64,000 nt of DNA from Fimbriimonadaceae bacterium (GTDB lineage Bacteria > Armatimonadota > Fimbriimonadia > Fimbriimonadales > Fimbriimonadaceae): the NCBI GenBank assembly GCA_019454105.1, contig CP075364.1, forward strand, positions 62,001 through 126,000. Reading direction: 5' to 3'. The position numbers and the translations under genes were made by a program. The notes under the pieces are model-generated. The model was not told the origin of the DNA. It saw only the letters and a program-made list of their open reading frames with translations, and ran no database searches. This document shows, one piece after another, positions 1-64,000 of this stretch. How positions within the stretch are numbered: the first letter of the stretch is position 1; the number at the start of each line of letters is the position of its first letter.

Positions 1-2
1 AC

Positions 3-1385
3 GAGCAGCTTGTGCGGAACGCCTTGGCCCAAGGTGCCTTCGAAGCGATCCAGCAGATCAACACGCGGACTCTGGCCAGCGCCACCATCCTCAATACATT
101 GAACAACCGCGCCCTCATCAACCGGGGCGCGCGGGCCGGTTTCACCAAGGACCAGAGGGTCATCGTCACTCGCGGCAAGTCTCAGGTCGCCGAGGGCGTC
201 ATCCGCGAGGTCGATCCTGACTCTTCTTTCATCGAGACCACTCGGTCTTATCGCGGCATCCAGCCAGGCGACAAGGTTCGCGCCGTTTTTGACGTCCCGA
301 CTCTCAAGGACAAGTGGAACCGGTCCGGCCAAGCCCAAGTGGTCAAACCAGCGAGCAAAGGCAGCAACGCCAGCGTGGTCTCCCTCGTGCTCGTCCTCCT
401 GGTGCTCGGGTTCCTCCTGCTGGGGGGCCGGGGCAGCAACCAGAACGCGGTCGGCGGAGTGACCGCCGAGGCCATGATGCTCGCCAACGACGTGCCCGCC
501 GTGAAGATCTCGTGGGTGCGCGACGCTTTCCAGCGAGGTACGAACTCAGGGCCGCTCTTCTTCCAAGTCTGGCGAGACGGCAACGGGGTTCCGGTCTCAG
601 TGGTGCAAGCCAACCAGTCTTCGGCCACCCACGACCGCGATGGATCGTTCACCGGTGCGACTTGGTATGACTTCCAAGGAGTGATCGGCGGCGACACCTG
701 CACGTACGACAGCCTCCCCGCCGTCACGAACGGGCCCCAGATCGCGATCCCGGGGACGCCGTACCGATACTCGGTCGAAGTGGTTTACCGCGTGAGCGAG
801 CTGGATCTTCCCAACGCCGACACGGGCGGCACGACTGGAGGCACGACCGGAGGCACCACAGGCGGCACCACCGGTGGCACAGGCGGAACGACGGGCGGCA
901 CGACTGGAGGCGACGGAGACGGGTTCTGCTACTTCGTGAGCTCTCGGGTCGCGGCTCGCGGGCAAGCGACCCCGCTGAACCGTCCGACTCTGCAAGACCC
1001 GGTCGACCGCCAGGTCATCACCCAGCCAGTGTCATTCTCGTTCCTTTCGGTCCGTGGCGCGGTACGAAGTATTCCGATCGAGTACATCGTCCAGTTCTCT
1101 GACCGGCGCGAGTTCCCGGCGGGTCGGACGTTCGCTTCGGAACCGTTCGTCGACTTCGAGCGGCAACAAGACCAGGTCGTCGCATCGCCGACCATCGACA
1201 CCTCGACCTTCTTCCCGACGGCTAGCGTCGTCTACTGGCGGGTCGGGGCGAGGAACCCGGACGACAATCCGGGCCCTGTGGCCGACAAGGCCGGTCTGCG
1301 GTACATCTTCAGCTCGACTCGGACCTTCTTGAGGTCGTCGGGCGGCGGAAGACCGACCGGCGGCGGCACGGCCACCAAGCGATAA
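3..1385 (+). CDS. Hypothetical membrane-anchored protein, 5'-truncated by the window edge
   Basis: The reading frame is open from the first full codon at base 3 (E-Q-L-V-R-N...), so the true start probably lies upstream; a GTG at 12 is only the first internal start codon. The visible part has an N-terminal globular region with a small beta-rich segment (GDKVRAVFDVP), one hydrophobic segment of about 18 residues near nt 372-425, a long exported-looking region, and a TGGT/TGG-type linker at nt 822-912. It ends at TAA 1383-1385, followed by a hairpin. The order suggests a cytoplasmic or periplasmic head, a membrane anchor and an extracytoplasmic tail. I do not recognise the family and assign no function. 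Confidence 0.7.
   Translation, partial: EQLVRNALAQGAFEAIQQINTRTLASATILNTLNNRALINRGARAGFTKDQRVIVTRGKSQVAEGVIREVDPDSSFIETTRSYRGIQPGDKVRAVFDVPTLKDKWNRSGQAQVVKPASKGSNASVVSLVLVLLVLGFLLLGGRGSNQNAVGGVTAEAMMLANDVPAVKISWVRDAFQRGTNSGPLFFQVWRDGNGVPVSVVQANQSSATHDRDGSFTGATWYDFQGVIGGDTCTYDSLPAVTNGPQIAIPGTPYRYSVEVVYRVSELDLPNADTGGTTGGTTGGTTGGTTGGTGGTTGGTTGGDGDGFCYFVSSRVAARGQATPLNRPTLQDPVDRQVITQPVSFSFLSVRGAVRSIPIEYIVQFSDRREFPAGRTFASEPFVDFERQQDQVVASPTIDTSTFFPTASVVYWRVGARNPDDNPGPVADKAGLRYIFSSTRTFLRSSGGGRPTGGGTATKR
822..912 (+). repeat. TGG/TGGT-coding low-complexity tandem repeat
   Basis: Imperfect repeats of about 12 bp encode Thr-Gly-Gly units in frame within the first gene. They probably form a flexible linker between two exported domains. 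Confidence 0.75.
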
Positions 1386-1403
1386 AACATGCCACTTCCC
1401 ATG

Positions 1404-1433
1404 CGGCCCCTTCGGAGCGAACCGAAGGGGCCG
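1404..1433 (+). terminator. Perfect 12-bp hairpin between two co-directional genes
   Basis: CGGCCCCTTCGG (1404-1415) and its exact complement CCGAAGGGGCCG (1422-1433) flank a 6-nt loop, 19 nt after the upstream stop codon. No U-tract follows, so it may be a weak terminator or an mRNA-stabilising hairpin. Confidence 0.6.
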
Positions 1434-1460
1434 TGTCTCCCGTCAAACAACAACAGCACC

Positions 1461-4316
1461 ATGGTTCGAACAGCACTTGTCGCGATTTCGGCGCTTGGCC
1501 CGGCCCTCACTTTGGCCCAGGCCGGGACGTTCGGTTGGTTCTATGAATGTATCGATCCAGCGAACGAACAGCCTTACTCTGACGACTTTGCCACCCAAGC
1601 GATCGGCAATCAGCTGATGGTCGCTCGCGACGGTCTGTCCGGCACGGTCACATACGGCGGCGAGAACGGCCCTTGTTACGCCCCCGAGGCCAGGACACTC
1701 GACGCTGTCGGCCGCATGGCTTTTTATGTCGGGAACACGGGGACGCTTCAGACCGACTTTGACAACGGCATGGCCCTGACCATGGGCGCCCCTCGCGACG
1801 CGGTGGGTGACTTCACTTACGGCAAAATCCTCAAGAACGGCAATCTCAACTCCAACTCGGTGCTTTATGGGTCTGGCGGACTTTCAGGGGCTTTTGTCGG
1901 CGCCTCGAACCGGTACATGGTGACGTTCTGGGGCGACAGCGACGTCTTCGTCGAACGCGAGATCAAGATCCTTGGGGACGCCGCCCGGATTCGGTGGCGG
2001 ATTCGGAACGTGACCGCTGACGTCCAAAATCTTGGGCTCCTCTTTGCCTGCTATCCTGGAATGAGGACTGTGACCGCCGGAGTTGTCGACTCTCAGGACG
2101 GGACGAACCAGTCCAATTCACTTTTGAACTCAGCGACGGGAATTCCAAAGCTGACGCCGGACCGCTACATCGGCTACACGGTCTTGCCTACCGGCAGACC
2201 CGTGCGTAACGAACGGCGATACGATTCGGCAAACCCGAAGTTCCCGCCGTTCGCCGAGTTCTTCTTCGGCCAAACGGAGGCCTTTGGCATGCGGGTGGAC
2301 AACACCCCACCCCCAGAGACCCCGGACGCCACGGGGGCCGACCTCTTCTTGGTCGGCAACCAAGGCTACTTCCTCTCGCCTGGACTGACGTGGAACAACG
2401 AGATCCGGCTCAACGTCTTCCTCGATCCCCCGTCGAACCCGACACCGAAAGAAGAGGCCGACATTACTCTTTCGCAGACGGCGTTCGTTCAGAGGTTCCC
2501 AGTGCGGCCAGTCCCGGCCGCGGCCTCGATCGACATCGTTCACTATGTCCGATCGACTTGGAGCACGGGCGACTACTCAGATCCTTATGCAGCGGTCGTC
2601 GACGCGCCGAAGCTCATCTCCCCGGATCCGTCAGGAATCAACGGACTGAGCCCGAACCCAATGACAATCAGGGCGTACCTGGACAACCAGTACGCGACCC
2701 TCGATAGGGAAGTCGCTCTTCAAAACGTCCAGTTCACCATCACACTTCCGACGGGGCTGGCCCTCGCCGCCGGCGAAACTTTCACCAAGACGATCGACCG
2801 CATTGCGCCCAACCAGATCGACTCGGTCCAATGGCGGGTCGTCGCCGATGGTAAGGCGTTCGGAGCCTTCAAATTCAGGGTGAAGGTCGATCCAACGCCG
2901 GGCCCGACGAAGACAATCGAAGGCACCGTGCGCATCGCGGCCACACCGAAGCTGGAACTCCGGAACGGGCCGAACATGGTAACGATTCCCTACCTGTTCA
3001 ACGACACGTCGATGGAGGCCATTCTGGGGCTCCAAAACGGCACGGACTACGTCGCCTATCGGTGGGAACCCGACCAGTTCGGGTATGTCCCTGCCCTGAC
3101 GGTCGAGCGAGGGACGGGTTACTGGATCGTCCCGAACAATGATTTGGCGTTCAGGGACTTGGCTGGTGCCAAGCAGCCGACCGACCAGTCGACAGGCGGA
3201 CTCGTCGTCAATTTGAAGCAGGGCTGGAACCTGATCGGCAACCCGTATCCTTATGCGGTGCCGCTGAGCCAGCTCGTCTTGGTCGCGGAAGACAGTCCTC
3301 GGAACTCGCTCACTTGGATCGATGCGGTGCAGTCGGGGTATGTCCAATCGAGCCTCTCATACTATGTAAGGAATACATCACTTCCGGGTGGAGGCTCGTA
3401 TGCTTTCACGGTCGGGCCCAACGATTTCCTCGAACCCCATCGTGCCTACTGGCTCTTCAGCAACTCGTTCGCCTTCATCAGGCTCCAATGGCCAGAAGTA
3501 TTCTTGCCGGGCCTTCCCGACGCCGGTCGGGCTCCAACGAGCATCGAGACCGGATCCAGAGAGACTTGGAAGCAGACCGACCGAAACTGGCGACTCCAGC
3601 TTTCTGCCCGAAGCGCGAACGGGATCGACCCGCAGAACTTCATCGGCGTCGTGGCGGACTCTAAGAAAGCCAAGGAACTCCAGATCCGAAAGCCCCCGGC
3701 GGCTCCCCGCCAAAACGTCGAGCTCTATGTCGAGCAGGCTCTCGACGGCAAGCCGACCAGGATGGCGTACTCCTTTGCGACCCGACAGGGACGCACCAGC
3801 TGGGACGTCAAGGTCAAGGTGAGGGAGCCGGGCGAAGTCACTTTGACCTGGCCCAACCTGCCGTCCATGCCTCGCAACGTCCGGATGAGGCTGACCGACC
3901 TGGCCACCAATGAGACTCGCGACTTGCGGGCCGTCTCTGGTTACACGTTCAAGATGGCCGAGGCCGGTGTCCGCGAGTTCAAAGTGACATCCGAGATCGG
4001 CGGATCCAGCCGGCCCGTCATTGGTAGCGTACTCGTCTCGAACGACGGTCGCGGCCCGAGCAGCCCCGTCACCTTGAGCTATGCGCTCTCGGCCGACGCG
4101 CTCGTGACGGTCCGCGTCCTCTCGTCCACAGGCCGTGAGGTCTTCACGCTGACTCGAGGACGCGCCGACAGCGCGGGCCAGAACACTGTGACATGGGCAT
4201 TGCGCGATCAGGCCAACCGGGCGGTCGCACCAGGCGTCTATCGGTTCGAAATCCTTGCCGAGACTCCGCAGGGAGAGCGGGTCCGCAGAATCGTGCCCGT
4301 CACGGTCGTCCGTTAA
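1461..4316 (+). CDS. Large secreted protein with C-terminal FlgD-like Ig domain
   Basis: The ATG at 1461 is chosen over an in-frame ATG at 1389 because it starts a clear signal peptide (MVRTALVAISALGPALTLAQ) and avoids coding through the hairpin at 1404-1433. The protein has 951 residues. A central region contains GWNLIGNPYPYAVPLSQLVL, a pattern often seen in secreted proteins of similar bacteria. The last 90 residues (SSPVTLSYALSADALVTVRV through to PGVYRFEI) match the FlgD-type Ig fold used as a C-terminal module or sorting-like domain in many exported proteins. It is probably periplasmic or cell-surface. It lies upstream of an outer-membrane-barrel gene with a 14-nt gap, suggesting co-transcription. 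The specific role is unknown. Confidence 0.75.
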   Translation: MVRTALVAISALGPALTLAQAGTFGWFYECIDPANEQPYSDDFATQAIGNQLMVARDGLSGTVTYGGENGPCYAPEARTLDAVGRMAFYVGNTGTLQTDFDNGMALTMGAPRDAVGDFTYGKILKNGNLNSNSVLYGSGGLSGAFVGASNRYMVTFWGDSDVFVEREIKILGDAARIRWRIRNVTADVQNLGLLFACYPGMRTVTAGVVDSQDGTNQSNSLLNSATGIPKLTPDRYIGYTVLPTGRPVRNERRYDSANPKFPPFAEFFFGQTEAFGMRVDNTPPPETPDATGADLFLVGNQGYFLSPGLTWNNEIRLNVFLDPPSNPTPKEEADITLSQTAFVQRFPVRPVPAAASIDIVHYVRSTWSTGDYSDPYAAVVDAPKLISPDPSGINGLSPNPMTIRAYLDNQYATLDREVALQNVQFTITLPTGLALAAGETFTKTIDRIAPNQIDSVQWRVVADGKAFGAFKFRVKVDPTPGPTKTIEGTVRIAATPKLELRNGPNMVTIPYLFNDTSMEAILGLQNGTDYVAYRWEPDQFGYVPALTVERGTGYWIVPNNDLAFRDLAGAKQPTDQSTGGLVVNLKQGWNLIGNPYPYAVPLSQLVLVAEDSPRNSLTWIDAVQSGYVQSSLSYYVRNTSLPGGGSYAFTVGPNDFLEPHRAYWLFSNSFAFIRLQWPEVFLPGLPDAGRAPTSIETGSRETWKQTDRNWRLQLSARSANGIDPQNFIGVVADSKKAKELQIRKPPAAPRQNVELYVEQALDGKPTRMAYSFATRQGRTSWDVKVKVREPGEVTLTWPNLPSMPRNVRMRLTDLATNETRDLRAVSGYTFKMAEAGVREFKVTSEIGGSSRPVIGSVLVSNDGRGPSSPVTLSYALSADALVTVRVLSSTGREVFTLTRGRADSAGQNTVTWALRDQANRAVAPGVYRFEILAETPQGERVRRIVPVTVVR

Positions 4317-4330
4317 AGGCAGGACAAGCC

Positions 4331-6334
4331 ATGTTCCGACCAGAAGCAACCATGAGGACGCTTCTGGTCGGCTTGGCATTGGCATTGAACCTCTTGGTCT
4401 TTGGCCAGAAGGCAGCGGTCAGCCTCAACGCCTTCCCCATGATGAGCGTCGCTGACGGCCGCACCACCGTGACCATCACTGCAGAGATCCGCGACTCAGG
4501 CGGTTCACTGGTCAAAGACGGCACTCGTGTCGTGTTCGAGACCGACCGAGGTTCGTTCCGGGGCGGGGCGACCGCAGAGACTCGCGGCGGGATGGCCCGG
4601 GCCGTGCTTTTGTCACCAAGCTCCCCAGGAGTGGCCCGAGTGCGCGCGAGCGTGTTCAGCCTCAACGCCGTTTCGATCATGGAGGTCGAGTTCGTCGCCG
4701 ACCGCTCCATGCTCGCCAATGCCAGGGAGCACCTGGAGATCGTCGCGGACGAAGGACTGAGGTATTCGACTCAGGACCGGCTCTTGGAGGCCAAGGGCGA
4801 AGAGTCCGCGGCTGTCCTCAGATACCGTGGCATCGAGATCAAGGCGGCCGACATCCAACTCAACGCGGTGTCCTGGGAAGTCAGGGCGAGGGGAGCCACC
4901 GTCACGATGGGCCGGCACACAGGCCACTACCGGGAAGTCTTTTTGAGGCTGAACCAGCGCCGGGGATTGGGCCTGAGGGTCGAGCGAAGCGTGACCCCCG
5001 AGATCGTCACGATGGGCACGATGGTCGCTGTGAGGGAGAAATCGTCGGACTCGATCCGGGTCGACGATATTGGCCCAGACGGGTTCCAACTGTCTGAGAC
5101 GACGGACCTCAAAGACTTCCAATACACCGACATTTCGGGCGCGCTTTCGGTCGTCGAGGCCAAGAAGGCTGTGGTGTATCCGAACCGAAACGTCCAGTTC
5201 CAAAGCGCGAACGTCCGGTTGGCGGGCCAGTCCGTCATGACCCTGCCGTTGTTCCAGATCGACCTGGCCAGTTCGACGCCCGTCATCACCGATCAGTTCT
5301 TCCGGGTGACCAATAACGCGGTCAATGTCGACTATCCTTACTACCTTGGACTGGCACCAGGAAGGACAAGCTTCCTGAGGCTCCGATATGGCAACCGGTT
5401 TGGAAACAGCTTGGGCGCGACGGACGGAACCTATCTGGACTATGAGTACAAGTGGTACAGCGGGTCGAGAATGGACGGCGGATTGGTCGTCTCGGGGTTG
5501 GGCCGAGACGACTGGGGATTCGGCGTCAGGCACTTCTGGCAACCCGACTCTGAGTCGTCACTTTCGGGCCAAATCGACTTTCCGGCCCATAAGAACGTCA
5601 ACGCCAGCTTCGGAGCCAGCCGGCAACTTGGGGCCTACCAAGGAAACCTGAGCGTCAACTACGGGCAAGCCTTGACCGGCCAGCGCTATCGGTTCGATCA
5701 AACCCTGCTGACTCTCAACCGCGATCCAGTCCAATTGGGACGGAGCCCCATGACGCTGACGTACGGACTGACGGCCCAAAGGCGCACGTTCACGGGATTG
5801 ACTTCCGATTCACAAGAGGCGGCAGGGTTCCAAGCCCGCGTCGATAGCCAGCCCCTTGTCCTCGACCCTCGCAACACGGTCACGGCCTCCGTCAACGCCT
5901 CGAAGCTCTTTGGCACCAATGTCTTGCCTGGCGTAGCCCACGGTGCGAGCGTTTATCTCCAGTCAAGCCTCTTCGACGGGCTCTACTTGCAGACCGGACT
6001 TGAGTACTCCCGTGACGGCTACACCGAGGATCTCCTTGGGGCGGCCCGATTCACCTCGGAAGCGGCCTACTCGGCCGGGCCCTTCAATCTGAGAGGGTCG
6101 CTGGCCCAGGCGCTCGACGCAGATCGAACCTCGGCCCAGGTCGGATTGGACTATCGACTGGGCAGCCTTTGGCGGGTTTCCTACGGCTATTCGCTCGATC
6201 GATATGACGGAGGATCGTTCTTGGACCAGTCCATCGTCTTGGGATATCGGCTGGGTTTCAGGGAGATCGGCGTGAGCTACTCGGCTCGAACAAAACGATT
6301 CGGACTAGAGCTCCTTGGGACTCGTTTCAACTAG
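4331..6334 (+). CDS. Outer-membrane protein: Big_1-like domain, OstA/LptD-like region and beta-barrel
   Basis: ATG 4331 follows a Shine-Dalgarno-like AGGCAGGA; an upstream extension of the frame to 4193 overlaps the preceding gene and is rejected. An alternative ATG is at 4352. The protein has 667 residues. A signal peptide is followed by an invasin-like Ig domain (Big_1 type: VADGRTTVTITAEIRDSGG, VVFETDRGSF). Next comes an OstA/LptA-like stretch (EHLEIVADEGLRYSTQDRLL, EAKGEESAAVLRYRGIEIKA) and a segment LPLFQIDL...PYYLGLAPGRT that resembles the LptD entry to the barrel. The C-terminal half alternates aromatic and polar residues as in transmembrane beta-strands and ends near Phe-Asn. It may insert lipids or other envelope components. 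The LptD comparison is by eye only. Confidence 0.65.
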   Translation: MFRPEATMRTLLVGLALALNLLVFGQKAAVSLNAFPMMSVADGRTTVTITAEIRDSGGSLVKDGTRVVFETDRGSFRGGATAETRGGMARAVLLSPSSPGVARVRASVFSLNAVSIMEVEFVADRSMLANAREHLEIVADEGLRYSTQDRLLEAKGEESAAVLRYRGIEIKAADIQLNAVSWEVRARGATVTMGRHTGHYREVFLRLNQRRGLGLRVERSVTPEIVTMGTMVAVREKSSDSIRVDDIGPDGFQLSETTDLKDFQYTDISGALSVVEAKKAVVYPNRNVQFQSANVRLAGQSVMTLPLFQIDLASSTPVITDQFFRVTNNAVNVDYPYYLGLAPGRTSFLRLRYGNRFGNSLGATDGTYLDYEYKWYSGSRMDGGLVVSGLGRDDWGFGVRHFWQPDSESSLSGQIDFPAHKNVNASFGASRQLGAYQGNLSVNYGQALTGQRYRFDQTLLTLNRDPVQLGRSPMTLTYGLTAQRRTFTGLTSDSQEAAGFQARVDSQPLVLDPRNTVTASVNASKLFGTNVLPGVAHGASVYLQSSLFDGLYLQTGLEYSRDGYTEDLLGAARFTSEAAYSAGPFNLRGSLAQALDADRTSAQVGLDYRLGSLWRVSYGYSLDRYDGGSFLDQSIVLGYRLGFREIGVSYSARTKRFGLELLGTRFN

Positions 6335-8090
6335 CCTCGCACTCCTCGTCTCGGTCAGCGGCCAAAGCCAAGCACCGGGTCGATTCGCCAGAACCGAGTT
6401 TCCCAAGCCTCCGGGCTGGATCCTCAACGAGACCGGTCTTCGCGCGGCCGCCGCGGCCTCCGACGAACTTGGATTCGTCAAGCCTCTCAAGCTTGTTCGC
6501 ACCAAGACAGACGGATCGGTGGCGTGGTACCGGGGCGACACCTTCGCCAACATGCCGAAGGCCGTCAAGGTGAATCTGCGGGTGCCGGGGATCGACCTTT
6601 ACTTTCCTATGGGACTGAAGTTGAACGTCGGCTCCGTCCAATCCCCATTTGTCACGACGCCAGAAGCGTCCTTCGGGCCGAACTTGCCCGCTGCCCCCTC
6701 TCGATGGGCCCTTGTGACCTTTGATGCCAGACAGCCTCCAGTCTTGCTCATCTTTCAGGAAGACGAGAGCCTGTTGGTCGAAGGGAAGCCAGGCCAGTGG
6801 AGGATCACGACCAAGAGGCCGTTCCGAGGTTGGATCCGGTTTTCCTTGCCGCAGGGGCTCAAGGCGAGCGGCGGGACGTCGGCCGCTGCCTTGGGCCGTG
6901 CGGCGAAGGAGGTTCAAACTCTGATCCCCGATCTCTCTGCCAGCGACCCGGGCCTTGTAGAGACCAAGGTCATCAGGCAGGAGGGAGGGTGTTTGGTGCG
7001 GTGGGAGTACGGTCGGGCCGGTGTCGTTGTGCCGCCCCCGGCCTATTTGGCGAAATATACAAGTTCGGGGGTGCGCATCAAGAGCCGAACCGAGAGGTTG
7101 CCGATTGATTTGGACGAAGGGCCACTCGTCTTGACCCGGGAAAAGACTCTGGAAGTCTGGTTTCCCGTGCGGTCGCTTTCAGTCTGGCGGAGCCTGACCA
7201 TCGGGCCTGCTCCCGGCAGTCCTGAGTCACTTTCGAATCCAGGCATTCGGGACATCGCCGAGCTCTCTTTTGCCGGTCTGCTTGCCAATCGTTCGGAATC
7301 GCTCCATGCCATCGGGCTCGAATTGCTCGACAGGCACATGTCGAGGGCGACCAGAACTCCGGACCTGCCAGGGGGGCGGCTCTTGCCGGGTTCACCGAAC
7401 GGGGGGCACCTCGACACGGCGGCGGTCTATGCTCTCCTTTCGGCCTCGCTCTCGCGGACTCCTGGGACGGGCCGTCTGGCCAGTCCGACAGCAGGGCTCA
7501 AGGACTTGGTCGATTGGTTCAGTTGGAGATTGCGAGCCGAGGATCCAGCCGTCGCTCGTCGGGCAGGCGCCCTGTTGGCTTTAGCCCTTGCCTTGTCGTC
7601 TTCCGAGCTTGATCAAGCCTTGGGAGCCCAACTTCAAGCGGCCTTGGACTCTGAACCGGTGTTGGAAGACTACCAAAGGCGTCTCGGATTCAGAGTGAGC
7701 GCCGTTCGAGCCCCCGATCCGATCAGTCCGATACGACAATGGGTTTTCGGTTCGAGGGCCGCAGAAGAGGCCAGACCATGGGCGTCGGCCCTCATCTCAC
7801 CGGTGCGGATCCGTGCCAGGGGCGCCGTCGAGGCGGTCAAGACTCAATCCGGGCTTGATTTGCGCTGGGCCTGGCTTGACGGCCAGCGCGAGGCGGTAGG
7901 CGTTTTTTCGCCTCGGACTCTGCCAGACCCTGTGCCCATGAACCTGCGATGGGAACTGACAACAGAGACTCCCATGATCGGGTACCGAGCGACCCCTGAA
8001 TCGATCGGGCCTTGTTCAGTCACTTTGCCGGACTCATTGGATGTCAAGCAGGTCCCGCTGGCTCCACCTCGGTTTCTCTACTCAGAGTGA
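6315..8090 (+). CDS. Hypothetical secreted protein
   Basis: The frame opens with TTG 6315, overlapping the end of the preceding gene by 20 nt, and encodes a signal-peptide-like N-terminus (GLVSTSLALLVSVSGQSQA). The next in-frame ATG would remove the signal, so TTG is preferred. The product has 591 residues. No catalytic motif was recognised; the sequence is rich in Pro, Leu and Arg, with a helical Leu/Ala-rich region around residues 370-450. The tight overlap suggests translational coupling with the barrel protein upstream and a shared envelope role. Its 3' end overlaps the convergent nadB by 47 bp. Confidence 0.6.
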   Translation: MGLVSTSLALLVSVSGQSQAPGRFARTEFPKPPGWILNETGLRAAAAASDELGFVKPLKLVRTKTDGSVAWYRGDTFANMPKAVKVNLRVPGIDLYFPMGLKLNVGSVQSPFVTTPEASFGPNLPAAPSRWALVTFDARQPPVLLIFQEDESLLVEGKPGQWRITTKRPFRGWIRFSLPQGLKASGGTSAAALGRAAKEVQTLIPDLSASDPGLVETKVIRQEGGCLVRWEYGRAGVVVPPPAYLAKYTSSGVRIKSRTERLPIDLDEGPLVLTREKTLEVWFPVRSLSVWRSLTIGPAPGSPESLSNPGIRDIAELSFAGLLANRSESLHAIGLELLDRHMSRATRTPDLPGGRLLPGSPNGGHLDTAAVYALLSASLSRTPGTGRLASPTAGLKDLVDWFSWRLRAEDPAVARRAGALLALALALSSSELDQALGAQLQAALDSEPVLEDYQRRLGFRVSAVRAPDPISPIRQWVFGSRAAEEARPWASALISPVRIRARGAVEAVKTQSGLDLRWAWLDGQREAVGVFSPRTLPDPVPMNLRWELTTETPMIGYRATPESIGPCSVTLPDSLDVKQVPLAPPRFLYSE

Positions 8091-9564
8091 CGAGGTCAGC
8101 GTTGTAGTGCAGGCCAACGTTGGTCTTTCGGGAGCGTGCCCCTTGTACAACATACCGGGCCGCGACCAAGAGGTTGTAAGCTTCGGAAGCGTAGGCCGAG
8201 AACGGTGCGGTAGGGAGCTCGGCGTGTTCGGCTAGGAGTCGTGACACGAAAGCGTCGGCCTGGGCGATCCCAAGGTTGCTTCGGAACACGCCAAGGTTCT
8301 GGCTCATGCAGTTTTGCAGAGCATGCCGGAGCCGGATGGCCTCGTTCTCGGGGACGTTCTTCGGTTGCGAGTAGTCCACGTCTTCGAAATCCGACTGTGG
8401 TTCCTGGCGCACAGCTTCCGCGGCTGCCGTCGAGAAGACAATGGCCTCGAGCAGGCTGTTGCTTGCCAATCGATTGGCGCCGTGCACCCCGGAACTGGCG
8501 ACCTCGCCACTGGCATAGAGCCCGGGCACGGACGACCGCCCGTCCAAGTCTGTCTCGACACCTCCGCACGAATAGTGCTGGGCTGGAGTCACCGGTATCC
8601 ACTCCTTTTCCATCTCGATCCCCCCTGCTCTCAAATGGCTCCAAATGGTGGGGAACTCTTCTCTCAGTCCGTCAGGATCCAGATGGGTGGCGTCGAGATA
8701 CACGCACCAAGTGGCAAGGTGCTTGATCTCCGCCTCGATCGCTCGGGCGACCACGTCTCGAGGAGCGAGTTCGAGCCTCGGATCGTAGTCGTACATGAAC
8801 CTTTGGCCACGATGGTTCCGCAACGTCGCCCCGGCCCCTCTCAAGGCTTCCGTGATCAAGAATCCGCCGATCTGAGGGTGGTAGAGCACGGTCGGGTGGA
8901 ACTGCATGAATTCCATATCGCGGATCGTGGCCCCAACTCGTTCTGCCAGGCCAATTCCGTCTGCGGTAGCGATCCGGGGGTTCGTTGTCCGCGCATAGAT
9001 CTTGCCGGCGCCGCCAGTCGCCAGGAGCACTGCTCGAGCTGAAAATGCACGTAGACCTGCCTCGCCGATCTGGGACGTCAGCCCACAAACTCGGCCGTCA
9101 GACAGCAGGAGCTTGGTGACGAAAGCGTTCTCATAAACAATGATGTTTGGATTGGCCCTGACTGCGCCGCTGACCGCCCTTTCGATTTCCCAGCCGGTGC
9201 GGTCGGCGTGGTGCACGATCCGGTTGCGGCTGTGGCCGGCTTCACGCCCGAGAAACGAGTCGAACCTCGCCCCTTGGCTCCTCAGCCACTCGATGGCCCC
9301 TGGCGCTTCTTGGACTAGCTTTCTGACGGCCGCCGGGTCGCAGACTCCCCCTCCGGCTTGGAGAGTGTCTTCCTCGTGGAGCTGCCAGTCGTCGCTCTCT
9401 CCGACCGCCGCCGCGATCCCCCCCTGGGCCCAGCTCGTGTTCGAGTCGGTGATCGACGCCTTCGTGAGAACGGCGACCCGGCCATGCTCGGACGCTCGTA
9501 TGGCGAATGTCAGTCCGGCGAGGCCGCTCCCAACCACCAAGTAGTCGAAGGCTTCGGCCTTCAT
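8044..9564 (-). CDS. nadB: L-aspartate oxidase (quinolinate synthase subunit B)
   Basis: This FAD enzyme oxidises L-aspartate to iminoaspartate, the first step of de novo NAD synthesis. Its 506 residues fit the family. Features seen in order are an N-terminal FAD-binding Rossmann motif (VVGSGLAGLTFA), the family signature TSWAQGGIAAA, HHADRTGWEIE, MQFHPTVLY, a catalytic-region block RDVVARAIEAE, the HYSCGGVETD segment, and the C-terminal FAD-binding block GLYASGEVASSGVHGANRLA followed by SNSLLEAIVF. It is a lone gene here: no nadA or nadC is adjacent. The 3' end runs into the convergent upstream gene for 47 bp, leaving no room for a conventional terminator. Confidence 0.95.
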   Translation of the reverse strand: MKAEAFDYLVVGSGLAGLTFAIRASEHGRVAVLTKASITDSNTSWAQGGIAAAVGESDDWQLHEEDTLQAGGGVCDPAAVRKLVQEAPGAIEWLRSQGARFDSFLGREAGHSRNRIVHHADRTGWEIERAVSGAVRANPNIIVYENAFVTKLLLSDGRVCGLTSQIGEAGLRAFSARAVLLATGGAGKIYARTTNPRIATADGIGLAERVGATIRDMEFMQFHPTVLYHPQIGGFLITEALRGAGATLRNHRGQRFMYDYDPRLELAPRDVVARAIEAEIKHLATWCVYLDATHLDPDGLREEFPTIWSHLRAGGIEMEKEWIPVTPAQHYSCGGVETDLDGRSSVPGLYASGEVASSGVHGANRLASNSLLEAIVFSTAAAEAVRQEPQSDFEDVDYSQPKNVPENEAIRLRHALQNCMSQNLGVFRSNLGIAQADAFVSRLLAEHAELPTAPFSAYASEAYNLLVAARYVVQGARSRKTNVGLHYNADLVTLSRETEVEPAGPA

Positions 9565-10224
9565 GAGTCGATGTTAGCAGAAGGCCAGTGGGTTCGATCG
9601 ACTTGGGCCGGGAAGCTTCATGAGACTTCGAAGAGTCCGGAGCCCGGTATAGACCTTAGAATTGCTACTCCTTTTTATGTACGGCGGTTTGGGCGGTCAG
9701 AACGGCACGTTTAAGAGTTAGAGAAGAAGCGAATCTTTACGGCGAAGCTGATTCGTCGGTCCAAGGCCGTGACGCGAACCGAGGCTCTGCAAGGAAGAGA
9801 ACGGGACGGCCAAGCTGGACATGCCAACTTGGACGCTCTGGCGAGGCCGTCCGCATCGAATTTGAGCCAAAGACGGGGACCAGTGGAACAGAAGTCCGTT
9901 CCCCAGCGTCTTACCAGCAAGTGGCCAAGGCCACCCACCGGAAACGAGACGAAACCGGGAAACTGAGGGTATCCCGCGCCGAGGAACCAATTGCCTTGGA
10001 ACGGAAACCTTCAAGATACCGGCGGCTCTCAAGGGTTGCAAAATGCAGGTTCCACCTAAGGCGTAAAGGCCGCGGGAGGAAAAGTCCGGCAAATTGTACA
10101 CCGGGAATTGTGTCAGAAACGAGAGAAATTCTCAAAAAATCGGTCCCAAGGTTAAAACACGATTAAGGTGATTGTGTCACAATCCGGATCGGAGCGGCTC
10201 AGTCTGCTGGGCCAGAGTCCCCAT
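9565..10224. other. Gene-free, hairpin-rich region between nadB and the first pilin
   Basis: About 660 bp with no convincing reading frame on either strand. Several perfect or near-perfect inverted repeats lie close together: CGAATC 9730-9735 with GATTCG 9750-9755; GGACGGCC 9804-9811 with GGCCGTCC 9845-9852; CCAAG 9810-9814 with CTTGG 9828-9832; GGAAC 9885-9889 with GTTCC 9898-9902; GTGGCC 9921-9926 with GGCCAC 9929-9934. This density suggests a structured RNA or a long 5' leader of the pilin mRNA, but I could not match it to a known RNA family. Confidence 0.4.
10170..10184. promoter_or_regulatory. Palindromic candidate operator upstream of the first pilin gene
   Basis: GATTGTG-T-CACAATC is a perfect 7-bp inverted repeat with one central base, 40 bp before the pilin start codon. 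Its core ATTGTGTCA also occurs at 10108-10116, 63 bp upstream in the same orientation. A dimeric regulator site is plausible; the regulator is unknown. Confidence 0.35.
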
Positions 10225-11232
<1,008 letters not shown>

Positions 11233-11262
11233 GTCAGGCCCGAGCAGCGACTCGGCCGACCC

Positions 11263-11298
11263 AAGCCAGGCCTCTCGAATCGAGAGGCCTGGCTTTTC
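11263..11298 (+). terminator. Rho-independent terminator of pilin 1
   Basis: A perfect 15-bp stem, AAGCCAGGCCTCTCG (11263-11277) with its complement (11281-11295), closes a 3-nt loop and runs into a short T run. Confidence 0.9.
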
Positions 11299-11426
11299 CA
11301 CTTGTTTTTCAATGCAGGGCCCTCATCGTGAAAATTGCACCCGAAATCGCCCTTCTCTTAACTCCGATTTAATCCTTTGGATCCATCATCGCCGAGGCGC
11401 GGCCCCTCCAGGGCAGGTGTTCACAT

Positions 11427-12443
<1,017 letters not shown>

Positions 12444-12473
12444 CCAAGGCCCGAGCAGCGACTCGGCCGACCC

Positions 12474-12510
12474 AAGCCAGGCCCCCTCTCCAAGGGGGCT
12501 TGGCTTTTTT
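12474..12510 (+). terminator. Rho-independent terminator of pilin 2
   Basis: AGCCA-GGCCCCCT pairs with AGGGGGC-TTGGCT around a short loop, followed by TTTTTT at 12505-12510. Confidence 0.9.
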
Positions 12511-12619
12511 CTGCCTAAAGGCCGAATTCTGGCAAGAACCTGTGTGACCTGGCCCTTCCAGCTTCCGACAATCTTCCTTGGACGGAGCGGCCAAATCGGC
12601 TGTCCGAGAGTGCGGCAAA

Positions 12620-13825
12620 ATGCCCTTTTACGCTTACACGGCCATAGACCGGACTGGGAAGCAAGTCAAGTCCGTCTTCGAAGCTGAGAACGAGGCGATC
12701 GTTCTCAGCCACCTCCGCGAACAGTCGCTTCAGGTTCTTGAGCTCAAGGAGACCAAGAAGCCAGGCTCACGAGCCGTCGGTAAGGCGAAGATGAAGATGA
12801 AGTCGCTTGTCATCTTCTCTCGGCAGTTCGCCACCATGATCGACGCGGGCATTCCAATCTTGAGGTGTCTCGATATTCTCAGTGCCCAGGTCAAGGACCC
12901 TGCACTCAAGCCCGCCGTCGTCCAGGTTCGAGAGGACGTCAAAGGAGGCATGACCCTCAACGAGGCCATGGCCAAGCACCCGAACGTGTTCAACAAGCTC
13001 TACGTGAACATGATTCGGGCCGCCGAACTGGGCGGCATCCTTGACGTCATCCTGGACCGTCTCAGCGGGTTCTTGGAATACGAGGCCGAGGTCAAGGGCA
13101 AGATCAAGAGCGCGATGATGTACCCCGTGCTCGTCCTGTGCTTCTCGCAGCTGATGTTGTTCGTGCTCTTCAGCTTCGTTCTGCCGAAGTTTAAGGACAT
13201 CTTTACCGGCATGGACGTGAAGCTTCCCGCCATGACGGCGATGCTCTTCAACATGGGCGACTTCATGCAAGCCTATTGGTGGGTGATCATCCTCTTGGTC
13301 ATCGGTGCGATCTTTGGCATCAAAGCCTGGGGCAAGACTCCGCAGGGCCGGTATCAACTCGACTTCTTCAAGCTCAAGTTCCCGATCGTGGGCGAACTGA
13401 CGCTCAAGATGAGCGTCGCCCGCTTCTGCCGCACATTCGGGACCTTGATCAACTCGGGCGTGCCGATGATGCGAAGCCTCGAGATCGTTGGTGAGACCCT
13501 GGGCAACCAGGTGCTTGTCGGCGCGATCGACCAGACCCGGGCCAGCATCCGGGACGGGAACAAGCTGAGCGCGCCATTGGCATCGTCAGGGCTCTTTCCG
13601 ACGATGGTCACCCACATGATCGACGTGGGCGAAGAGTCTGGCCGTCTGAGCGAGATGCTCGTCAAGGTCGGCGACTTCTATGACCAAGAGGTGGAATCGA
13701 CTGTCAAGGGTTTGACGTCGATGATCGAGCCAATGCTGATCATCTTCCTCGGATGCGTCGTTGGGTTCATCGCCATTTCGGTAATGACGCCAATCTTCAC
13801 CCTCGTCAACAGCGTCAACAAGTGA
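12620..13825 (+). CDS. pilC: Type IV pilus / type II secretion inner-membrane platform protein, copy 1
   Basis: ATG 12620 (MPFYAYTAIDRTGKQVKS) matches the usual N-terminus of PilC/GspF; the upstream extension to 12578 lacks homology. The 401 residues are typical. Two T2SSF domains are visible (residues about 65-190 and 265-390), each with the pattern FSRQFATMIDAGIPILRCLD or FCRTFGTLINSGVPMMRSLE. Membrane segments lie near residues 165-190, 218-235 and 372-395. The protein anchors the cytoplasmic ATPases and rotates or moves pilin subunits into the fibre. It follows the twin pilins but lies behind a strong terminator, so it is likely transcribed separately. A second copy lies at 32084. Confidence 0.93.
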   Translation: MPFYAYTAIDRTGKQVKSVFEAENEAIVLSHLREQSLQVLELKETKKPGSRAVGKAKMKMKSLVIFSRQFATMIDAGIPILRCLDILSAQVKDPALKPAVVQVREDVKGGMTLNEAMAKHPNVFNKLYVNMIRAAELGGILDVILDRLSGFLEYEAEVKGKIKSAMMYPVLVLCFSQLMLFVLFSFVLPKFKDIFTGMDVKLPAMTAMLFNMGDFMQAYWWVIILLVIGAIFGIKAWGKTPQGRYQLDFFKLKFPIVGELTLKMSVARFCRTFGTLINSGVPMMRSLEIVGETLGNQVLVGAIDQTRASIRDGNKLSAPLASSGLFPTMVTHMIDVGEESGRLSEMLVKVGDFYDQEVESTVKGLTSMIEPMLIIFLGCVVGFIAISVMTPIFTLVNSVNK

Positions 13826-13831
13826 CCACGT

Positions 13832-13856
13832 GTCCGCCGGGCCCTCCCCGGCGGAC
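13832..13856 (+). terminator. Terminator-like hairpin after pilC copy 1
   Basis: GTCCGCCGGG (13832-13841) and CCCGGCGGAC (13847-13856) form a perfect 10-bp stem 6 nt after the stop codon. No U-tract follows, so read-through into the sigma-factor gene is possible. Confidence 0.65.
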
Positions 13857-13929
13857 CTCTGACCAGAAACACTCCGGCAACCAGGATGGTGGTCCGGACC
13901 GACCAGAAACCAATTTCGATCGGAACTCT

Positions 13930-15201
13930 ATGGAAGGACAAACCTCAGAGGCTCAGTCGCTTCGGCGCGACCTGGAGTCGCTAGTAGCCGAATATGCGCT
14001 GGATCCACAGCCTGACGTCAAGGATCTCATCATCGTCCAGTGCTCAGGGATCGTCGAGCGCATGGCGCGAAGGTTCAGCGGAGTCGAACCCTTCGAGGAC
14101 TTGGCCCAGGTCGGCTATATTGGACTCCTCAACGCTCTCAGTAAGTTCGACCCGCAGGCGGGAGTCAAGTTCGCGACTTACGCGACCCACCTTGTGGCGG
14201 GAGAGATCAAGCACTACCTCCGAGACAAGTCTCAGATGATCCGGCACCCAGCTTGGATCCAAGAGATGCGGCACAGGCTGACCAAGGCTGCGACGGCCCT
14301 TCAGGCAGAACTCGGACGAGCCCCAACGGAACGAGAGATCGCGGAGGCTTGCAAGGTGAGCGAGCACTCGGTGCGGGAAGTCCTCGCCACACAAGAGCTT
14401 CTCCGAGTCGCATCGCTTGACGCCCCGATTCAAGAGGACGATGAGGACAGCGACCTGGACAAGCTCGAAGGGGGATCGGCCCAGCACTTGTCGGTCGAGG
14501 ATCGGGTCGTGTTGGAGCAAGCGATCCGACAGCTGCGAGACTTGGAGCAAGAAGTGCTCGTCCTGTTCCACTTTGAGGCCCTGAGCCAAACCGAGATCGC
14601 CGACCGATTAAACATATCTTGCAACTATGTGTCCCACATTCTCCGTCAATCCCTTTCGAAACTTCGGCGCATTTTTGACGAGCACGAAGAGGCTGAGCTG
14701 AGTCTGCGGTCGCCACAAGAGGATCTGAAAAAGATCCTCGATCCGGAGACCAGGGCTTATTCTGAAACCTACTTCTGCGGGAGGTTGAAGGAAGAACTCC
14801 ACCGAATTGCGAGCCAGGGCGGCGAGTTGGCCGTGGTCATCGTCCGGTTTGGCGGCCTCGAAGGCTTGAAGGAGTTCTATGGAGACCGGAGCGTGCGCGA
14901 CTTCATGTATGACGCGGCCGAGTTCTTGCGGTCGTCCGTGCGTTCGCTCGACATCGTTGGCCGATATGGACCGAACGGGTTCGGCGTCATCTTGACCTCG
15001 TCAGCCGGGAACGCGGGCATCGCTCGAGCCAGGCTCCAACAAAGATTTGACCGATGGGTGCTCGGCCGGGTGGTCCCAGGGGGCACGCTGACCTGCCAAC
15101 TTGGACAGGCCGAAGCTCCAGAGGCAGGACTTGAAGCGAGCCAACTCCTAGCGGTCGCCGACCCGGGCCAAACGCCTCAAACAAACCAATTGGCCGCTTG
15201 A
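13930..15201 (+). CDS. Sigma-70 family factor (SigB/SigF/WhiG-like) fused to a degenerate GGDEF domain
   Basis: ATG 13930 (MEGQTSEAQSLRRDLES) is chosen because the longer frame starts inside pilC. The protein has 423 residues. Residues about 25-110 form sigma region 2 (DLAQVGYIGLLNALSKFD, FATYATHLVAGEIKHYLRD). Region 3 follows (ELGRAPTEREIAEACKVSE), then region 4 (LSQTEIADRLNISCNYVSHI) to about residue 255. From residue 271 (DPETRAYSETYF) the sequence follows the GGDEF fold: AVVIVRFGGLEGLKEFYGD, then R338-S-L-D341 and R345-Y-G-P-N-G-F. The active-site GG(D/E)EF is replaced by GPNGF, so cyclase activity is unlikely. The RxxD product-binding motif is kept at canonical spacing. The expected role is promoter selection controlled by c-di-GMP or another ligand; the ligand is inference. 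Confidence 0.85.
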   Translation: MEGQTSEAQSLRRDLESLVAEYALDPQPDVKDLIIVQCSGIVERMARRFSGVEPFEDLAQVGYIGLLNALSKFDPQAGVKFATYATHLVAGEIKHYLRDKSQMIRHPAWIQEMRHRLTKAATALQAELGRAPTEREIAEACKVSEHSVREVLATQELLRVASLDAPIQEDDEDSDLDKLEGGSAQHLSVEDRVVLEQAIRQLRDLEQEVLVLFHFEALSQTEIADRLNISCNYVSHILRQSLSKLRRIFDEHEEAELSLRSPQEDLKKILDPETRAYSETYFCGRLKEELHRIASQGGELAVVIVRFGGLEGLKEFYGDRSVRDFMYDAAEFLRSSVRSLDIVGRYGPNGFGVILTSSAGNAGIARARLQQRFDRWVLGRVVPGGTLTCQLGQAEAPEAGLEASQLLAVADPGQTPQTNQLAA

Positions 15202-15249
15202 CCTTCCGACCGGGGTCTCAGGAACCAGAATGACTCCCGGAGTCTAGAC

Positions 15250-15855
15250 TTGGACATGTCGACGACGATCGTGGTCGCCCACGATTTCACCTGTCCCTGG
15301 TGCTGGATCGGTTGGCACCAGGCCGAGCGGCTGAGGGCCGAATTTGAGGTGAAGATCGAGTGGGCCGGGTACGAGCTGATGCCGGAGAACCTGCCTTGGC
15401 CGGCTCCTGGCCCTCAGATCCCTTCTGACCCGCGTCGTCCGATCACTCCAAGCCGCCTCGAGCTCGCCTATGCGGCCGAAGACCTGGACCGTCCTCATGC
15501 CACCAGGCCGAAGAACATGCGGACTCACAACGCGCTGGAGGCCGTCGAGCATCTGAAGCAAGAAGGGTTCGCCCACGAGTTCGTCGGAAGGATGTACCGA
15601 GCCTATTGGACACAAGGGCAGGAGATCGATGCACTGGACGTGATCGAGGAACTGGCAGCAGGGCTCACGGAAGATTGGGCCGCCATGAGGTCGGCCATTG
15701 AGTCCAGGAAGTACGCGGACAAGATCGTCCCGTTCGACGATGACGCCTATGCGGCCGGAGTATTCAATGTGCCGACCTTCTTCATTGGTGAGGCACGGTT
15801 GGCCGAGCAACCGTACCGGACAATCGCCCGGGCTGTCGCCAGGTGGCTGACTTGA
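15250..15855 (+). CDS. DsbA-family (FrnE-like) thioredoxin-fold oxidoreductase
   Basis: The product has about 201 residues with the redox motif CPWC at the N-terminus (VAHDFTCPWCWIGWHQAERL). A helical insertion domain and the late cis-Pro region (GVFNVPTFFIGEARL) are typical of the DsbA/FrnE family. TTG 15250 is preferred because GGAG lies 7 nt upstream; ATG 15256 is an alternative two codons on. No signal peptide is present, so this is a cytoplasmic member, comparable to FrnE-like disulfide isomerases or 2-hydroxychromene-2-carboxylate isomerase relatives. Its stop overlaps the start of the next gene by 13 nt, indicating translational coupling with the reductase downstream. Confidence 0.85.
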   Translation: MDMSTTIVVAHDFTCPWCWIGWHQAERLRAEFEVKIEWAGYELMPENLPWPAPGPQIPSDPRRPITPSRLELAYAAEDLDRPHATRPKNMRTHNALEAVEHLKQEGFAHEFVGRMYRAYWTQGQEIDALDVIEELAAGLTEDWAAMRSAIESRKYADKIVPFDDDAYAAGVFNVPTFFIGEARLAEQPYRTIARAVARWLT

Positions 15856-16520
15856 GCGTTTATGACCGACTGGACTTTCCAGTTAGCCCCGAGGGCAGAC
15901 CCTGGGTCTTCATCAACATGGTGGCGACCATCGACGGCAAGATCCTCTCTGGTGAACGGGACGAGAACGTTATGGACCTGGGAAGCCCGACCGATCATGC
16001 GACGATGAGGTTTATCGAGTCCCAGGCTGACGCGGTCATGATCGGAGCTGGCTCGTTGCGGGCGACGGTCGGCCTGCACTACCCAGAGAGGCTGAAGAGG
16101 CTGGTCGTCAGCGCGTCGGGCACGCTGGACTTCAGTTCGAAGTTCTTCACGGGAGCTCCGGACAAGGCCTGGGTCGTGACAGGGTCTCGAGGAGTCGAAG
16201 GAGTCGCCGGAAGGGCCCAGACGTTCGATGCAGGCGAGCCGGTTCAGTGGCGCCGAGTCTTGGCGTGGCTCCACGGGCTGGGGGTCGAGAGACTCCTCAT
16301 AGAAGGCGGCAGCGAGCTGAATGCGGCCCTGTTGGCCGAGGACTTGGTCGACGAGCTCTTCTTGACGGTGGCGCCCAAAGTCAAGCTGGGGAGCGGTATC
16401 CCGACTTACGCCGGGGGACAGCCCTTGCCGAGAGAGGGCCTTCTCAGATTCAGCCTCATGAGCTGCTTGACCCATGATGACGAGGTCTTCCTTCGCTATC
16501 GGCGGACTGCCCGATCCTGA
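15843..16520 (+). CDS. RibD C-terminal-type reductase (dihydrofolate-reductase-like fold)
   Basis: GTG 15843 starts a 225-residue protein overlapping the preceding gene by 13 nt. The pattern WVFINMVATIDGKILSGERD, then DHATMRFIESQADAVMIGAG, VERLLIEGGSELNAALLAED and LVDELFLTVAPK is that of the RibD_C NADPH-dependent pyrimidine reductase family. There is no deaminase domain and no rib operon nearby. It may be a stand-alone riboflavin-pathway reductase or a related family member acting on another substrate. Confidence 0.85.
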   Translation: MADLSVYDRLDFPVSPEGRPWVFINMVATIDGKILSGERDENVMDLGSPTDHATMRFIESQADAVMIGAGSLRATVGLHYPERLKRLVVSASGTLDFSSKFFTGAPDKAWVVTGSRGVEGVAGRAQTFDAGEPVQWRRVLAWLHGLGVERLLIEGGSELNAALLAEDLVDELFLTVAPKVKLGSGIPTYAGGQPLPREGLLRFSLMSCLTHDDEVFLRYRRTARS

Positions 16521-16558
16521 CCCGGTGCGATTTGACCCCCCGGGACGTCTCTAACGTG

Positions 16559-17734
16559 ATGTCCCGAGTCTTTGTGGCGTTGGTCTTGTCTTTGGTCTTG
16601 GTGGTGTGCGCCTGGGCGCAAGCGATCCGCCCAGGTGACAGGCTCAAGCTCACCGTCAAAGAAGAGCCCCAGCTCAACAAAGAGTACACGGTCAACAAGG
16701 ACGGCATCATCCTCGTCGAGTTCCTCGGGGCTGTCGAAGTGGCCGGCCTCAGCCCGGAAGACGCGGCCAAAAAGATTGCGGCTCAACTGGAAAAGGACAG
16801 GATCCTGAGGGTCGCGACCGTGAAAGCGGAACGGGTCGGCGATCCCGTCGCTACGCCCGAGGAGCCGGCAACCAAGGCCGAAGAGCAGCCAGAGCCGCCT
16901 CCGGCCAAAGAGCCCGAGGCTGAGACGCCCAAGGGCTCCGTGGTGGCCGATGGCGAGGGCGTGGTGGCGGCCAGGGTCGATCACTTGGCGGGACTCACCT
17001 TGTCAGCCTTTTTGAGCCAGCTCACGCTCAAAGAAGGGGCCGACCTGACTTCGGTGAGGCTGGTGTCGGAAGGGCGCGTGAGGATCGTCGACACGACGAG
17101 AAGCGACAATCCTGAGTCCGATCCCGTTCTCGAGCCTGGGGACCAGATCACTGTGAACCTTCGCGAGCCAACGCCGGAAGCGCGCGTGACCGTACTTGGA
17201 GGTGTGGCGAACCCAGGCGAGATCGTGCTGCGAGGCGAGACGACGCTTCAGTCGGCTATTGAGGCGGCCGGGGGGCCGAGAGGCAGCTATGTGAAGGACG
17301 GGATCACACTCCAGCGGCTCGACCGGACCGAACTCAAGCTGGATCCCCTGGGCACAGGGCTGGCGACGCTCCTAGCGACCGGAGACATCGTCACTGTCGA
17401 AGTGGCGGCGCCGAGAATGTACGTCGCTGTCGAGGGCGCGGTGCGACAACCGGGGTTCTTTGTCGCCAGTGAGGGGCTGACCCTGACTGAGGCCATGGGG
17501 CTGGCGGGCGGGCACGTCCGCGAGGCTCAGTTGGAACGCGTCCAGATCGTATCGTCTGAACCTGGGATCAAGCCGAGGACGGTCAACATCAGGGACATCG
17601 AGCAAGGGTATCGCGGCGACGTCCTGTTGAAGGCGGGTGACCGGGTGGTCGTTCCGGGCTCCAAGAAACGCAACGACCGGACTTGGCTCTATGCCGCCGG
17701 GGCCGTCGTCGCCTGGTACATCTTCCTGCGCTGA
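16559..17734 (+). CDS. Polysaccharide-export-type SLBB protein
   Basis: ATG 16559 (MSRVFVALVLSLVLVVCAWA) gives a clear signal peptide; a TTG at 16532 would add a less hydrophobic head. The protein has 391 residues. A Poly_export (Wza N-terminal) domain spans about residues 22-90 (IRPGDRLKLTVKEEPQLNKE, GIILVEFLGAVEVAGLSPED). A Pro/Glu-rich linker covers about residues 97-135. SLBB-type modules follow near residues 208 (VTVLGGVANPGEIVLRGETT) and 286 (MYVAVEGAVRQPGFFVASEG). A last hydrophobic segment, residues 375-391, could cross the outer membrane or anchor the tail. It is probably part of an exopolysaccharide export machine; partner Wzc/Wzx genes are not in the window. Confidence 0.8.
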   Translation: MSRVFVALVLSLVLVVCAWAQAIRPGDRLKLTVKEEPQLNKEYTVNKDGIILVEFLGAVEVAGLSPEDAAKKIAAQLEKDRILRVATVKAERVGDPVATPEEPATKAEEQPEPPPAKEPEAETPKGSVVADGEGVVAARVDHLAGLTLSAFLSQLTLKEGADLTSVRLVSEGRVRIVDTTRSDNPESDPVLEPGDQITVNLREPTPEARVTVLGGVANPGEIVLRGETTLQSAIEAAGGPRGSYVKDGITLQRLDRTELKLDPLGTGLATLLATGDIVTVEVAAPRMYVAVEGAVRQPGFFVASEGLTLTEAMGLAGGHVREAQLERVQIVSSEPGIKPRTVNIRDIEQGYRGDVLLKAGDRVVVPGSKKRNDRTWLYAAGAVVAWYIFLR

Positions 17735-17744
17735 CCGTCCCTTC

Positions 17745-17782
17745 CCCCTGAGGTACTGGTAAGCTCTTGCCAGAATCAGGGG
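17745..17782 (+). promoter_or_regulatory. Strong bipartite hairpin directly upstream of the aconitase ribosome-binding site
   Basis: CCCCTGA (17745-17751) pairs with TCAGGGG (17776-17782). Inside it CTGGTAAG (17756-17763) pairs with CTTGCCAG (17766-17773) with one G-U pair. The structure ends 1 nt before the AAGGA at 17784-17788. It could terminate the SLBB gene transcript or control acnA translation. Confidence 0.5.
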
Positions 17783-17791
17783 CAAGGACGA

Positions 17792-20482
17792 ATGGACAGT
17801 TACGGCGTCAAGACAACTCTCGATTTGGCTGGTAGAGCCTTCACTCTGTTCAGCCTTGACCATCTGGGGCGCCAATCACAGAGTCTCAGTCGGCTTCCAT
17901 ATTCACTGAAAGTGCTGCTGGAGAACGTCCTCAGGAACGAGGACGGGAACAAAGTGACCCGGGCCGACATCGACGCGATCTTGGACTGGGAGCCTTATCG
18001 CGAGCCGGAGAAAGAAGTCCAGTTCACCCCTGCCCGCGTCCTTCTTCAGGACTTCACGGGTGTTCCGTGCGTCGTCGACCTCGCCAGCATGCGCGACGCG
18101 ATGGCGGCCCTGGGCGGAGACCCGGCAAAGATCAATCCGCTTCAGCCTGCGGAACTTGTGATCGACCACTCGGTCCAGGTGGACGCCTTTGGCACGGAAG
18201 CCGCCCTGCAGATCAATTTGGATCACGAGTTTGAGCGGAACGCCGAGAGGTACGCCTTCCTCAAGTGGGGCCAGTCAGCCTTCGATAACTTCAAGGTCGT
18301 TCCACCGAACACTGGGATCTGCCACCAGGTGAATCTGGAGCACCTGGCCAGGGTCGTCATGACCGGGCCTGGGGACATCGCCTTCATCGACACGCTGGTC
18401 GGAACCGACAGCCACACGACTATGATCAACGGCCTTGGCGTCTTGGGTTGGGGCGTCGGAGGAATCGAGGCTGAAGCAGCCATGCTCGGACAGCCGATTC
18501 CCATGCTGCTGCCCCAAGTGGTCGGTTTCAGGATCACGGGCCAACTGCGCGAAGGGACCACGGCCACAGACTTGGTCTTGACCGTGACTGAAATGCTCCG
18601 AAAGCACGGAGTCGTCGGCAAGTTCGTCGAGTTCTATGGCCCGGGCATTCAGAACATGCCGCTGGCCGACCGGGCGACGATCGCGAACATGGCCCCCGAA
18701 TATGGGGCGACCTGCGGCCTCTTCCCGGTGGACGAAGAGACTTTGCGGTACCTGCGGGTCAGTGGTCGGCCCGAGGAGCTTGTTGCTTTGGTCGAAGCGT
18801 ACTATCGGCACCAGGGACTCTTTCACACTCCCGATGCGCCAGAAGCCGAGTATTCGAGCACGCTCCATCTGGATCTGGCTGACGTTGTTCCCAGCGTCGC
18901 CGGGCCGAAACGTCCACAAGACCGGAGTCCCTTGGGGCAAGCCCGAGACAGCTTCTTCGCCGCCTTTCCGGATTCCCGTCCGGGCTCCGACGCACCGGGA
19001 GGGGGTGGGGCCGCGATCCTCGAACGGACGACGACCGACCGGCTCACCCACGGTTCTATCGTCATCGCCGCGATCACCAGCTGCACCAATACGAGCAACC
19101 CAAGCGTCATGGTCGGTGCGGGCCTTGTCGCGAAGAGGGCTAACGCCCTTGGCATGAGGCCCAAGCCTTGGGTCAAGACCTCACTTGCGCCCGGGAGCAA
19201 GGTCGTCACCGAGTACCTACGGGCGTCGGGTGTGCTTTCCGAACTCGAAGCCATCGGGTTCAACGTCGTGGGCTATGGTTGCACCACTTGTATCGGCAAC
19301 TCCGGGCCCTTGCCCGACGAAGTGAGCCAGGCTGTCCAGGACCGCGACCTCACTGTCGTCAGCGTTCTCAGCGGGAACCGTAACTTCGAAGGCCGTGTGA
19401 ACCAAGAGGTCAAGGCGAACTATCTGATGTCGCCGCCGCTTGTGGTCGCTTACGCGCTGGCCGGAACGATCGACATCGATCTGACACGAGACCCGATCGG
19501 CCAAGATAGGGACGGCAACGACGTCTTTTTGAGAGACGTTTGGCCCTCGCAAGCAGAGATCGCCAAGACAGTCGAGCAAAGCGTCTCCAGAGAAATGTTC
19601 CAAAAGACATACGCCAACGTCTTTGAGGGGGACGACAAGTGGAAGGCGGTTCCGGTCGCCCCGAGCCAGATCTACGATTGGGATGAGGTCAGCACCTATG
19701 TGCGGCGGGCGCCTTACTTTGAAGGCATGCAACGTGACCCACGCGAGCACGTCGACGACCTCAGCGGGCTCAAGTGCCTTGCTTTGCTCGGAGACAGCGT
19801 GACGACCGATCACATCTCGCCAGCTGGTGCGATCAAACCGAGTTCGCCCGCAGGTGAGTACCTGACCCAGCACGGCGTGCGTCCGCACCTCTTCAATTCG
19901 TATGGGAGCCGGCGCGGCAACCACGAGGTGATGATCCGTGGCACGTTCGCCAATGTCCGGCTCCGCAACCAACTCGCCCCCGGAACCGAGGGTGGCTTCA
20001 CCACGGTTCCCGCTGGTTCCGACCGCGTCACGACGATCTTTGATGCGTCGGAAGAGTATGCCAAGGCCGGGGCTGGGCTCATCGTGATCGCTGGCAAGGA
20101 GTACGGGACCGGATCCAGCCGCGACTGGGCGGCCAAAGGCACCCTCTTGCTTGGAGTCAAGGCGGTTCTGGCAGAAGGCTTCGAACGGATCCATCGCTCA
20201 AACCTGATCGGGATGGGAGTGCTCCCTCTCCAGTTCGAGGACGGAGCCAATGCCGCCTCATTGGGGCTGGACGGCACCGAGGAGTACGCGCTTGTTGGGC
20301 TGAGCCACGCGTTCGACACTGGTTTCGCCGACGGCAAAGTCCTCCCCATGCGGGCCACGGACTCGGGCGGGAACACCAAGCAGTTCAATGTTCGTGTGAG
20401 GATCGATACCCCGACCGAGGCCCAATACTATCGACATGGGGGTGTGCTCCACTTTGTCCTTCGACAACTGCTCGGGTCGTGA
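17792..20482 (+). CDS. acnA: Aconitate hydratase
   Basis: This TCA-cycle enzyme interconverts citrate and isocitrate through a [4Fe-4S] cluster. Its 896 residues match the AcnA/IRP1 branch. Seen in order: [59 protein letters not shown], the first cluster Cys in [13 protein letters not shown], the other two in [16 protein letters not shown], and the swivel domain with [25 protein letters not shown] at 17784-17788 is the ribosome-binding site. It is followed after 4 nt by a polysaccharide deacetylase gene. Confidence 0.97.
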
Positions 20483-20486
20483 CAGG

Positions 20487-21479
20487 ATGCCTCGGCGGCT
20501 GTTGGTGTGGTGGATCTGGGCTGGCCTGGCCGCCGGGTGCAGCCAGCCGGTCGCCGTCTCTCAATGGCCCTTAGCCGAGGTCGAGCCGGTAGCGCACGCA
20601 GTCAAGCCTCAGGATCCCGCGTCTGTGCCCGAACAGGTTTCTGTGACCCCGGTGAAAAGGGCCAGTGAACCGCCGATCCCAAACCGGATCGTGCGCGGCA
20701 ATCCTAAAGAGCCGTTTGTGGCCTTGACCTTCGACGACGGGCCCCATGAAGGCTTCACCGAAGCCCTGATCCAAGTCCTCGTGGCAGAGAACGTCAAGGC
20801 GACCTTCTTCTTCATCGGCAGGAACGTCCAAAAGTCGCCTCACTTGGCCCGTCTCGCTGTGGAGCAAGGGTTTGAGATCGGCAACCACTCAATGAACCAC
20901 TTGCGAATGTGGGAGCTCGGGGATTCCGAAATCCAGCATGAAATCAATAAGTCGCAAGACGCTATCGAAACGGCGACCGGCGTCAGGCCCCGGTGGTTCC
21001 GGCCCCCGGGCGGGATCTCCACACCGACCGTCGATAAGCTCCTGGGAGAAAGCGGGCTTTCGCTCGCCCTCTGGAGCGCGGACGCGGGCGACTTTACGCG
21101 GCCATGGGGCAACCCGACCGCCAACGAGATCTATCGCAAGGTGGTCAGGGACATTCAACCCGGCAGCGTCATGATCCTTCACGACCCGATGCCGGGCACG
21201 CTTCAAGCCCTTCCGCTCATTGTGGCCAACCTTCGGGGCCGGGGCTTTCAGTTCTTGACTCTGTCGGAACTTGCGACTCGACCCGGGGCCGTGACGACTG
21301 GATCGCCCCGCGTCGCTGAAGGGTCCGCCTTTTTGGCCCGGAACGCTCAGGACCGGGCACGGTATCCTTTCGACCAAGCCCTTGGGGCACGGTATGAGAA
21401 TTCGAAACAAAGAACTCCGAACAAGGCGGCGTCGAAAGGCCAAACGGGTCAAGGAACTAATCCAAGCCGAGATCGCTGA
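20487..21479 (+). CDS. Polysaccharide deacetylase lipoprotein (NodB homology domain)
   Basis: ATG 20487 lies 4 nt after acnA and begins a lipoprotein signal (MPRRLLVWWIWAGLAAGC), with Cys18 as the predicted lipidated residue. The 330-residue protein has the NodB fold: motif 1 VALTFDDGPHEGFT (about residue 78), motif 2 NHSMNH (metal His pair), motif 3 RPPGG (about residue 172), motif 4 LWSADAGDFTRP and motif 5 ILHDPMPGT. These carry the Asp and two His residues of metal-dependent de-N-acetylases of peptidoglycan, chitin or exopolysaccharide. A surface-anchored role in modifying envelope glycans is likely. The last roughly 30 residues are charged and overlap the next gene by 86 nt in another frame. 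Confidence 0.88.
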   Translation: MPRRLLVWWIWAGLAAGCSQPVAVSQWPLAEVEPVAHAVKPQDPASVPEQVSVTPVKRASEPPIPNRIVRGNPKEPFVALTFDDGPHEGFTEALIQVLVAENVKATFFFIGRNVQKSPHLARLAVEQGFEIGNHSMNHLRMWELGDSEIQHEINKSQDAIETATGVRPRWFRPPGGISTPTVDKLLGESGLSLALWSADAGDFTRPWGNPTANEIYRKVVRDIQPGSVMILHDPMPGTLQALPLIVANLRGRGFQFLTLSELATRPGAVTTGSPRVAEGSAFLARNAQDRARYPFDQALGARYENSKQRTPNKAASKGQTGQGTNPSRDR

Positions 21480-21666
21480 GGCGAAAGCGAACAAGTCAAG
21501 CCGCGGCTCCAAAGCCAAGACGGCCGAGCCGAAGGCCAAGTCAGCGGAGCCCAAGGCGAAGAAGCCGTCCGCGGCCAAGGAAGGGGCGGAGAAGCCCAAA
21601 CGGACTACCAAGAAGAAGGAAGAGGCCGCTCCCGCGGTCGAGCCCGAGCCCTCCCCTTCGGAGTGA
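21394..21666 (+). CDS. Small highly basic Lys/Ala/Pro-rich protein
   Basis: ATG 21394 (MRIRNKELRTRRRRKAKRVK) starts a 90-residue product. The first 25 residues are an Arg/Lys-rich helix; the rest is a Lys-Ala-Glu-Pro tail (AKTAEPKAKSAEPKAKKPS). GGGGC 7 nt upstream may act as ribosome-binding site. The composition recalls histone-H1-like or ribosome-associated small basic proteins, so nucleic-acid binding is plausible. The first 86 nt overlap the deacetylase gene in a different frame, which is unusual; one of the two ends may be annotated too long. Confidence 0.55.
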   Translation: MRIRNKELRTRRRRKAKRVKELIQAEIAEAKANKSSRGSKAKTAEPKAKSAEPKAKKPSAAKEGAEKPKRTTKKKEEAAPAVEPEPSPSE

Positions 21667-21808
21667 GCGGGCCCGGCTCTGAGGGCACCGGCCGGGAGGC
21701 CCCATGGCCGTGTCGTCGGTGGCTTCCCGCTGGCTCGCGTCACGTGGCTTGGAAACTGACGAGCAAAGGGCTTCCTGGTTGCTTGGGGGTTGCCTCCATG
21801 TTTGATCG

Positions 21809-22447
21809 ATGAAGATCGTCGATCTTGGGCGGATGGAGTACCGGGCGGCTTGGGAGGCCCAGATCCAGGCACACGCGGAGGTCGCGGGAGGCGGAGAGGA
21901 CACCCTGATCCTGGTGGAACATCCGCCAGTCTTGACGCTCGGGGCGTCGTTCCACGAAGAGAACCTCCTGCTTTCAATGGATCAGTATCAGGAGCACGGG
22001 ATCCAGGTTGTCCGGACCGATCGGGGTGGAGACGTCACCTACCACGGGCCGGGCCAATTGGTGATCTACCCGGTGTTTGACGTCGCCCGTCACGGACGCG
22101 ACCTGCATCATTGGTTACGCCAACTCGAAGAAACCGTCATCGCCGCATTGCGCTCTTTTGGGCTCTCGGGGCAACGGCATCCTCCGCACACCGGTGTCTG
22201 GATCGACGCCGAAGGAGAGCTCAAGAAAGTCGCGGCAATCGGGATCAAGGTCAAGCGGTGGGTGAGCCTGCATGGGATCGCCGTCAACTGCGACAATGAC
22301 CTCGGGCCGTTCTCGCTCATCGTGCCGTGCGGCATCCACGACCATGGCGTGACCTCGATCAGCGAGGCTCTGCGGATCTCGATCCGGCCCGACGAGGCGA
22401 AGGCTCCGTTCGTGCAGGCGTTCCGCGAGACCTTCCCGACCCCTTAG
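21809..22447 (+). CDS. lipB: Octanoyltransferase (lipoate biosynthesis)
   Basis: LipB transfers octanoyl from acyl carrier protein to the lipoyl domains of 2-oxoacid dehydrogenases and GcvH. The 212 residues are typical. Seen are LILVEHPPVLTLGAS, the signature RTDRGGDVTYHGPGQLVIYP, the catalytic Lys region KVAAIGIKVKRWVSLHGIAV and the catalytic Cys in SLIVPCGI. ATG 21809 fits the family start (MKIVDLGRMEY). No lipA is adjacent. Its 3' end overlaps the convergent DUF1501 gene by 4 nt. Confidence 0.95.
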   Translation: MKIVDLGRMEYRAAWEAQIQAHAEVAGGGEDTLILVEHPPVLTLGASFHEENLLLSMDQYQEHGIQVVRTDRGGDVTYHGPGQLVIYPVFDVARHGRDLHHWLRQLEETVIAALRSFGLSGQRHPPHTGVWIDAEGELKKVAAIGIKVKRWVSLHGIAVNCDNDLGPFSLIVPCGIHDHGVTSISEALRISIRPDEAKAPFVQAFRETFPTP

Positions 22448-23679
22448 GCCTTCAACACCGCCAAGGTCTTGAACTTCTGGCCGAGGACGGCCTCGGAGTC
22501 TCCGCCCATCCATTCGTCCAAGGCGGTCGCGTAGACCTGGCGGAAGTCGATGGCATACGCGAGGTCGCCGTCGTCCAGCTTAGCGAGATCCGGCTTGGGC
22601 CCGTACAACCCGCCTTTGACCGATTTGCCAATAAGAAACATCGGGGCGGCTTTGCCGTGGTCGGTTCCGATCGACCCGTTCTCTCCAACTCGTCGGCCGA
22701 ACTCGCTGAAGACGAGCACGAGCACCTTGTCGGCACGGCCACAAGCCTCCATCTCGGCCATGAACGAGGTCACGGCGTCGCTGAAGCCCTTGAGAAGTTT
22801 CGCATGTTGCTCGGCTTGGCGCGAGTGGGTGTCGAATCCTCCGGTGCTGAAGTAGACGACCCGGGTCGCAGGCGACGCAGCCACGATCTGGGCGATCTGC
22901 TTGAACCCGCGGCCGAACGCATCGTTCTCGTACTGCTGGTCCTGAGTCACGTTGGCCAGGCGCTTCTTGAGCTCGCTCATGGCGTCCAGAGCGGTCTCGT
23001 TGGCCTGCTGGATGATCCGGGTGGTCGAACCAGCCTCGGCCTTGTCTCCTTGGATTTCTCGTAGCAGCCTCTCGGCGTCCCCATCCCCGACCATGTTCTG
23101 GATGTCGGCGAGGCTGGCGAAGCAAGGGATGCTGGCGTCCCGGGCGCTGAGAGCGAGAGGCTTGTCGGTCGAGAGCCCGAGCCCGGCGACGGCGGACAGC
23201 GGCCCTCCGGCCACGGCGAGGTCAAAATGGCGACCGATCCAGCCATGGGTGAGCTTGCCGTCGGGCGAGGCCGACTGCCAAATGTCCATGCTCTTGAAGT
23301 GGGATCGGTTCGGGTTTGGATAGCCGACCCCTTGGATCACGGCGACCTGGCCCTTCTGATAAAGCTCGGAAAGGCCCTTCATCTCGTGGTGGAAGCCGAG
23401 CCCCTCACCGATGGGCAGAACCCGATCTTCTTTGAGGCCGAGCACTGGCCTGTTCTTGTAGTAGAGCGGATCTTGATAGGGGACGACCGTGTTGAGCCCG
23501 TCGTTCCCGCCGGTGAGCTGGCAGACCACGAGGGTGGTGTCCGGATCAATGCGCCGTCCTTTCGCTGTTCGCAGGACGTCGGCCCGCGCGATCGCGGAAA
23601 GCCATGGGGGCGCCATCAGTCCGACCGCGATCAGGCTCCCGTTCCGGAAGAGGTCTCTTCTGCTGATGAATCCGCTCAT
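22444..23679 (-). CDS. DUF1501 family exported protein
   Basis: The 411-residue product begins with a twin-arginine-like signal (SRRDLFRNGSLIAVGLMAPP) and follows the DUF1501 pattern: LVVCQLTGGNDGLNTVVPYQ, YYKNRPVLGL, VAVIQGVGYPNPNRSHFKSM, FDTHSRQAEQHAKLL, LVLVFSEFGRRVGENGSIGT and DHGKAAPMFLIG. These proteins have an alkaline-phosphatase/sulfatase-like fold. They are commonly encoded next to a DUF1800 partner, which is absent here. Periplasmic or surface location is expected; the substrate is unknown. Confidence 0.9.
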   Translation of the reverse strand: MSGFISRRDLFRNGSLIAVGLMAPPWLSAIARADVLRTAKGRRIDPDTTLVVCQLTGGNDGLNTVVPYQDPLYYKNRPVLGLKEDRVLPIGEGLGFHHEMKGLSELYQKGQVAVIQGVGYPNPNRSHFKSMDIWQSASPDGKLTHGWIGRHFDLAVAGGPLSAVAGLGLSTDKPLALSARDASIPCFASLADIQNMVGDGDAERLLREIQGDKAEAGSTTRIIQQANETALDAMSELKKRLANVTQDQQYENDAFGRGFKQIAQIVAASPATRVVYFSTGGFDTHSRQAEQHAKLLKGFSDAVTSFMAEMEACGRADKVLVLVFSEFGRRVGENGSIGTDHGKAAPMFLIGKSVKGGLYGPKPDLAKLDDGDLAYAIDFRQVYATALDEWMGGDSEAVLGQKFKTLAVLKA

Positions 23680-23748
23680 GGTCTTTCCGTTGTACTACCT
23701 TACGACGCCCAACCAAGGATTGGGTTCACAAATCGGTAGAATTCTGGC

Positions 23749-24150
23749 ATGGCTTCTGCCCAACCTGGATCGGTGGCTTCCGCCGTCGTTCTGGCGGTGG
23801 TCACGTTGGTCACGTTCAGCCTGGCCAGGGAGAAGGGGCCGGTCAGCACCGTGGTCAGGTTCCACGAGGGGTTGTTGGCCGGTAACAGGATCCAAGTCTC
23901 GTCCGCTCTGAGCGAGCCCCTTGAATCTCCGGCGAGCAACGAGCTCATGGCCAGGGCCAGTATCTTGCTTCGGGCAAGTCCCAACCCGCAGATCACCCGA
24001 ATGTCCCAAGCTGGGCGGCTGTCGCAAGTGGAGGTGGTCTATCCGCTGCCGGGCCGCGGGACAGACTCGATCGTGTTCTTCCTGAAGAAGGAAGCGAGCC
24101 TTTGGGAAATCGATCCGTCCCGCACTCTGGCGCCAATTGCCTCTCCCTAG
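23749..24150 (+). CDS. Small single-pass membrane protein, unknown function
   Basis: The 133-residue protein has one N-terminal hydrophobic segment (VASAVVLAVVTLVTFSLA) followed by an exported domain with the pattern STVVRFHEGLLAGNRIQVSS and a C-terminal beta-strand ending SLWEIDPSRTLAP. The overall plan resembles small NTF2-like or DUF4878-type lipoprotein/anchored domains. The next gene, 27 nt downstream, has the same plan, so the two are probably paralogues in one operon. No catalytic residues are evident. Confidence 0.7.
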   Translation: MASAQPGSVASAVVLAVVTLVTFSLAREKGPVSTVVRFHEGLLAGNRIQVSSALSEPLESPASNELMARASILLRASPNPQITRMSQAGRLSQVEVVYPLPGRGTDSIVFFLKKEASLWEIDPSRTLAPIASP

Positions 24151-24156
24151 CAACGA

Positions 24157-24176
24157 AACCGGGTTTAATCCCGGTT
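24157..24176 (+). promoter_or_regulatory. Hairpin abutting the start codon of the next gene
   Basis: AACCGGG (24157-24163) and CCCGGTT (24170-24176) form a perfect 7-bp stem around TTTAAT. It ends 1 nt before ATG 24178, where a Shine-Dalgarno sequence would be expected. Confidence 0.5.
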
Positions 24177-24177
24177 C

Positions 24178-24615
24178 ATGAAGGTTCGTGGACGAGCTAA
24201 CTGGATCATCCTTTCCGTCCTCGTTTTGACTGCCATCATCGCGTTCCTGGCCTTCTTCGGAGGAGAGGCGCCGTCCACGGCAGCGAACCGGTTCCTTCTC
24301 GCTTTGGGCAAAGGCGATGTGGAGACGCTCACCGAGATGAGCTACTTCAAGCCGGAACGGCCGAGGGAGCAGGTCGAGGCTGACTGGAAAAAGACTCTCT
24401 CTTACTCTCGGCACTTCCTCTTCGTGTGGCGGGTGAAGTCGGACCGGAGGCCGACACCCGACCGGGCGATCGTGGCTTTGTTGTTCGTCAAAGACGCCCA
24501 GCGCAGCGGGTCTTATGAAGAGAACTTCATTCTTGACCTTGTGAAGGTCGACGGCAAGTGGAAGGTGGACGTCCAGTCCATCAACCGGGAGATGTTCCCG
24601 GCTCTTCCTCGCTAG
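24178..24615 (+). CDS. Small single-pass membrane protein with NTF2-like/DUF4878-type domain
   Basis: The 145-residue product has an N-terminal membrane helix (WIILSVLVLTAIIAFLAFFG). Its exported domain reads TAANRFLLALGKGDVETLTE near the start and ENFILDLVKVDGKWKVDVQS at the end, the usual NTF2-like strand order. It is probably a paralogue of the gene just upstream. No ribosome-binding site is visible; a hairpin occupies that position. The 3' end overlaps the convergent oxygenase gene by 35 bp. Confidence 0.7.
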   Translation: MKVRGRANWIILSVLVLTAIIAFLAFFGGEAPSTAANRFLLALGKGDVETLTEMSYFKPERPREQVEADWKKTLSYSRHFLFVWRVKSDRRPTPDRAIVALLFVKDAQRSGSYEENFILDLVKVDGKWKVDVQSINREMFPALPR

Positions 24616-25519
24616 CCCCGGCGACCGACTTCTCGTCGTGGCCGCATCCGCCCTCGCCGCTGGGCCGGACGTGCACACGAGACCGGTTCTCGAACCCTTT
24701 GTAGGGGTAGGGATCCTTGCCGCAGACCAAGACGACGTCTCGAAAGTCGAGTTGGGCCATGCCGGTTGGTTCCTCTGGCCAGATCCAAGGCAAGAGCGAA
24801 GACGCGCTCATGTAGTGGTTCACAAGGGCCCTTCGGTAGCCAGAGGGGGCGCGGTTGGGCAACGAGCGGTGCAACAAGTAGCCGTTGAAGACGACGATGG
24901 AGCCCGCCTGCACTTCAACGGGAACGGCATCGTCGTCGGAATAGGGGAAGTCGAACGACTCCCAACTGCAGTCGAAAGATTCGTCGGCGTGCCAGCGCAT
25001 CGGCCAGAGGACGCCGGGCCGGTGGGATCCCGGGACGACCCAGAGGCAGCCGTTCTCGGTGGTCGCATTGTCCAGTGCGATCCAGCAACCGGTGAGGCTC
25101 CTGTCCCTGGTAGGGATGTAGTCCTCGTCTTGGTGCCACGCTTGCCCGGGTTTGCCCGAAGCCTTGATGAACAGCATGGACTGCATGCACTTCACGTCGG
25201 GGCCGATGAGGGCCCTGAGCGCGTCCACAAGCACAGGGTGGGCCAAGAGATCGAAGAAGAGCGGCGAGACCTTGTGGGGAAAGTGGACACAAAGATGGCG
25301 GGCGAGGACTTCGTCGTCGGTCTCTCCGGGGGCCGCGGGTATCAAGCCTGGAATGTCGCCCCGGTCTCCACGGCAGATGGCGGCGGCTTCCCGGTTCATC
25401 GCATCGATCAGGCGAGGGTCGATCGCTCTCTTGACCACAAGATATCCGTTTTCGGCATAGAAGTCTCGTGCTTCGGCGCCGAGTGGACTGGCGAACCGGC
25501 CCGTCGAGCTTTGACCCAT
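24581..25519 (-). CDS. Phytanoyl-CoA dioxygenase (PhyH) family Fe(II)/2-oxoglutarate oxygenase
   Basis: The 312-residue protein begins with the family pattern DFYAENGYLVVKRAIDPRLI. The iron ligands are visible as H129-x-D131 (AWHQDEDY) and the distal His217 (GYLLHRSLPNR). R229 or R230 (GYRRALVNHY) is a candidate 2-oxoglutarate salt-bridge residue. CLWVVPGSHRPG is also typical. PhyH proteins hydroxylate diverse small molecules, so the substrate cannot be read from sequence. It appears to be a single-gene unit. Confidence 0.9.
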   Translation of the reverse strand: MGQSSTGRFASPLGAEARDFYAENGYLVVKRAIDPRLIDAMNREAAAICRGDRGDIPGLIPAAPGETDDEVLARHLCVHFPHKVSPLFFDLLAHPVLVDALRALIGPDVKCMQSMLFIKASGKPGQAWHQDEDYIPTRDRSLTGCWIALDNATTENGCLWVVPGSHRPGVLWPMRWHADESFDCSWESFDFPYSDDDAVPVEVQAGSIVVFNGYLLHRSLPNRAPSGYRRALVNHYMSASSLLPWIWPEEPTGMAQLDFRDVVLVCGKDPYPYKGFENRSRVHVRPSGEGGCGHDEKSVAGASEEEPGTSPG

Positions 25520-25549
25520 GGGGGAATTATGGGTCGAAACAACAGAAAT

Positions 25550-25574
25550 GCCGCCCCCGGTTCTTGGGAGCGGC
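25550..25574 (-). terminator. Hairpin downstream of the serine protease gene
   Basis: Read on the minus strand, GCCGCTCCC pairs with GGGGGCGGC (one G-U pair) around a 7-nt loop and is followed by ATTTCTGTTGTTT. Confidence 0.65.
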
Positions 25575-25607
25575 CTCTCGTTTGCGCTACAGAGTTGGCG
25601 GCTGGTC

Positions 25608-26621
25608 TTAGCCTCCGTTGACGAAGTTCACGATGTCGGTGAACTTGCTCGAGGTGACGCGGGTTCCACGGTTGTAGTCGCCGAGCATCCACCAAACGTA
25701 GTTCCAACCCGAGTGGGCGGCCACCACGTAGCGGTTGTTGTTGACGAGCCGGTAGACGCCGGAGCCGCTCTGTCCGCCCGCTGTGTCGATGCGGTAGTAG
25801 TAGCGGTTCGTGGTTTGGTCGTCGATGGCGCCGCTCATGTAGTAGAGGAAGTTGCCGCCGTCGCGATCGCCCGGATAGCCAGCGATGTTGACGGTCGTGC
25901 CGTCCAGGTCGCTGTAGGCACCGAGTCCAAGCCACCCAGTCGTGTTGCCGATGTGGGTGCCGAGCCGGATGACGCCCATGTCGTGGTCGCTGTCCTTGTT
26001 GCCCGTCCAAGCGGTCCAGGACATCAGGCGAGAAGCGTTGAACCGGCCGAACGGCTCGCTGGCTCCGGCTTTGCCCGGGATCACGATGACCTGGCTGGCC
26101 CATCCGCCGTCGTTCTTGTCGTGGATGCAGTGGCCCGCCGTAATGACCTCGTTGCTGCTGATGAGCGTGCCGGAACCGATGTACCAGCCGCTGTTGAAGC
26201 GCATCAAGAGCTTGGTCTGGGTGCTCCAGGGGTAGGAGTTGGCCGGATTGATCTTGACGCGGCCGTCGCCTCCGAAGACCTTGCTCGTGCTGACGGTGTC
26301 GCCGCTCTTGACGGGCGGCTCGACGTTCTTGGCGTTCTCAGGCTCGGAGTTGCGGGCCGGAAGGGTGTTCCCGGGGAGGAATCGACCTTCGGCGTTCTCA
26401 AAGTAACCCTTTGGCAGGGTCTGTACGCCCGTGCTCTCGGCTCGCTGGGTCTTGGTGGCCAGGTCGTACGAGACAGCCTCACCAAGAGGTTGGTTGCCCA
26501 TTCCTGTGTCGGCGACTTCCTTGCTGGGGATCGGGCCGTAAGGGATGTCGTTAGTGTTCTGGGCGTTGGTCATGGCCGCAAAGGCGGCGAGCGTCAGAAG
26601 GGAGATGGTTTTCATGTTCAT
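25608..26621 (-). CDS. Secreted trypsin-fold serine endopeptidase (V8/glutamyl-endopeptidase-like)
   Basis: The 337-residue preproprotein has a signal peptide (MNMKTISLLTLAAFAAMTNA), a region of about 100 residues that looks like a propeptide, and a chymotrypsin-fold domain. The catalytic triad is visible as H164 (VITAGHCIHD), D214 (DSDHDMGVIRL) and S285 (TAGGQSGSGVY). The GxSGSG context and short loops resemble bacterial V8-type endopeptidases. AGGAG lies about 9 nt before ATG 26621. The enzyme should act outside the cytoplasm, possibly on surface proteins or nutrients. It diverges from the gene at 26881 across 259 bp in which I see no further gene. Confidence 0.9.
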   Translation of the reverse strand: MNMKTISLLTLAAFAAMTNAQNTNDIPYGPIPSKEVADTGMGNQPLGEAVSYDLATKTQRAESTGVQTLPKGYFENAEGRFLPGNTLPARNSEPENAKNVEPPVKSGDTVSTSKVFGGDGRVKINPANSYPWSTQTKLLMRFNSGWYIGSGTLISSNEVITAGHCIHDKNDGGWASQVIVIPGKAGASEPFGRFNASRLMSWTAWTGNKDSDHDMGVIRLGTHIGNTTGWLGLGAYSDLDGTTVNIAGYPGDRDGGNFLYYMSGAIDDQTTNRYYYRIDTAGGQSGSGVYRLVNNNRYVVAAHSGWNYVWWMLGDYNRGTRVTSSKFTDIVNFVNGG

Positions 26622-26880
26622 TGGTCTTGCTCCTGTGAGCCGGGTCGGTGTTGGTGCCGCCTGGCTCTGAGGGGATGATCGCCCTGGGTGCGTGACAAGA
26701 CCGTGAAATGACGGGGACGGGTCCTCGTTTGAACCTGTTGCGACGATCAGGAAGACCTTTCGATGCCACGCCTCGGATCGTCAGAGCACCGAGGACCTTG
26801 AACCTTACGCGCGATGGCCCCGGCATCTTGGCGCGAAGAACTATGAAGCTGATCCGCCAGGCGAGTATCCTCATTATCTA

Positions 26881-27765
26881 ATGTCCCATGATTCCTCGAG
26901 GTCGCGCCGCGCCGACGCCTTCGATCAATTCCGGCGGAACCTCGTGCTCGACTCCCGGCCTGTGGCCGGAGACGAGCGGGAAGCGTGGTTCAACAAGTTC
27001 AAGGAGTTGCTCGAAGCCTCCTTCCCAGACGAGACCAAGAACTTTCGCAAACCCGGGCTCGCCACGCGGGTGATCTTTGCTGAGATTGAGACCCCTGGCC
27101 GAGACAAGGAAGTCCTTCACGACGTCTGCCAGGAGCTCGACGTCAATTGGCAGGCCATGACTCAGGGCCAGATCCAGAGTTATCAGTCGTTCGTCTATCT
27201 CGATCGGCTTGATGCTGTCTGGGAGTGGTGCGCCGACTTGGGGGGCACGTACCTCACCGGGGCTGTCAAGCTGCGAAACGCCCCCTTCTTAGCGCCGGGC
27301 GCCTCATCAGGCGACCGTCCCGCAAGGCCCTGGCAGGACCGCGACCGGGGCGACCGACCGCCGAGGCCCTGGCAAGACCGCGACCGGGGCGACCGACCGC
27401 CGAGGCCCTGGCAAGACCGCGACCGGGGCGACCGACCGCCGAGGCCTTGGCAGGACCGCGACCGGGGCGACCGCCCGCCGAGGCCCTGGCAGGACCGCGA
27501 CCGGGGCGACCGATCGCCGAGGCCTTGGCAGGACCGCGACCGTGGGGCTCGGCCGCCACGCCCTTGGCAAGACCGTGACAGGCCGCCGAGAAGGTTCGAC
27601 CCTACTTCCGATAGGTCTCAGGGTCCATCTGACGGACCTCAAGGGTCAGACTCGCCCCGACCTTGGCAGCCACCGTACCGCAAAGGGCCTGGAGGCGGCG
27701 GTAAAGGGCGTCCGCCATTTGGACCCGCAAAGAAGCGCCCCTTCCGTCCAAAAGACAAAGGGTGA
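26881..27765 (+). CDS. Protein with unknown N-terminal domain and 13-residue Arg/Asp/Pro/Trp repeat tail
   Basis: The 294-residue product has a compact N-terminal domain of about 140 residues (FDQFRRNLVLDSRPVAGDER, VIFAEIETPGRDKEVLHDV, DAVWEWCADLGGTYLTGAVK) that I do not recognise. From residue 145 it contains about seven copies of a 13-residue unit, DRPPRPWQDRDRG. A Pro/Gly/Lys/Arg-rich end follows (KGPGGGGKGRPPFGPAKKR). Such RG/RP-rich tails are common in RNA-binding and condensate-forming proteins, so nucleic-acid contact is plausible but unproven. The last 164 bp overlap the oppositely oriented tautomerase gene. Confidence 0.7.
   Translation: MSHDSSRSRRADAFDQFRRNLVLDSRPVAGDEREAWFNKFKELLEASFPDETKNFRKPGLATRVIFAEIETPGRDKEVLHDVCQELDVNWQAMTQGQIQSYQSFVYLDRLDAVWEWCADLGGTYLTGAVKLRNAPFLAPGASSGDRPARPWQDRDRGDRPPRPWQDRDRGDRPPRPWQDRDRGDRPPRPWQDRDRGDRPPRPWQDRDRGDRSPRPWQDRDRGARPPRPWQDRDRPPRRFDPTSDRSQGPSDGPQGSDSPRPWQPPYRKGPGGGGKGRPPFGPAKKRPFRPKDKG
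27313..27579 (+). repeat. 39-bp in-frame tandem repeat, about seven units
   Basis: Units start at 27313, 27352, 27391, 27430, 27469, 27508 and 27547. The second and third are identical; others differ by a few bases (ctggca/ttggca, gaccga/gaccgc/gaccgat). The last is the most diverged and partial. This is a coding minisatellite likely to vary in copy number between strains. Confidence 0.9.
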
Positions 27766-27952
27766 GGTGGACAAACGCCGTGGGTGCGCCCGGACCCGTA
27801 GCCCACTCGTCCGCGACTCGCACATAGGCCTTGACCGCTTTGGGGTCGATGGACGGTTGGTCGCAAAGTTCGTCGACCAGGCCCCTTAGCACGCTGGACA
27901 GATCAAGGTGCTCGGCCATTTGCCGAGACAGTTCAAGTTGCAGGTGTGGCAA
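27602..27952 (-). CDS. 5-carboxymethyl-2-hydroxymuconate isomerase (CHMI)-like tautomerase-superfamily protein
   Basis: The 116-residue protein starts MPHLQLELS, placing the catalytic Pro directly after the initiator Met as in the tautomerase superfamily. It continues with the CHMI family pattern KAYVRVADEWATG, AFVHLTLCLLDGRGASLRVQ and LTLEVRQMDPETYRK. No homoprotocatechuate pathway genes are nearby, so the true substrate may differ. It overlaps the upstream transporter gene by 20 nt, suggesting an operon cca - transporter - tautomerase. Its 3' 164 bp lie antisense to the repeat-protein gene. Confidence 0.75.
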   Translation of the reverse strand: MPHLQLELSRQMAEHLDLSSVLRGLVDELCDQPSIDPKAVKAYVRVADEWATGPGAPTAFVHLTLCLLDGRGASLRVQMADALYRRLQALCGTVAAKVGASLTLEVRQMDPETYRK

Positions 27953-29006
27953 CGGGCTGCTCCTCTTGGGACCTCATCTCACGGAAGACGTCTGCCAACC
28001 CGATCAGGGTCGCCATCAGCATCGGGCCCGCCATGATCCCGATCGGCCCAAAGAGGAGCACCCCTCCGAGCAGGCTGAAAAAGACCACCATCTCGTGCAT
28101 TTGAGCGCCTTTGCTGATGAAGAACGGCCGCAATATGTTGTCGATCTGGGAGATCACGCCGAAGCCAATGATCAGCAGGACGACGCCTTGCCAGACCTTG
28201 TTCTCGGCGAACAATCGGATCGCGAGCGGGATATAGACGATCGGGGCCCCAAGGAGGGGGATTGTGCAGAGGATCACGGTCACAACACCCCAAATGAACC
28301 AGCCTGGCACGCCGAGAGCCCCGTATGCGGTGGCGGCGATGGCCCCTTGTATGCAAGAAACGAGCACGATGCCGATGAAAACCGACTGAACGGTGTTCCG
28401 GATCCGCTCAAGAATGGCGATCGTCTTTTCGCGCGGCAAGGGAATGATCGCGCAGGCCGGTTCCAGGGCCTTCTTGCCGTCCCGGAGCATGAAAAACATC
28501 GTGAAAAGGGCGATGGCCATGCTGACGATGTTCACGGCGAGCGTGCCGACGGCCTTGACGGCCGGCCCAAGGGCGTTTCGGGCCGTGTCGCGTCCATTCT
28601 GCTCGACCCAGTCTTTGATGCTGAAGTCGATGCCCGCGTTCTTCAAGATCGGTCCGATGGCACTTTCCGCGTAGTCGGCCAAGGTGGTCAACGTGACCTT
28701 GTTCTCACCTGGAGGGCGCACCTCAAGGATGTCGTGACCGATAGCAAGGGCCTGGACACCGAGCAAAGTCGCTATGGTGGCGAACGGGCCGACTATCACG
28801 AGTGCGGCAAAGATCGTCACGATCGCCGAGGCCGCACCTTCTGACATTTTCTTCCTGAGACGTTCGAAGAAAGGCCACAGGAGAATGCTGAGGACGGTGG
28901 CCCAGAGGATCGCGCTCAAGAACGGGGCCAGCATCACGGCAGCGGCCGCGAGGCACGATCCAGCAAGGATCCAAAACAGCGCGCGACTTTGGTTGATGAA
29001 GTTCAT
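27933..29006 (-). CDS. AI-2E family membrane transporter
   Basis: The 357-residue protein has about eight hydrophobic segments in the AI-2E (UPF0118/PerM) arrangement: two at the N-terminus (LFWILAGSCLAAAAVMLAPF and a following segment), a central soluble region (GIDFSIKDWVEQNGRDTARN), then paired helices including FIGIVLVSCIQGAIAATAYG. The family motif ...GAPIVYIPLAIRLF and SQIDNILRPFFISKGAQMHE are also seen. Members export small molecules or act as Na+/H+ antiporters; the substrate is not predictable here. Start and stop overlap neighbours by 4 and 20 nt, so it is co-translated with cca and the tautomerase. Confidence 0.9.
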   Translation of the reverse strand: MNFINQSRALFWILAGSCLAAAAVMLAPFLSAILWATVLSILLWPFFERLRKKMSEGAASAIVTIFAALVIVGPFATIATLLGVQALAIGHDILEVRPPGENKVTLTTLADYAESAIGPILKNAGIDFSIKDWVEQNGRDTARNALGPAVKAVGTLAVNIVSMAIALFTMFFMLRDGKKALEPACAIIPLPREKTIAILERIRNTVQSVFIGIVLVSCIQGAIAATAYGALGVPGWFIWGVVTVILCTIPLLGAPIVYIPLAIRLFAENKVWQGVVLLIIGFGVISQIDNILRPFFISKGAQMHEMVVFFSLLGGVLLFGPIGIMAGPMLMATLIGLADVFREMRSQEEQPVATPAT

Positions 29007-30406
29007 GACGGAACTTGGCCCTCGTCTATGGATGACGTTGTGGCACCGTCTCGGGTGGCGAAGGTCGACAAAACCCAGGCCCTCGCCGCTTCTTGGTCGC
29101 CTGCCCTCAGCTCACCGCTCAAGACCATCTCCGTGAGTTGTTTCTTGATCCTTCCAATGCTGGGCCCGGACCCAAGGCCTGTCAGAGTCGAAATCTCGTT
29201 CCCATCGAGAGGGCTGACCAAGGTCTCACGGGGGGTCTCTCGAAGGGTCTCGGCGATCTGGGCGCGGATCGGTCCAAGATCGAGTCCTCTGACCCCTGGC
29301 TTCAGGGCGTTCGCGTCGGCCTCGACCAGGGCGAGCAGCCGGTCGAGTTGGTCGCCCAAGTCACGGACCAGGCGTCGGGCGGCCGAAGGGCTCAGGTTGG
29401 TCAAACCGGTGAACCGCATGTGGTTTTTCACCAGGAGGGCCACATTTTCGATCATCTCGCCCGAGAAACGCATCGCTTCGAGCCATTCTCGGGCGAGAGT
29501 GGCCCCAACCGTCTCATGACCGAAGAACCGAGTCTTTCCCTCGGCGTCGATGACGCGGGTGCGAGGCTTGCCGAGGTCGTGCAGAAGCGCGGCGAGAGAG
29601 AGTGTCAGGTCGCTCGGCCCGACGTTCCGCACGACGAAGCACGTATGGTCGAAAGCGTCGAGATGGTGGTAGTCGCCTTGTTCGACCCCTCGCATGGCTG
29701 CCAGTTCGGGCGCGAATCGGGCGAGCAGGCCTAGCTCTAGGAGGTCACAGAGGGCCTTGTCGGCGTCGTCGAGGGCGAGCATCTTGATGAGTTCGTCCCG
29801 AGTCCTCTCGGCACTCACGATCTCGAGCCGGTGGGCGTTCTCGGCGATCGATTCGGCGAGGCCAGGGGCAAAGCTCCATCCACCCAACTGCCACTTGAAG
29901 CGGACGGCCCGAAGCATCCGGAGAGGATCGTCTGAGAATGTCTGACTAGGCTCCCTGGGTGTTCGGAGAGTCCTCGACTCGAGGTCTCGAAGCCCCAGAC
30001 CAAGGGGGTCGACAACCTTCCCGTCCCAAAGCCCCAGCAAAAGGGCGTTGACAGTGAAGTCGCGCCGTTGGGCGTCTTCCAGGAGCGAAGCCGGCTCGAC
30101 CCTCGGCTTTCTCGAATCCTTCGAATAGCTCTCGCGGCGCGCCGTGACCAGTTCTAAGGTGAGATCCCCGACCCGGACCATGGCCGTGCCAAACCGGGAG
30201 TACAGGACCGGCGGCTGGCTGGCGACTCCCGCACTGGCCAGGATCTCGGCGGCCTGGAGCGCGTCGCCTAGCAAGACAATGTCGACGTCGCTTCGAGAGG
30301 GGCGTCCCAGGAGTTCATCGCGCACCCATCCCCCGACGAGCCATGCCATCCCCTCGAAGGGAGTGTCCGACCACGCTTTACGGACCAGGCTAAGGGGATC
30401 AGGCAC
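29003..30406 (-). CDS. CCA tRNA nucleotidyltransferase / poly(A) polymerase family with HD domain
   Basis: The 467-residue enzyme has the class II nucleotidyltransferase head (WLVGGWVRDELLGRPSRSDV with the metal DxD in SDVDIVLLG). It continues with RRDFTVNALLLG and the RNA-binding segment DDPLRMLRAVRFKWQLGG. A C-terminal HD phosphohydrolase-type domain follows (LAALLHDLGKPRTRVIDAEG, FFGHETVGATLA). The arrangement is that of bacterial CCA-adding or A-adding enzymes that finish tRNA 3' ends; sequence alone does not separate CCA- from A-adding types. It starts 45 bp downstream (in its own direction) of the minus-strand tRNA-Ala, and is the first gene of the cca - transporter - tautomerase set. 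Confidence 0.9.
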   Translation of the reverse strand: MPDPLSLVRKAWSDTPFEGMAWLVGGWVRDELLGRPSRSDVDIVLLGDALQAAEILASAGVASQPPVLYSRFGTAMVRVGDLTLELVTARRESYSKDSRKPRVEPASLLEDAQRRDFTVNALLLGLWDGKVVDPLGLGLRDLESRTLRTPREPSQTFSDDPLRMLRAVRFKWQLGGWSFAPGLAESIAENAHRLEIVSAERTRDELIKMLALDDADKALCDLLELGLLARFAPELAAMRGVEQGDYHHLDAFDHTCFVVRNVGPSDLTLSLAALLHDLGKPRTRVIDAEGKTRFFGHETVGATLAREWLEAMRFSGEMIENVALLVKNHMRFTGLTNLSPSAARRLVRDLGDQLDRLLALVEADANALKPGVRGLDLGPIRAQIAETLRETPRETLVSPLDGNEISTLTGLGSGPSIGRIKKQLTEMVLSGELRAGDQEAARAWVLSTFATRDGATTSSIDEGQVPS

Positions 30407-30451
30407 GGCTGATTATGCTGAAAGCCGGTTCCTCCCGGCCCTTAGGGATGT

Positions 30452-30527
30452 TGGTGGAGGTAAGGGGATTCGAACCCCTGACCTCTTCCATGCCATGGAA
30501 GCGCTCTCCCAACTGAGCTATACCCCC
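30452..30527 (-). tRNA. tRNA-Ala (anticodon GGC)
   Basis: On the minus strand a complete 76-nt cloverleaf is seen. The acceptor GGGGGTA pairs with TACCTCC (one G-U pair). The D-arm is AGCTCAGTTGGGAGAGC; the anticodon arm is CTTCC-ATGGCAT-GGAAG with anticodon GGC; the T-arm contains GGTTCGAATCC. CCA is encoded. Confidence 0.97.
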
Positions 30528-30649
30528 ACATCCTGTCAGTTACCTGATTGTCGGTCGCCACCCCGGCTTAAGCCAGGACGGTCTTTGATTGAACCCGATT
30601 CGACCGGGGACGGTCAAGGGACCAGCCAGGGCCATGGGGCCGGACGGAC

Positions 30650-30676
30650 TTGGCGAACGAACCAATCGGCTATACT
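30650..30676 (+). promoter_or_regulatory. Possible sigma70-type promoter of pilT
   Basis: TTGGCG (30650-30655) and TATACT (30671-30676) are separated by 15 bp, 50 bp before the pilT start. The spacing is short, so this is tentative. Confidence 0.35.
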
Positions 30677-30725
30677 TTTCGTCTCTCTTGGAGCTCTGGG
30701 CGAACTCAGAGACGTATGCCTGACC

Positions 30726-31982
30726 ATGAATCAAAACCCTCCTCCGACTGGCCCGATCCCAGCCAACTTGGTGAACGCGAGCACACCTCCGCCTTCGGCT
30801 GGAGAGGCTTCGGGCGCGGCGGAGCCTGTGGCCGCCGGAGAAGCACCGAAGATCGCCGGCGCTGGGGCGCCGAAGACGCTCGAAGACCTCCACATTGACG
30901 AGCTGCTCCATGTCGTCGTCGACCGCAATTGCTCAGACCTCCACATTTCGTCGGGCGTTGAACCGGTCATCCGAGAAGACGGAGCCCTCAAGAGACTTAA
31001 TTACGAGAAGTTCACGCCCCAACAGACTCAGCGGATGCTCTATGAGATCGTCAGCGACGAGCAGATCCAAAGGTTCGAGACGACCCTTGAGCTGGACTTT
31101 TCTTATCAGCTCCCTCGCCGGGCTCGGTTCCGTGTGAACCTCTACCGGGACCGCGGCGCGGTCGCGGCGGCCTTCCGCTTGATCTCGAGCCGGATCCCGA
31201 CCTGCAAAGAACTGAACCTGCCTCCGATCCTGGAACAGCTCACAGAGAGGCCTCGAGGCCTGATCTTGGTGACCGGACCAACCGGTTCTGGTAAGTCGAC
31301 ATCGCTCGCCGCGATGATCAACTTTATCAATATGAACAGCGCGGTGCACATCATCACGATCGAGGATCCGATCGAATACCTGCACCCTCACAAGCTCTCA
31401 GTCATCAACCAACGCGAGTTGGGAAGCGACACCAAGAGCTTTTCCAACGCTCTTCGCGCGTGCCTTCGTGAAGACCCGGACGTCCTGCTGGTCGGTGAAA
31501 TGCGCGACACCGAGACGATCGCCCTCGCGATCACTGCGGCGGAAACCGGCCACTTGGTCTTCGCCACGTTGCACACGAACAATGCAGCCGAGTCGATTGA
31601 CCGCATCATCGACGTTTTCCCCCCGGGCCAACAAGAGCAGATCCGAGTTCAGCTTTCGAACAACATCGTCGCGATCGTGGCCCAGCAGCTTCTGCCACGG
31701 GCCTCGGGTCCGGGCCGCGTGCCCGCCAATGAGATCATGATCGCGTCTCCCGCCATCCGGAACCTGATCCGAGAAGGCAAGACCCACCAGATTCCTTCGA
31801 TGATTCAAACGAGCGCGGGGATGGGCATGGTGAGCATGGACCAATGTCTCCGCGACCTTTACATGAAAGGTGTCATCACGCTGGAAGAGGCTCTCACCCG
31901 GTGCCAAAACATCGAAGAGCTCAAGAAGATGATCAACCTGACGGGCCAACCGGGTCAAGCTCCTCCCCAAAGAGGACGCTAG
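30726..31982 (+). CDS. pilT: Type IV pilus retraction ATPase
   Basis: ATG 30726 is chosen; the frame remains open upstream through the tRNA and beyond, which is spurious. The 418-residue protein starts with a Pro/Ala-rich linker of about 55 residues, unusual for PilT. The PilT core follows: LHIDELLHVVVDRNCSDLHI in modified form, Walker A GPTGSGKST (residues 184-192), the Asp box IITIEDPIEYLHPHK, Walker B CLREDPDVLLVGEMRDTETI and the His box HLVFATLHTNNAAESIDRII. The C-terminal AIRNLIREGKTHQIPSMIQT is a PilT hallmark. It retracts pili and powers twitching. It is followed after 101 nt by a second pilC copy. Confidence 0.95.
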   Translation: MNQNPPPTGPIPANLVNASTPPPSAGEASGAAEPVAAGEAPKIAGAGAPKTLEDLHIDELLHVVVDRNCSDLHISSGVEPVIREDGALKRLNYEKFTPQQTQRMLYEIVSDEQIQRFETTLELDFSYQLPRRARFRVNLYRDRGAVAAAFRLISSRIPTCKELNLPPILEQLTERPRGLILVTGPTGSGKSTSLAAMINFINMNSAVHIITIEDPIEYLHPHKLSVINQRELGSDTKSFSNALRACLREDPDVLLVGEMRDTETIALAITAAETGHLVFATLHTNNAAESIDRIIDVFPPGQQEQIRVQLSNNIVAIVAQQLLPRASGPGRVPANEIMIASPAIRNLIREGKTHQIPSMIQTSAGMGMVSMDQCLRDLYMKGVITLEEALTRCQNIEELKKMINLTGQPGQAPPQRGR

Positions 31983-32083
31983 GCACGTCCAGCCTGAACA
32001 AAGAGGCGGCCAGGCCGACAATTGTTTTGAGAACGATTCCGGTACACTGACCGTCTTCTTGAGGAGAACCGGGACTACGGGAA

Positions 32084-33313
32084 ATGCCAGTCTACAGCTA
32101 CACCTTCAAAGACGCCGCGGGCGGACTCCAGAAAGGAACCGCGGAAGCCGATTCGGAAGAAGCGCTAAGAAACCGGTTCGGTGAGCAAGGCCTTGAGATC
32201 GTTGAGGTCACGCTTCTCAAGAAATCGGGCAAGAGCGCGGTCAAGCGCACGGGCAAGGTCAAACTTGGCAACCTCGCCGTCTTTTGTCGCCAGTTCTCGA
32301 CGATGGTCGATGCGGGCGTCTCTTTGGTCCGGTGCCTGGACGTCTTGAGCCGCCAAAGTCAGGATCCTAAGCTCAAGAGGATCTTGATCGACATCGGCGA
32401 GCGGGTCGAGGGTGGTGAGTCGCTTTCCAGGGCGATGCAGCGCCACCCCAGAACTTTCAACAACCTCTTCGTCGGCTTGATCCGGGCGGGCGAAGTCGGC
32501 GGCGTCCTTGAAGAGACCCTTCAGCGACTGGCGGGCTTCCTTGAGTCCGACGTGGCCCTTCGGCGCAAGGTCAAATCGGCCCTGACCTATCCGACCTTGG
32601 TCATGATCGCGGCCCTCGGCATCGTCATCTTCCTGGTCTCGTGGGTCGTTCCGCAGTTCGCCCAGCTCTTTAAGGACATCGGGCTGAAGGACGACGAGTT
32701 CCCGGCCATGACCAAGTTTTTGATCGATCTTTCGGGGAACTTTCAGAAGAACTGGCTGATCATCCTCATCACTGTGGTCGTGGCGACGGTGGGTTGGCGG
32801 CTGTTCGTCTCGACCCGGTTTGGCAGACGCACAGCCGACCGGGTCAAGTTAATCTTGCCGGTCTTTGGAAAGCTGCACCACAAGGTCTGTATGGCCCGGT
32901 TCAGCCGCACGATGGGAACGCTGCTGACATCGGGCGTCCCGATCCTCCAGGCCATGGAGACTGTGGCGGGCACGGTCGGCAACTCGATCATGTCGGACGC
33001 TGTGCTCGACGCGCGAGCCAGGATTCGGGAAGGCGACCGGATCGGCGATCCGCTCGAAGACTCGAAAATGTTCCCGCCGATGGTCGTCCATATGATCGGC
33101 GTCGGCGAGGAGTCGGGATCGCTCGACTACATGCTCCAGAAGATCGCGGACTTTTATGAGGCCGAGGTCGAGGCCGCGCTCGCCTCGTTGACGGCCGCTC
33201 TGGAGCCCGTTCTGATTGTCTTCTTGGGGTTCATCGTCGGCTTCATCGTCATCGCGATGTTCTTGCCGCTGATCAAGGTCATCGAGGGCCTGTCCGGCGA
33301 CAACTCCGATTAG
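32084..33313 (+). CDS. pilC: Type IV pilus inner-membrane platform protein, copy 2
   Basis: ATG 32084 follows GAGGAGAACC. The 409-residue protein has the same two-domain T2SSF plan as the copy at 12620 (FCRQFSTMVDAGVSLVRCLD and FSRTMGTLLTSGVPILQAME). Three hydrophobic segments match (LTYPTLVMIAALGIVIFLVS, WLIILITVVVATVGW, LIVFLGFIVGFIVIAMFLPL with small variations). Location directly after pilT suggests this is the copy dedicated to the retracting pilus machine. The two copies are clearly diverged, so they are old paralogues rather than a recent duplication. Confidence 0.94.
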   Translation: MPVYSYTFKDAAGGLQKGTAEADSEEALRNRFGEQGLEIVEVTLLKKSGKSAVKRTGKVKLGNLAVFCRQFSTMVDAGVSLVRCLDVLSRQSQDPKLKRILIDIGERVEGGESLSRAMQRHPRTFNNLFVGLIRAGEVGGVLEETLQRLAGFLESDVALRRKVKSALTYPTLVMIAALGIVIFLVSWVVPQFAQLFKDIGLKDDEFPAMTKFLIDLSGNFQKNWLIILITVVVATVGWRLFVSTRFGRRTADRVKLILPVFGKLHHKVCMARFSRTMGTLLTSGVPILQAMETVAGTVGNSIMSDAVLDARARIREGDRIGDPLEDSKMFPPMVVHMIGVGEESGSLDYMLQKIADFYEAEVEAALASLTAALEPVLIVFLGFIVGFIVIAMFLPLIKVIEGLSGDNSD

Positions 33314-33323
33314 GCCTCAGACG

Positions 33324-33355
33324 AGCCCGCCCAGGAACGAAATCCTGGGCGGGCT
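33324..33355 (+). terminator. Terminator after pilC copy 2
   Basis: AGCCCGCCCAGGA (33324-33336) and TCCTGGGCGGGCT (33343-33355) form a perfect 13-bp stem 10 nt after the stop codon. Confidence 0.85.
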
Positions 33356-33628
33356 CTTGCGTGCCTGACTCCATCGTGCGGCTGTCCCCTTTTGTAAAAT
33401 CTGGCCACCGCTCATAACCAGAGGGACAGGGACGGAATCAAGAAGTCGGCCGTGCGACTGATCCCTTGGGCGTCGGAGCTTTGTCGCTGGATGCGGCTTG
33501 TCAATGAGGCCCCGATTCCTATCGCCAAGTGGTGCCGAACTGTGGTCCTGCACGGTGGCCGGAAGGGGGAGGCCGGCTCTCGATGTTCTGGCTCCCGCTC
33601 CCGTTATGGCCCAAGGAATCAAGAGAAC
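33356..33628. other. Gene-free spacer between convergent pilC and pilin genes
   Basis: Together with the two flanking terminators this is about 365 bp without a gene. The short frames present show no ribosome-binding site or recognisable domain. I see nothing else in it. Confidence 0.5.
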
Positions 33629-33656
33629 GGGGCCAGACCTTCCTAGGCCTGGCCCC
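33629..33656 (-). terminator. Terminator of the minus-strand pilin gene
   Basis: GGGGCCAG (33629-33636) pairs with CTGGCCCC (33649-33656), 21 nt beyond the pilin stop codon on the minus strand. Confidence 0.7.
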
Positions 33657-33677
33657 AGAGTCAGCCGATCTCGGCCT

Positions 33678-34625
33678 TTACTGAACGGGTTTGCCCGTGT
33701 CGCGATCGACGACATCGAGACCCGCGAGCGAATAAGCCTTCAAGCCCCACGCGAAGTTGTTCGGATCAAAGGTGCTATCGGTACCACGGTACTTGGCGCT
33801 CGTGTCCGTGAACACATAGTTGTTGCCCTTCTCGAACCGACCGCTATGGGTGTATCGGAGCGTGTGCTGGAACGACATGCCAGGATCGGAGTCCCTTTCG
33901 CACCGCCAGACATTGTTGCGGGTCGTCTTCGTCAGCGGCTCAAGCGGTAAGGCTGAGCCCGACGGAACACTGGTGCCCGAGAGCACGCCCTGGTTGCGGC
34001 TGGCAATGCCGAACGCCGGCCGATAGGTGCGGTACTCGCCGCCCAGTTCTGTCCGCATACAATTCAGTCCTTCAGTGGCGGGAGCCAGAAGGATCGTCCC
34101 TGAAATCTTGTCGATGCTGGTGGCAACGACGACGTTCGCCTGGTCGCTCGGCTGTCGTTTGCGCCCGATGATCGATTGGTTAGCTACGTAGGAGATCCTG
34201 CCGACTTGGAGAGTGTAGACACCAGCCGGATAGCCTTGTTGCGAACAACCGTTCTCCATACCCGCGGGAACCCCGAACCCACGGTTGTTGGTGCTGGCGT
34301 CATAGCAACCCGGAGCCCAACCACCGAGTTTGTCGCTCGGGCTGGCGAAGATCTGCTCGCTCTTCATGTAAGGGAGCACCATCCAAGACCAATGAGTCTC
34401 GGGCATCGCTCCATTGCCTTGACGGTGGTTGCTGGGCATAAAAACGTCGTCGAAATCAGGCAGATACAGGTTCAAACCGATACCGATCTGCTTTGAGTTG
34501 CTCAAGTCGGCCGTTTTCTTTGCCGCTTCCTTGGCTTTGGCGAAGACGGGGAAGAGGATGGCGGCAAGTATCGCGATGATGGCAATGACGACCAGTAGCT
34601 CGATCAGTGTGAACGCTTTACGCAT
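33678..34625 (-). CDS. Type IV pilin-like protein (pilin candidate 3)
   Basis: The 315-residue protein has the same MRKA leader and [18 protein letters not shown] helix, continuing [20 protein letters not shown]. The head is different from the twin pilins at 10-12 kb, although a related ending ([20 protein letters not shown]) is visible. The codons of the shared head differ at many silent sites from those of the twins, so this is an older paralogue. It stands alone on the minus strand between pilC/pilT and the peptidase operon, with its own terminator and a candidate operator upstream. Confidence 0.85.
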
Positions 34626-34659
34626 AAGGCTCCCAATGAGCCCTAGCTTGGTCTGCCAG

Positions 34660-34678
34660 TGTTAATCAAATGTTAACA
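34660..34678. promoter_or_regulatory. Inverted repeat upstream of pilin 3
   Basis: TGTTAA (34660-34665) and TTAACA (34673-34678) are exact complements separated by 7 bp, 35 bp upstream of the minus-strand start codon. This AT-rich island in GC-rich DNA is a plausible operator or promoter element. Confidence 0.4.
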
Positions 34679-34827
34679 ACCAGGCCGTGGGGGACCTTTT
34701 ACGCGGTGATCTCGTCGGTGCACCTGGCTTGGACTTCTCACCGATGGGCCCGATGCAGGATCGGAGCCGGAGCTTTGACGTGACGGCTGAGCCCTGGCAA
34801 GGCCTGCGAGCCCCGTTGAAGTCAACC

Positions 34828-35202
34828 TCAGCCTTTAATCAGCTCGTGATCAAGCCGTCGTGGAGTCAGTCTTCTTGATCCTCCATCCTCGTCGCACTCC
34901 AAGATATGCGGCACTGACTCCAGCCCGAGAGCCCAGAATCCCTTGTTCATGCTCCTCAACTCGGTCGGATCTTGGGAAGGAGTCGGGCCGACCCCGTCAA
35001 CCACGCTTTCCAGCCACTTCAGAGCCTTCCCCAGCGATCTCCCAATGTTATTGTCTCGGCACCCGGAAGTCGTCCAATGACATCCTGCCGGCGGCTCGGG
35101 GTCGAACGCCGCTCGTGCTTGAAGGGCCGCGATCCCCAGTGCCGAAAGCGACAGCAATCCCACCAATACTCTCCGAACCAGATATGTGTCTGAGATCAAC
35201 AT
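34828..35202 (-). CDS. Candidate small secreted protein (low confidence)
   Basis: A 124-residue frame with a convincing N-terminal signal peptide (VRRVLVGLLSLSALGIAALQ followed by ARA-AF). The short mature region includes three cysteines (GCHWTTSGC and ILEC). No Shine-Dalgarno sequence is visible before ATG 35202 and no family is recognised. Otherwise the roughly 800 bp between pilin 3 and the peptidase gene (34626-35427) hold no supported gene. It could be a genuine lineage-specific secreted protein or a remnant. Confidence 0.4.
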   Translation of the reverse strand: MLISDTYLVRRVLVGLLSLSALGIAALQARAAFDPEPPAGCHWTTSGCRDNNIGRSLGKALKWLESVVDGVGPTPSQDPTELRSMNKGFWALGLESVPHILECDEDGGSRRLTPRRLDHELIKG

Positions 35203-35427
35203 GAACCAAAACGGTGTTAAGAGTCGACATCCCTGCAGTGGGTCTCAAGACCTAGTTCCGAGGCGGTCAGACTTCGGCCCGATGCGCTTCGAGCCAGTCG
35301 TACCCCGTCCGAGCTCACCCTGGTCTTCGAGCCTGGATGTTGAGTTCGACGGGACTCAGCGCGCCGGCTGTTTCGGCTTCGAGACTGGAGTACCCTTAGA
35401 CAGCGGGGCCCAGGGAGGGGCGGAACT

Positions 35428-36465
35428 TTGTTTCCTGAGTGGACTTGGATCATTGGATTTTGGATCGGGGCTGCGGTCGGCAGTTTCTTGAACGTCGTCA
35501 TCTACCGACTGCCGCGGGGCCTGTCGATCGCCAAGCCGGTCCATAGCTTCTGCCCGAACTGTAAGGCCCGCCTCACCGGGCCGGAACTCGTCCCGCTCCT
35601 CAGCTGGCTCTTCCTCGGCCGCAAGTGCCGCCATTGCGGCAAGCCGGTCTCCTCGCGCTACTTCATCGTCGAACTGGTGAACGGGTGCCTTTGGGCGTGC
35701 GTCTGGTGGCTCCACTTGAGCGGGCCGGACACCATGGGCGATCCGGTGAGGGCGGTGGCCCTGATGCTGTTCTGCAGCGCGCTGGTCGCGGCGATCTTCA
35801 CCGACATCGCCCATTACATCATTCCCGACCAGATCAACGCGTTCATGTTGGTGGTCGGGCTCGCCGCCAACGGGATCCAGATCGCCCAGGGGGCGCCAGG
35901 AGCCTGGACGGGCCCCTTGCCCTCGAGCGTGGCCGGGGCCTTGACCGGGGTGGGCGCGCTCTGGGGGATCGCCCTCTTCGGCCGCCTCCTCTTCAAGAAG
36001 GACGCGATGGGCCACGGGGACATCAAGATGGCCCGTGGGATCGGGGCGGTGCTTTTCCCGATGATGGCCCTGGTCAGCTTCGGGCTCGCAGTGATGATCG
36101 GGGCCCTGGTCGGCGGTTGGGTCGTCTACCTCCGCTGGACGGGCAAGATCAAAGACCCCGAAGTGTCAGAAGGAGAGGACGACGAGCCTTATGAACCTGA
36201 GAGCATCGGCTCCTTGCTCTGGTGCGGACTGGGCTACGTGCTCTGCATCGACTGTCTTGGACTGTTGTGGCCGAAGCTCTACGAGTGGTGGTTCGGCGAG
36301 AACCCCTATTCGACCGAAGAGATCGAGGAAGATCCTCAGGTAGAACTGACGATGATCCCGTTCGGACCATCCTTGGCGGCAGGGGCCCTGGCGGCGGTGC
36401 TTTTCGACGGCCCGCTCCGTCAAGCGGTCGAAGGGTATCTCCAGACGAACTTTGGGGGATCCTGA
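35428..36465 (+). CDS. pilD: Prepilin peptidase / N-methyltransferase
   Basis: TTG 35428 is supported by GGGAGGGG about 8 nt upstream; no ATG is available before the first conserved residues. The 345-residue integral membrane protein has the N-terminal methylase domain with zinc cysteines C42-x2-C45 and C67-x2-C70 (FCPNCKARLTG, KCRHCGKP). The aspartyl protease residues are D126 (TDIAHYIIPD) and D198 (GHGDIKMA). It cleaves and N-methylates prepilins. A C-terminal extension of about 80 residues includes an acidic stretch (VSEGEDDEPYEPES) and two further hydrophobic segments not typical of PilD. It heads the minor-pilin operon that follows. Confidence 0.95.
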   Translation: MFPEWTWIIGFWIGAAVGSFLNVVIYRLPRGLSIAKPVHSFCPNCKARLTGPELVPLLSWLFLGRKCRHCGKPVSSRYFIVELVNGCLWACVWWLHLSGPDTMGDPVRAVALMLFCSALVAAIFTDIAHYIIPDQINAFMLVVGLAANGIQIAQGAPGAWTGPLPSSVAGALTGVGALWGIALFGRLLFKKDAMGHGDIKMARGIGAVLFPMMALVSFGLAVMIGALVGGWVVYLRWTGKIKDPEVSEGEDDEPYEPESIGSLLWCGLGYVLCIDCLGLLWPKLYEWWFGENPYSTEEIEEDPQVELTMIPFGPSLAAGALAAVLFDGPLRQAVEGYLQTNFGGS

Positions 36466-36520
36466 GGGAACATCGGAAACGCCAGTCCAGTCAAAGCGGG
36501 ATGAGGCGGGATAGGGACAA

Positions 36521-37411
36521 ATGCGCGTGAAAAAAGGTTTCAGCTTGATCGAGCTGCTCGTCGTCATCGCTATCATCGCCCTTTTGGCAGCGATCATCTT
36601 CCCCGTCTACTCGCAGGCCAAAGTCTCCGCGGCCCGGAACGGTGACATCGCGAGGATGAACGCGCTCCGGACGGCCTTGCAACTCTATCGCCAGGACTAT
36701 GGCGGCTACCCTCCCGCCCTGCTCGGTTATGCGACCACCTACACCCCGGGCGGCACCGACGTCGTCCCGGCGGGCCAACTCAAGGGTTTCCTCTATCCCA
36801 AGCGCGTGGACAGCCTTGCCACTTTCCGGCCCGCCCAGAACCGCGATGAGGAGACCCTGGTCACGACCGCTGTGTTCCCGGCCCAAGACCCAAGGCCGGT
36901 CGGATCGGCCCCCCTTCTCGACCTGAACGGAGACGGCGTGGTGGACGGCAATGACGACACGCTCGGATCCCGCCAAGCCTTTGGCCCCGCCGACGGGCCT
37001 GTCTGCAAGCCTGGGTTCGGCCCTCCGGGCAACTGCGCCACCGACCCGTTCACGAACCAACCAGCGGTGGCTAACTTTTATGCCTTGAGCGGCTTCGAGG
37101 CCGCTCCGCGCCCCGACCAGACCGGCGAACGGTACGAGCTCCGGTACTCCCTGTTCTGGTCGAACTTCGCTATCGGCACCGGAAACCCTGGCTTCGGTCG
37201 CGGGAGCGCCTTCGACGACCCGCGCCAGCTCGGCTATTCCGAGCCGCCGGACACGACCGTGGTCCTTTGGAACACGACGTTCCGGGACTACGACGGCGAC
37301 GTCCTCAAGAAGCAGGGAACCCGCGACTTGGCCCTGTTCCTGGGTGGCGGAGCCCGATCCTTTGATTCTGCCCAGCTCGACGAGAGGTCTTGGAGGGTCC
37401 TGCCGCGGTGA
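36521..37411 (+). CDS. GspG/GspH-like minor pilin
   Basis: The 296-residue prepilin has the leader MRVKKG and the segment [20 protein letters not shown], with the canonical Gly-Phe cleavage site and Glu at position 5. The next residues (FPVYSQAKVSAARNGDIARM, NALRTALQLYRQDYGGYPP) match the GspG-type core, in which a dimeric helix is followed by a loop for metal binding. The head is about twice the usual size. It lies 55 bp after pilD and 34 bp before the next pilin gene, in the position of fimU/gspH in classical minor-pilin operons. Confidence 0.85.
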   Translation: MRVKKGFSLIELLVVIAIIALLAAIIFPVYSQAKVSAARNGDIARMNALRTALQLYRQDYGGYPPALLGYATTYTPGGTDVVPAGQLKGFLYPKRVDSLATFRPAQNRDEETLVTTAVFPAQDPRPVGSAPLLDLNGDGVVDGNDDTLGSRQAFGPADGPVCKPGFGPPGNCATDPFTNQPAVANFYALSGFEAAPRPDQTGERYELRYSLFWSNFAIGTGNPGFGRGSAFDDPRQLGYSEPPDTTVVLWNTTFRDYDGDVLKKQGTRDLALFLGGGARSFDSAQLDERSWRVLPR

Positions 37412-37445
37412 GCCTGCCTGGTGGCCACCCAGACGATTTGACGAA

Positions 37446-39578
37446 ATGAATAGGAAGCGCAACGCAGGGACCTCGCTGGTCGAGATCCTGGTCGTGATCG
37501 TGGTCTTCCTGGTCGGCATCCTGGCCATCGTCCAGGTCTTCCCGCCAGGCTTGAACCTGATCCGGACCACGAGGAACAACACGGTCGCGGCCCAGCTCGG
37601 GGCGGCCGAGGCCCAAAGGATCTTGGGCCAGTCTGGACAGGTGGCGAACCTGATCGCCCCCGTCCGTTACGACTTTGACGGCACCGCCTATCGGATCCTG
37701 CTCCTCAACCGCCGGCCGGACGACCTGATGCCCGAGACCACTCCTGGCCTGCCGGGACGGATCGACGAGGACGGCAACGTGCTCGTCAACAACCGCAGCA
37801 TCGGGGCATGGCAGCGGGTCAGCGGCCCGAACATCTTTTCGAGGGTCTTGGGCGAAGCCAGGCCGATCCCGGCTCCCCGCCGCACGTTCGGGTCAGGGAT
37901 CGGGAACGATTTCGGCGGGCTGGTCCAACTCACGTTCGCCCCGGCCTACTATTTCCAAGGCCCGACCGGCGTGGACACGACCGCCTCGGTCTTGGTCTAC
38001 GGCAACGACATGGTGCGCCGGTTCGGCGACCGGGCATTCAACGTGCCCGACGTGCGCCGCCCGGGACGCTCTTGGGAGTTCTTCTTCGTCGAGGCTGAGG
38101 ACGCTGACGAGAACACGCCCTTTTTGAACCAAGACCAGGTCTACATCCCGAGGCCCACCAACGTCTCGATCGGCAAGACGTACCGCTATCGGCTCGCCTT
38201 CAGCTTTTATTATCAGTCCGGAACGCGCACCGTCCAGAACGATATCGTCGCCGTTGCCGAACTTGCCGACCAGGGCTCCGGGGCCTATTGGGCGATCGAC
38301 CAGCGCTACTGGGTCGTCTCGCTTCCCAAACTCATCGACGGCGGGCAGTACAGCGAGGCCAACTACTTGGGGGCCGAAAGGGACTCGCTCTCTTGTCAAC
38401 GCGTCTTCGAAGAGGTCGCGCTGTCCGGCGTCTTTGATTCTGCCGACCCTTATCAGTACAAGGTCGTGGGCAACGGCACCGATCCAGGGACCGGCCTCGG
38501 GTTCGCCCTTGGCTCGCTGCTCTTCAACCCGACCGGCTTCGACTTTCGCGTGCGGACGGTCAACAACCAGAGGGTGCCGCTCGAGGCGCGGATCGACTAT
38601 ACGGTCTTCGACTGGCGGATCCTCCGCGATGAGTTCCGGATACCGACGTGGGAGTCTGGGGCCACACGGCCCGGCTCGGCCCTTCCGGTCAAACTGACGC
38701 TCAACAACCTCATGTCGCTGGGCCGCGAGTCGGTCGACGGACGCACCTTCCAAGGCATGGGCCTCGCTGCTCCGGCGCTGCGCGCCCTCCAGTCAGGGCA
38801 GACCGACGACGCCCTCCTCGTCGACGCGGAGACAGGCGGCGTGATCCTAGGCAACCTCCCGAACGACCCGAACGCGCCCGGGTTCCCCCAAAACCCGGAG
38901 AGCGGATGGATGGTGGACAAAAGCTCGGGGGTCGTGACCTTCCGCGACACCGACCAAGACCCCTCGAACGGCCTGACCGTCTTCATGAGGTTCCCGACCG
39001 GCGACCCGAACAACCCTTGGAGCGCGCCGGTCGCTGTGCCCGACGTCCGCAACCGGTCTGTGCGCCTGCACTACATGGGCGTCGGCGAATGGGCCGTCCA
39101 ACCGATCAAGGCGGCGCGGTCATATCGGATCGAGGTGTATCCGGACGGTTCGCCGGTCTCGCCCGGCGAGTGCCAGATCGTGCCCTCGGACGCGCCGAAC
39201 TTCGTGATCGAGGACGCGACCCGGGTGTACTTCCCCGTGTCCGACATCGGTCAGCAAGTCGTGATCGGCGAACTTTGGACGATCGGGGCGGCCGGGGTGC
39301 CCGTCGTGAGGTACGACCAGGTGTTCCAGATCCGCGGCCCGGTGAGCGTGAGGGGCGTGGACGTGGGTTTCGTCGACGTCGGCGGCGCGCTCGACTTTGG
39401 CCAAGGCTATGCCGTGCGCCGGGTCCGTGGGGCGTCGATCAAGCTGAGAGTGATGTGGAACCCGACCCAGTTCAAGCTCGGCCCTGACCAGGTGGCGAAC
39501 TACAACGCACTCGAACTGTGGCTCCGGAGCACCCGTGTCACCGAGACCGAGGCCTTCCAGGTCGGAGGCAGGAACTGA
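37446..39578 (+). CDS. Giant minor pilin, PilV/GspI-like position (710 aa)
   Basis: ATG 37446 gives the prepilin leader MNRKRNAG and the segment TSLVEILVVIVVFLVGILAI; the longer frame upstream is discarded. After the helix (VQVFPPGLNLIRTTRNNTVA) the head is about 640 residues, whereas PilV/GspI proteins usually have about 100-200 residues in all. The head contains several repeated beta-rich sections, for example SGWMVDKSSGVVTFRDTDQD, but no domain I can name. It probably caps or decorates the pilus tip complex. It is followed with a 1-nt gap by the next minor pilin. Confidence 0.8.
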   Translation: MNRKRNAGTSLVEILVVIVVFLVGILAIVQVFPPGLNLIRTTRNNTVAAQLGAAEAQRILGQSGQVANLIAPVRYDFDGTAYRILLLNRRPDDLMPETTPGLPGRIDEDGNVLVNNRSIGAWQRVSGPNIFSRVLGEARPIPAPRRTFGSGIGNDFGGLVQLTFAPAYYFQGPTGVDTTASVLVYGNDMVRRFGDRAFNVPDVRRPGRSWEFFFVEAEDADENTPFLNQDQVYIPRPTNVSIGKTYRYRLAFSFYYQSGTRTVQNDIVAVAELADQGSGAYWAIDQRYWVVSLPKLIDGGQYSEANYLGAERDSLSCQRVFEEVALSGVFDSADPYQYKVVGNGTDPGTGLGFALGSLLFNPTGFDFRVRTVNNQRVPLEARIDYTVFDWRILRDEFRIPTWESGATRPGSALPVKLTLNNLMSLGRESVDGRTFQGMGLAAPALRALQSGQTDDALLVDAETGGVILGNLPNDPNAPGFPQNPESGWMVDKSSGVVTFRDTDQDPSNGLTVFMRFPTGDPNNPWSAPVAVPDVRNRSVRLHYMGVGEWAVQPIKAARSYRIEVYPDGSPVSPGECQIVPSDAPNFVIEDATRVYFPVSDIGQQVVIGELWTIGAAGVPVVRYDQVFQIRGPVSVRGVDVGFVDVGGALDFGQGYAVRRVRGASIKLRVMWNPTQFKLGPDQVANYNALELWLRSTRVTETEAFQVGGRN

Positions 39579-39579
39579 C

Positions 39580-41931
39580 ATGAGACGACGCGCGGCCTTC
39601 ACCCTGATCGAGCTCTTGACGGTCCTGGCCGTCACCGCGATCCTGCTCACGATCATCTTCATCCCGTTGATCCAAGGGTTCAACCTAACTCGGGCGGCGC
39701 AGGGGCTGGCCGACTCCCAAGACCGGGCCCGGTCGCTCGTCCGCCTGATCGAACAGGAAGTCGGCAACGCGGCCGCGGTGCGCGACAACAGCGGGTTGCG
39801 GGGATCGCTCTCGGTGGTCGTGCCAGGCAGCGACGGGAACCCGGAGCGGCTCGTCCTTCCTGCGATCAAGCTCGACCTTTGGCTTCCGGCCCAGGGCGAC
39901 CCTGGCGACCGAGACCCCTCCAGCGGCGCTTTCCGAAACCCGGACACGGGCAAGTTCGACCCGACGCTCCGAGGCCCGCGGGGCCAGGTCAATCTTCCGG
40001 CGACCCCGGGTTCGACCCTCGTGCGCTACTTTGTCGGGCTCCGCGACCCGTTCCGCGACTACACCAACCCCTATGACGGGCTCTTGATGCCGAGAAGCGG
40101 CGAAAGGGACAACCTTTATGTCCTTTACCGCGCCGAAGTCGAGCCCTATGTCTGGAGACGGATCGGGAACGAGACGCGCCGGGTCGTCAATGCCGACCTC
40201 TTCTACGACCTTGACTTCGACAACGACCCCGAGACGACCGGGCCGCTCTTTGACGAGGTCGACTTCTTCAACCGGAACGTCGCCCTTCGCGCCTACACGC
40301 AGACGCCACCGGGATGGTCGCAGCCCGGCCAACCGACGCGCGAGGCGATGATCCGGAACTGGCTCCGACGAGCCACCGTCGTCACCGAGATCAGTCGGTT
40401 CGACATGATCGCGGTCGAGTTCGACCGAAGCACCCGGCGCGCGCTTTACGACGGGAACGTGCCGAGGATCTTCTCTTTAGTCCGGTTCCAGCCGACGCGC
40501 GTCACGAGCGAACCTGCCACCGGCATGACCGCGGTGCGGACAGGCGAAGAAGCGACGAACACGGCCAAAGTCGGCCCCGATGTCTTCACGACTCGCTATG
40601 GAACCTGGGCGAACCTGCTCTTAAGGGTGTGGCCCAGCAACTATCCCCAGACTTGGGGGCTTGGGGCGGGCCAGGCGAAGGCCGGGGACGTCCGGGAACG
40701 ATGGGGGGCTGGAGCCTGGGGCTCCGACCCGCCGTACCTGGTCGGCCGCCCGTGGTTCGACGGCAACGGCACCGAGCGCTTCAGCCTCTTTGGATTCGAT
40801 CCCACTGTCATGGGGAACGACCTGGCCGAAGGCGTCGAGATCTTCGACATCGGAACATTTCTCCGCATCCGGCAGTTGCCCAAGGACGCTCCGGGTCGCC
40901 CCTACGCCTTTACCCAAGCGACGGCTCAGGCTGACAACCGAAGCGGATGGACGACGAACCGGACTTGGCGGCTTCACTTCGTGCCGCTGCTTCCCGATCC
41001 AAAGTCAGGAAGAGTCATCGCCGGTTTCGATGTCCGCGAGGTTGGGTCGGACGTGAGCGTCCCGTTTGACTACCGCGTCCCGACCTTTGCCCAGCAGTCG
41101 GCCCAAACCGCCCCCGTGGCCGACCGTACCGGCGTCCGCGTCAGCGACTATGACGCCAACGGGCCCCGAGACTTCAACCCGAACACCGACCCAGACCTCA
41201 CAGGGAACTGGTCCGACGCGAAGTTCGAACCTGTCAACCGGCAGTTCAACAAACTTTGGGTCGACTTCCCGACCCTGGCACCTGGCTTGGACCGGTCCCA
41301 ATATGTCCGGCGGTTCATCGATTTGCGAAAGGCGGGGACGCCCGATGGCTTCAGCGGGCCTCTCGACCCCCGCAACGAAATCGGGCGAGCCTATATCACT
41401 CCGGGTTCAGAAGTCGTCGTCGGGCCAGACCAGCGGCCAGGACCCAACTACGGAAGGTACATCCGTTACACCAGGGTGACGCAGCGCCCGGTCGGCCCTA
41501 ACCAGTACCTCATCAACTATACAGACCAGCCAGAGCCGGACTACACGGCGCTTGGCTTCAGCAACGTGCCTGCGGACGTCTACGACCCACTGTCCTACGA
41601 CCCGGACAATTTTGTACAGGGCGTCATCCAGCCGCAATATCGTGCTGGTTACGTTGAGCTGAACTCGAGGTTCGGGGAGCCGATTCCAAGCGGCTACTAC
41701 TCGGACCTCTCGGATCCACAGAACCCGCGCGGATGGGTCCCGACCGGGAACATCTACGTGACCTACCGCTTCCAATTTACTGAGCCCGCCGACGTCGTGG
41801 CGGTCGATTACGACTCGTCGCAGGTGATCGAGACGGTACTGACGATCAGGAACTACCCGCAAGGGGTCCAGTTCGGAGCCCAGTCGATCACCGTCCGAGG
41901 CACCGCCGAAGTCCGCAACTTCATCCGATGA
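39580..41931 (+). CDS. Giant minor pilin, PilW/GspJ-like position (783 aa)
   Basis: ATG 39580 gives the leader MRRRAA and the segment FTLIELLTVLAVTAILLTII, followed by FIPLIQGFNLTRAAQGLADS. This is the GspJ/PilW N-terminal pattern, with Ala at the -1 site. The head is about 740 residues, compared with about 200-350 for known PilW/GspJ proteins. Aromatic-rich beta segments dominate and the end (TVLTIRNYPQGVQFGAQSIT then VRGTAEVRNFIR) resembles a pilin-like finishing strand. ATGA overlaps couple it to the next gene. Confidence 0.8.
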   Translation: MRRRAAFTLIELLTVLAVTAILLTIIFIPLIQGFNLTRAAQGLADSQDRARSLVRLIEQEVGNAAAVRDNSGLRGSLSVVVPGSDGNPERLVLPAIKLDLWLPAQGDPGDRDPSSGAFRNPDTGKFDPTLRGPRGQVNLPATPGSTLVRYFVGLRDPFRDYTNPYDGLLMPRSGERDNLYVLYRAEVEPYVWRRIGNETRRVVNADLFYDLDFDNDPETTGPLFDEVDFFNRNVALRAYTQTPPGWSQPGQPTREAMIRNWLRRATVVTEISRFDMIAVEFDRSTRRALYDGNVPRIFSLVRFQPTRVTSEPATGMTAVRTGEEATNTAKVGPDVFTTRYGTWANLLLRVWPSNYPQTWGLGAGQAKAGDVRERWGAGAWGSDPPYLVGRPWFDGNGTERFSLFGFDPTVMGNDLAEGVEIFDIGTFLRIRQLPKDAPGRPYAFTQATAQADNRSGWTTNRTWRLHFVPLLPDPKSGRVIAGFDVREVGSDVSVPFDYRVPTFAQQSAQTAPVADRTGVRVSDYDANGPRDFNPNTDPDLTGNWSDAKFEPVNRQFNKLWVDFPTLAPGLDRSQYVRRFIDLRKAGTPDGFSGPLDPRNEIGRAYITPGSEVVVGPDQRPGPNYGRYIRYTRVTQRPVGPNQYLINYTDQPEPDYTALGFSNVPADVYDPLSYDPDNFVQGVIQPQYRAGYVELNSRFGEPIPSGYYSDLSDPQNPRGWVPTGNIYVTYRFQFTEPADVVAVDYDSSQVIETVLTIRNYPQGVQFGAQSITVRGTAEVRNFIR

Positions 41932-44900
41932 CCATGACCCAGAGACCCCGCCAAAGCCAGTCTGGCCAGACCCTCGTCATCGCCATCATCATCCTCGGCG
42001 TGCTGCTGTCGCTTGGGGTGGCTTTTGTGGCCATCGTCGGCAGGAACATCAACGAGGCCGGACGTGGTCGCGACCGGAGCCTGGCGACGACCTTGGCGAG
42101 AGCCGGGGCCGAGTTCGCCCACTACCAGCTGAGGTATTCGGTGCTCGGCGCGGACTGGCGGCCCGAAGCGGTCGATCCGGCGACTTTCATCGACGCGCAA
42201 GGCTTTACGCGCGACCCGGACGCCCACTACCTTCGACCGCGCGACCCGAACTTTCCTTTCCGGACCGGGGCGGGGAACACGCCGATCGAAGACCTCGGCG
42301 GCCCGGACGGGCTTGGGCCCTATTCGCGGGTCCAGTTCGCGAAGGGAAGGGCTTTGGTTCGGGTCCGATACGCACCGACAGAATTCAATGTCTTCGCCCA
42401 ACCCGGCGGCCAGTTGCGCGAGCCGGGGAAGGCGCGCAGCTATCTGACGATCGAAGTCATCGGCCGTCCAGGACGGCTCGATCCGAACGACCCGACGCTC
42501 GTGCTGAAGGACGCGGTCAAGGCGGCCAACTTCGCCAACGCCCAAGAAAAGCAGTCGGAGCTCGGGCGGCTCGCCTCGGCCAACAACCTCGTCACCAATT
42601 CCCGCCGATTGCTCGCTTTCTCGTCGATTGGCATGCTCGAAGCGGGCCGGTTTATCCACAACAAGTACAAAGTCTCCCGGCCAGCCGAGCTGGGATGGCC
42701 GAACAGCAGCGAGGACCGCAATCAACCTGGTTGGAACGTCTTTGACTCGGCGGGCACGGGTCTTCGTTACGGCGACGGTCGGGCCCCGTACTCGAACCAG
42801 CCGGACGACCAACGGCCGCTCGTCGGGTCGCTGGGTTGGGGCCGCGTGTTCGCCGAACCGGTGCAAGGGTATCCAGACTGGTCTCAAATCCCCGGAGGAG
42901 GCTCGCTTTGGGTGAACGGCGACCTCCGGGTCTTCGGGACTCACAACGTCGCGCTCAACACCTTCTTGGGAGAGTCGTGGAGCGTGGCGGGCACGATCGG
43001 AGCAGCCAACAACCTCTCGCAGGTCAATGTGAGCCGGGTCTTCTACGACCCAGCCAACAACACTTGGGCGAGCCGGTGGCAGGCGGTCGGATCGACCGTT
43101 CAGAACCCGGTCCAACTGGGCCCGGGCGTCATGGACAGCACCCAGGTCTCGTTCACGACCGTGGGCGGAGCCTTCCGCGATGGCCGCTCCGAACCCGACG
43201 AGCTCGGCTATCCGCGCGCCGTCTCGCGCAAAGAGCCGCCTTCGGTGCTGACGACCGATCCCCAGAACAACGTCAACCGATTCCTGGCCATCACTCGGGA
43301 CAGCGGCAGGATCGTCGACGGCCGCAACATTGGCCGGTTCGGCCTCGGTCGGGGCGTGTACGTCGACAGCGTGGAGCGTGGCAACACGTCGAGCGAGGAC
43401 GAGCGGGAGATTTCGGGCGCGGTCAAGTCGTTGCCGACCGACTGGCTCAATCCCAACAATCCGGCGAGCCAGGGCTGGAAGGGCCCCTTCTACGTTCCCC
43501 TCGCGGCGAGCCTTCGGCTCCTTCCGGACGGGTTCGAGATCGTTCGCGACTCGCGAAGCCGGAGGGCGTTCTGGCGGGACGAGAACAACCGGCCCACGAA
43601 CTCGGCCCGCGCGCGGTTCCGCATCCGCCAGATCACTGTCGGCAACCGGACGGACACTTATATCCTCAACAGCATCCAGCACCCAGGATTGGTCGGGCAG
43701 CCCGGCGCCAGCCTGACCGATCAGCAGTTCCTGAGTTCAGGACAGGTCTTCAACGGCGTGGTCTACTTTGAGGGGGACGTCCGTGTCCGGGGGGTGATCC
43801 CGACCGACAACCAGTTGACTGTCGTCTCAATGGGCACGGTCTACGTCGACGGGAGCGTCACTAAGGGGGTCGTCACCGAGACCGGGCAAGTCATCGACCG
43901 ACCGAGCCGCTCGGCTTGCGTCCTCATGGCAAAGGACTACGTGTGCCTGAACACGTCTATGTTCGTCGGCCCGGCGCCGGGTGAGAGCGTCGAGACCAAG
44001 CAATCGAGCCCCATCGCCGACACGCCGAGCCCGTTCGAACTGCGTCTCGAAGCCCCGGATTTGGTGCTGGAGACCCAGTTCTTGCTGGACCAAGAGTCGG
44101 GCAACCCGAACCGGCCCACAACTTGGCAGCCCCTGGCCAGCACATACCAATCGGCCGGTACGGGCGAACGCATCGCGACGCGGTTCACGGTGGCGGCCTC
44201 GGGCGACGATGGCGGGCCTACCTTTGCTGGGCTCGATGTTTTTGCCGACTCCTATGGCATCGGGGCCAACTGGGGTGGGCTGCTCTTCCCGCGCAACATC
44301 GACTTCGGGTTCACTCAGGTGCAGTTCAACGCGGCGAGCCAGTTCTTCTCGGGTGTCGGCAACATCCCGGTCTATGGCCTTGGCGACCCGACAAGGAACG
44401 TCTATCCCAAGTTTGAGTCGATCGGCATGCCGCTTGCTGGTCAGTTCTCGACCCTGAATGGTCGGGTCCTGACGGCTCCGGCTGGACTCGGAGGGTTCAA
44501 TTTGGCGCTCCAGGATCCGAGCTATCTGAAGGTCAAGATGTCTGGGGTGGGCCAGGCGCCGCTCAAGAACTTCTTGGGGGCGAGGACCGTGGTCGCGCCG
44601 CACGACGTCCGCATCGAGGCGGTGCTGTTCGCCGAAGAAGGCTCGTTCTTCGTGATTCCGGGCAACTGGTTCAATCAGAACACCCAGGACACGAGGAGGA
44701 ACTGGCTCGATCGTTCCACGAACAGTCTTTACTCGGGTCTGACCGACGCGCAGGCCAACCTCCGCCGGTTCGAGTTGTTCGGCAACTCCCCGGAAACGCC
44801 CTTCCACGGAGAGCCGCTCGATGTCAGAGTCACCATCCTCGGATCGGTGAGCGAGAATCTGCCCGCGCCGATCAGCCAGCAGGTGGAGTGGCTCCGGAAA

Positions 44901-45191
44901 TGGGGCTGGATCCCGCGCTTCCTCGGTTCCGCCATTGGTTCCGACGGTCAGCTCATGAAGATTCCTGAGCAGCACACGGACGGGTTCGACCTGAACGCGG
45001 TGCCGACTGTCTCGAACCTGAACATCGTTTACGACCCGACCTTGGCCACTGCGAGCTACTTCGACCCGAACGAGCCGGGCCAGTTCAAGTGGAAACCGGT
45101 CCGGACCGACGAGAACGGTTGGGTGCTGCCGCCCATGCCGCGCTTGCCCGTAAGCCCGACCCTGGCCTACTTTGGAGAGGTGAACCCATGA
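41928..45191 (+). CDS. Giant minor pilin, PilX/GspK-like position (1087 aa)
   Basis: ATG 41928 overlaps the preceding stop in ATGA. The N-terminus QSQSG then QTLVIAIIILGVLLSLGVAF fits PilX/GspK-type prepilins: a Gly cleavage site and no Glu at position 5, as expected for the tip pilin that caps the helix. The following AIVGRNINEAGRGRDRSLAT continues the helix. The head is about 1040 residues, compared with about 150-330 for PilX/GspK. It contains repeated beta-rich blocks such as GQVFNGVVYFEGDVRVRGVI and VYVDGSVTKGVV, reminiscent of polymer-type or adhesin repeats. It is coupled by ATGA to the giant secreted protein downstream. Confidence 0.8.
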   Translation: MTMTQRPRQSQSGQTLVIAIIILGVLLSLGVAFVAIVGRNINEAGRGRDRSLATTLARAGAEFAHYQLRYSVLGADWRPEAVDPATFIDAQGFTRDPDAHYLRPRDPNFPFRTGAGNTPIEDLGGPDGLGPYSRVQFAKGRALVRVRYAPTEFNVFAQPGGQLREPGKARSYLTIEVIGRPGRLDPNDPTLVLKDAVKAANFANAQEKQSELGRLASANNLVTNSRRLLAFSSIGMLEAGRFIHNKYKVSRPAELGWPNSSEDRNQPGWNVFDSAGTGLRYGDGRAPYSNQPDDQRPLVGSLGWGRVFAEPVQGYPDWSQIPGGGSLWVNGDLRVFGTHNVALNTFLGESWSVAGTIGAANNLSQVNVSRVFYDPANNTWASRWQAVGSTVQNPVQLGPGVMDSTQVSFTTVGGAFRDGRSEPDELGYPRAVSRKEPPSVLTTDPQNNVNRFLAITRDSGRIVDGRNIGRFGLGRGVYVDSVERGNTSSEDEREISGAVKSLPTDWLNPNNPASQGWKGPFYVPLAASLRLLPDGFEIVRDSRSRRAFWRDENNRPTNSARARFRIRQITVGNRTDTYILNSIQHPGLVGQPGASLTDQQFLSSGQVFNGVVYFEGDVRVRGVIPTDNQLTVVSMGTVYVDGSVTKGVVTETGQVIDRPSRSACVLMAKDYVCLNTSMFVGPAPGESVETKQSSPIADTPSPFELRLEAPDLVLETQFLLDQESGNPNRPTTWQPLASTYQSAGTGERIATRFTVAASGDDGGPTFAGLDVFADSYGIGANWGGLLFPRNIDFGFTQVQFNAASQFFSGVGNIPVYGLGDPTRNVYPKFESIGMPLAGQFSTLNGRVLTAPAGLGGFNLALQDPSYLKVKMSGVGQAPLKNFLGARTVVAPHDVRIEAVLFAEEGSFFVIPGNWFNQNTQDTRRNWLDRSTNSLYSGLTDAQANLRRFELFGNSPETPFHGEPLDVRVTILGSVSENLPAPISQQVEWLRKWGWIPRFLGSAIGSDGQLMKIPEQHTDGFDLNAVPTVSNLNIVYDPTLATASYFDPNEPGQFKWKPVRTDENGWVLPPMPRLPVSPTLAYFGEVNP

Positions 45192-48100
45192 GATTTCGAA
45201 CTTTCGTGCTGTCAGTCGTCGCCACCCTTGCTGGATTTACGGCCGCCCAGCCGCTCAACTACGCTGGTGACACGGTCGAGGTCCGAGTCGGCGTCCTGCT
45301 GACCGACTCCCAGAGGGCTGCCAACGGCTTCCAGACGAACGCGGCTCCCCATGTTTGGTACGCACTCGACCGGGACGTCACGGTCAAACCGGCCCGCTGG
45401 AGCTTTGTCAACCCTGGAGCCCCGTCGATCTTGAGCGCGGCCACCCGCCAGCGCTGGGCCAGCTTTGATGCTGGGACACCCTTGGCCGGAGCCGCGGTCT
45501 CCAAGTCCAGCGCTCCCTACTGGGAAGTCGAGCTCAGCGCGCTGGACGACCGGTCGATCGCTCGGTTCGATGTGTTGTCCTTGACCGTCGATCGCAACCT
45601 TTCTTTCACTTCGGGCGAGCGAGAACGGCTCCGACGGTTCATGGACCAAGGTGGCGTCCTATGGGTGGACTTGGTCAACACAATCGGCCTCACCTACGAC
45701 GAAGCCAATCCGCTGCCCCTCCCGTTCGAAGTGGGCACGTCGCCCCTGGAAGTGGACGGCGACTTCCTCCACCCGTTGCTGAGGTCACCGAACGCCTTGA
45801 CCCTCAGCGACCTGAACTCGATGGGGTTCCCGCTCGTTGGAAGACCCCACTTTGTCACCTCGGCCCTGCCCTACGGCGTCGGCGGAGGGTTCGACAAGAT
45901 GATGCGCTGGGTCGCGAACGACTCACGCCGCCTGCAGATCGTCGCTGGGACGAACGCGAACAACGGTGTCGTCAGTGTCGGAAAAGTCGGACAGGGCTAT
46001 TTGGTCGTCACGTCGCGAGGCGTCACGCTCAGTTTGAACCGGGGCCGCGTCCCGGGGTCGCCGGGCGCGACGTCGCCGAACCAAGGGTACCGGTCCCTCA
46101 CGCCGGTGATCGATCCTAGTTCGGTGGCGGCGGCCAAGCTGGCGGTCAACATCGTTTCAATCGTTGGAACGTCGCCGGGCCCTGGGGCAGGGCCGCGCAA
46201 GACGAACAGCAACTCGGTGGACCTCGGAGCGCCCTTGCTACGCCGTTTTGAGGCGAACGACGGCGTCGGCGGGCTCGTCCAGGGCCATCCTCCGGCCATT
46301 GCCGCCGGAAGGATCGTCGTCACGCGCGGCAACGAAGTCATCTGCTTCGACGCGAGACCGGATCGTGACCTGGACGGAAACGGCGACCCGGACGACGGCC
46401 TAGAAGACACCTTCGGCTCCGGCTACGACGTGATTTGGACGGCGACCGTCCCGGGATCTCGCGTCTCGCCGCCTGTGATCGTCGAGTCTCCCGACTCGAT
46501 AGTTCCCAACCCTGCCCGTGGGAACATCATCGCGACACAGCAAGTCTGGGTCGTGAACGAGCAGAGCCGGGTCTTCGTGTTCGACTTAGAGTCGGCTGGC
46601 GCGCCCCAGGGGTCTTTGGCCAATTGGCCCGCCATAGCCCAGATCCAGCCTCCGCCGAACACGCAGGTTGGCAGCACCGGCCCGTTCGCGCCGACCATTC
46701 ACGAGTCGGTCGCGGTCGTGACAGACTCCGCCTCGGGTGGCGTGCTTGGCACAAGCGGCCGTGTTTGGGCGATCGACATCGCCCGCGCGGAACTGCTCCG
46801 GACTCAGAACGACTTCGCGCTCTTGAGATCGCCACGGTTCGGCGAGCCCTCCAGCGGGGCGACTGTTGGCTATATCGCGATCCAGGACTCATCGGGCGGA
46901 CTCGACCGGATCGTCTATGTCCCAACCGCCCCGAACCCGACCGCTTCGCGAGCAGCCGGTCTGGTCTCGATCTGGCTCGGGGCGAGGGGCGAGGTCCCGT
47001 TCCGAAGGGAACTCAACGGCATCCTGTTCATCGTGCAGACCCGGGCCTCGTTGCAGGGCCTGCCGTTGCTGGTCGATCCCCGGCAGTACCAAGGGGCGGC
47101 ACCGTTCACTTTGGACTCGCTGGGTATGAAGGTCACGGTCGTTCGGGCGAACGGCGTGCCGCTCAACTTGGGCGAGCTTTCGCAGCTGTTCGCCGACGTG
47201 GTGGAGACGAACCCTGGAGTCTTGCAGTTCACCGTCGGCAACTCGCTTGGTCTTGATTTGACTGGCCAAGAGACACCGAACGATCCGACTGACGACGTCT
47301 CCGTCAGGATCGACTATACGATCGACTGGGGCCGGGCCGGGGAAGGCTTCGGCCAACCGCAGTACGACAACTTCATTCGAGGCAACCTCGGGTTCCCGGA
47401 CAACTCGAACTTCGCCCGTCGGGTGGTCGGCGATCTGGCATTGGCCCCGACCGGCAACCTGATCGCCTTGACCGCCGATCCTCAACAGCCGCGCGGCGGG
47501 TCGATCTTCAACTTGAAGGAAGACAAAGGGCCGGGCAACTTCTCGCTCGTGAACCGGTTCGACCTCTTTCAAGCGTTTTCGTTCAACGTGAACAGCGGCG
47601 GATCGGGCGACAGCTTGAACGTGCCTGCCACTGTGACTGACGAAGACACGATCAACCTCCTCTTGCCTTTCTTGCGCGGGAACTTCACGAACTGGGGGTT
47701 CGCAGGAGGGCCGACGGTGCGTGGCGGGACCGTCTATGTCTCGGCGGTCGCCGACAAAGGCATCTTCAACAACGCTTTCCAGGCCCGCACCGGCGTCCTG
47801 ATGGCGTTCAAAGCCGATCCGCCGGTCAACAGCTTCGAGATCGAGGGTCAGGACTCTAACTTCTCGATCGTCCAACCCGACGTGGCCCTGAGCACGCAGA
47901 TCAACCAGCCTGAGCAGTTCAGCAACTTGAATCCTGGCCAGTTCACGGTGGAGCCGATTCCGGGCACTTCGAGGTCCAGGGTCGTGATCCCGTCACTCAT
48001 GGCGACGACACGCAACCAGATCCGGGACTCACTCAACACCAGCGCCCCGCTAATCGTACGGCGAGGCGGCCAGACCGATGTCGTGATCGAACCCGAGGCC

Positions 48101-50020
48101 GGGGGCGACAACGGCCGGTTCATAGCCGGTCGATCGAACGGACGCTGGAGCCCGATGCTTTGGTACGTCGTCTTCAACGGGTTCCAACCGTTCACGGCGC
48201 CCGTTGTGACGGGCGAGACGCTCTTCCAAGCGGGTTCGAGCGTTCTGCCGTACTTTATCAAGAACGGGTTTGTGGGCGGGCCGCCTGAACCGAGCGGGCT
48301 TGTATGGGGCATGGACGCTCAGATCAGCCCGAACGACGAGTTCCTTGCCCTGAATTCCGTCAGACCTTGGCAACAGCAGTATCGGACGTTCAAAGTCCAG
48401 GATATCAACAATCCTCGCTTCAACGGGGTCCGGCCCGCCAACGCGATCAAGTGGCCGCAGTTCCGTGGTATCGAGTCAGGAGACGACTTCAGGATTCGGA
48501 TCCTTCAGGTTGCGACCAACGAGCCTCGCGTGATCAATCTCGCGGCTGGCGACGGAACGCTCGCGATGACAGGCGACTCTGCCGTCTACAGCTTCACCAG
48601 GTCGGACTTCTTGGTCGTGGACTCAGGACGGGTGGCGCGGTTCGACCCCACCGGCAACCCGGTTTGGTCGACCGACCAGACCCTTCAGCAGGGCACGGCG
48701 GTGGCGTCAGGCCCGTCGGCCGAGACCGTCGGGCTTAGTGAGCCGTCGCGCATGTATCCTGCTGGCGACAACAGCTTCTGGGTCGTCGACACGGGCAACC
48801 ACCGTCTGGTCCGGGTCGACGCCTCAGGCCGAGAAACGCGGACGGTCACCGAATTCAGGCTCGACCCGAACTATCGACCGGGAGGACTGCCCAACCAAGG
48901 AGCGGCGGCCGGAGCGACAGCGGGGATGAACCTCAAGCTGCGAAGGCCCAAGGACGTGCTGGTCTACGAAACGATCGTCGATGGGTCGGTCGTCGGGGCC
49001 AATCCGTTCACCAACCCACGGCCGCGCGAGAGGTGGCTCCACATGGTCATCGCCGACTCGGGCAACAGCCGGGTCATTGAACTGGTGGACCGCTATGAGA
49101 TCGACCCCAACACCGGTCGCACGATCAGTCCGGTCCGGTACGACGATGGAAGCGGACGGCTCGTCGCTGCGCTTGGCATTCTCTACTGGCACACTCCTGA
49201 ACAACTGTCGGGCCGGGACTACGACTACAACTCCGTCGCCCGGGCGAGCCGCACGATCAATAACCAAGTGAACACGGTCGTCGCTCTCGGGTTTGGCAAC
49301 GCAGAACCAGGCCGCGGCACGCTTGGACTGGACGGTGGCCAGGGCCAGTTGGACAACCCGAGCGGGAACAGCGGCGTCGTCCTGTATGACGGGGCCCAGT
49401 CCGTCGTCATCAATCAGTTCGTCCGGCCCGGCATTCCGGCTCGGTCCTATCTGGGAGAGACTGCCCCCGGATCGAACGAGTTCGACTTCCTCTTGCCGAC
49501 TCTCGACCAGCCTGACCGGGTCCAGAAGATCACAGGACTGCGGTCAGTGACCCTTCGCTACGTGAACTATCAGAACCGGATCCTTCCGGCGGTGATGATC
49601 ACGGAAGCGACGGGAGTGTATGAGTTAGTCCAGAACTTGAACCGGCCCGGGGAGTGGATCGTCCGCTGGATGTTGCCGGTCGAAGCCTTTGTCGGGATGC
49701 GCCGTCCCAGGGACGCCGGGCCTTACACCCGGCTCCAACTCCGGAACAATCCGACCAGCCTGAGACCGATGTACGCGCGGCGCCTCGACTCCGGCGACGT
49801 GCTTTTGGTCAACGGTTTTGTCGGCAGGAGGTTCGACGGGAACCCGTTCAACGGCGAGGTCGTCCTACTCGAAGGTGGCTTTGGAGGAGACGACAACGAC
49901 CCTGGTTTCCAGATCGGCCGACCCAACCTTGGATTCAACTTCTTGAGCGTGAAGTACGAGCTTCCGCCCGTCCAAGGGGCCCGAGACATTCTCGCCCCGG
50001 TCTTTGCCCAAAGGCAATAA
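45188..50020 (+). CDS. Giant secreted protein with beta-propeller-like repeats (PilY1-like position, 1610 aa)
   Basis: ATG 45188 overlaps the preceding stop; a signal peptide follows (MRFRTFVLSVVATLAGFTAA). A first domain has DVLSLTVDRNLSFTSGERER and LRRFMDQGGVLWVDL, a pattern seen in Rossmann-like glutamine-amidotransferase-type folds. From about residue 370 there are PQQ-like strands (GRIVVTRGNEVICFDARPD). NHL-like blades follow further on: DNSFWVVDTGNHRLVRVDAS near residue 1193 and MVIADSGNSRVIELVDRYEI near 1286. Location directly after a PilX-like pilin and the propeller repeats match PilY1, the tip adhesin of type IV pili, though direct sequence similarity to PilY1 was not established. 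It probably sits at the pilus tip or cell surface. Confidence 0.75.
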   Translation: MRFRTFVLSVVATLAGFTAAQPLNYAGDTVEVRVGVLLTDSQRAANGFQTNAAPHVWYALDRDVTVKPARWSFVNPGAPSILSAATRQRWASFDAGTPLAGAAVSKSSAPYWEVELSALDDRSIARFDVLSLTVDRNLSFTSGERERLRRFMDQGGVLWVDLVNTIGLTYDEANPLPLPFEVGTSPLEVDGDFLHPLLRSPNALTLSDLNSMGFPLVGRPHFVTSALPYGVGGGFDKMMRWVANDSRRLQIVAGTNANNGVVSVGKVGQGYLVVTSRGVTLSLNRGRVPGSPGATSPNQGYRSLTPVIDPSSVAAAKLAVNIVSIVGTSPGPGAGPRKTNSNSVDLGAPLLRRFEANDGVGGLVQGHPPAIAAGRIVVTRGNEVICFDARPDRDLDGNGDPDDGLEDTFGSGYDVIWTATVPGSRVSPPVIVESPDSIVPNPARGNIIATQQVWVVNEQSRVFVFDLESAGAPQGSLANWPAIAQIQPPPNTQVGSTGPFAPTIHESVAVVTDSASGGVLGTSGRVWAIDIARAELLRTQNDFALLRSPRFGEPSSGATVGYIAIQDSSGGLDRIVYVPTAPNPTASRAAGLVSIWLGARGEVPFRRELNGILFIVQTRASLQGLPLLVDPRQYQGAAPFTLDSLGMKVTVVRANGVPLNLGELSQLFADVVETNPGVLQFTVGNSLGLDLTGQETPNDPTDDVSVRIDYTIDWGRAGEGFGQPQYDNFIRGNLGFPDNSNFARRVVGDLALAPTGNLIALTADPQQPRGGSIFNLKEDKGPGNFSLVNRFDLFQAFSFNVNSGGSGDSLNVPATVTDEDTINLLLPFLRGNFTNWGFAGGPTVRGGTVYVSAVADKGIFNNAFQARTGVLMAFKADPPVNSFEIEGQDSNFSIVQPDVALSTQINQPEQFSNLNPGQFTVEPIPGTSRSRVVIPSLMATTRNQIRDSLNTSAPLIVRRGGQTDVVIEPEAGGDNGRFIAGRSNGRWSPMLWYVVFNGFQPFTAPVVTGETLFQAGSSVLPYFIKNGFVGGPPEPSGLVWGMDAQISPNDEFLALNSVRPWQQQYRTFKVQDINNPRFNGVRPANAIKWPQFRGIESGDDFRIRILQVATNEPRVINLAAGDGTLAMTGDSAVYSFTRSDFLVVDSGRVARFDPTGNPVWSTDQTLQQGTAVASGPSAETVGLSEPSRMYPAGDNSFWVVDTGNHRLVRVDASGRETRTVTEFRLDPNYRPGGLPNQGAAAGATAGMNLKLRRPKDVLVYETIVDGSVVGANPFTNPRPRERWLHMVIADSGNSRVIELVDRYEIDPNTGRTISPVRYDDGSGRLVAALGILYWHTPEQLSGRDYDYNSVARASRTINNQVNTVVALGFGNAEPGRGTLGLDGGQGQLDNPSGNSGVVLYDGAQSVVINQFVRPGIPARSYLGETAPGSNEFDFLLPTLDQPDRVQKITGLRSVTLRYVNYQNRILPAVMITEATGVYELVQNLNRPGEWIVRWMLPVEAFVGMRRPRDAGPYTRLQLRNNPTSLRPMYARRLDSGDVLLVNGFVGRRFDGNPFNGEVVLLEGGFGGDDNDPGFQIGRPNLGFNFLSVKYELPPVQGARDILAPVFAQRQ

Positions 50021-50026
50021 CAGATT

Positions 50027-53000
50027 ATGAAAGCCCTGACAGCCAAGTCACGACGTTGGATCGCCGCCCTGGCGACCGCCGGTTGCGCCGCTCTGGCGTT
50101 GTACGCCGTCGCCCAAGACTATTCGATGGGCGGAGGGAACGCGAACAGGTCCGGCCTTCCTGAGGACGCCGGGCTGGGCCAACAGCCACGCACGTACAAC
50201 GACATTGGGCGGGGCTTCCTCCGATGGTGGTTCCCTGGAACAGGGGTCCGGATCGATCTGGACAACGACGAGGCTTCTGGCAACGGCTTTACGACCCCGG
50301 ATCCTGCGAACGCTTGGTCGACCCCATCGACCGGCAACTCGACCGTGGCTTTTGGCTATGTCCAAGGCATCCCGCCTCGGCCGGAGATCTATCGGTACGC
50401 CGACGTGGTTGACGACCGGGCGCCGGGCGCGACCGTGGCCACCTACACTTGGACCTTCATCGGACTCGACCCGAACATCGACTACGAGGTCTATGTCAAC
50501 CTGCCGATCGGCCCGACCGACGTCAATAACGATCCGGCAGTCATTGACCTGAAGTTTCCGGCCAAGTACGCTGTTTTCTCGGTAGAGCAGGCGGTCGGAG
50601 GCACCGACCGTCAGGTCATCGACGTCACAGCCTATGGCGGAGGATACGTCCAGCTTGGTGACGAGGGGCGCGCGACCCTCAAGACGTACAGACCGACCGG
50701 GAACCAGCTTGTCGTGAGGCTGACGACCGCCCTCCCGCGTGCGGACGATGGCACGTTCCTCGACTCGCTCTTGAACTCGGACCGGACCTTGATCTCCAGG
50801 CAGATCGTCTATGCCGACGCGGCCAGGATCGTCTCGCAACCTTCTGGCGCCGCGACCGGCCGATACGAGGCCTCGCCCGTCGTCTATCGGCTTCAGAACC
50901 CCGACCCGGGCGGGAGCGGCTCGCAAGGCGACTATCGGGTCGTGGCCAGCCGGAACGAGCCAAGTATCGTCGGCGACCTGAACCGGACTTATAGTCTTGG
51001 CGCGACAAGTTCGTTCAGCTTCGACGGGACGTTGGCTGCGGCAGGACAACCGGCACGGCGCAACGTTTACTGGAGCTGGCCGGTCCGTCAGCCGAGCGAT
51101 CGGTCGACTGCCGAGTTGAACCGGTATGCCCAAGAAAAGCGCGACTGGATCATGGCGACGGACCGCTTCCGTGCCGACCAGCGGATCCAGACTGACAACC
51201 TGAACGGAGGCGTCAGTCAGACTCTTGGGTTCACAGTACAACCTCCCGATCGCGACATCATCGGGCCCAACTATCTCTCTGCCCCCTCGACGGGCGGTGC
51301 GGCGACCGACGAAGTCCGTTTCGCGCCGAACCTTCCTGAGGGCCGTTATTGGATCGAAGTGTGGCACCCGGCGACGCCAGACCCCAGTTTGCCGGTCGGC
51401 ACGCGGATCGAAGTGAGGCAGGGCCCTGGCGCCGACGCCTTTACAGTCAACCAGAGCACGGCCTCGGGATGGTTCCGACTCCCTGACCAGCCGCGTGACG
51501 GCTATCAGCACACGGCCGCCGTTCCCTTGAGCGTGGCGATCACGAACGGCAGCAACAACGTGAGCGACGCCAGCAAACCGGTCTTCGCCGACGCGGTCCG
51601 GTTCGTGAGACAGTCCGACCTCTCTGTTCGGTCCACTCCGGTCATGCGGTCAGTGCGCGTTCAGGTCTCGCCGGGCAACTTCGCCGATCGCGACGTCGTG
51701 GTCGTCGCGATGGAGAACGGCCGGATCTATTGCATGGACGCCCACGGGAACCGCAACACCGGCAACCCGCCCCAGATCTATTGGACCTATCCGACGGAAA
51801 ATCCGACAGGAGACCCCAATCGCGCCATTGGGTTCGACGGGGTAGACGGGATCGCGGAGATGCCATCAGGCTTCGATCTTGGCTCAGCCATGGTCCAAAC
51901 CATCAACGGCGTCGATTACCTCTACATCGGCTCTGTCAATGGAAAGGTCTATTGCATCGAGATGAGCGGGCGGGGCGACGGTACCGCCGTGCGCCGGTGG
52001 ACTTATCCTGACGACTACGATCCGACCGCGCCGACCCTGCCGATGGTGCGCGGGCTCGAAAAGATCGTGGGTTCGGTGGCCTTTGCGACCGCAGCCGGGA
52101 ACGTGCCGATCGTCATCGTCCCGACGACCGAGGGTCGCCTGATCGCCTTGGACGCGCTGGGCGACGCGGCCCAGCGCAGGACGACGCCGGTCTGGGCTTA
52201 TCCGGACTTCACCTCGACCCCGCTCGGCCCGATCCTCCAGACTCCGACGGTCTCCTTCGGCCGGGCCTATTTTGGTGCAGCCCAAACGCAAGGCAGCTCT
52301 GCTGGCGAGACGTTCGCGGTGAACGTGGCCGACGGCACCTTGGCCTGGAGACAGGACGACGCTGGGAGTGGCGGGCTCGCCACTTTCGGCCAGGCTTCGC
52401 CCGTCGCCGTCCCTGCCACCCAAATCCAGCACAGCTTTGTGAACCTCGGGGCTTGGACCAACGAAGACTGCGTTTACTTCTGCGACGGGCGCGGCAAGTT
52501 CGCCGCGATCAACGCGGACACCGGGGCCGTGATCTGGAGGACCAACGAGGTCGGCACTGGAGCCGCCGGCCCGCTCCGGTTCACTTTCACCCGTCAGTAC
52601 GACGGCGGAAACCCCAACCAATTGGTGGAAAACATTCCGATGGTCGTTGTGCCAGGGCTGAACGGGCGCATCGTCGGCCTTCACGCGGCGGGCGACAGGA
52701 CGATCAGCAACGTGCGCTCCCAAGTGTGGGGCTACCGATTGGACGGCACCAACCAGGTGGCGACACTCGCCACCGGTGGATGGGACAACGCGAGCGGCGA
52801 GCGAAGCTGGATGTACACCGGCGACAGCAATGGGTACTTCTATGCTTGGAACTCAAACGACGACTTCCAAATCAACCCGATCTTCCCGGACGTCCCTCCA
52901 GGACAGCAAGAGCTGATCGACAACGAAGACAGCGAGCTCCGTGACCTCATGGTGGGGGCAAACATCGAGTTGATCTCGCCGATCGGCTATGAGGACATCC

Positions 53001-56000
53001 GCGAGAAGGCGGATTCCGGGAATTTGACCCAACAGGATCTTGATGATGCCAGGACGAACCAAGTCATCGATCGCCGTCGGTTCGAATATGGCGAGACGAT
53101 CTATGTGCTCGTCACCAACCTTCCGCGCTTGTCGGGGCAGAACTCCAACTACTATCTCGAGTTCGAGCAGTCCAGCACTTCCCGGGCGAGCCAGCGGCGC
53201 CCCATCCCCGTTCGCTACTCGGGCGGAGGCGGCAATGACGGGTACTGCTTAGTCGGCCTGCCCCTCTTGACCACGGGCGTCTCAGGCGTGAACCCTGGCC
53301 GAAACTTCCTCTCGGTCGCAGCGGTCTCCCCGGGCAACAGAGGACTGAGAAGCCAGCCTCGGAACTTGCCGCCGGGAGTGGTGATCGGCAGCGACACGGT
53401 CGATTACTTGATCGGGCATCCCATCGCTTTGATCATGAGGACCAATGCTGGAGGGATCGACTTGAGCATTGGCAACCGAGTGATCCTGCCGAACGTTGGC
53501 GACGCCGACTTCGACAACTTCTTTGAAAACGGATCACGAGGAACCGACCAAAACCCTGGCGGCAACCCGACCGAGCCGTTCGGGCCCTTTGGGCCGACCC
53601 TCACGAGCAAAGGCGAGCCCGTCAGTCACGGAGGCGCCGGGGCTCAAAGAGTGGAGCTCGTCGACCGCAGCCTCATGCTGCTCTTGATGGACCGCGGCCT
53701 CAGCCAAGTTCGGGTCTCGCCTCGGGACATCGCTTGGGTCAAAGACGGATCCAACCCGAACACGGGCGGGGTCATCAAGCCGTTGCTCGACAACGTCGGC
53801 ACAACTTACCCAGGGTTCGAGGACTACCCCTTGAACATTCCGAACAACAGCTTGGACTACCCTGACGTTTCGCGGGAAACCATGTCCTTTGCCGCCAGCG
53901 TCTTTGGGGCGATCCAAAACCCGCTTTTCGCGAACGGCATCAGCCTCGCGCCGCCTGCGATCCTGGACGCGGACAGGAACGCCTACCGGACTCAGGCCGG
54001 GTACGAGGGCCAGATGACGCGTTCGTTGAACTCGACCCCGGTCGACATCAACCTCTCTGTGCCCCGATTCCAGCCGCCCAGCGCCCAGGGGTATGCAGGA
54101 AGCCAAATCGTCTATATCGACTCTCAGGTCGGACAACAACAAGACTTCACCTCCGAGGTCTATCGGACGTTCGGTCTGACGCTTGGGGTCGGGATCGACA
54201 ACAGGGTCGTCGTCGGCACGCCGACCATCGACCTCGGGTCGTTGCCTGCCGGTGGCGGTTACCATGGCGGCGTGGGCTTTGGCCCATTGAACCCGTGGGA
54301 CGCGGCGACCCGGTTCAGTCCTTGGAACGCAGATTTCAACAATCTGTTCCAGCCGATGCCGCTCAAGAACGAAGGCAACGTCAACGTGCTGAACCTTCGG
54401 CTGGCCAAGTACTATCGCGACGGCTCGGGACCAAGCCCGGTCGAGCTCTTCATGCCGGGCCAGCACGAACTGGGATGGCTTGACGGCTCCCTGCACATGC
54501 ACAGCTCGCTCGATCCGAGGTTCTCAGCCTCGCGGGTCGTGGGCAACGGAGCCAACGGCTTCGACCCTCTGGCGCGGAACATTCTCCAAAAGCCGAGGCC
54601 CGGCGACATCATCGGGACGCGCTACAACGTGAACCCGGTCTCTCGCCCGAACAGCAACTTGCGTAACCCTGGCGGGACGCTCTTCGATCCATTGTTGATC
54701 ACGCCGGGCGAAGCCAAAATCGGCGTCTCGGCACCGATCGGGGCGCCAGTCGGACAGTACATCCAGCGCGTCTATGCCTTTGAGAACGACACTCCGGCGA
54801 ACAACGTGAACCCGGACAACCCGACGCTGAACCCGACCAACGATTCGTTCACCGACCCGGGCGTCTCCCTGAAGTTCACAGTCCGGGAGTCGCGGCTCAC
54901 CAACGCCCCGACCACAAAGTCGGCTCCGATGGTGGAGCGACTCCTCAACGGAGGCGAGAACTTCACCTGGGGCAACTCTCAGCCGACCGCGATGCGGGAC
55001 GGGCTTGGCAACCTCTTCGTCGCGTGGGCCTCGAACCGGCTCGAAGCGAGCAACGATCCGGGATGGGCCGCCCGTGTGCGCAACGAGAGCGACATGACCC
55101 TGCCCGACAGGTGGAGGATCTACATCGGTTCTCTCCGTTTCGATCAGGGAGCGATCCCGCCGCTCACCGAGAGCCCGTTGGCCGATCTGAACGGCTGGTC
55201 CGCCAACACGGCCGAGCGATGGTTCCGCAGGGCCGAGGCGATCATCGACCCGCCCGCGACGGCCTTTGCCGTCGATCCCGGAATCGGCGAGACTCTGGAG
55301 CCTGCAAGCGTGCGGCTCGGCTCACCGTCCTTCCCTGGGGCCGGGTTCTTCAATCTGCTCGACCCACCCGCGAACGACGGCCGAACCTGGTCTAACCAAA
55401 AGTGGATGGCCTTCGTCGCCGAGGCGACCAAACGGGACGCGGCGGGCAACAACAGCCAGCTGAGCCAGTTGATGTTCGCCAGGCTCACCTTTGCCGGTGA
55501 CGGCTCCGTGACCGTGAACGAGATCGTCGGCTCGCCGCATGACCCACTCACCCGTAAAGGCAAACCGAGCGTCGTGGAAGGGGACGAGAACGTCACTGCG
55601 TTCTACACCGCGACGACGGGGCAGCTTGGCCAGGTGTTCTACACCACTTATCTTCCGAACAACCCGGGCAACCCGTGGCGGACCGGCAGCTTCAATCTTG
55701 GGGCAGGCTTCGAAACGGTTGGAAGCCCGAGCGCGGTCTTGCGCCGGTATCAGAACGCGAACATCGCCCGGCTGGACCTCACCTTCTCGGCGACCGTCCG
55801 CGGACGTCGGGGCAGCGAGGTCTACTTCGGTCGGACCGGCTGGAACGCCCGAGAAGGCAGGCCGGGTGGCCGGAACAGCCTGATCGCGTTTGGCGAGTTG
55901 ACGGACCCGCTGACCGTCGATCCTGTGACCGGGGTCTTCTGGGCACCGGGAGTGCAATGGCGCACTGACCAGCAGAGCGTGGACTCGATCCGGGTCACCA

Positions 56001-56929
56001 CGCTGAACAGCGCCAGGCAACTGGTCGACGTCTGGGACGGCAAAGCCGAGACCAGACGGTTCGACGAGGCTTCCGGGGTCTTGAGTTTCGATTCACGGCT
56101 AGGCGGGCAGGTCTTGGTCGACACGACGAACGGCTCCGTCCGGTTCACGGGAGGGATCCTTTCGCGCGACGCCCGGCTGTTCGTCACCTACCGGCCGTTC
56201 TTCTTGCGGCTTAGCACTGGGATCGGGGCCAACCACCGAGCCGTCAACCAGGTCTACGACGACCGGTTCATCGGCGTCCGGCGGTACCAGAACCAGCCGA
56301 GCCGCGACTTGGTCGGCGACCTTAGCTACTGGGGCAACGAGCTTAACTCACGGCCAGCCGACACCGATCCGATTCGGTGGGACCGCCGAGTGGTGGTCTA
56401 CAGCCGGACGGCGGCGGACGGCGGCTCGACCGCCCGACCGTTCTATCAGACTTTCCGGCACGGCGTCGAACTGCCGTTGCCGGTGGCGATCGACAGATCG
56501 ACGGGTTCGCCTCTGCTCTTCGAGGTCACGTGGGTCGGTGGCGGCCCACCTGCCGAGCGGTTCTATCAACTGGATCCAGTCAGCGGGCGTGTCTACTTCA
56601 TGTCAGGCATGGAGGATCGGAGGGTGGACATTCGGTACCGTCCGGCGGACGAGACAGGCGAGCCTTATGCGAACGCCATCACCGTGGACGGCACGGTGCG
56701 GATGATCCGCGAGGTGGACGAGCAGGCCATTCCGGTCGAGCAGCCCGGCAACGAGACCGCGCTGTCGGTTGCTCTGGACCCGCTCAGCCAAGCCTACAAC
56801 AACGTGACGTTCGGCGGACGCCGTCCGGGTCTCCTGTGGCTCTTCTGGACGAGTTCGAGGACTGGAAACCTGGACATCTTCTTCCAGACGATCGCTCCCA
56901 GGTTCTCCTCAAGGCCCCCGAACCAGTGA
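50027..56929 (+). CDS. Giant secreted multidomain protein with golvesin-like and PQQ-propeller-like modules (2300 aa)
   Basis: ATG 50027 lies 6 nt after the previous stop; a hydrophobic signal follows (WIAALATAGCAALALYAVAQ). Two golvesin/xanthan-lyase-CBD-like modules are suggested by their closing motifs: IVYADAARIV near residue 264 and VFADAVRFVR near residue 520, each preceded by long beta-rich stretches. Residues about 555-945 hold five or six PQQ-like blades (VVVAMENGRIYCMDAHGN, YIGSVNGKVYCIEMSG, VPTTEGRLIALDALGD, DGTLAWRQDDAG, INADTGAVIWRTNE). The C-terminal half contains sialidase/BNR-like phrases (NLFVAWASNRLE, LLWLFWTSSRTGNLDIFFQT). The architecture indicates a carbohydrate- or surface-binding tip or matrix protein acting with the gene upstream. 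It is the last gene of the operon, followed by a hairpin. Confidence 0.75.
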   Translation: MKALTAKSRRWIAALATAGCAALALYAVAQDYSMGGGNANRSGLPEDAGLGQQPRTYNDIGRGFLRWWFPGTGVRIDLDNDEASGNGFTTPDPANAWSTPSTGNSTVAFGYVQGIPPRPEIYRYADVVDDRAPGATVATYTWTFIGLDPNIDYEVYVNLPIGPTDVNNDPAVIDLKFPAKYAVFSVEQAVGGTDRQVIDVTAYGGGYVQLGDEGRATLKTYRPTGNQLVVRLTTALPRADDGTFLDSLLNSDRTLISRQIVYADAARIVSQPSGAATGRYEASPVVYRLQNPDPGGSGSQGDYRVVASRNEPSIVGDLNRTYSLGATSSFSFDGTLAAAGQPARRNVYWSWPVRQPSDRSTAELNRYAQEKRDWIMATDRFRADQRIQTDNLNGGVSQTLGFTVQPPDRDIIGPNYLSAPSTGGAATDEVRFAPNLPEGRYWIEVWHPATPDPSLPVGTRIEVRQGPGADAFTVNQSTASGWFRLPDQPRDGYQHTAAVPLSVAITNGSNNVSDASKPVFADAVRFVRQSDLSVRSTPVMRSVRVQVSPGNFADRDVVVVAMENGRIYCMDAHGNRNTGNPPQIYWTYPTENPTGDPNRAIGFDGVDGIAEMPSGFDLGSAMVQTINGVDYLYIGSVNGKVYCIEMSGRGDGTAVRRWTYPDDYDPTAPTLPMVRGLEKIVGSVAFATAAGNVPIVIVPTTEGRLIALDALGDAAQRRTTPVWAYPDFTSTPLGPILQTPTVSFGRAYFGAAQTQGSSAGETFAVNVADGTLAWRQDDAGSGGLATFGQASPVAVPATQIQHSFVNLGAWTNEDCVYFCDGRGKFAAINADTGAVIWRTNEVGTGAAGPLRFTFTRQYDGGNPNQLVENIPMVVVPGLNGRIVGLHAAGDRTISNVRSQVWGYRLDGTNQVATLATGGWDNASGERSWMYTGDSNGYFYAWNSNDDFQINPIFPDVPPGQQELIDNEDSELRDLMVGANIELISPIGYEDIREKADSGNLTQQDLDDARTNQVIDRRRFEYGETIYVLVTNLPRLSGQNSNYYLEFEQSSTSRASQRRPIPVRYSGGGGNDGYCLVGLPLLTTGVSGVNPGRNFLSVAAVSPGNRGLRSQPRNLPPGVVIGSDTVDYLIGHPIALIMRTNAGGIDLSIGNRVILPNVGDADFDNFFENGSRGTDQNPGGNPTEPFGPFGPTLTSKGEPVSHGGAGAQRVELVDRSLMLLLMDRGLSQVRVSPRDIAWVKDGSNPNTGGVIKPLLDNVGTTYPGFEDYPLNIPNNSLDYPDVSRETMSFAASVFGAIQNPLFANGISLAPPAILDADRNAYRTQAGYEGQMTRSLNSTPVDINLSVPRFQPPSAQGYAGSQIVYIDSQVGQQQDFTSEVYRTFGLTLGVGIDNRVVVGTPTIDLGSLPAGGGYHGGVGFGPLNPWDAATRFSPWNADFNNLFQPMPLKNEGNVNVLNLRLAKYYRDGSGPSPVELFMPGQHELGWLDGSLHMHSSLDPRFSASRVVGNGANGFDPLARNILQKPRPGDIIGTRYNVNPVSRPNSNLRNPGGTLFDPLLITPGEAKIGVSAPIGAPVGQYIQRVYAFENDTPANNVNPDNPTLNPTNDSFTDPGVSLKFTVRESRLTNAPTTKSAPMVERLLNGGENFTWGNSQPTAMRDGLGNLFVAWASNRLEASNDPGWAARVRNESDMTLPDRWRIYIGSLRFDQGAIPPLTESPLADLNGWSANTAERWFRRAEAIIDPPATAFAVDPGIGETLEPASVRLGSPSFPGAGFFNLLDPPANDGRTWSNQKWMAFVAEATKRDAAGNNSQLSQLMFARLTFAGDGSVTVNEIVGSPHDPLTRKGKPSVVEGDENVTAFYTATTGQLGQVFYTTYLPNNPGNPWRTGSFNLGAGFETVGSPSAVLRRYQNANIARLDLTFSATVRGRRGSEVYFGRTGWNAREGRPGGRNSLIAFGELTDPLTVDPVTGVFWAPGVQWRTDQQSVDSIRVTTLNSARQLVDVWDGKAETRRFDEASGVLSFDSRLGGQVLVDTTNGSVRFTGGILSRDARLFVTYRPFFLRLSTGIGANHRAVNQVYDDRFIGVRRYQNQPSRDLVGDLSYWGNELNSRPADTDPIRWDRRVVVYSRTAADGGSTARPFYQTFRHGVELPLPVAIDRSTGSPLLFEVTWVGGGPPAERFYQLDPVSGRVYFMSGMEDRRVDIRYRPADETGEPYANAITVDGTVRMIREVDEQAIPVEQPGNETALSVALDPLSQAYNNVTFGGRRPGLLWLFWTSSRTGNLDIFFQTIAPRFSSRPPNQ

Positions 56930-56938
56930 AGGATTCAT

Positions 56939-56966
56939 GGGCCGGGGCCGCTTGTCGGCCCGGCCC
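56939..56966 (+). terminator. Hairpin at the end of the minor-pilin operon
   Basis: GGGCCGGG (56939-56946) pairs with CCCGGCCC (56959-56966), with CCG/CGG pairing inside the loop, 10 nt after the stop codon. Confidence 0.7.
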
Positions 56967-57023
56967 TGAACCAAACACCGGGGTTTCTCCGTCTTCAACG
57001 ATGTCTGACAGACCCGAGCCTCG

Positions 57024-57053
57024 TTGACAGGTTCAGGGCAACGGTGCTAACAT
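57024..57053 (+). promoter_or_regulatory. Sigma70-type promoter of the pilM-aroB operon
   Basis: TTGACA (57024-57029, a perfect -35) and TAACAT (57048-57053) are 18 bp apart, and TGC precedes the -10 as in extended -10 promoters. The pilM start is 37 bp downstream. Confidence 0.65.
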
Positions 57054-57089
57054 CCCCCGGGTCGGCAAAGAGGCAGGGAAGATCGATTC

Positions 57090-58322
57090 ATGGCCAAGAA
57101 ACTGAACGGCGCGCTTGGGGTTGACATTGGAGGTCACGCCATCAAGATCGCGGAGATCAAGCTGTCGGGGCGTGCGCCGACGATCACGGCGCTCGGGATG
57201 GCCCAAGTGCCTGAAGGGTCTGTCGATCACATCGGGCTCCACGATGCCGATGCGATCTCTGAAGTCCTCAAACAAGTTTGCGCGCAGTGCGGGGTCTCGG
57301 TCAGTGACGCCGTCGTCTCGGTGGCAGGGCAGGGAGCCGTTCTCGTGCGCACCCTCGAAGTCGCCACGATGACGGACTCGGAACTCAAGCAGCAAATGGA
57401 CTGGGAGATCACCCGGAACATTCCTTTCGCCGAGAGCACCATCGTCAGCGACTTCAAAGCGTTCCCGCCCGATCCGAACGACCAGCAGAACATGGCTGTC
57501 GTCATGGCGATCTCGCCGCAGTCCGCCGTCGACGGCCTCATTTCGGTCCTTAAAAAGGCGGGCCGGAAGCCAGCCGCCATTGACGTCGAGCCGTTAGGGA
57601 TCGCCCGGACTCTGGACATGAGCTATTCAGATGAACTCGGAGACAGGTTCGTTTGCGTGGTCGACATCGGGTCCAAAGTGACGTCGATCAACATTTATCG
57701 GGCCGGCCGGTTGCAGATGCCGCGACAAGTCCCGATCGGCGGTGAGATGATGACCCGGGCCGTGGCCGACTCGCTGGGTGTCCCTCTCGAAGAAGCCGAA
57801 ACCCTCAAGCAGACAAAGCTGAGGATCCCGAAGTCTGCGCCGTCAGGGTCCAGTTTCAACCCCTTCGAGACACCTGCGGAAGGCACGACGCAGTCGTTCA
57901 TGCCCTACAACCCGTTCGCCGACCCAGACGAGGAGCCCGTGGCGGCGGCAGAAGAGCCCGCGATCGAACCGGCCGCGCCTGCGCCAGTGGTGGTCGAGAG
58001 TCTGGACGAAGATCCAGAGGCATTGCGCGTCTATTCTGCGGTAGCGCCGGTCATTGATGAGTTCGTGGCCGAAGTCCGCAGATCGATCGATTACTTCCGG
58101 AGCAAGGGCGGCGAAGTGAACGAGCTCATGCTTTGTGGCGGAGGCGCCAAGATGAGTGGGCTCTCGGACTTGCTGGCCGCGTCGCTCGGTTTGCCCTGTC
58201 AGGTGATGAGACCGACGAAAAACGTCAATATGAACGTCAAGAAAGGAGACCCGGCATTGTGGGACAATGGTGCGGAGGAGTTCGCCGTGGCCATCGGCAA
58301 CGCACTGCATATCTGCTATTGA
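57090..58322 (+). CDS. pilM: Type IV pilus assembly ATPase-fold protein
   Basis: The 410-residue actin-like protein has the PilM phosphate loops (LGVDIGGHAIKIAEIKLSG; VVDIGSKVTSINIYRAGRLQ) and the final LMLCGGGAKMSGLSDLLAAS. It binds the cytoplasmic tail of PilN and links the pilus alignment complex to the motor. An insert of about 70 residues (roughly 250-310) is Pro/Glu-rich and contains two Asn-Pro-Phe tripeptides (FNPFETP and YNPFADP). It begins the pilM-N-O-P operon behind a good promoter. Confidence 0.95.
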   Translation: MAKKLNGALGVDIGGHAIKIAEIKLSGRAPTITALGMAQVPEGSVDHIGLHDADAISEVLKQVCAQCGVSVSDAVVSVAGQGAVLVRTLEVATMTDSELKQQMDWEITRNIPFAESTIVSDFKAFPPDPNDQQNMAVVMAISPQSAVDGLISVLKKAGRKPAAIDVEPLGIARTLDMSYSDELGDRFVCVVDIGSKVTSINIYRAGRLQMPRQVPIGGEMMTRAVADSLGVPLEEAETLKQTKLRIPKSAPSGSSFNPFETPAEGTTQSFMPYNPFADPDEEPVAAAEEPAIEPAAPAPVVVESLDEDPEALRVYSAVAPVIDEFVAEVRRSIDYFRSKGGEVNELMLCGGGAKMSGLSDLLAASLGLPCQVMRPTKNVNMNVKKGDPALWDNGAEEFAVAIGNALHICY

Positions 58323-58332
58323 GTGACCTTCT

Positions 58333-59220
58333 ATGAAGCTGAACCTTCTCCCAACCCATGTTTCCAAGGAGGGTCAAACCCGGGTCGCTTGGGTCGTGAT
58401 GGCCGCCCTTTCCTTGCTCTCGATCGCGGCTGCCGTCGGGATGATCGTCTATTCCCAGCAACAGCTGGACAAGTTCACTGCACGGGCCAACGAGGTCAAG
58501 CCGTACTATGACCAGGCGATGGCGACCTCCAAAAAGGCCGATGAGATCATGGCCAACTCGGTCACGATCGACCGGAACCTCAAACTCGCTGACGCCATGC
58601 GGAAGCACAACGGTGTTTATCCGGAGTTGTACAACGAAGTCCTGAGGTACATCCCAGGTTTCTACAGGATCACCAACATGAGCGCGGCTCCGGTGTCGGC
58701 CGAGGTTTGCCGGGTGACCATGACGGGCCTCTTGCAGACGAGCCAGCAATACTCGGACGTGATGCTGGGCATGCTTCGGATCCCAGGGGCAGTCAACGTC
58801 ACTCGGAGCGAGTTCCAAGGTGTCCGGCCCTACGTCCCGCCGTTGACTGAGTCCGACCAGCTCGGCACCGCAGTCCCCAAAGGAATGAACCCTTTGCCTT
58901 CCGACCCCGAGGCGAGGCGCGACGAGATCATCGCCAGGGCCAACGCCGATCCTGCCGGATTTTTGAACGAGAACGGCTTCGGAACCGACGCATCGCCGAA
59001 AGGGGCGATGCCGGGCTGGAGCCAGATCACGATCAACGTCCTCATGCGGAGGAACATCCAGACTCCTGACCCACGGTCCACTTTGACCAGCGCCGGCGGG
59101 GCTCAGGCTCCTGCAGGCGGTCCTGCCGGAGGTCCGGTGCGAGGCGGAGGCGGAGCGCCTCCTCCGCCGCCTGCTGGCGGCGGCGGCCGACGTGGAAGAG
59201 TGGGCGAGGACGACGATTGA
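58333..59220 (+). CDS. pilN: Type IV pilus assembly protein PilN
   Basis: The N-terminal motif MKLNLLPTHV is the PilM-binding tail of PilN. A membrane helix follows (VVMAALSLLSIAAAVGMIVY), then a coiled coil and an alpha/beta domain (YPELYNEVLRYIPGFYRITN). The 295 residues are longer than the usual roughly 200 because of a C-terminal tail rich in Gly, Pro and Ala (nt about 59090-59200, ending GRRGRVGEDDD). It starts 10 nt after pilM and pairs with PilO in the periplasm. Confidence 0.88.
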   Translation: MKLNLLPTHVSKEGQTRVAWVVMAALSLLSIAAAVGMIVYSQQQLDKFTARANEVKPYYDQAMATSKKADEIMANSVTIDRNLKLADAMRKHNGVYPELYNEVLRYIPGFYRITNMSAAPVSAEVCRVTMTGLLQTSQQYSDVMLGMLRIPGAVNVTRSEFQGVRPYVPPLTESDQLGTAVPKGMNPLPSDPEARRDEIIARANADPAGFLNENGFGTDASPKGAMPGWSQITINVLMRRNIQTPDPRSTLTSAGGAQAPAGGPAGGPVRGGGGAPPPPPAGGGGRRGRVGEDDD

Positions 59221-59233
59221 ACGGTAGGCAACG

Positions 59234-60010
59234 ATGAAGCTCAGTCCATTGACCATCATCATCCTTGGCCTCTCGGTCGCCATCATGGCTTTCGGGATCG
59301 GGCTCTCGCGCTTCATCCCTAATATGGAAGAAGCGCAGATGCAGCGCGAATATGGCGACCAACTGATCACCGAGGCGAACAAGCAGCGGGCGGCCAATCA
59401 GCGTGTCGAGAAGGCGATCGCCAAAGTGAACGCTATGGCGGCGCAGTGGCAGACCGTTGTCGCCCAGAAAACTCCGCCTCAAGACGTCAGGCAAGGAGGC
59501 ATCAACCTATCGGTCAATCGGTGGCAACTGGTTCACGATGTGGTCGATTTCCGAAACAGCGTCCAGCGCGCCGTGAACGCCCAGATCCGGCGCGGCGGGG
59601 TCACCGTGGTCCAAGGGCCTACGATCCCAGATCCGCCGGCGACAGCGGGCCAGGTGGTCGAGGGTTACTTCAATTATCCTGCTATCAAGTTCCCCGTGGT
59701 GATCTTTGACCTCGGACGGGTCACTGTCCGTGGGACGTATAACCAGGTTCTGGAGAACATGAGGTCTTGGTCTTCGATGCCGAACTATCTGGCCGTCACT
59801 GACGGCCTGACCCTCACGGGAACTTCCCCAGAGATTACTGGATCGTACGCCGTCACGCTGGTGGCGTTCATCCGTGGGGACAAGATTTCGCCGCCTGTGC
59901 CTGAAGGCGGAGTGACCCTTGGTGGGCCCGTGGAGGGCGTGACCCAGGCTCCCGGAGGCGCTCCAGGCGTGCCGGGTGGCCCTCCAGGCCGAGGACAAAG
60001 GATCGACTGA
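59234..60010 (+). CDS. pilO: Type IV pilus assembly protein PilO
   Basis: The 258-residue protein has one N-terminal helix (LSPLTIIILGLSVAIMAFGI), a coiled coil and a ferredoxin-like domain (VVIFDLGRVTVRGTYNQVLE, YLAVTDGLTLTGTSPEITGS, YAVTLVAFIRGD). This is the PilO plan, and its position between pilN and pilP supports the assignment. A Gly/Pro-rich tail (VTQAPGGAPGVPGGPPGRGQ) is added at the C-terminus. The stop overlaps the pilP start by 1 nt. Confidence 0.85.
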   Translation: MKLSPLTIIILGLSVAIMAFGIGLSRFIPNMEEAQMQREYGDQLITEANKQRAANQRVEKAIAKVNAMAAQWQTVVAQKTPPQDVRQGGINLSVNRWQLVHDVVDFRNSVQRAVNAQIRRGGVTVVQGPTIPDPPATAGQVVEGYFNYPAIKFPVVIFDLGRVTVRGTYNQVLENMRSWSSMPNYLAVTDGLTLTGTSPEITGSYAVTLVAFIRGDKISPPVPEGGVTLGGPVEGVTQAPGGAPGVPGGPPGRGQRID

Positions 60011-60666
60011 TGAAACGCTCTCTCTTCATCGTGGTTAGCGCCGTGGCCGTCGCTTCGATCGTTGGCTGTTCGGGCGAAGAGCCGGAAGCCTTTAGCCCGA
60101 CTGTCCGCCCGATCCGCGCAGAGAACCCTAAGTTCGCGGCAGAAGCGGGCCTCGAAGCCACTGTGGAAGGGCAACCTGGCGACGACGTGCTCAAACTCGC
60201 CTCGGCCCGAAACTTCGGCCCCCGTCGCGACCCCTTTAGCCTCACCGGACAAGAGTTGGCGTTCCAAAAGTCTCAGACGACAGAGCGGCTGATGACGGAT
60301 ATGGGAACGTTCAGCATTTTCTACCAAGAGCCACCTCCTCCTCCAGAGGAGACGGTGGCCGAGGAGCCCCTTCCGGCTTGGCGATTGGCAGGCGTGATCA
60401 TTGCTGACGGAGCTGCCGCCTTGCTCGACATGGGTGGGCGAGTCATCGACATCCGACCGGGAATGAGGATCCCGGACACTGAGTGGAGGGTCGTCTCGAT
60501 CGACACTGAGAAGGCCGTGCTCCGACGACCCGCCAACCGCCGGCCCAGCACCTTTGTCGTGCCGCTCGTGGGTCGCCTCCCAGGAGGCGGAGGCGGCGGG
60601 GAAGGCGCCGGAGCCCCAGGAGGCGGGGAGCAGGGCGCCCGAGGTGGCGGGGGCCGGCTTGACTGA
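60010..60666 (+). CDS. pilP: Type IV pilus assembly lipoprotein PilP
   Basis: The 218-residue protein has a lipoprotein signal (KRSLFIVVSAVAVASIVGC; Cys20 lipidated). An extended linker with NFGPRRDPFSL follows, and then the PilP beta-domain (WRLAGVIIADGAAALLDMGG, RVIDIRPGMRIPDTEWRVVS). PilP links the PilN/PilO pair to the PilQ secretin. The tail again is Gly-rich (GRLPGGGGGGEGAGAPGGGE). It is separated from the next gene by 81 nt. Confidence 0.88.
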   Translation: MKRSLFIVVSAVAVASIVGCSGEEPEAFSPTVRPIRAENPKFAAEAGLEATVEGQPGDDVLKLASARNFGPRRDPFSLTGQELAFQKSQTTERLMTDMGTFSIFYQEPPPPPEETVAEEPLPAWRLAGVIIADGAAALLDMGGRVIDIRPGMRIPDTEWRVVSIDTEKAVLRRPANRRPSTFVVPLVGRLPGGGGGGEGAGAPGGGEQGARGGGGRLD

Positions 60667-60747
60667 TTCGCGCCAGCAACCGACAATTTGGGTAAAACAA
60701 ACGAAGCTGAGAGCCTCGTTGGACTTCTATAGAGATACGGAACAAAC

Positions 60748-61443
60748 ATGAACAAGCTGATCGGAACCGTCTTGAGCCTGGTGCTCGTGCTGGCAGGGGC
60801 CCTGGCCCCATTCCAGGCCATGAGCCAGGACGACCCTCGCACCAAGATCATCAAGAACCTTGAGCTCGAGCAGGCTGATGTTCGCGACGCGCTGAAGATC
60901 CTCTTCAAAGAGGTCCAGGCCAACTACAGCGTTTCCCAAGAAGTCCAGGGAACGGTCACGGTGGTCTTGAAGGACGTCCCGTTCGAAACGGCCCTTCGGA
61001 ACATCCTGAACCAAGTCAACGCGACCTACCGAGTGGCGGGCGGTGTTTACTCGATCGTCCCCAAGACAGACACGACTTTGAACCCCGTGACCACCCCGGA
61101 GGTCAACGTGGCGACCGACCGCGGGCCTGGGTTCCGCAGGATCAAGCTCCGCTCGGCCGACCCGGCCCTTATCGCCCTCATCCTGGGCGGAACGTCCGAC
61201 ATCTTCAACGCTGTTCCTGAGTCGTCCACGTCGATCGGCGGTGGCGCCAGCGGCGGCGGCGGCTTCGGCGGCGGCGGCTTCGGCGGCGGCGGCTTCGGCG
61301 GCGGCGGCTTCGGCGGCGGTGGCGGCGGATTCGGCGGCGGCGGCGGATTCGGCGGTGGCGGCTTTGGCGGCGGCGGCTTTGGCGGCGGCGGCGGCTTCAG
61401 CGGAGGCGGCGGTGGCGTCGGCGGTGGCGGCTTCGGACGCTGA
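60748..61443 (+). CDS. STN-domain protein with GGGGF-repeat tail
   Basis: A signal peptide (KLIGTVLSLVLVLAGALAPF) precedes one secretin/TonB short N-terminal (STN) domain (ADVRDALKILFKEVQANYSV, VTVVLKDVPFETALRNILNQ). The last 65 residues are almost only Gly and Phe. There is no secretin pore domain. The STN domain resembles the N-terminus of the PilQ encoded next, so it may be an accessory ring or assembly factor of the secretin. The 231 residues lie between pilP and pilQ, 45 nt before the latter. Confidence 0.75.
   Translation: MNKLIGTVLSLVLVLAGALAPFQAMSQDDPRTKIIKNLELEQADVRDALKILFKEVQANYSVSQEVQGTVTVVLKDVPFETALRNILNQVNATYRVAGGVYSIVPKTDTTLNPVTTPEVNVATDRGPGFRRIKLRSADPALIALILGGTSDIFNAVPESSTSIGGGASGGGGFGGGGFGGGGFGGGGFGGGGGGFGGGGGFGGGGFGGGGFGGGGGFSGGGGGVGGGGFGR
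61241..61440 (+). repeat. GGC-rich repeat coding for (Gly)4-Phe units
   Basis: Repeats of GGCGGCGGCGGCTTC with variants give the Gly/Phe tail of the STN-domain protein. Slippage is likely, so unit number may differ between strains or assemblies. Confidence 0.9.
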
Positions 61444-61488
61444 TCCTCAGAGACATAGACCGATTTGGTGACAGGAGACAAGACACGG

Positions 61489-63084
61489 ATGAAGAAGACA
61501 GCACTCAAATGGCTGGCGCTGGCGGGCCTGACGACGGTAGCGATGGCTCAATTCGCCATGGCTCAAGAAGACCCGCTCGCTAAAAGAGTCGACCTATTCT
61601 TGCGGGAGGCCGACCTTCATATGGCCATCCAGGCTCTGACCATGCAAACTGGGCTCCAGTTTGTCGTCGAACCAGGGGCGACCGGCTTCAAGAAGATCGA
61701 CCTTAAGCTGAGCCAGCGCACCGCCGACGAGGCCATCAAGTACATCTGCCAGGCCGCTGGAGCGTGGGCCGAGCGAGATGAGAACGGTGTCTTCATCATC
61801 CGGTCAGGCGAGCGCAAATCCGCACCGGCTCCGATCCAGGATCTGACCGTACGAAAACCAACGGTCATGCGCCGGATCCGGCTCATGAGGGGCGACCCGG
61901 AACTTGTGTATTCCATGCTGACGGAAGCGGTCGTCTATGACGACGGCACCGGCGACATGAAGAAGATCAACCTGTTGCAGAAGGCAGCCGGCGTAAAATC
62001 GCCGAGCGACTCCTTCATGCCGACCCAGATCTTCAACGCGGGCCAACCCGTCGAGCGGGCGGTGCCGATCAACTCCAATCCTGAAGTGACTCCAAGGAGC
62101 TCCGTGATCCTGCCTGGCGAGTCGGCCAACCAGGTCGGCGGCGGCGGTGGAGGGCCTGGAGGAGGCGGATTTGGCGGCGGCGGCGGCTTTGGTGGCGGCC
62201 AACAGCAGGGCGGAGGCGTGACCGGCCTGACCCCCCAACAAGGAAACCTTGTTCCGCAAGGGATCGAACGGATCCAGTTCGATCCGACCGACAACTCCTT
62301 CATCGTCATCGGTACTGACGACGCGATCAATGAGCTGGAACGGCGGATCGAGCAGTTCGACCAACAGCCTCGCCAGGTCACCATCCGCGTCGAGTTTGTC
62401 GCCACGACCCAAACGGCCGAGCGGGCCCTTGGAATCGACTGGAACTATGCTCGCGGAACGATCTTCGCCGGTGTCAGACCCGGCGAGTTCGCTCGGTCGG
62501 GCGACCCCGTCTTCATCAACTACGCGACAGGGAACATCACGACCCGGTTGCGGACCGTCATGAACAATGGATGGGGCCGAACGGTGAGCGCACCGCTCGT
62601 CCGGACTTTGAACAACCAGCCGGCAGCGGTCTTCCAATCGGTCACGACCTACGTCTTCCAGCCGGTCATCAACAACGGACCAAGCGGGACACAAACGGTC
62701 TTCCAGCCGATCCCAGTGCCGATCCAGACGTTCCTGGTCGTCAAGCCGCGCATCAACAACGACAACACGATCGCCTTGACCTTGAACCCGCAGATCGCCA
62801 ACATCACAGGGTTCTCGGTGAGCCCGGACGGCAACCGGTATCCCAACGTCGTCTCGCAGTCGATCCAGCTTTCGACGATCGTCAAGAACGGGGAGACCAT
62901 CGCACTCGCCGGTTTCACCAGCAAGAACGATCGGTACAACGTGAAGCGGATCCCGATCCTCTCTGACATTCCGATCATCGGGCAGTTGTTCCGCGGCCGG
63001 GAGGAGTCCCGCGACTCCAGCGAGCTGATCGTCTTCGTGACGCCGACGATCGTCGGCGAAGACCAGTTCGGTCTCGAGCCCTGA
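61489..63084 (+). CDS. pilQ: Type IV pilus secretin
   Basis: ATG 61489 follows AGGAGA (10-12 nt upstream) and starts a signal peptide (MKKTALKWLALAGLTTVAMA); a GTG at 61465 is discarded. The 531-residue protein has an STN/N0-type domain (DLHMAIQALTMQTGLQFVVE), an internal Gly/Gln-rich linker (nt about 62134-62220), an N1-type domain (ERIQFDPTDNSFIVIGTDDA) and the secretin pore. The pore ends with the family signature VKRIPILSDIPIIGQLFRG and the closing SSELIVFVTPTIV. It forms the outer-membrane gate for the pilus. It is followed by aroK after about 57 nt. Confidence 0.95.
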   Translation: MKKTALKWLALAGLTTVAMAQFAMAQEDPLAKRVDLFLREADLHMAIQALTMQTGLQFVVEPGATGFKKIDLKLSQRTADEAIKYICQAAGAWAERDENGVFIIRSGERKSAPAPIQDLTVRKPTVMRRIRLMRGDPELVYSMLTEAVVYDDGTGDMKKINLLQKAAGVKSPSDSFMPTQIFNAGQPVERAVPINSNPEVTPRSSVILPGESANQVGGGGGGPGGGGFGGGGGFGGGQQQGGGVTGLTPQQGNLVPQGIERIQFDPTDNSFIVIGTDDAINELERRIEQFDQQPRQVTIRVEFVATTQTAERALGIDWNYARGTIFAGVRPGEFARSGDPVFINYATGNITTRLRTVMNNGWGRTVSAPLVRTLNNQPAAVFQSVTTYVFQPVINNGPSGTQTVFQPIPVPIQTFLVVKPRINNDNTIALTLNPQIANITGFSVSPDGNRYPNVVSQSIQLSTIVKNGETIALAGFTSKNDRYNVKRIPILSDIPIIGQLFRGREESRDSSELIVFVTPTIVGEDQFGLEP

Positions 63085-63141
63085 TCGGACTCGAGACGAG
63101 ACTTAGTGGTGGAGGCGACAGCTTCCACCACTTCTGCGTTC

Positions 63142-63642
63142 ATGGTCATCCTAGTCGGCATGATGGGAAGCGGTAAGAGCACCGTTGGCAAACGGCTCGC
63201 TGAACTCATGGATGTCCCTTTCAGCGACACCGACAGAATGCTCGAGCACCTGCTTGGTCGGCAGATCCCAAAGTGGTTCAAAGTCTATGGGGAAGCGGCC
63301 TTCCGTGATCATGAGTCCAATGTGCTCAAGTCTCTCGAACCCGGGCCCGGTGTTCTTGCCACAGGAGGCGGCATCGTTATGCGGCCCCAGAACTGGGACG
63401 AGTTCAGGAGGCTCGGGCGCACAGTCTTCCTTGATGTGGACACTGCCGTCTTGAAGCACCGGCTGACCGTCACCAAACGCAAGCGCCCGTTGCTCGAAGC
63501 TCCGGACTGGGAAGCCCGATTCGACCAAATCTATGCCGAAAGGCACCCGATCTATTGTCAGGCCGACATCTGCTTTCCAGTCAAGGACGAACCTTTGGCC
63601 GACGTGGCCGACCGACTCTACGAGACGTTGACCATCTCATGA
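63142..63642 (+). CDS. aroK: Shikimate kinase
   Basis: The 166-residue protein from ATG 63142 begins MVILVGMMGSGKSTVG, with the P-loop GMMGSGKS. It continues with DTDRML (shikimate-binding Asp), FRDHESNVL, the GGG motif (LATGGGIVM) and the lid (VTKRKRPLLE). A GTG at 63106 would add 12 residues. Neither start has a strong Shine-Dalgarno sequence. It phosphorylates shikimate in aromatic amino-acid synthesis. The stop overlaps the aroB start in ATGA. Confidence 0.93.
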   Translation: MVILVGMMGSGKSTVGKRLAELMDVPFSDTDRMLEHLLGRQIPKWFKVYGEAAFRDHESNVLKSLEPGPGVLATGGGIVMRPQNWDEFRRLGRTVFLDVDTAVLKHRLTVTKRKRPLLEAPDWEARFDQIYAERHPIYCQADICFPVKDEPLADVADRLYETLTIS

Positions 63643-64000
63643 TCGTCCGACACTATCGGGGCTCGTACGAAATCGAATTTTGTTTGACGGAGGGAGCCTT
63701 CAAGGAATTCCCGGCAGACAGCTTTGTCATTACCGATGAGAATGTGGCGCGGCTCCATGGTCCTGCCGCTCCCGTATCGAGACCCATATTTGCAGTCGCC
63801 CCAGGGGAACAAAGCAAGTCGTTCCAAGTCGTTGAGCGGCTCGTCGACTGGCTCGCTGAATCGGGAGCGAGCCGCAATTCTACGGTGGTGGCCTGGGGGG
63901 GAGGCGTGATCGGCGATCTCGCCGGGCTCGTTGCGGCCGTGTATATGAGAGGCATCGAGTTCGTCCAAATCCCAACCACGCTCTTGGCGATGGTCGACTC
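63639..64000 (+). CDS. aroB: 3-dehydroquinate synthase, 3'-truncated by the window edge
   Basis: ATG 63639 lies in ATGA with the aroK stop. The 120 visible codons cover the N-terminal NAD-binding half: VAPGEQSKSF, VVAWGGGVIGDLAGLVAAVY and RGIEFVQIPTTLLAMVDS are diagnostic of AroB. It catalyses the second step of the shikimate pathway. The gene continues beyond the window. Confidence 0.93.
   Translation, partial: MIVRHYRGSYEIEFCLTEGAFKEFPADSFVITDENVARLHGPAAPVSRPIFAVAPGEQSKSFQVVERLVDWLAESGASRNSTVVAWGGGVIGDLAGLVAAVYMRGIEFVQIPTTLLAMVD

Follow-up and report, generated by a model that had tools for sequence, protein, structure and literature searches.

A sigma factor of Armatimonadota fused to a degenerate GGDEF domain with a retained I-site: a candidate c-di-GMP receptor encoded next to pilC

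The DNA analyzed here, referred to as the window, is a stretch of 64,000 nucleotides from a Fimbriimonadaceae bacterium (GCA_019454105.1, contig CP075364.1, positions 62,001-126,000 of the forward strand), and all coordinates are counted from its first letter (Table 1). One open reading frame of 423 residues encodes, according to Pfam, the regions Sigma70_r2 (residues 41-101), Sigma70_r3 (114-180) and Sigma70_r4 (198-246), in this order and all above cut-off, followed by a GGDEF domain (PF00990, residues 270-411) that scores 43.3 bits against a cut-off of 23.8. This is the arrangement put forward in the original prediction, namely sigma regions 2-4 and then a GGDEF-type fold. The location of the gene just after a copy of pilC was also recognized correctly at that stage, as NCBIfam assigns the upstream neighbor to this family. 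The open reading frame call for pilC begins at 12578, while its conserved start is the ATG at 12620. Directly before pilC there are two tandem prepilin-like genes with near-identical N-termini (10168-11232 and 11427-12443, plus strand), which probably go back to a duplication.

Table 1. Positions of the features of the sigma-GGDEF gene and the DNA upstream of it.
Feature	Position in window	Strand	Basis
FliA/WhiG-type promoter element of the pilC-sigma unit, conserved	12541..12584	+	core CCGACAAT at 12565-12572
pilC, type IV pilus platform protein, probably one transcription unit with the sigma gene	12620..13825	+	NCBIfam
Sigma-70 factor fused to degenerate GGDEF domain, 423 aa	13930..15201	+	translation from ATG 13930, Pfam, full-length orthologues
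Sigma-70 regions 2, 3 and 4, SigB/SigF-like group 3, residues ~1-246	13930..14667	+	Pfam and subfamily models
Degenerate GGDEF domain, residues ~262-412	14713..15165	+	Pfam, AlphaFold, Foldseek
Codon of R292, matching R313 of PleD (I-site arginine supplied by the partner domain)	14803..14805	+	R in 96/97 orthologues
I-site R338-S-L-D341 (RxxD)	14941..14952	+	both residues kept in 97/97 orthologues
Degenerate active site GPNGF, residues 347-351	14968..14982	+	no orthologue (0/97) has an intact GG(D/E)EF
Codon of R368, matching R390 of PleD (primary I-site)	15031..15033	+	R in 92/97 orthologues
C-terminal Ala-Ala, candidate ClpXP-type C-degron	15193..15198	+	86/97 orthologues end in AA

The sigma part finds its top subfamily match in the SigB/SigF/SigG model TIGR02980 at 182.7 bits, below the cut-off of 234.35, and its second-best family match in the SigF model PRK07408 at 160 bits; the sigma-GGDEF protein is a divergent branch next to the TIGR02980 subfamily. 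Its score with the FliA/WhiG model TIGR02479 is about 121.5-123.4 bits, under the cut-off of 189.6, and an identity as WhiG was ruled out on this ground. Cyanobacterial SigF, the subject of the second-best model, is likewise a group-3 sigma factor for pilin transcription, driving that of pilA (PMC7690835), but its family model contains no GGDEF domain and it has no known link to c-di-GMP.

Structure prediction of the C-terminal domain yields the GGDEF fold that had been expected from the sequence. The AlphaFold model, based on 83 aligned sequences, has a pLDDT of 92.2 and a pTM of 0.86, and the top matches in a Foldseek search of the PDB are GGDEF proteins, among them 4urs (rank 1), 4urg, 3ign, PleD and 5euh. 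The TM-scores to GGDEF structures are mostly 0.65-0.8, and several of the matched structures have c-di-GMP bound. In the model of the full-length protein the sigma and GGDEF parts are each well folded, with their mutual placement undefined (pTM 0.49).

The I-site of PleD is composed of R359, D362 and R390 of one domain together with R313 of the partner domain (PMC7288161). Equivalents of all four residues are present in the sigma-GGDEF protein, and the distance from the RxxD motif to the first glycine, which had been described as that of PleD-type proteins, is indeed the same, as D341 lies six positions ahead of G347 and D362 of PleD six ahead of G368. R292 was matched to R313 because it stands 14 residues ahead of the metal-Asp position in an ungapped alignment to 3ign. 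For the I-site and the catalytic motif we counted over the 97 orthologues that reach the motif; at locus L133 the orthologue can be read to about residue 332 and stops before the I-site, because the gene is truly truncated or because the sequence contains an error. Both R338 and D341 are retained in every orthologue counted and are the sole invariant columns of the domain in our alignment A2 of 83 C-terminal domains. The active site, on the other hand, had been reported as a broken RYGPNGF, and the GPNGF sequence holds for the gene just as the loss of GG(D/E)EF holds for all orthologues. An active diguanylate cyclase would carry GG(D/E)EF and the metal- and guanine-binding residues, and with the catalytic motif absent this identity was ruled out. 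The least decayed active site, GGGTF, is seen at locus L116, which is possibly near the ancestral fusion. In summary, the domain shares its fold and four I-site residues with PleD and other diguanylate cyclases under I-site feedback, but differs from them in having no catalytic site and in being joined to a sigma factor.

If the old active site were still in use, the domain might sense GTP or another nucleotide there, as some degenerate GGDEF domains are known to bind GTP (PMC7288161). We consider this very improbable, given that the positions of the metal-binding aspartate, the guanine-contacting asparagine and the GGDEF loop are variable or randomized across the orthologues. Another possibility is that the RxxD motif reflects mere ancestry in a decaying leftover domain that has no ligand. 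The presence of RxxD alone is indeed weak evidence, because 33 of the 35 intact GGDEF motifs in the same genomes are accompanied by it; however, the identity of the C-terminal domain drops to 20-30% across the phylum and the catalytic positions are randomized while R338 and D341 are kept throughout, which makes a decaying leftover scarcely credible. As judged from this count of intact motifs, RxxD is an ancestral trait, and the informative part is its perfect retention during catalytic decay, not its presence.

Such retention is not demanded by the fold. Five other GGDEF domains, all with intact motifs, are encoded in the same genome, and two of them have no RxxD; moreover, in Campylobacterota the motif has disappeared from degenerate GGDEF domains (PMC9239204), so that the I-site is dispensable for folding. 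Could the domain instead be a docking platform, for example for a diguanylate cyclase or for the pilus machinery, with RxxD kept as part of the interface? The residues R285, E288, E289 and R292 are nearly invariant among orthologues and may form a conserved surface for a partner. We regard docking as unlikely, since all four I-site residues, including the arginine contributed by the partner domain, are retained together, and since RxxD is lost where it is not needed, both in this genome and elsewhere. The five domains with intact motifs also imply that c-di-GMP is probably made in the cell. Together with the fold and the complete I-site, this makes c-di-GMP the likely ligand. The features of an I-site receptor similar to PopA (RxxD, the equivalents of R390 and R313, and a degenerate GGDEF motif) are all found in the sequence, and the comparison gives good support to the C-terminal domain being a c-di-GMP receptor, with its I-site preserved and its A-site drifting.

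The fusion is widespread. It was found at full length in 58 of 61 relatives and in most of the 113 genomes searched within the class, and full-length orthologues exist in many other families of Armatimonadota as well. In a scan of named records, for which an alignment query found fusions and a single-protein query gave no match, nearly all of the 80 records with the fusion are titled Armatimonadota or one of its subgroups (Fimbriimonadaceae, Chthonomonas and others), and the remaining titles are a few that read only “bacterium” and one “archaeon”. The loci of these records largely overlap the first set of orthologues and are not independent evidence. Locus L391, titled Methanoregulaceae archaeon, has the fusion at 54% identity and is most likely a mis-binned Armatimonadota contig. 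Because some families of Armatimonadota have only a stand-alone sigma factor of the same kind, the fusion was probably made within this phylum.

A further conserved element, missed by the original prediction, is the C-terminus of the protein. Besides the 86 orthologues that end in Ala-Ala, four more end in Val-Ala, while among 435 other proteins of the same loci only 9 (2.1%) have an Ala-Ala end. The tail beyond residue 411 is 6 to 47 residues long, its linker is unalignable, and the residues at -10 to -3 before the Ala-Ala show no conservation (8% identity). Given this variable, unconserved linker and the kept end, only the final two residues seem to be under selection. Substrates of ClpXP, such as ssrA-tagged proteins, are marked by a free Ala-Ala at the C-terminus. 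The protein thus carries the terminal Ala-Ala or Val-Ala expected of a ClpXP C-degron, and its tail looks like a candidate degron of this type, which brings in proteolysis as a possible output.

In Caulobacter, PopA, an effector of the GGDEF family, must bind c-di-GMP to deliver CtrA to ClpXP (PMC7526171), and the degron of CtrA is listed as DPNEQVNAA, likewise ending in Ala-Ala (PMC8138137). PopA works in trans through RcdA, whereas here the receptor, the regulator and the putative degron are one polypeptide, as if a PopA-type receptor had been joined to its own target. One may tentatively go further and take proteolysis as the main output, with c-di-GMP at the I-site timing the delivery of the Ala-Ala end to ClpXP as a PopA/CtrA system in cis. 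This overlaps with our preferred explanation given below and differs from it by denying direct gating of sigma activity. The frequency of the Ala-Ala end behind an otherwise random linker and the PopA precedent speak for it. Against it, some orthologues from other families (L115, L116, L117 and L121) have no Ala-Ala end and keep the I-site; proteolysis may thus not be universal, and the I-site is a more general feature than the tail.

Of 98 sigma-GGDEF loci, 71 have pilC as the immediate upstream neighbor on the same strand, usually less than 200 bp away, and four of the loci without it are explained by contig edges or a mis-set start. In several families the gene order is two PilB/PilT-type ATPase genes, pilC and the sigma gene. 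In genus g8, open frames of 871-884 residues suggested an in-frame PilC-sigma fusion, which was ruled out as the true pilC lies in another frame. In one genus, the orthologue of pilC1 is present in all 10 genomes with the sigma gene and absent from all 8 without it (Fisher p = 2e-5, uncorrected for kinship). From this linkage and co-loss, the regulon of the sigma-GGDEF protein is probably tied to type IV pili.

The promoter element of the pilC-sigma unit has a matrix score of 21.6, with the runner-up in the window at 12.5, and a weaker -35 element is located about 15 bp upstream of the CCGACAAT core. With at most one mismatch this core occurs in 28 of 35 regions upstream of pilC, compared to a mean of 3.7 and a maximum of 7 in shuffles. 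By its sequence, the promoter resembles the FliA/WhiG promoter TAAA-N15-GCCGATAA. Several families that have no pilC before the sigma gene show the same element 80-160 bp upstream of the sigma gene, and in family f19 TAAA-N15-GCCGATAA itself is found within this distance; an exact core at this place was found at none of the 73 loci with pilC upstream. Because the genome encodes a true FliA/WhiG factor (239.7 bits) and flagellins, it is likely that the flagellar sigma factor stands above the sigma-GGDEF protein in a cascade. The unit may also be autoregulated; the FliA encoded in this genome is more likely to read the promoter, since the promoter is FliA/WhiG-like and the profile of the sigma part SigB/SigF-like. 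A similar core is seen in only some of the flagellin upstream regions, which served as FliA promoter reference, and a genome-wide search for the regulon by promoter motif defined none, as the patterns were too loose or noisy. The type strain of F. ginsengisoli is non-motile (PMC4072686).

Downstream of the promoter element there is a GC-rich, possible hairpin leader, and a search of positions 9500-16000 with Rfam for riboswitches and known leader RNAs returned sub-threshold matches only. In other genomes (G009, G014, G024, G029, G147 and G171) a FliA/WhiG gene is located about 3-12 kb from the sigma-GGDEF gene, and in the genome studied here none lies within this range. At locus L062 of the genome studied here (around C1:1732150, minus strand) a promoter-like GCCGATAAT with a matrix score of 16.4 lies some 35 nt ahead of the start of the gene for an active GGDEF protein, which recalls the WhiG targets of Rubrobacter and may be chance.

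Our preferred explanation, with an estimated probability of about 0.62, is a one-component sigma factor with an in-cis c-di-GMP receptor, whose activity or lifetime is set at the I-site and which is tied to type IV pili. A SigB/SigF-like sigma factor would have gained a GGDEF domain that then lost catalysis and kept the four-residue I-site (R338, D341, R368 and R292 of the partner). By analogy with product inhibition of PleD, intercalated c-di-GMP dimers would cross-link two C-terminal domains, which could hide the surfaces that bind RNA polymerase, present the Ala-Ala tail to a Clp protease, or both. The sigma factor might thereby be inhibited, activated or changed in its stability, and the tail argues for stability as a part of the outcome. 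In this way c-di-GMP would determine how active, or how long-lived, the sigma factor produced alongside pilC is, and would join the motile/sessile decision to the pilus genes. The interpretation given in the original prediction is supported in part: its receptor component stands by comparison, through the I-site kept beside a drifting A-site, and direct gating of the sigma factor by c-di-GMP, with no anti-sigma factor involved, is plausible.

Among the closest known systems is RsiG-WhiG, according to a 2021 study the sole sigma/anti-sigma complex known to be targeted by c-di-GMP (PMC8325347). There, too, a group-3 sigma factor is the target of c-di-GMP, which in Rubrobacter controls a sigma factor of type IV pili via RsiG (PMC8325347). 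The sensor of that system, however, is a separate coiled-coil anti-sigma factor with its own c-di-GMP motif, whereas the candidate sensor here is the fused GGDEF I-site. A bolder version of our explanation, which we find doubtful as a whole, would make these proteins a class of sigma factors, spread across the phylum, each of which is a c-di-GMP receptor in its own right: cross-linking of the degenerate GGDEF domains by (c-di-GMP)2 would switch both the promoter use of a molecule and its ClpXP-type degradation, so that the logics of WhiG-RsiG and PopA-CtrA would meet in one protein, placed in a cascade that leads from the flagellar sigma factor down to type IV pili. In the open-access literature searched, with most subscription journals outside its scope, there is no description of a fusion between a sigma factor and a GGDEF domain.

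If the explanation is true, no path from a second messenger to promoter choice would be shorter than a sigma factor that carries its own I-site receptor, and this direct route would be conserved across a poorly studied phylum. It would also show clearly, with the evolutionary trace preserved, how an enzyme domain has become a receptor. For the bacteria themselves, one self-sensing protein may control an entire programme of genes, which is probably related to type IV pili.
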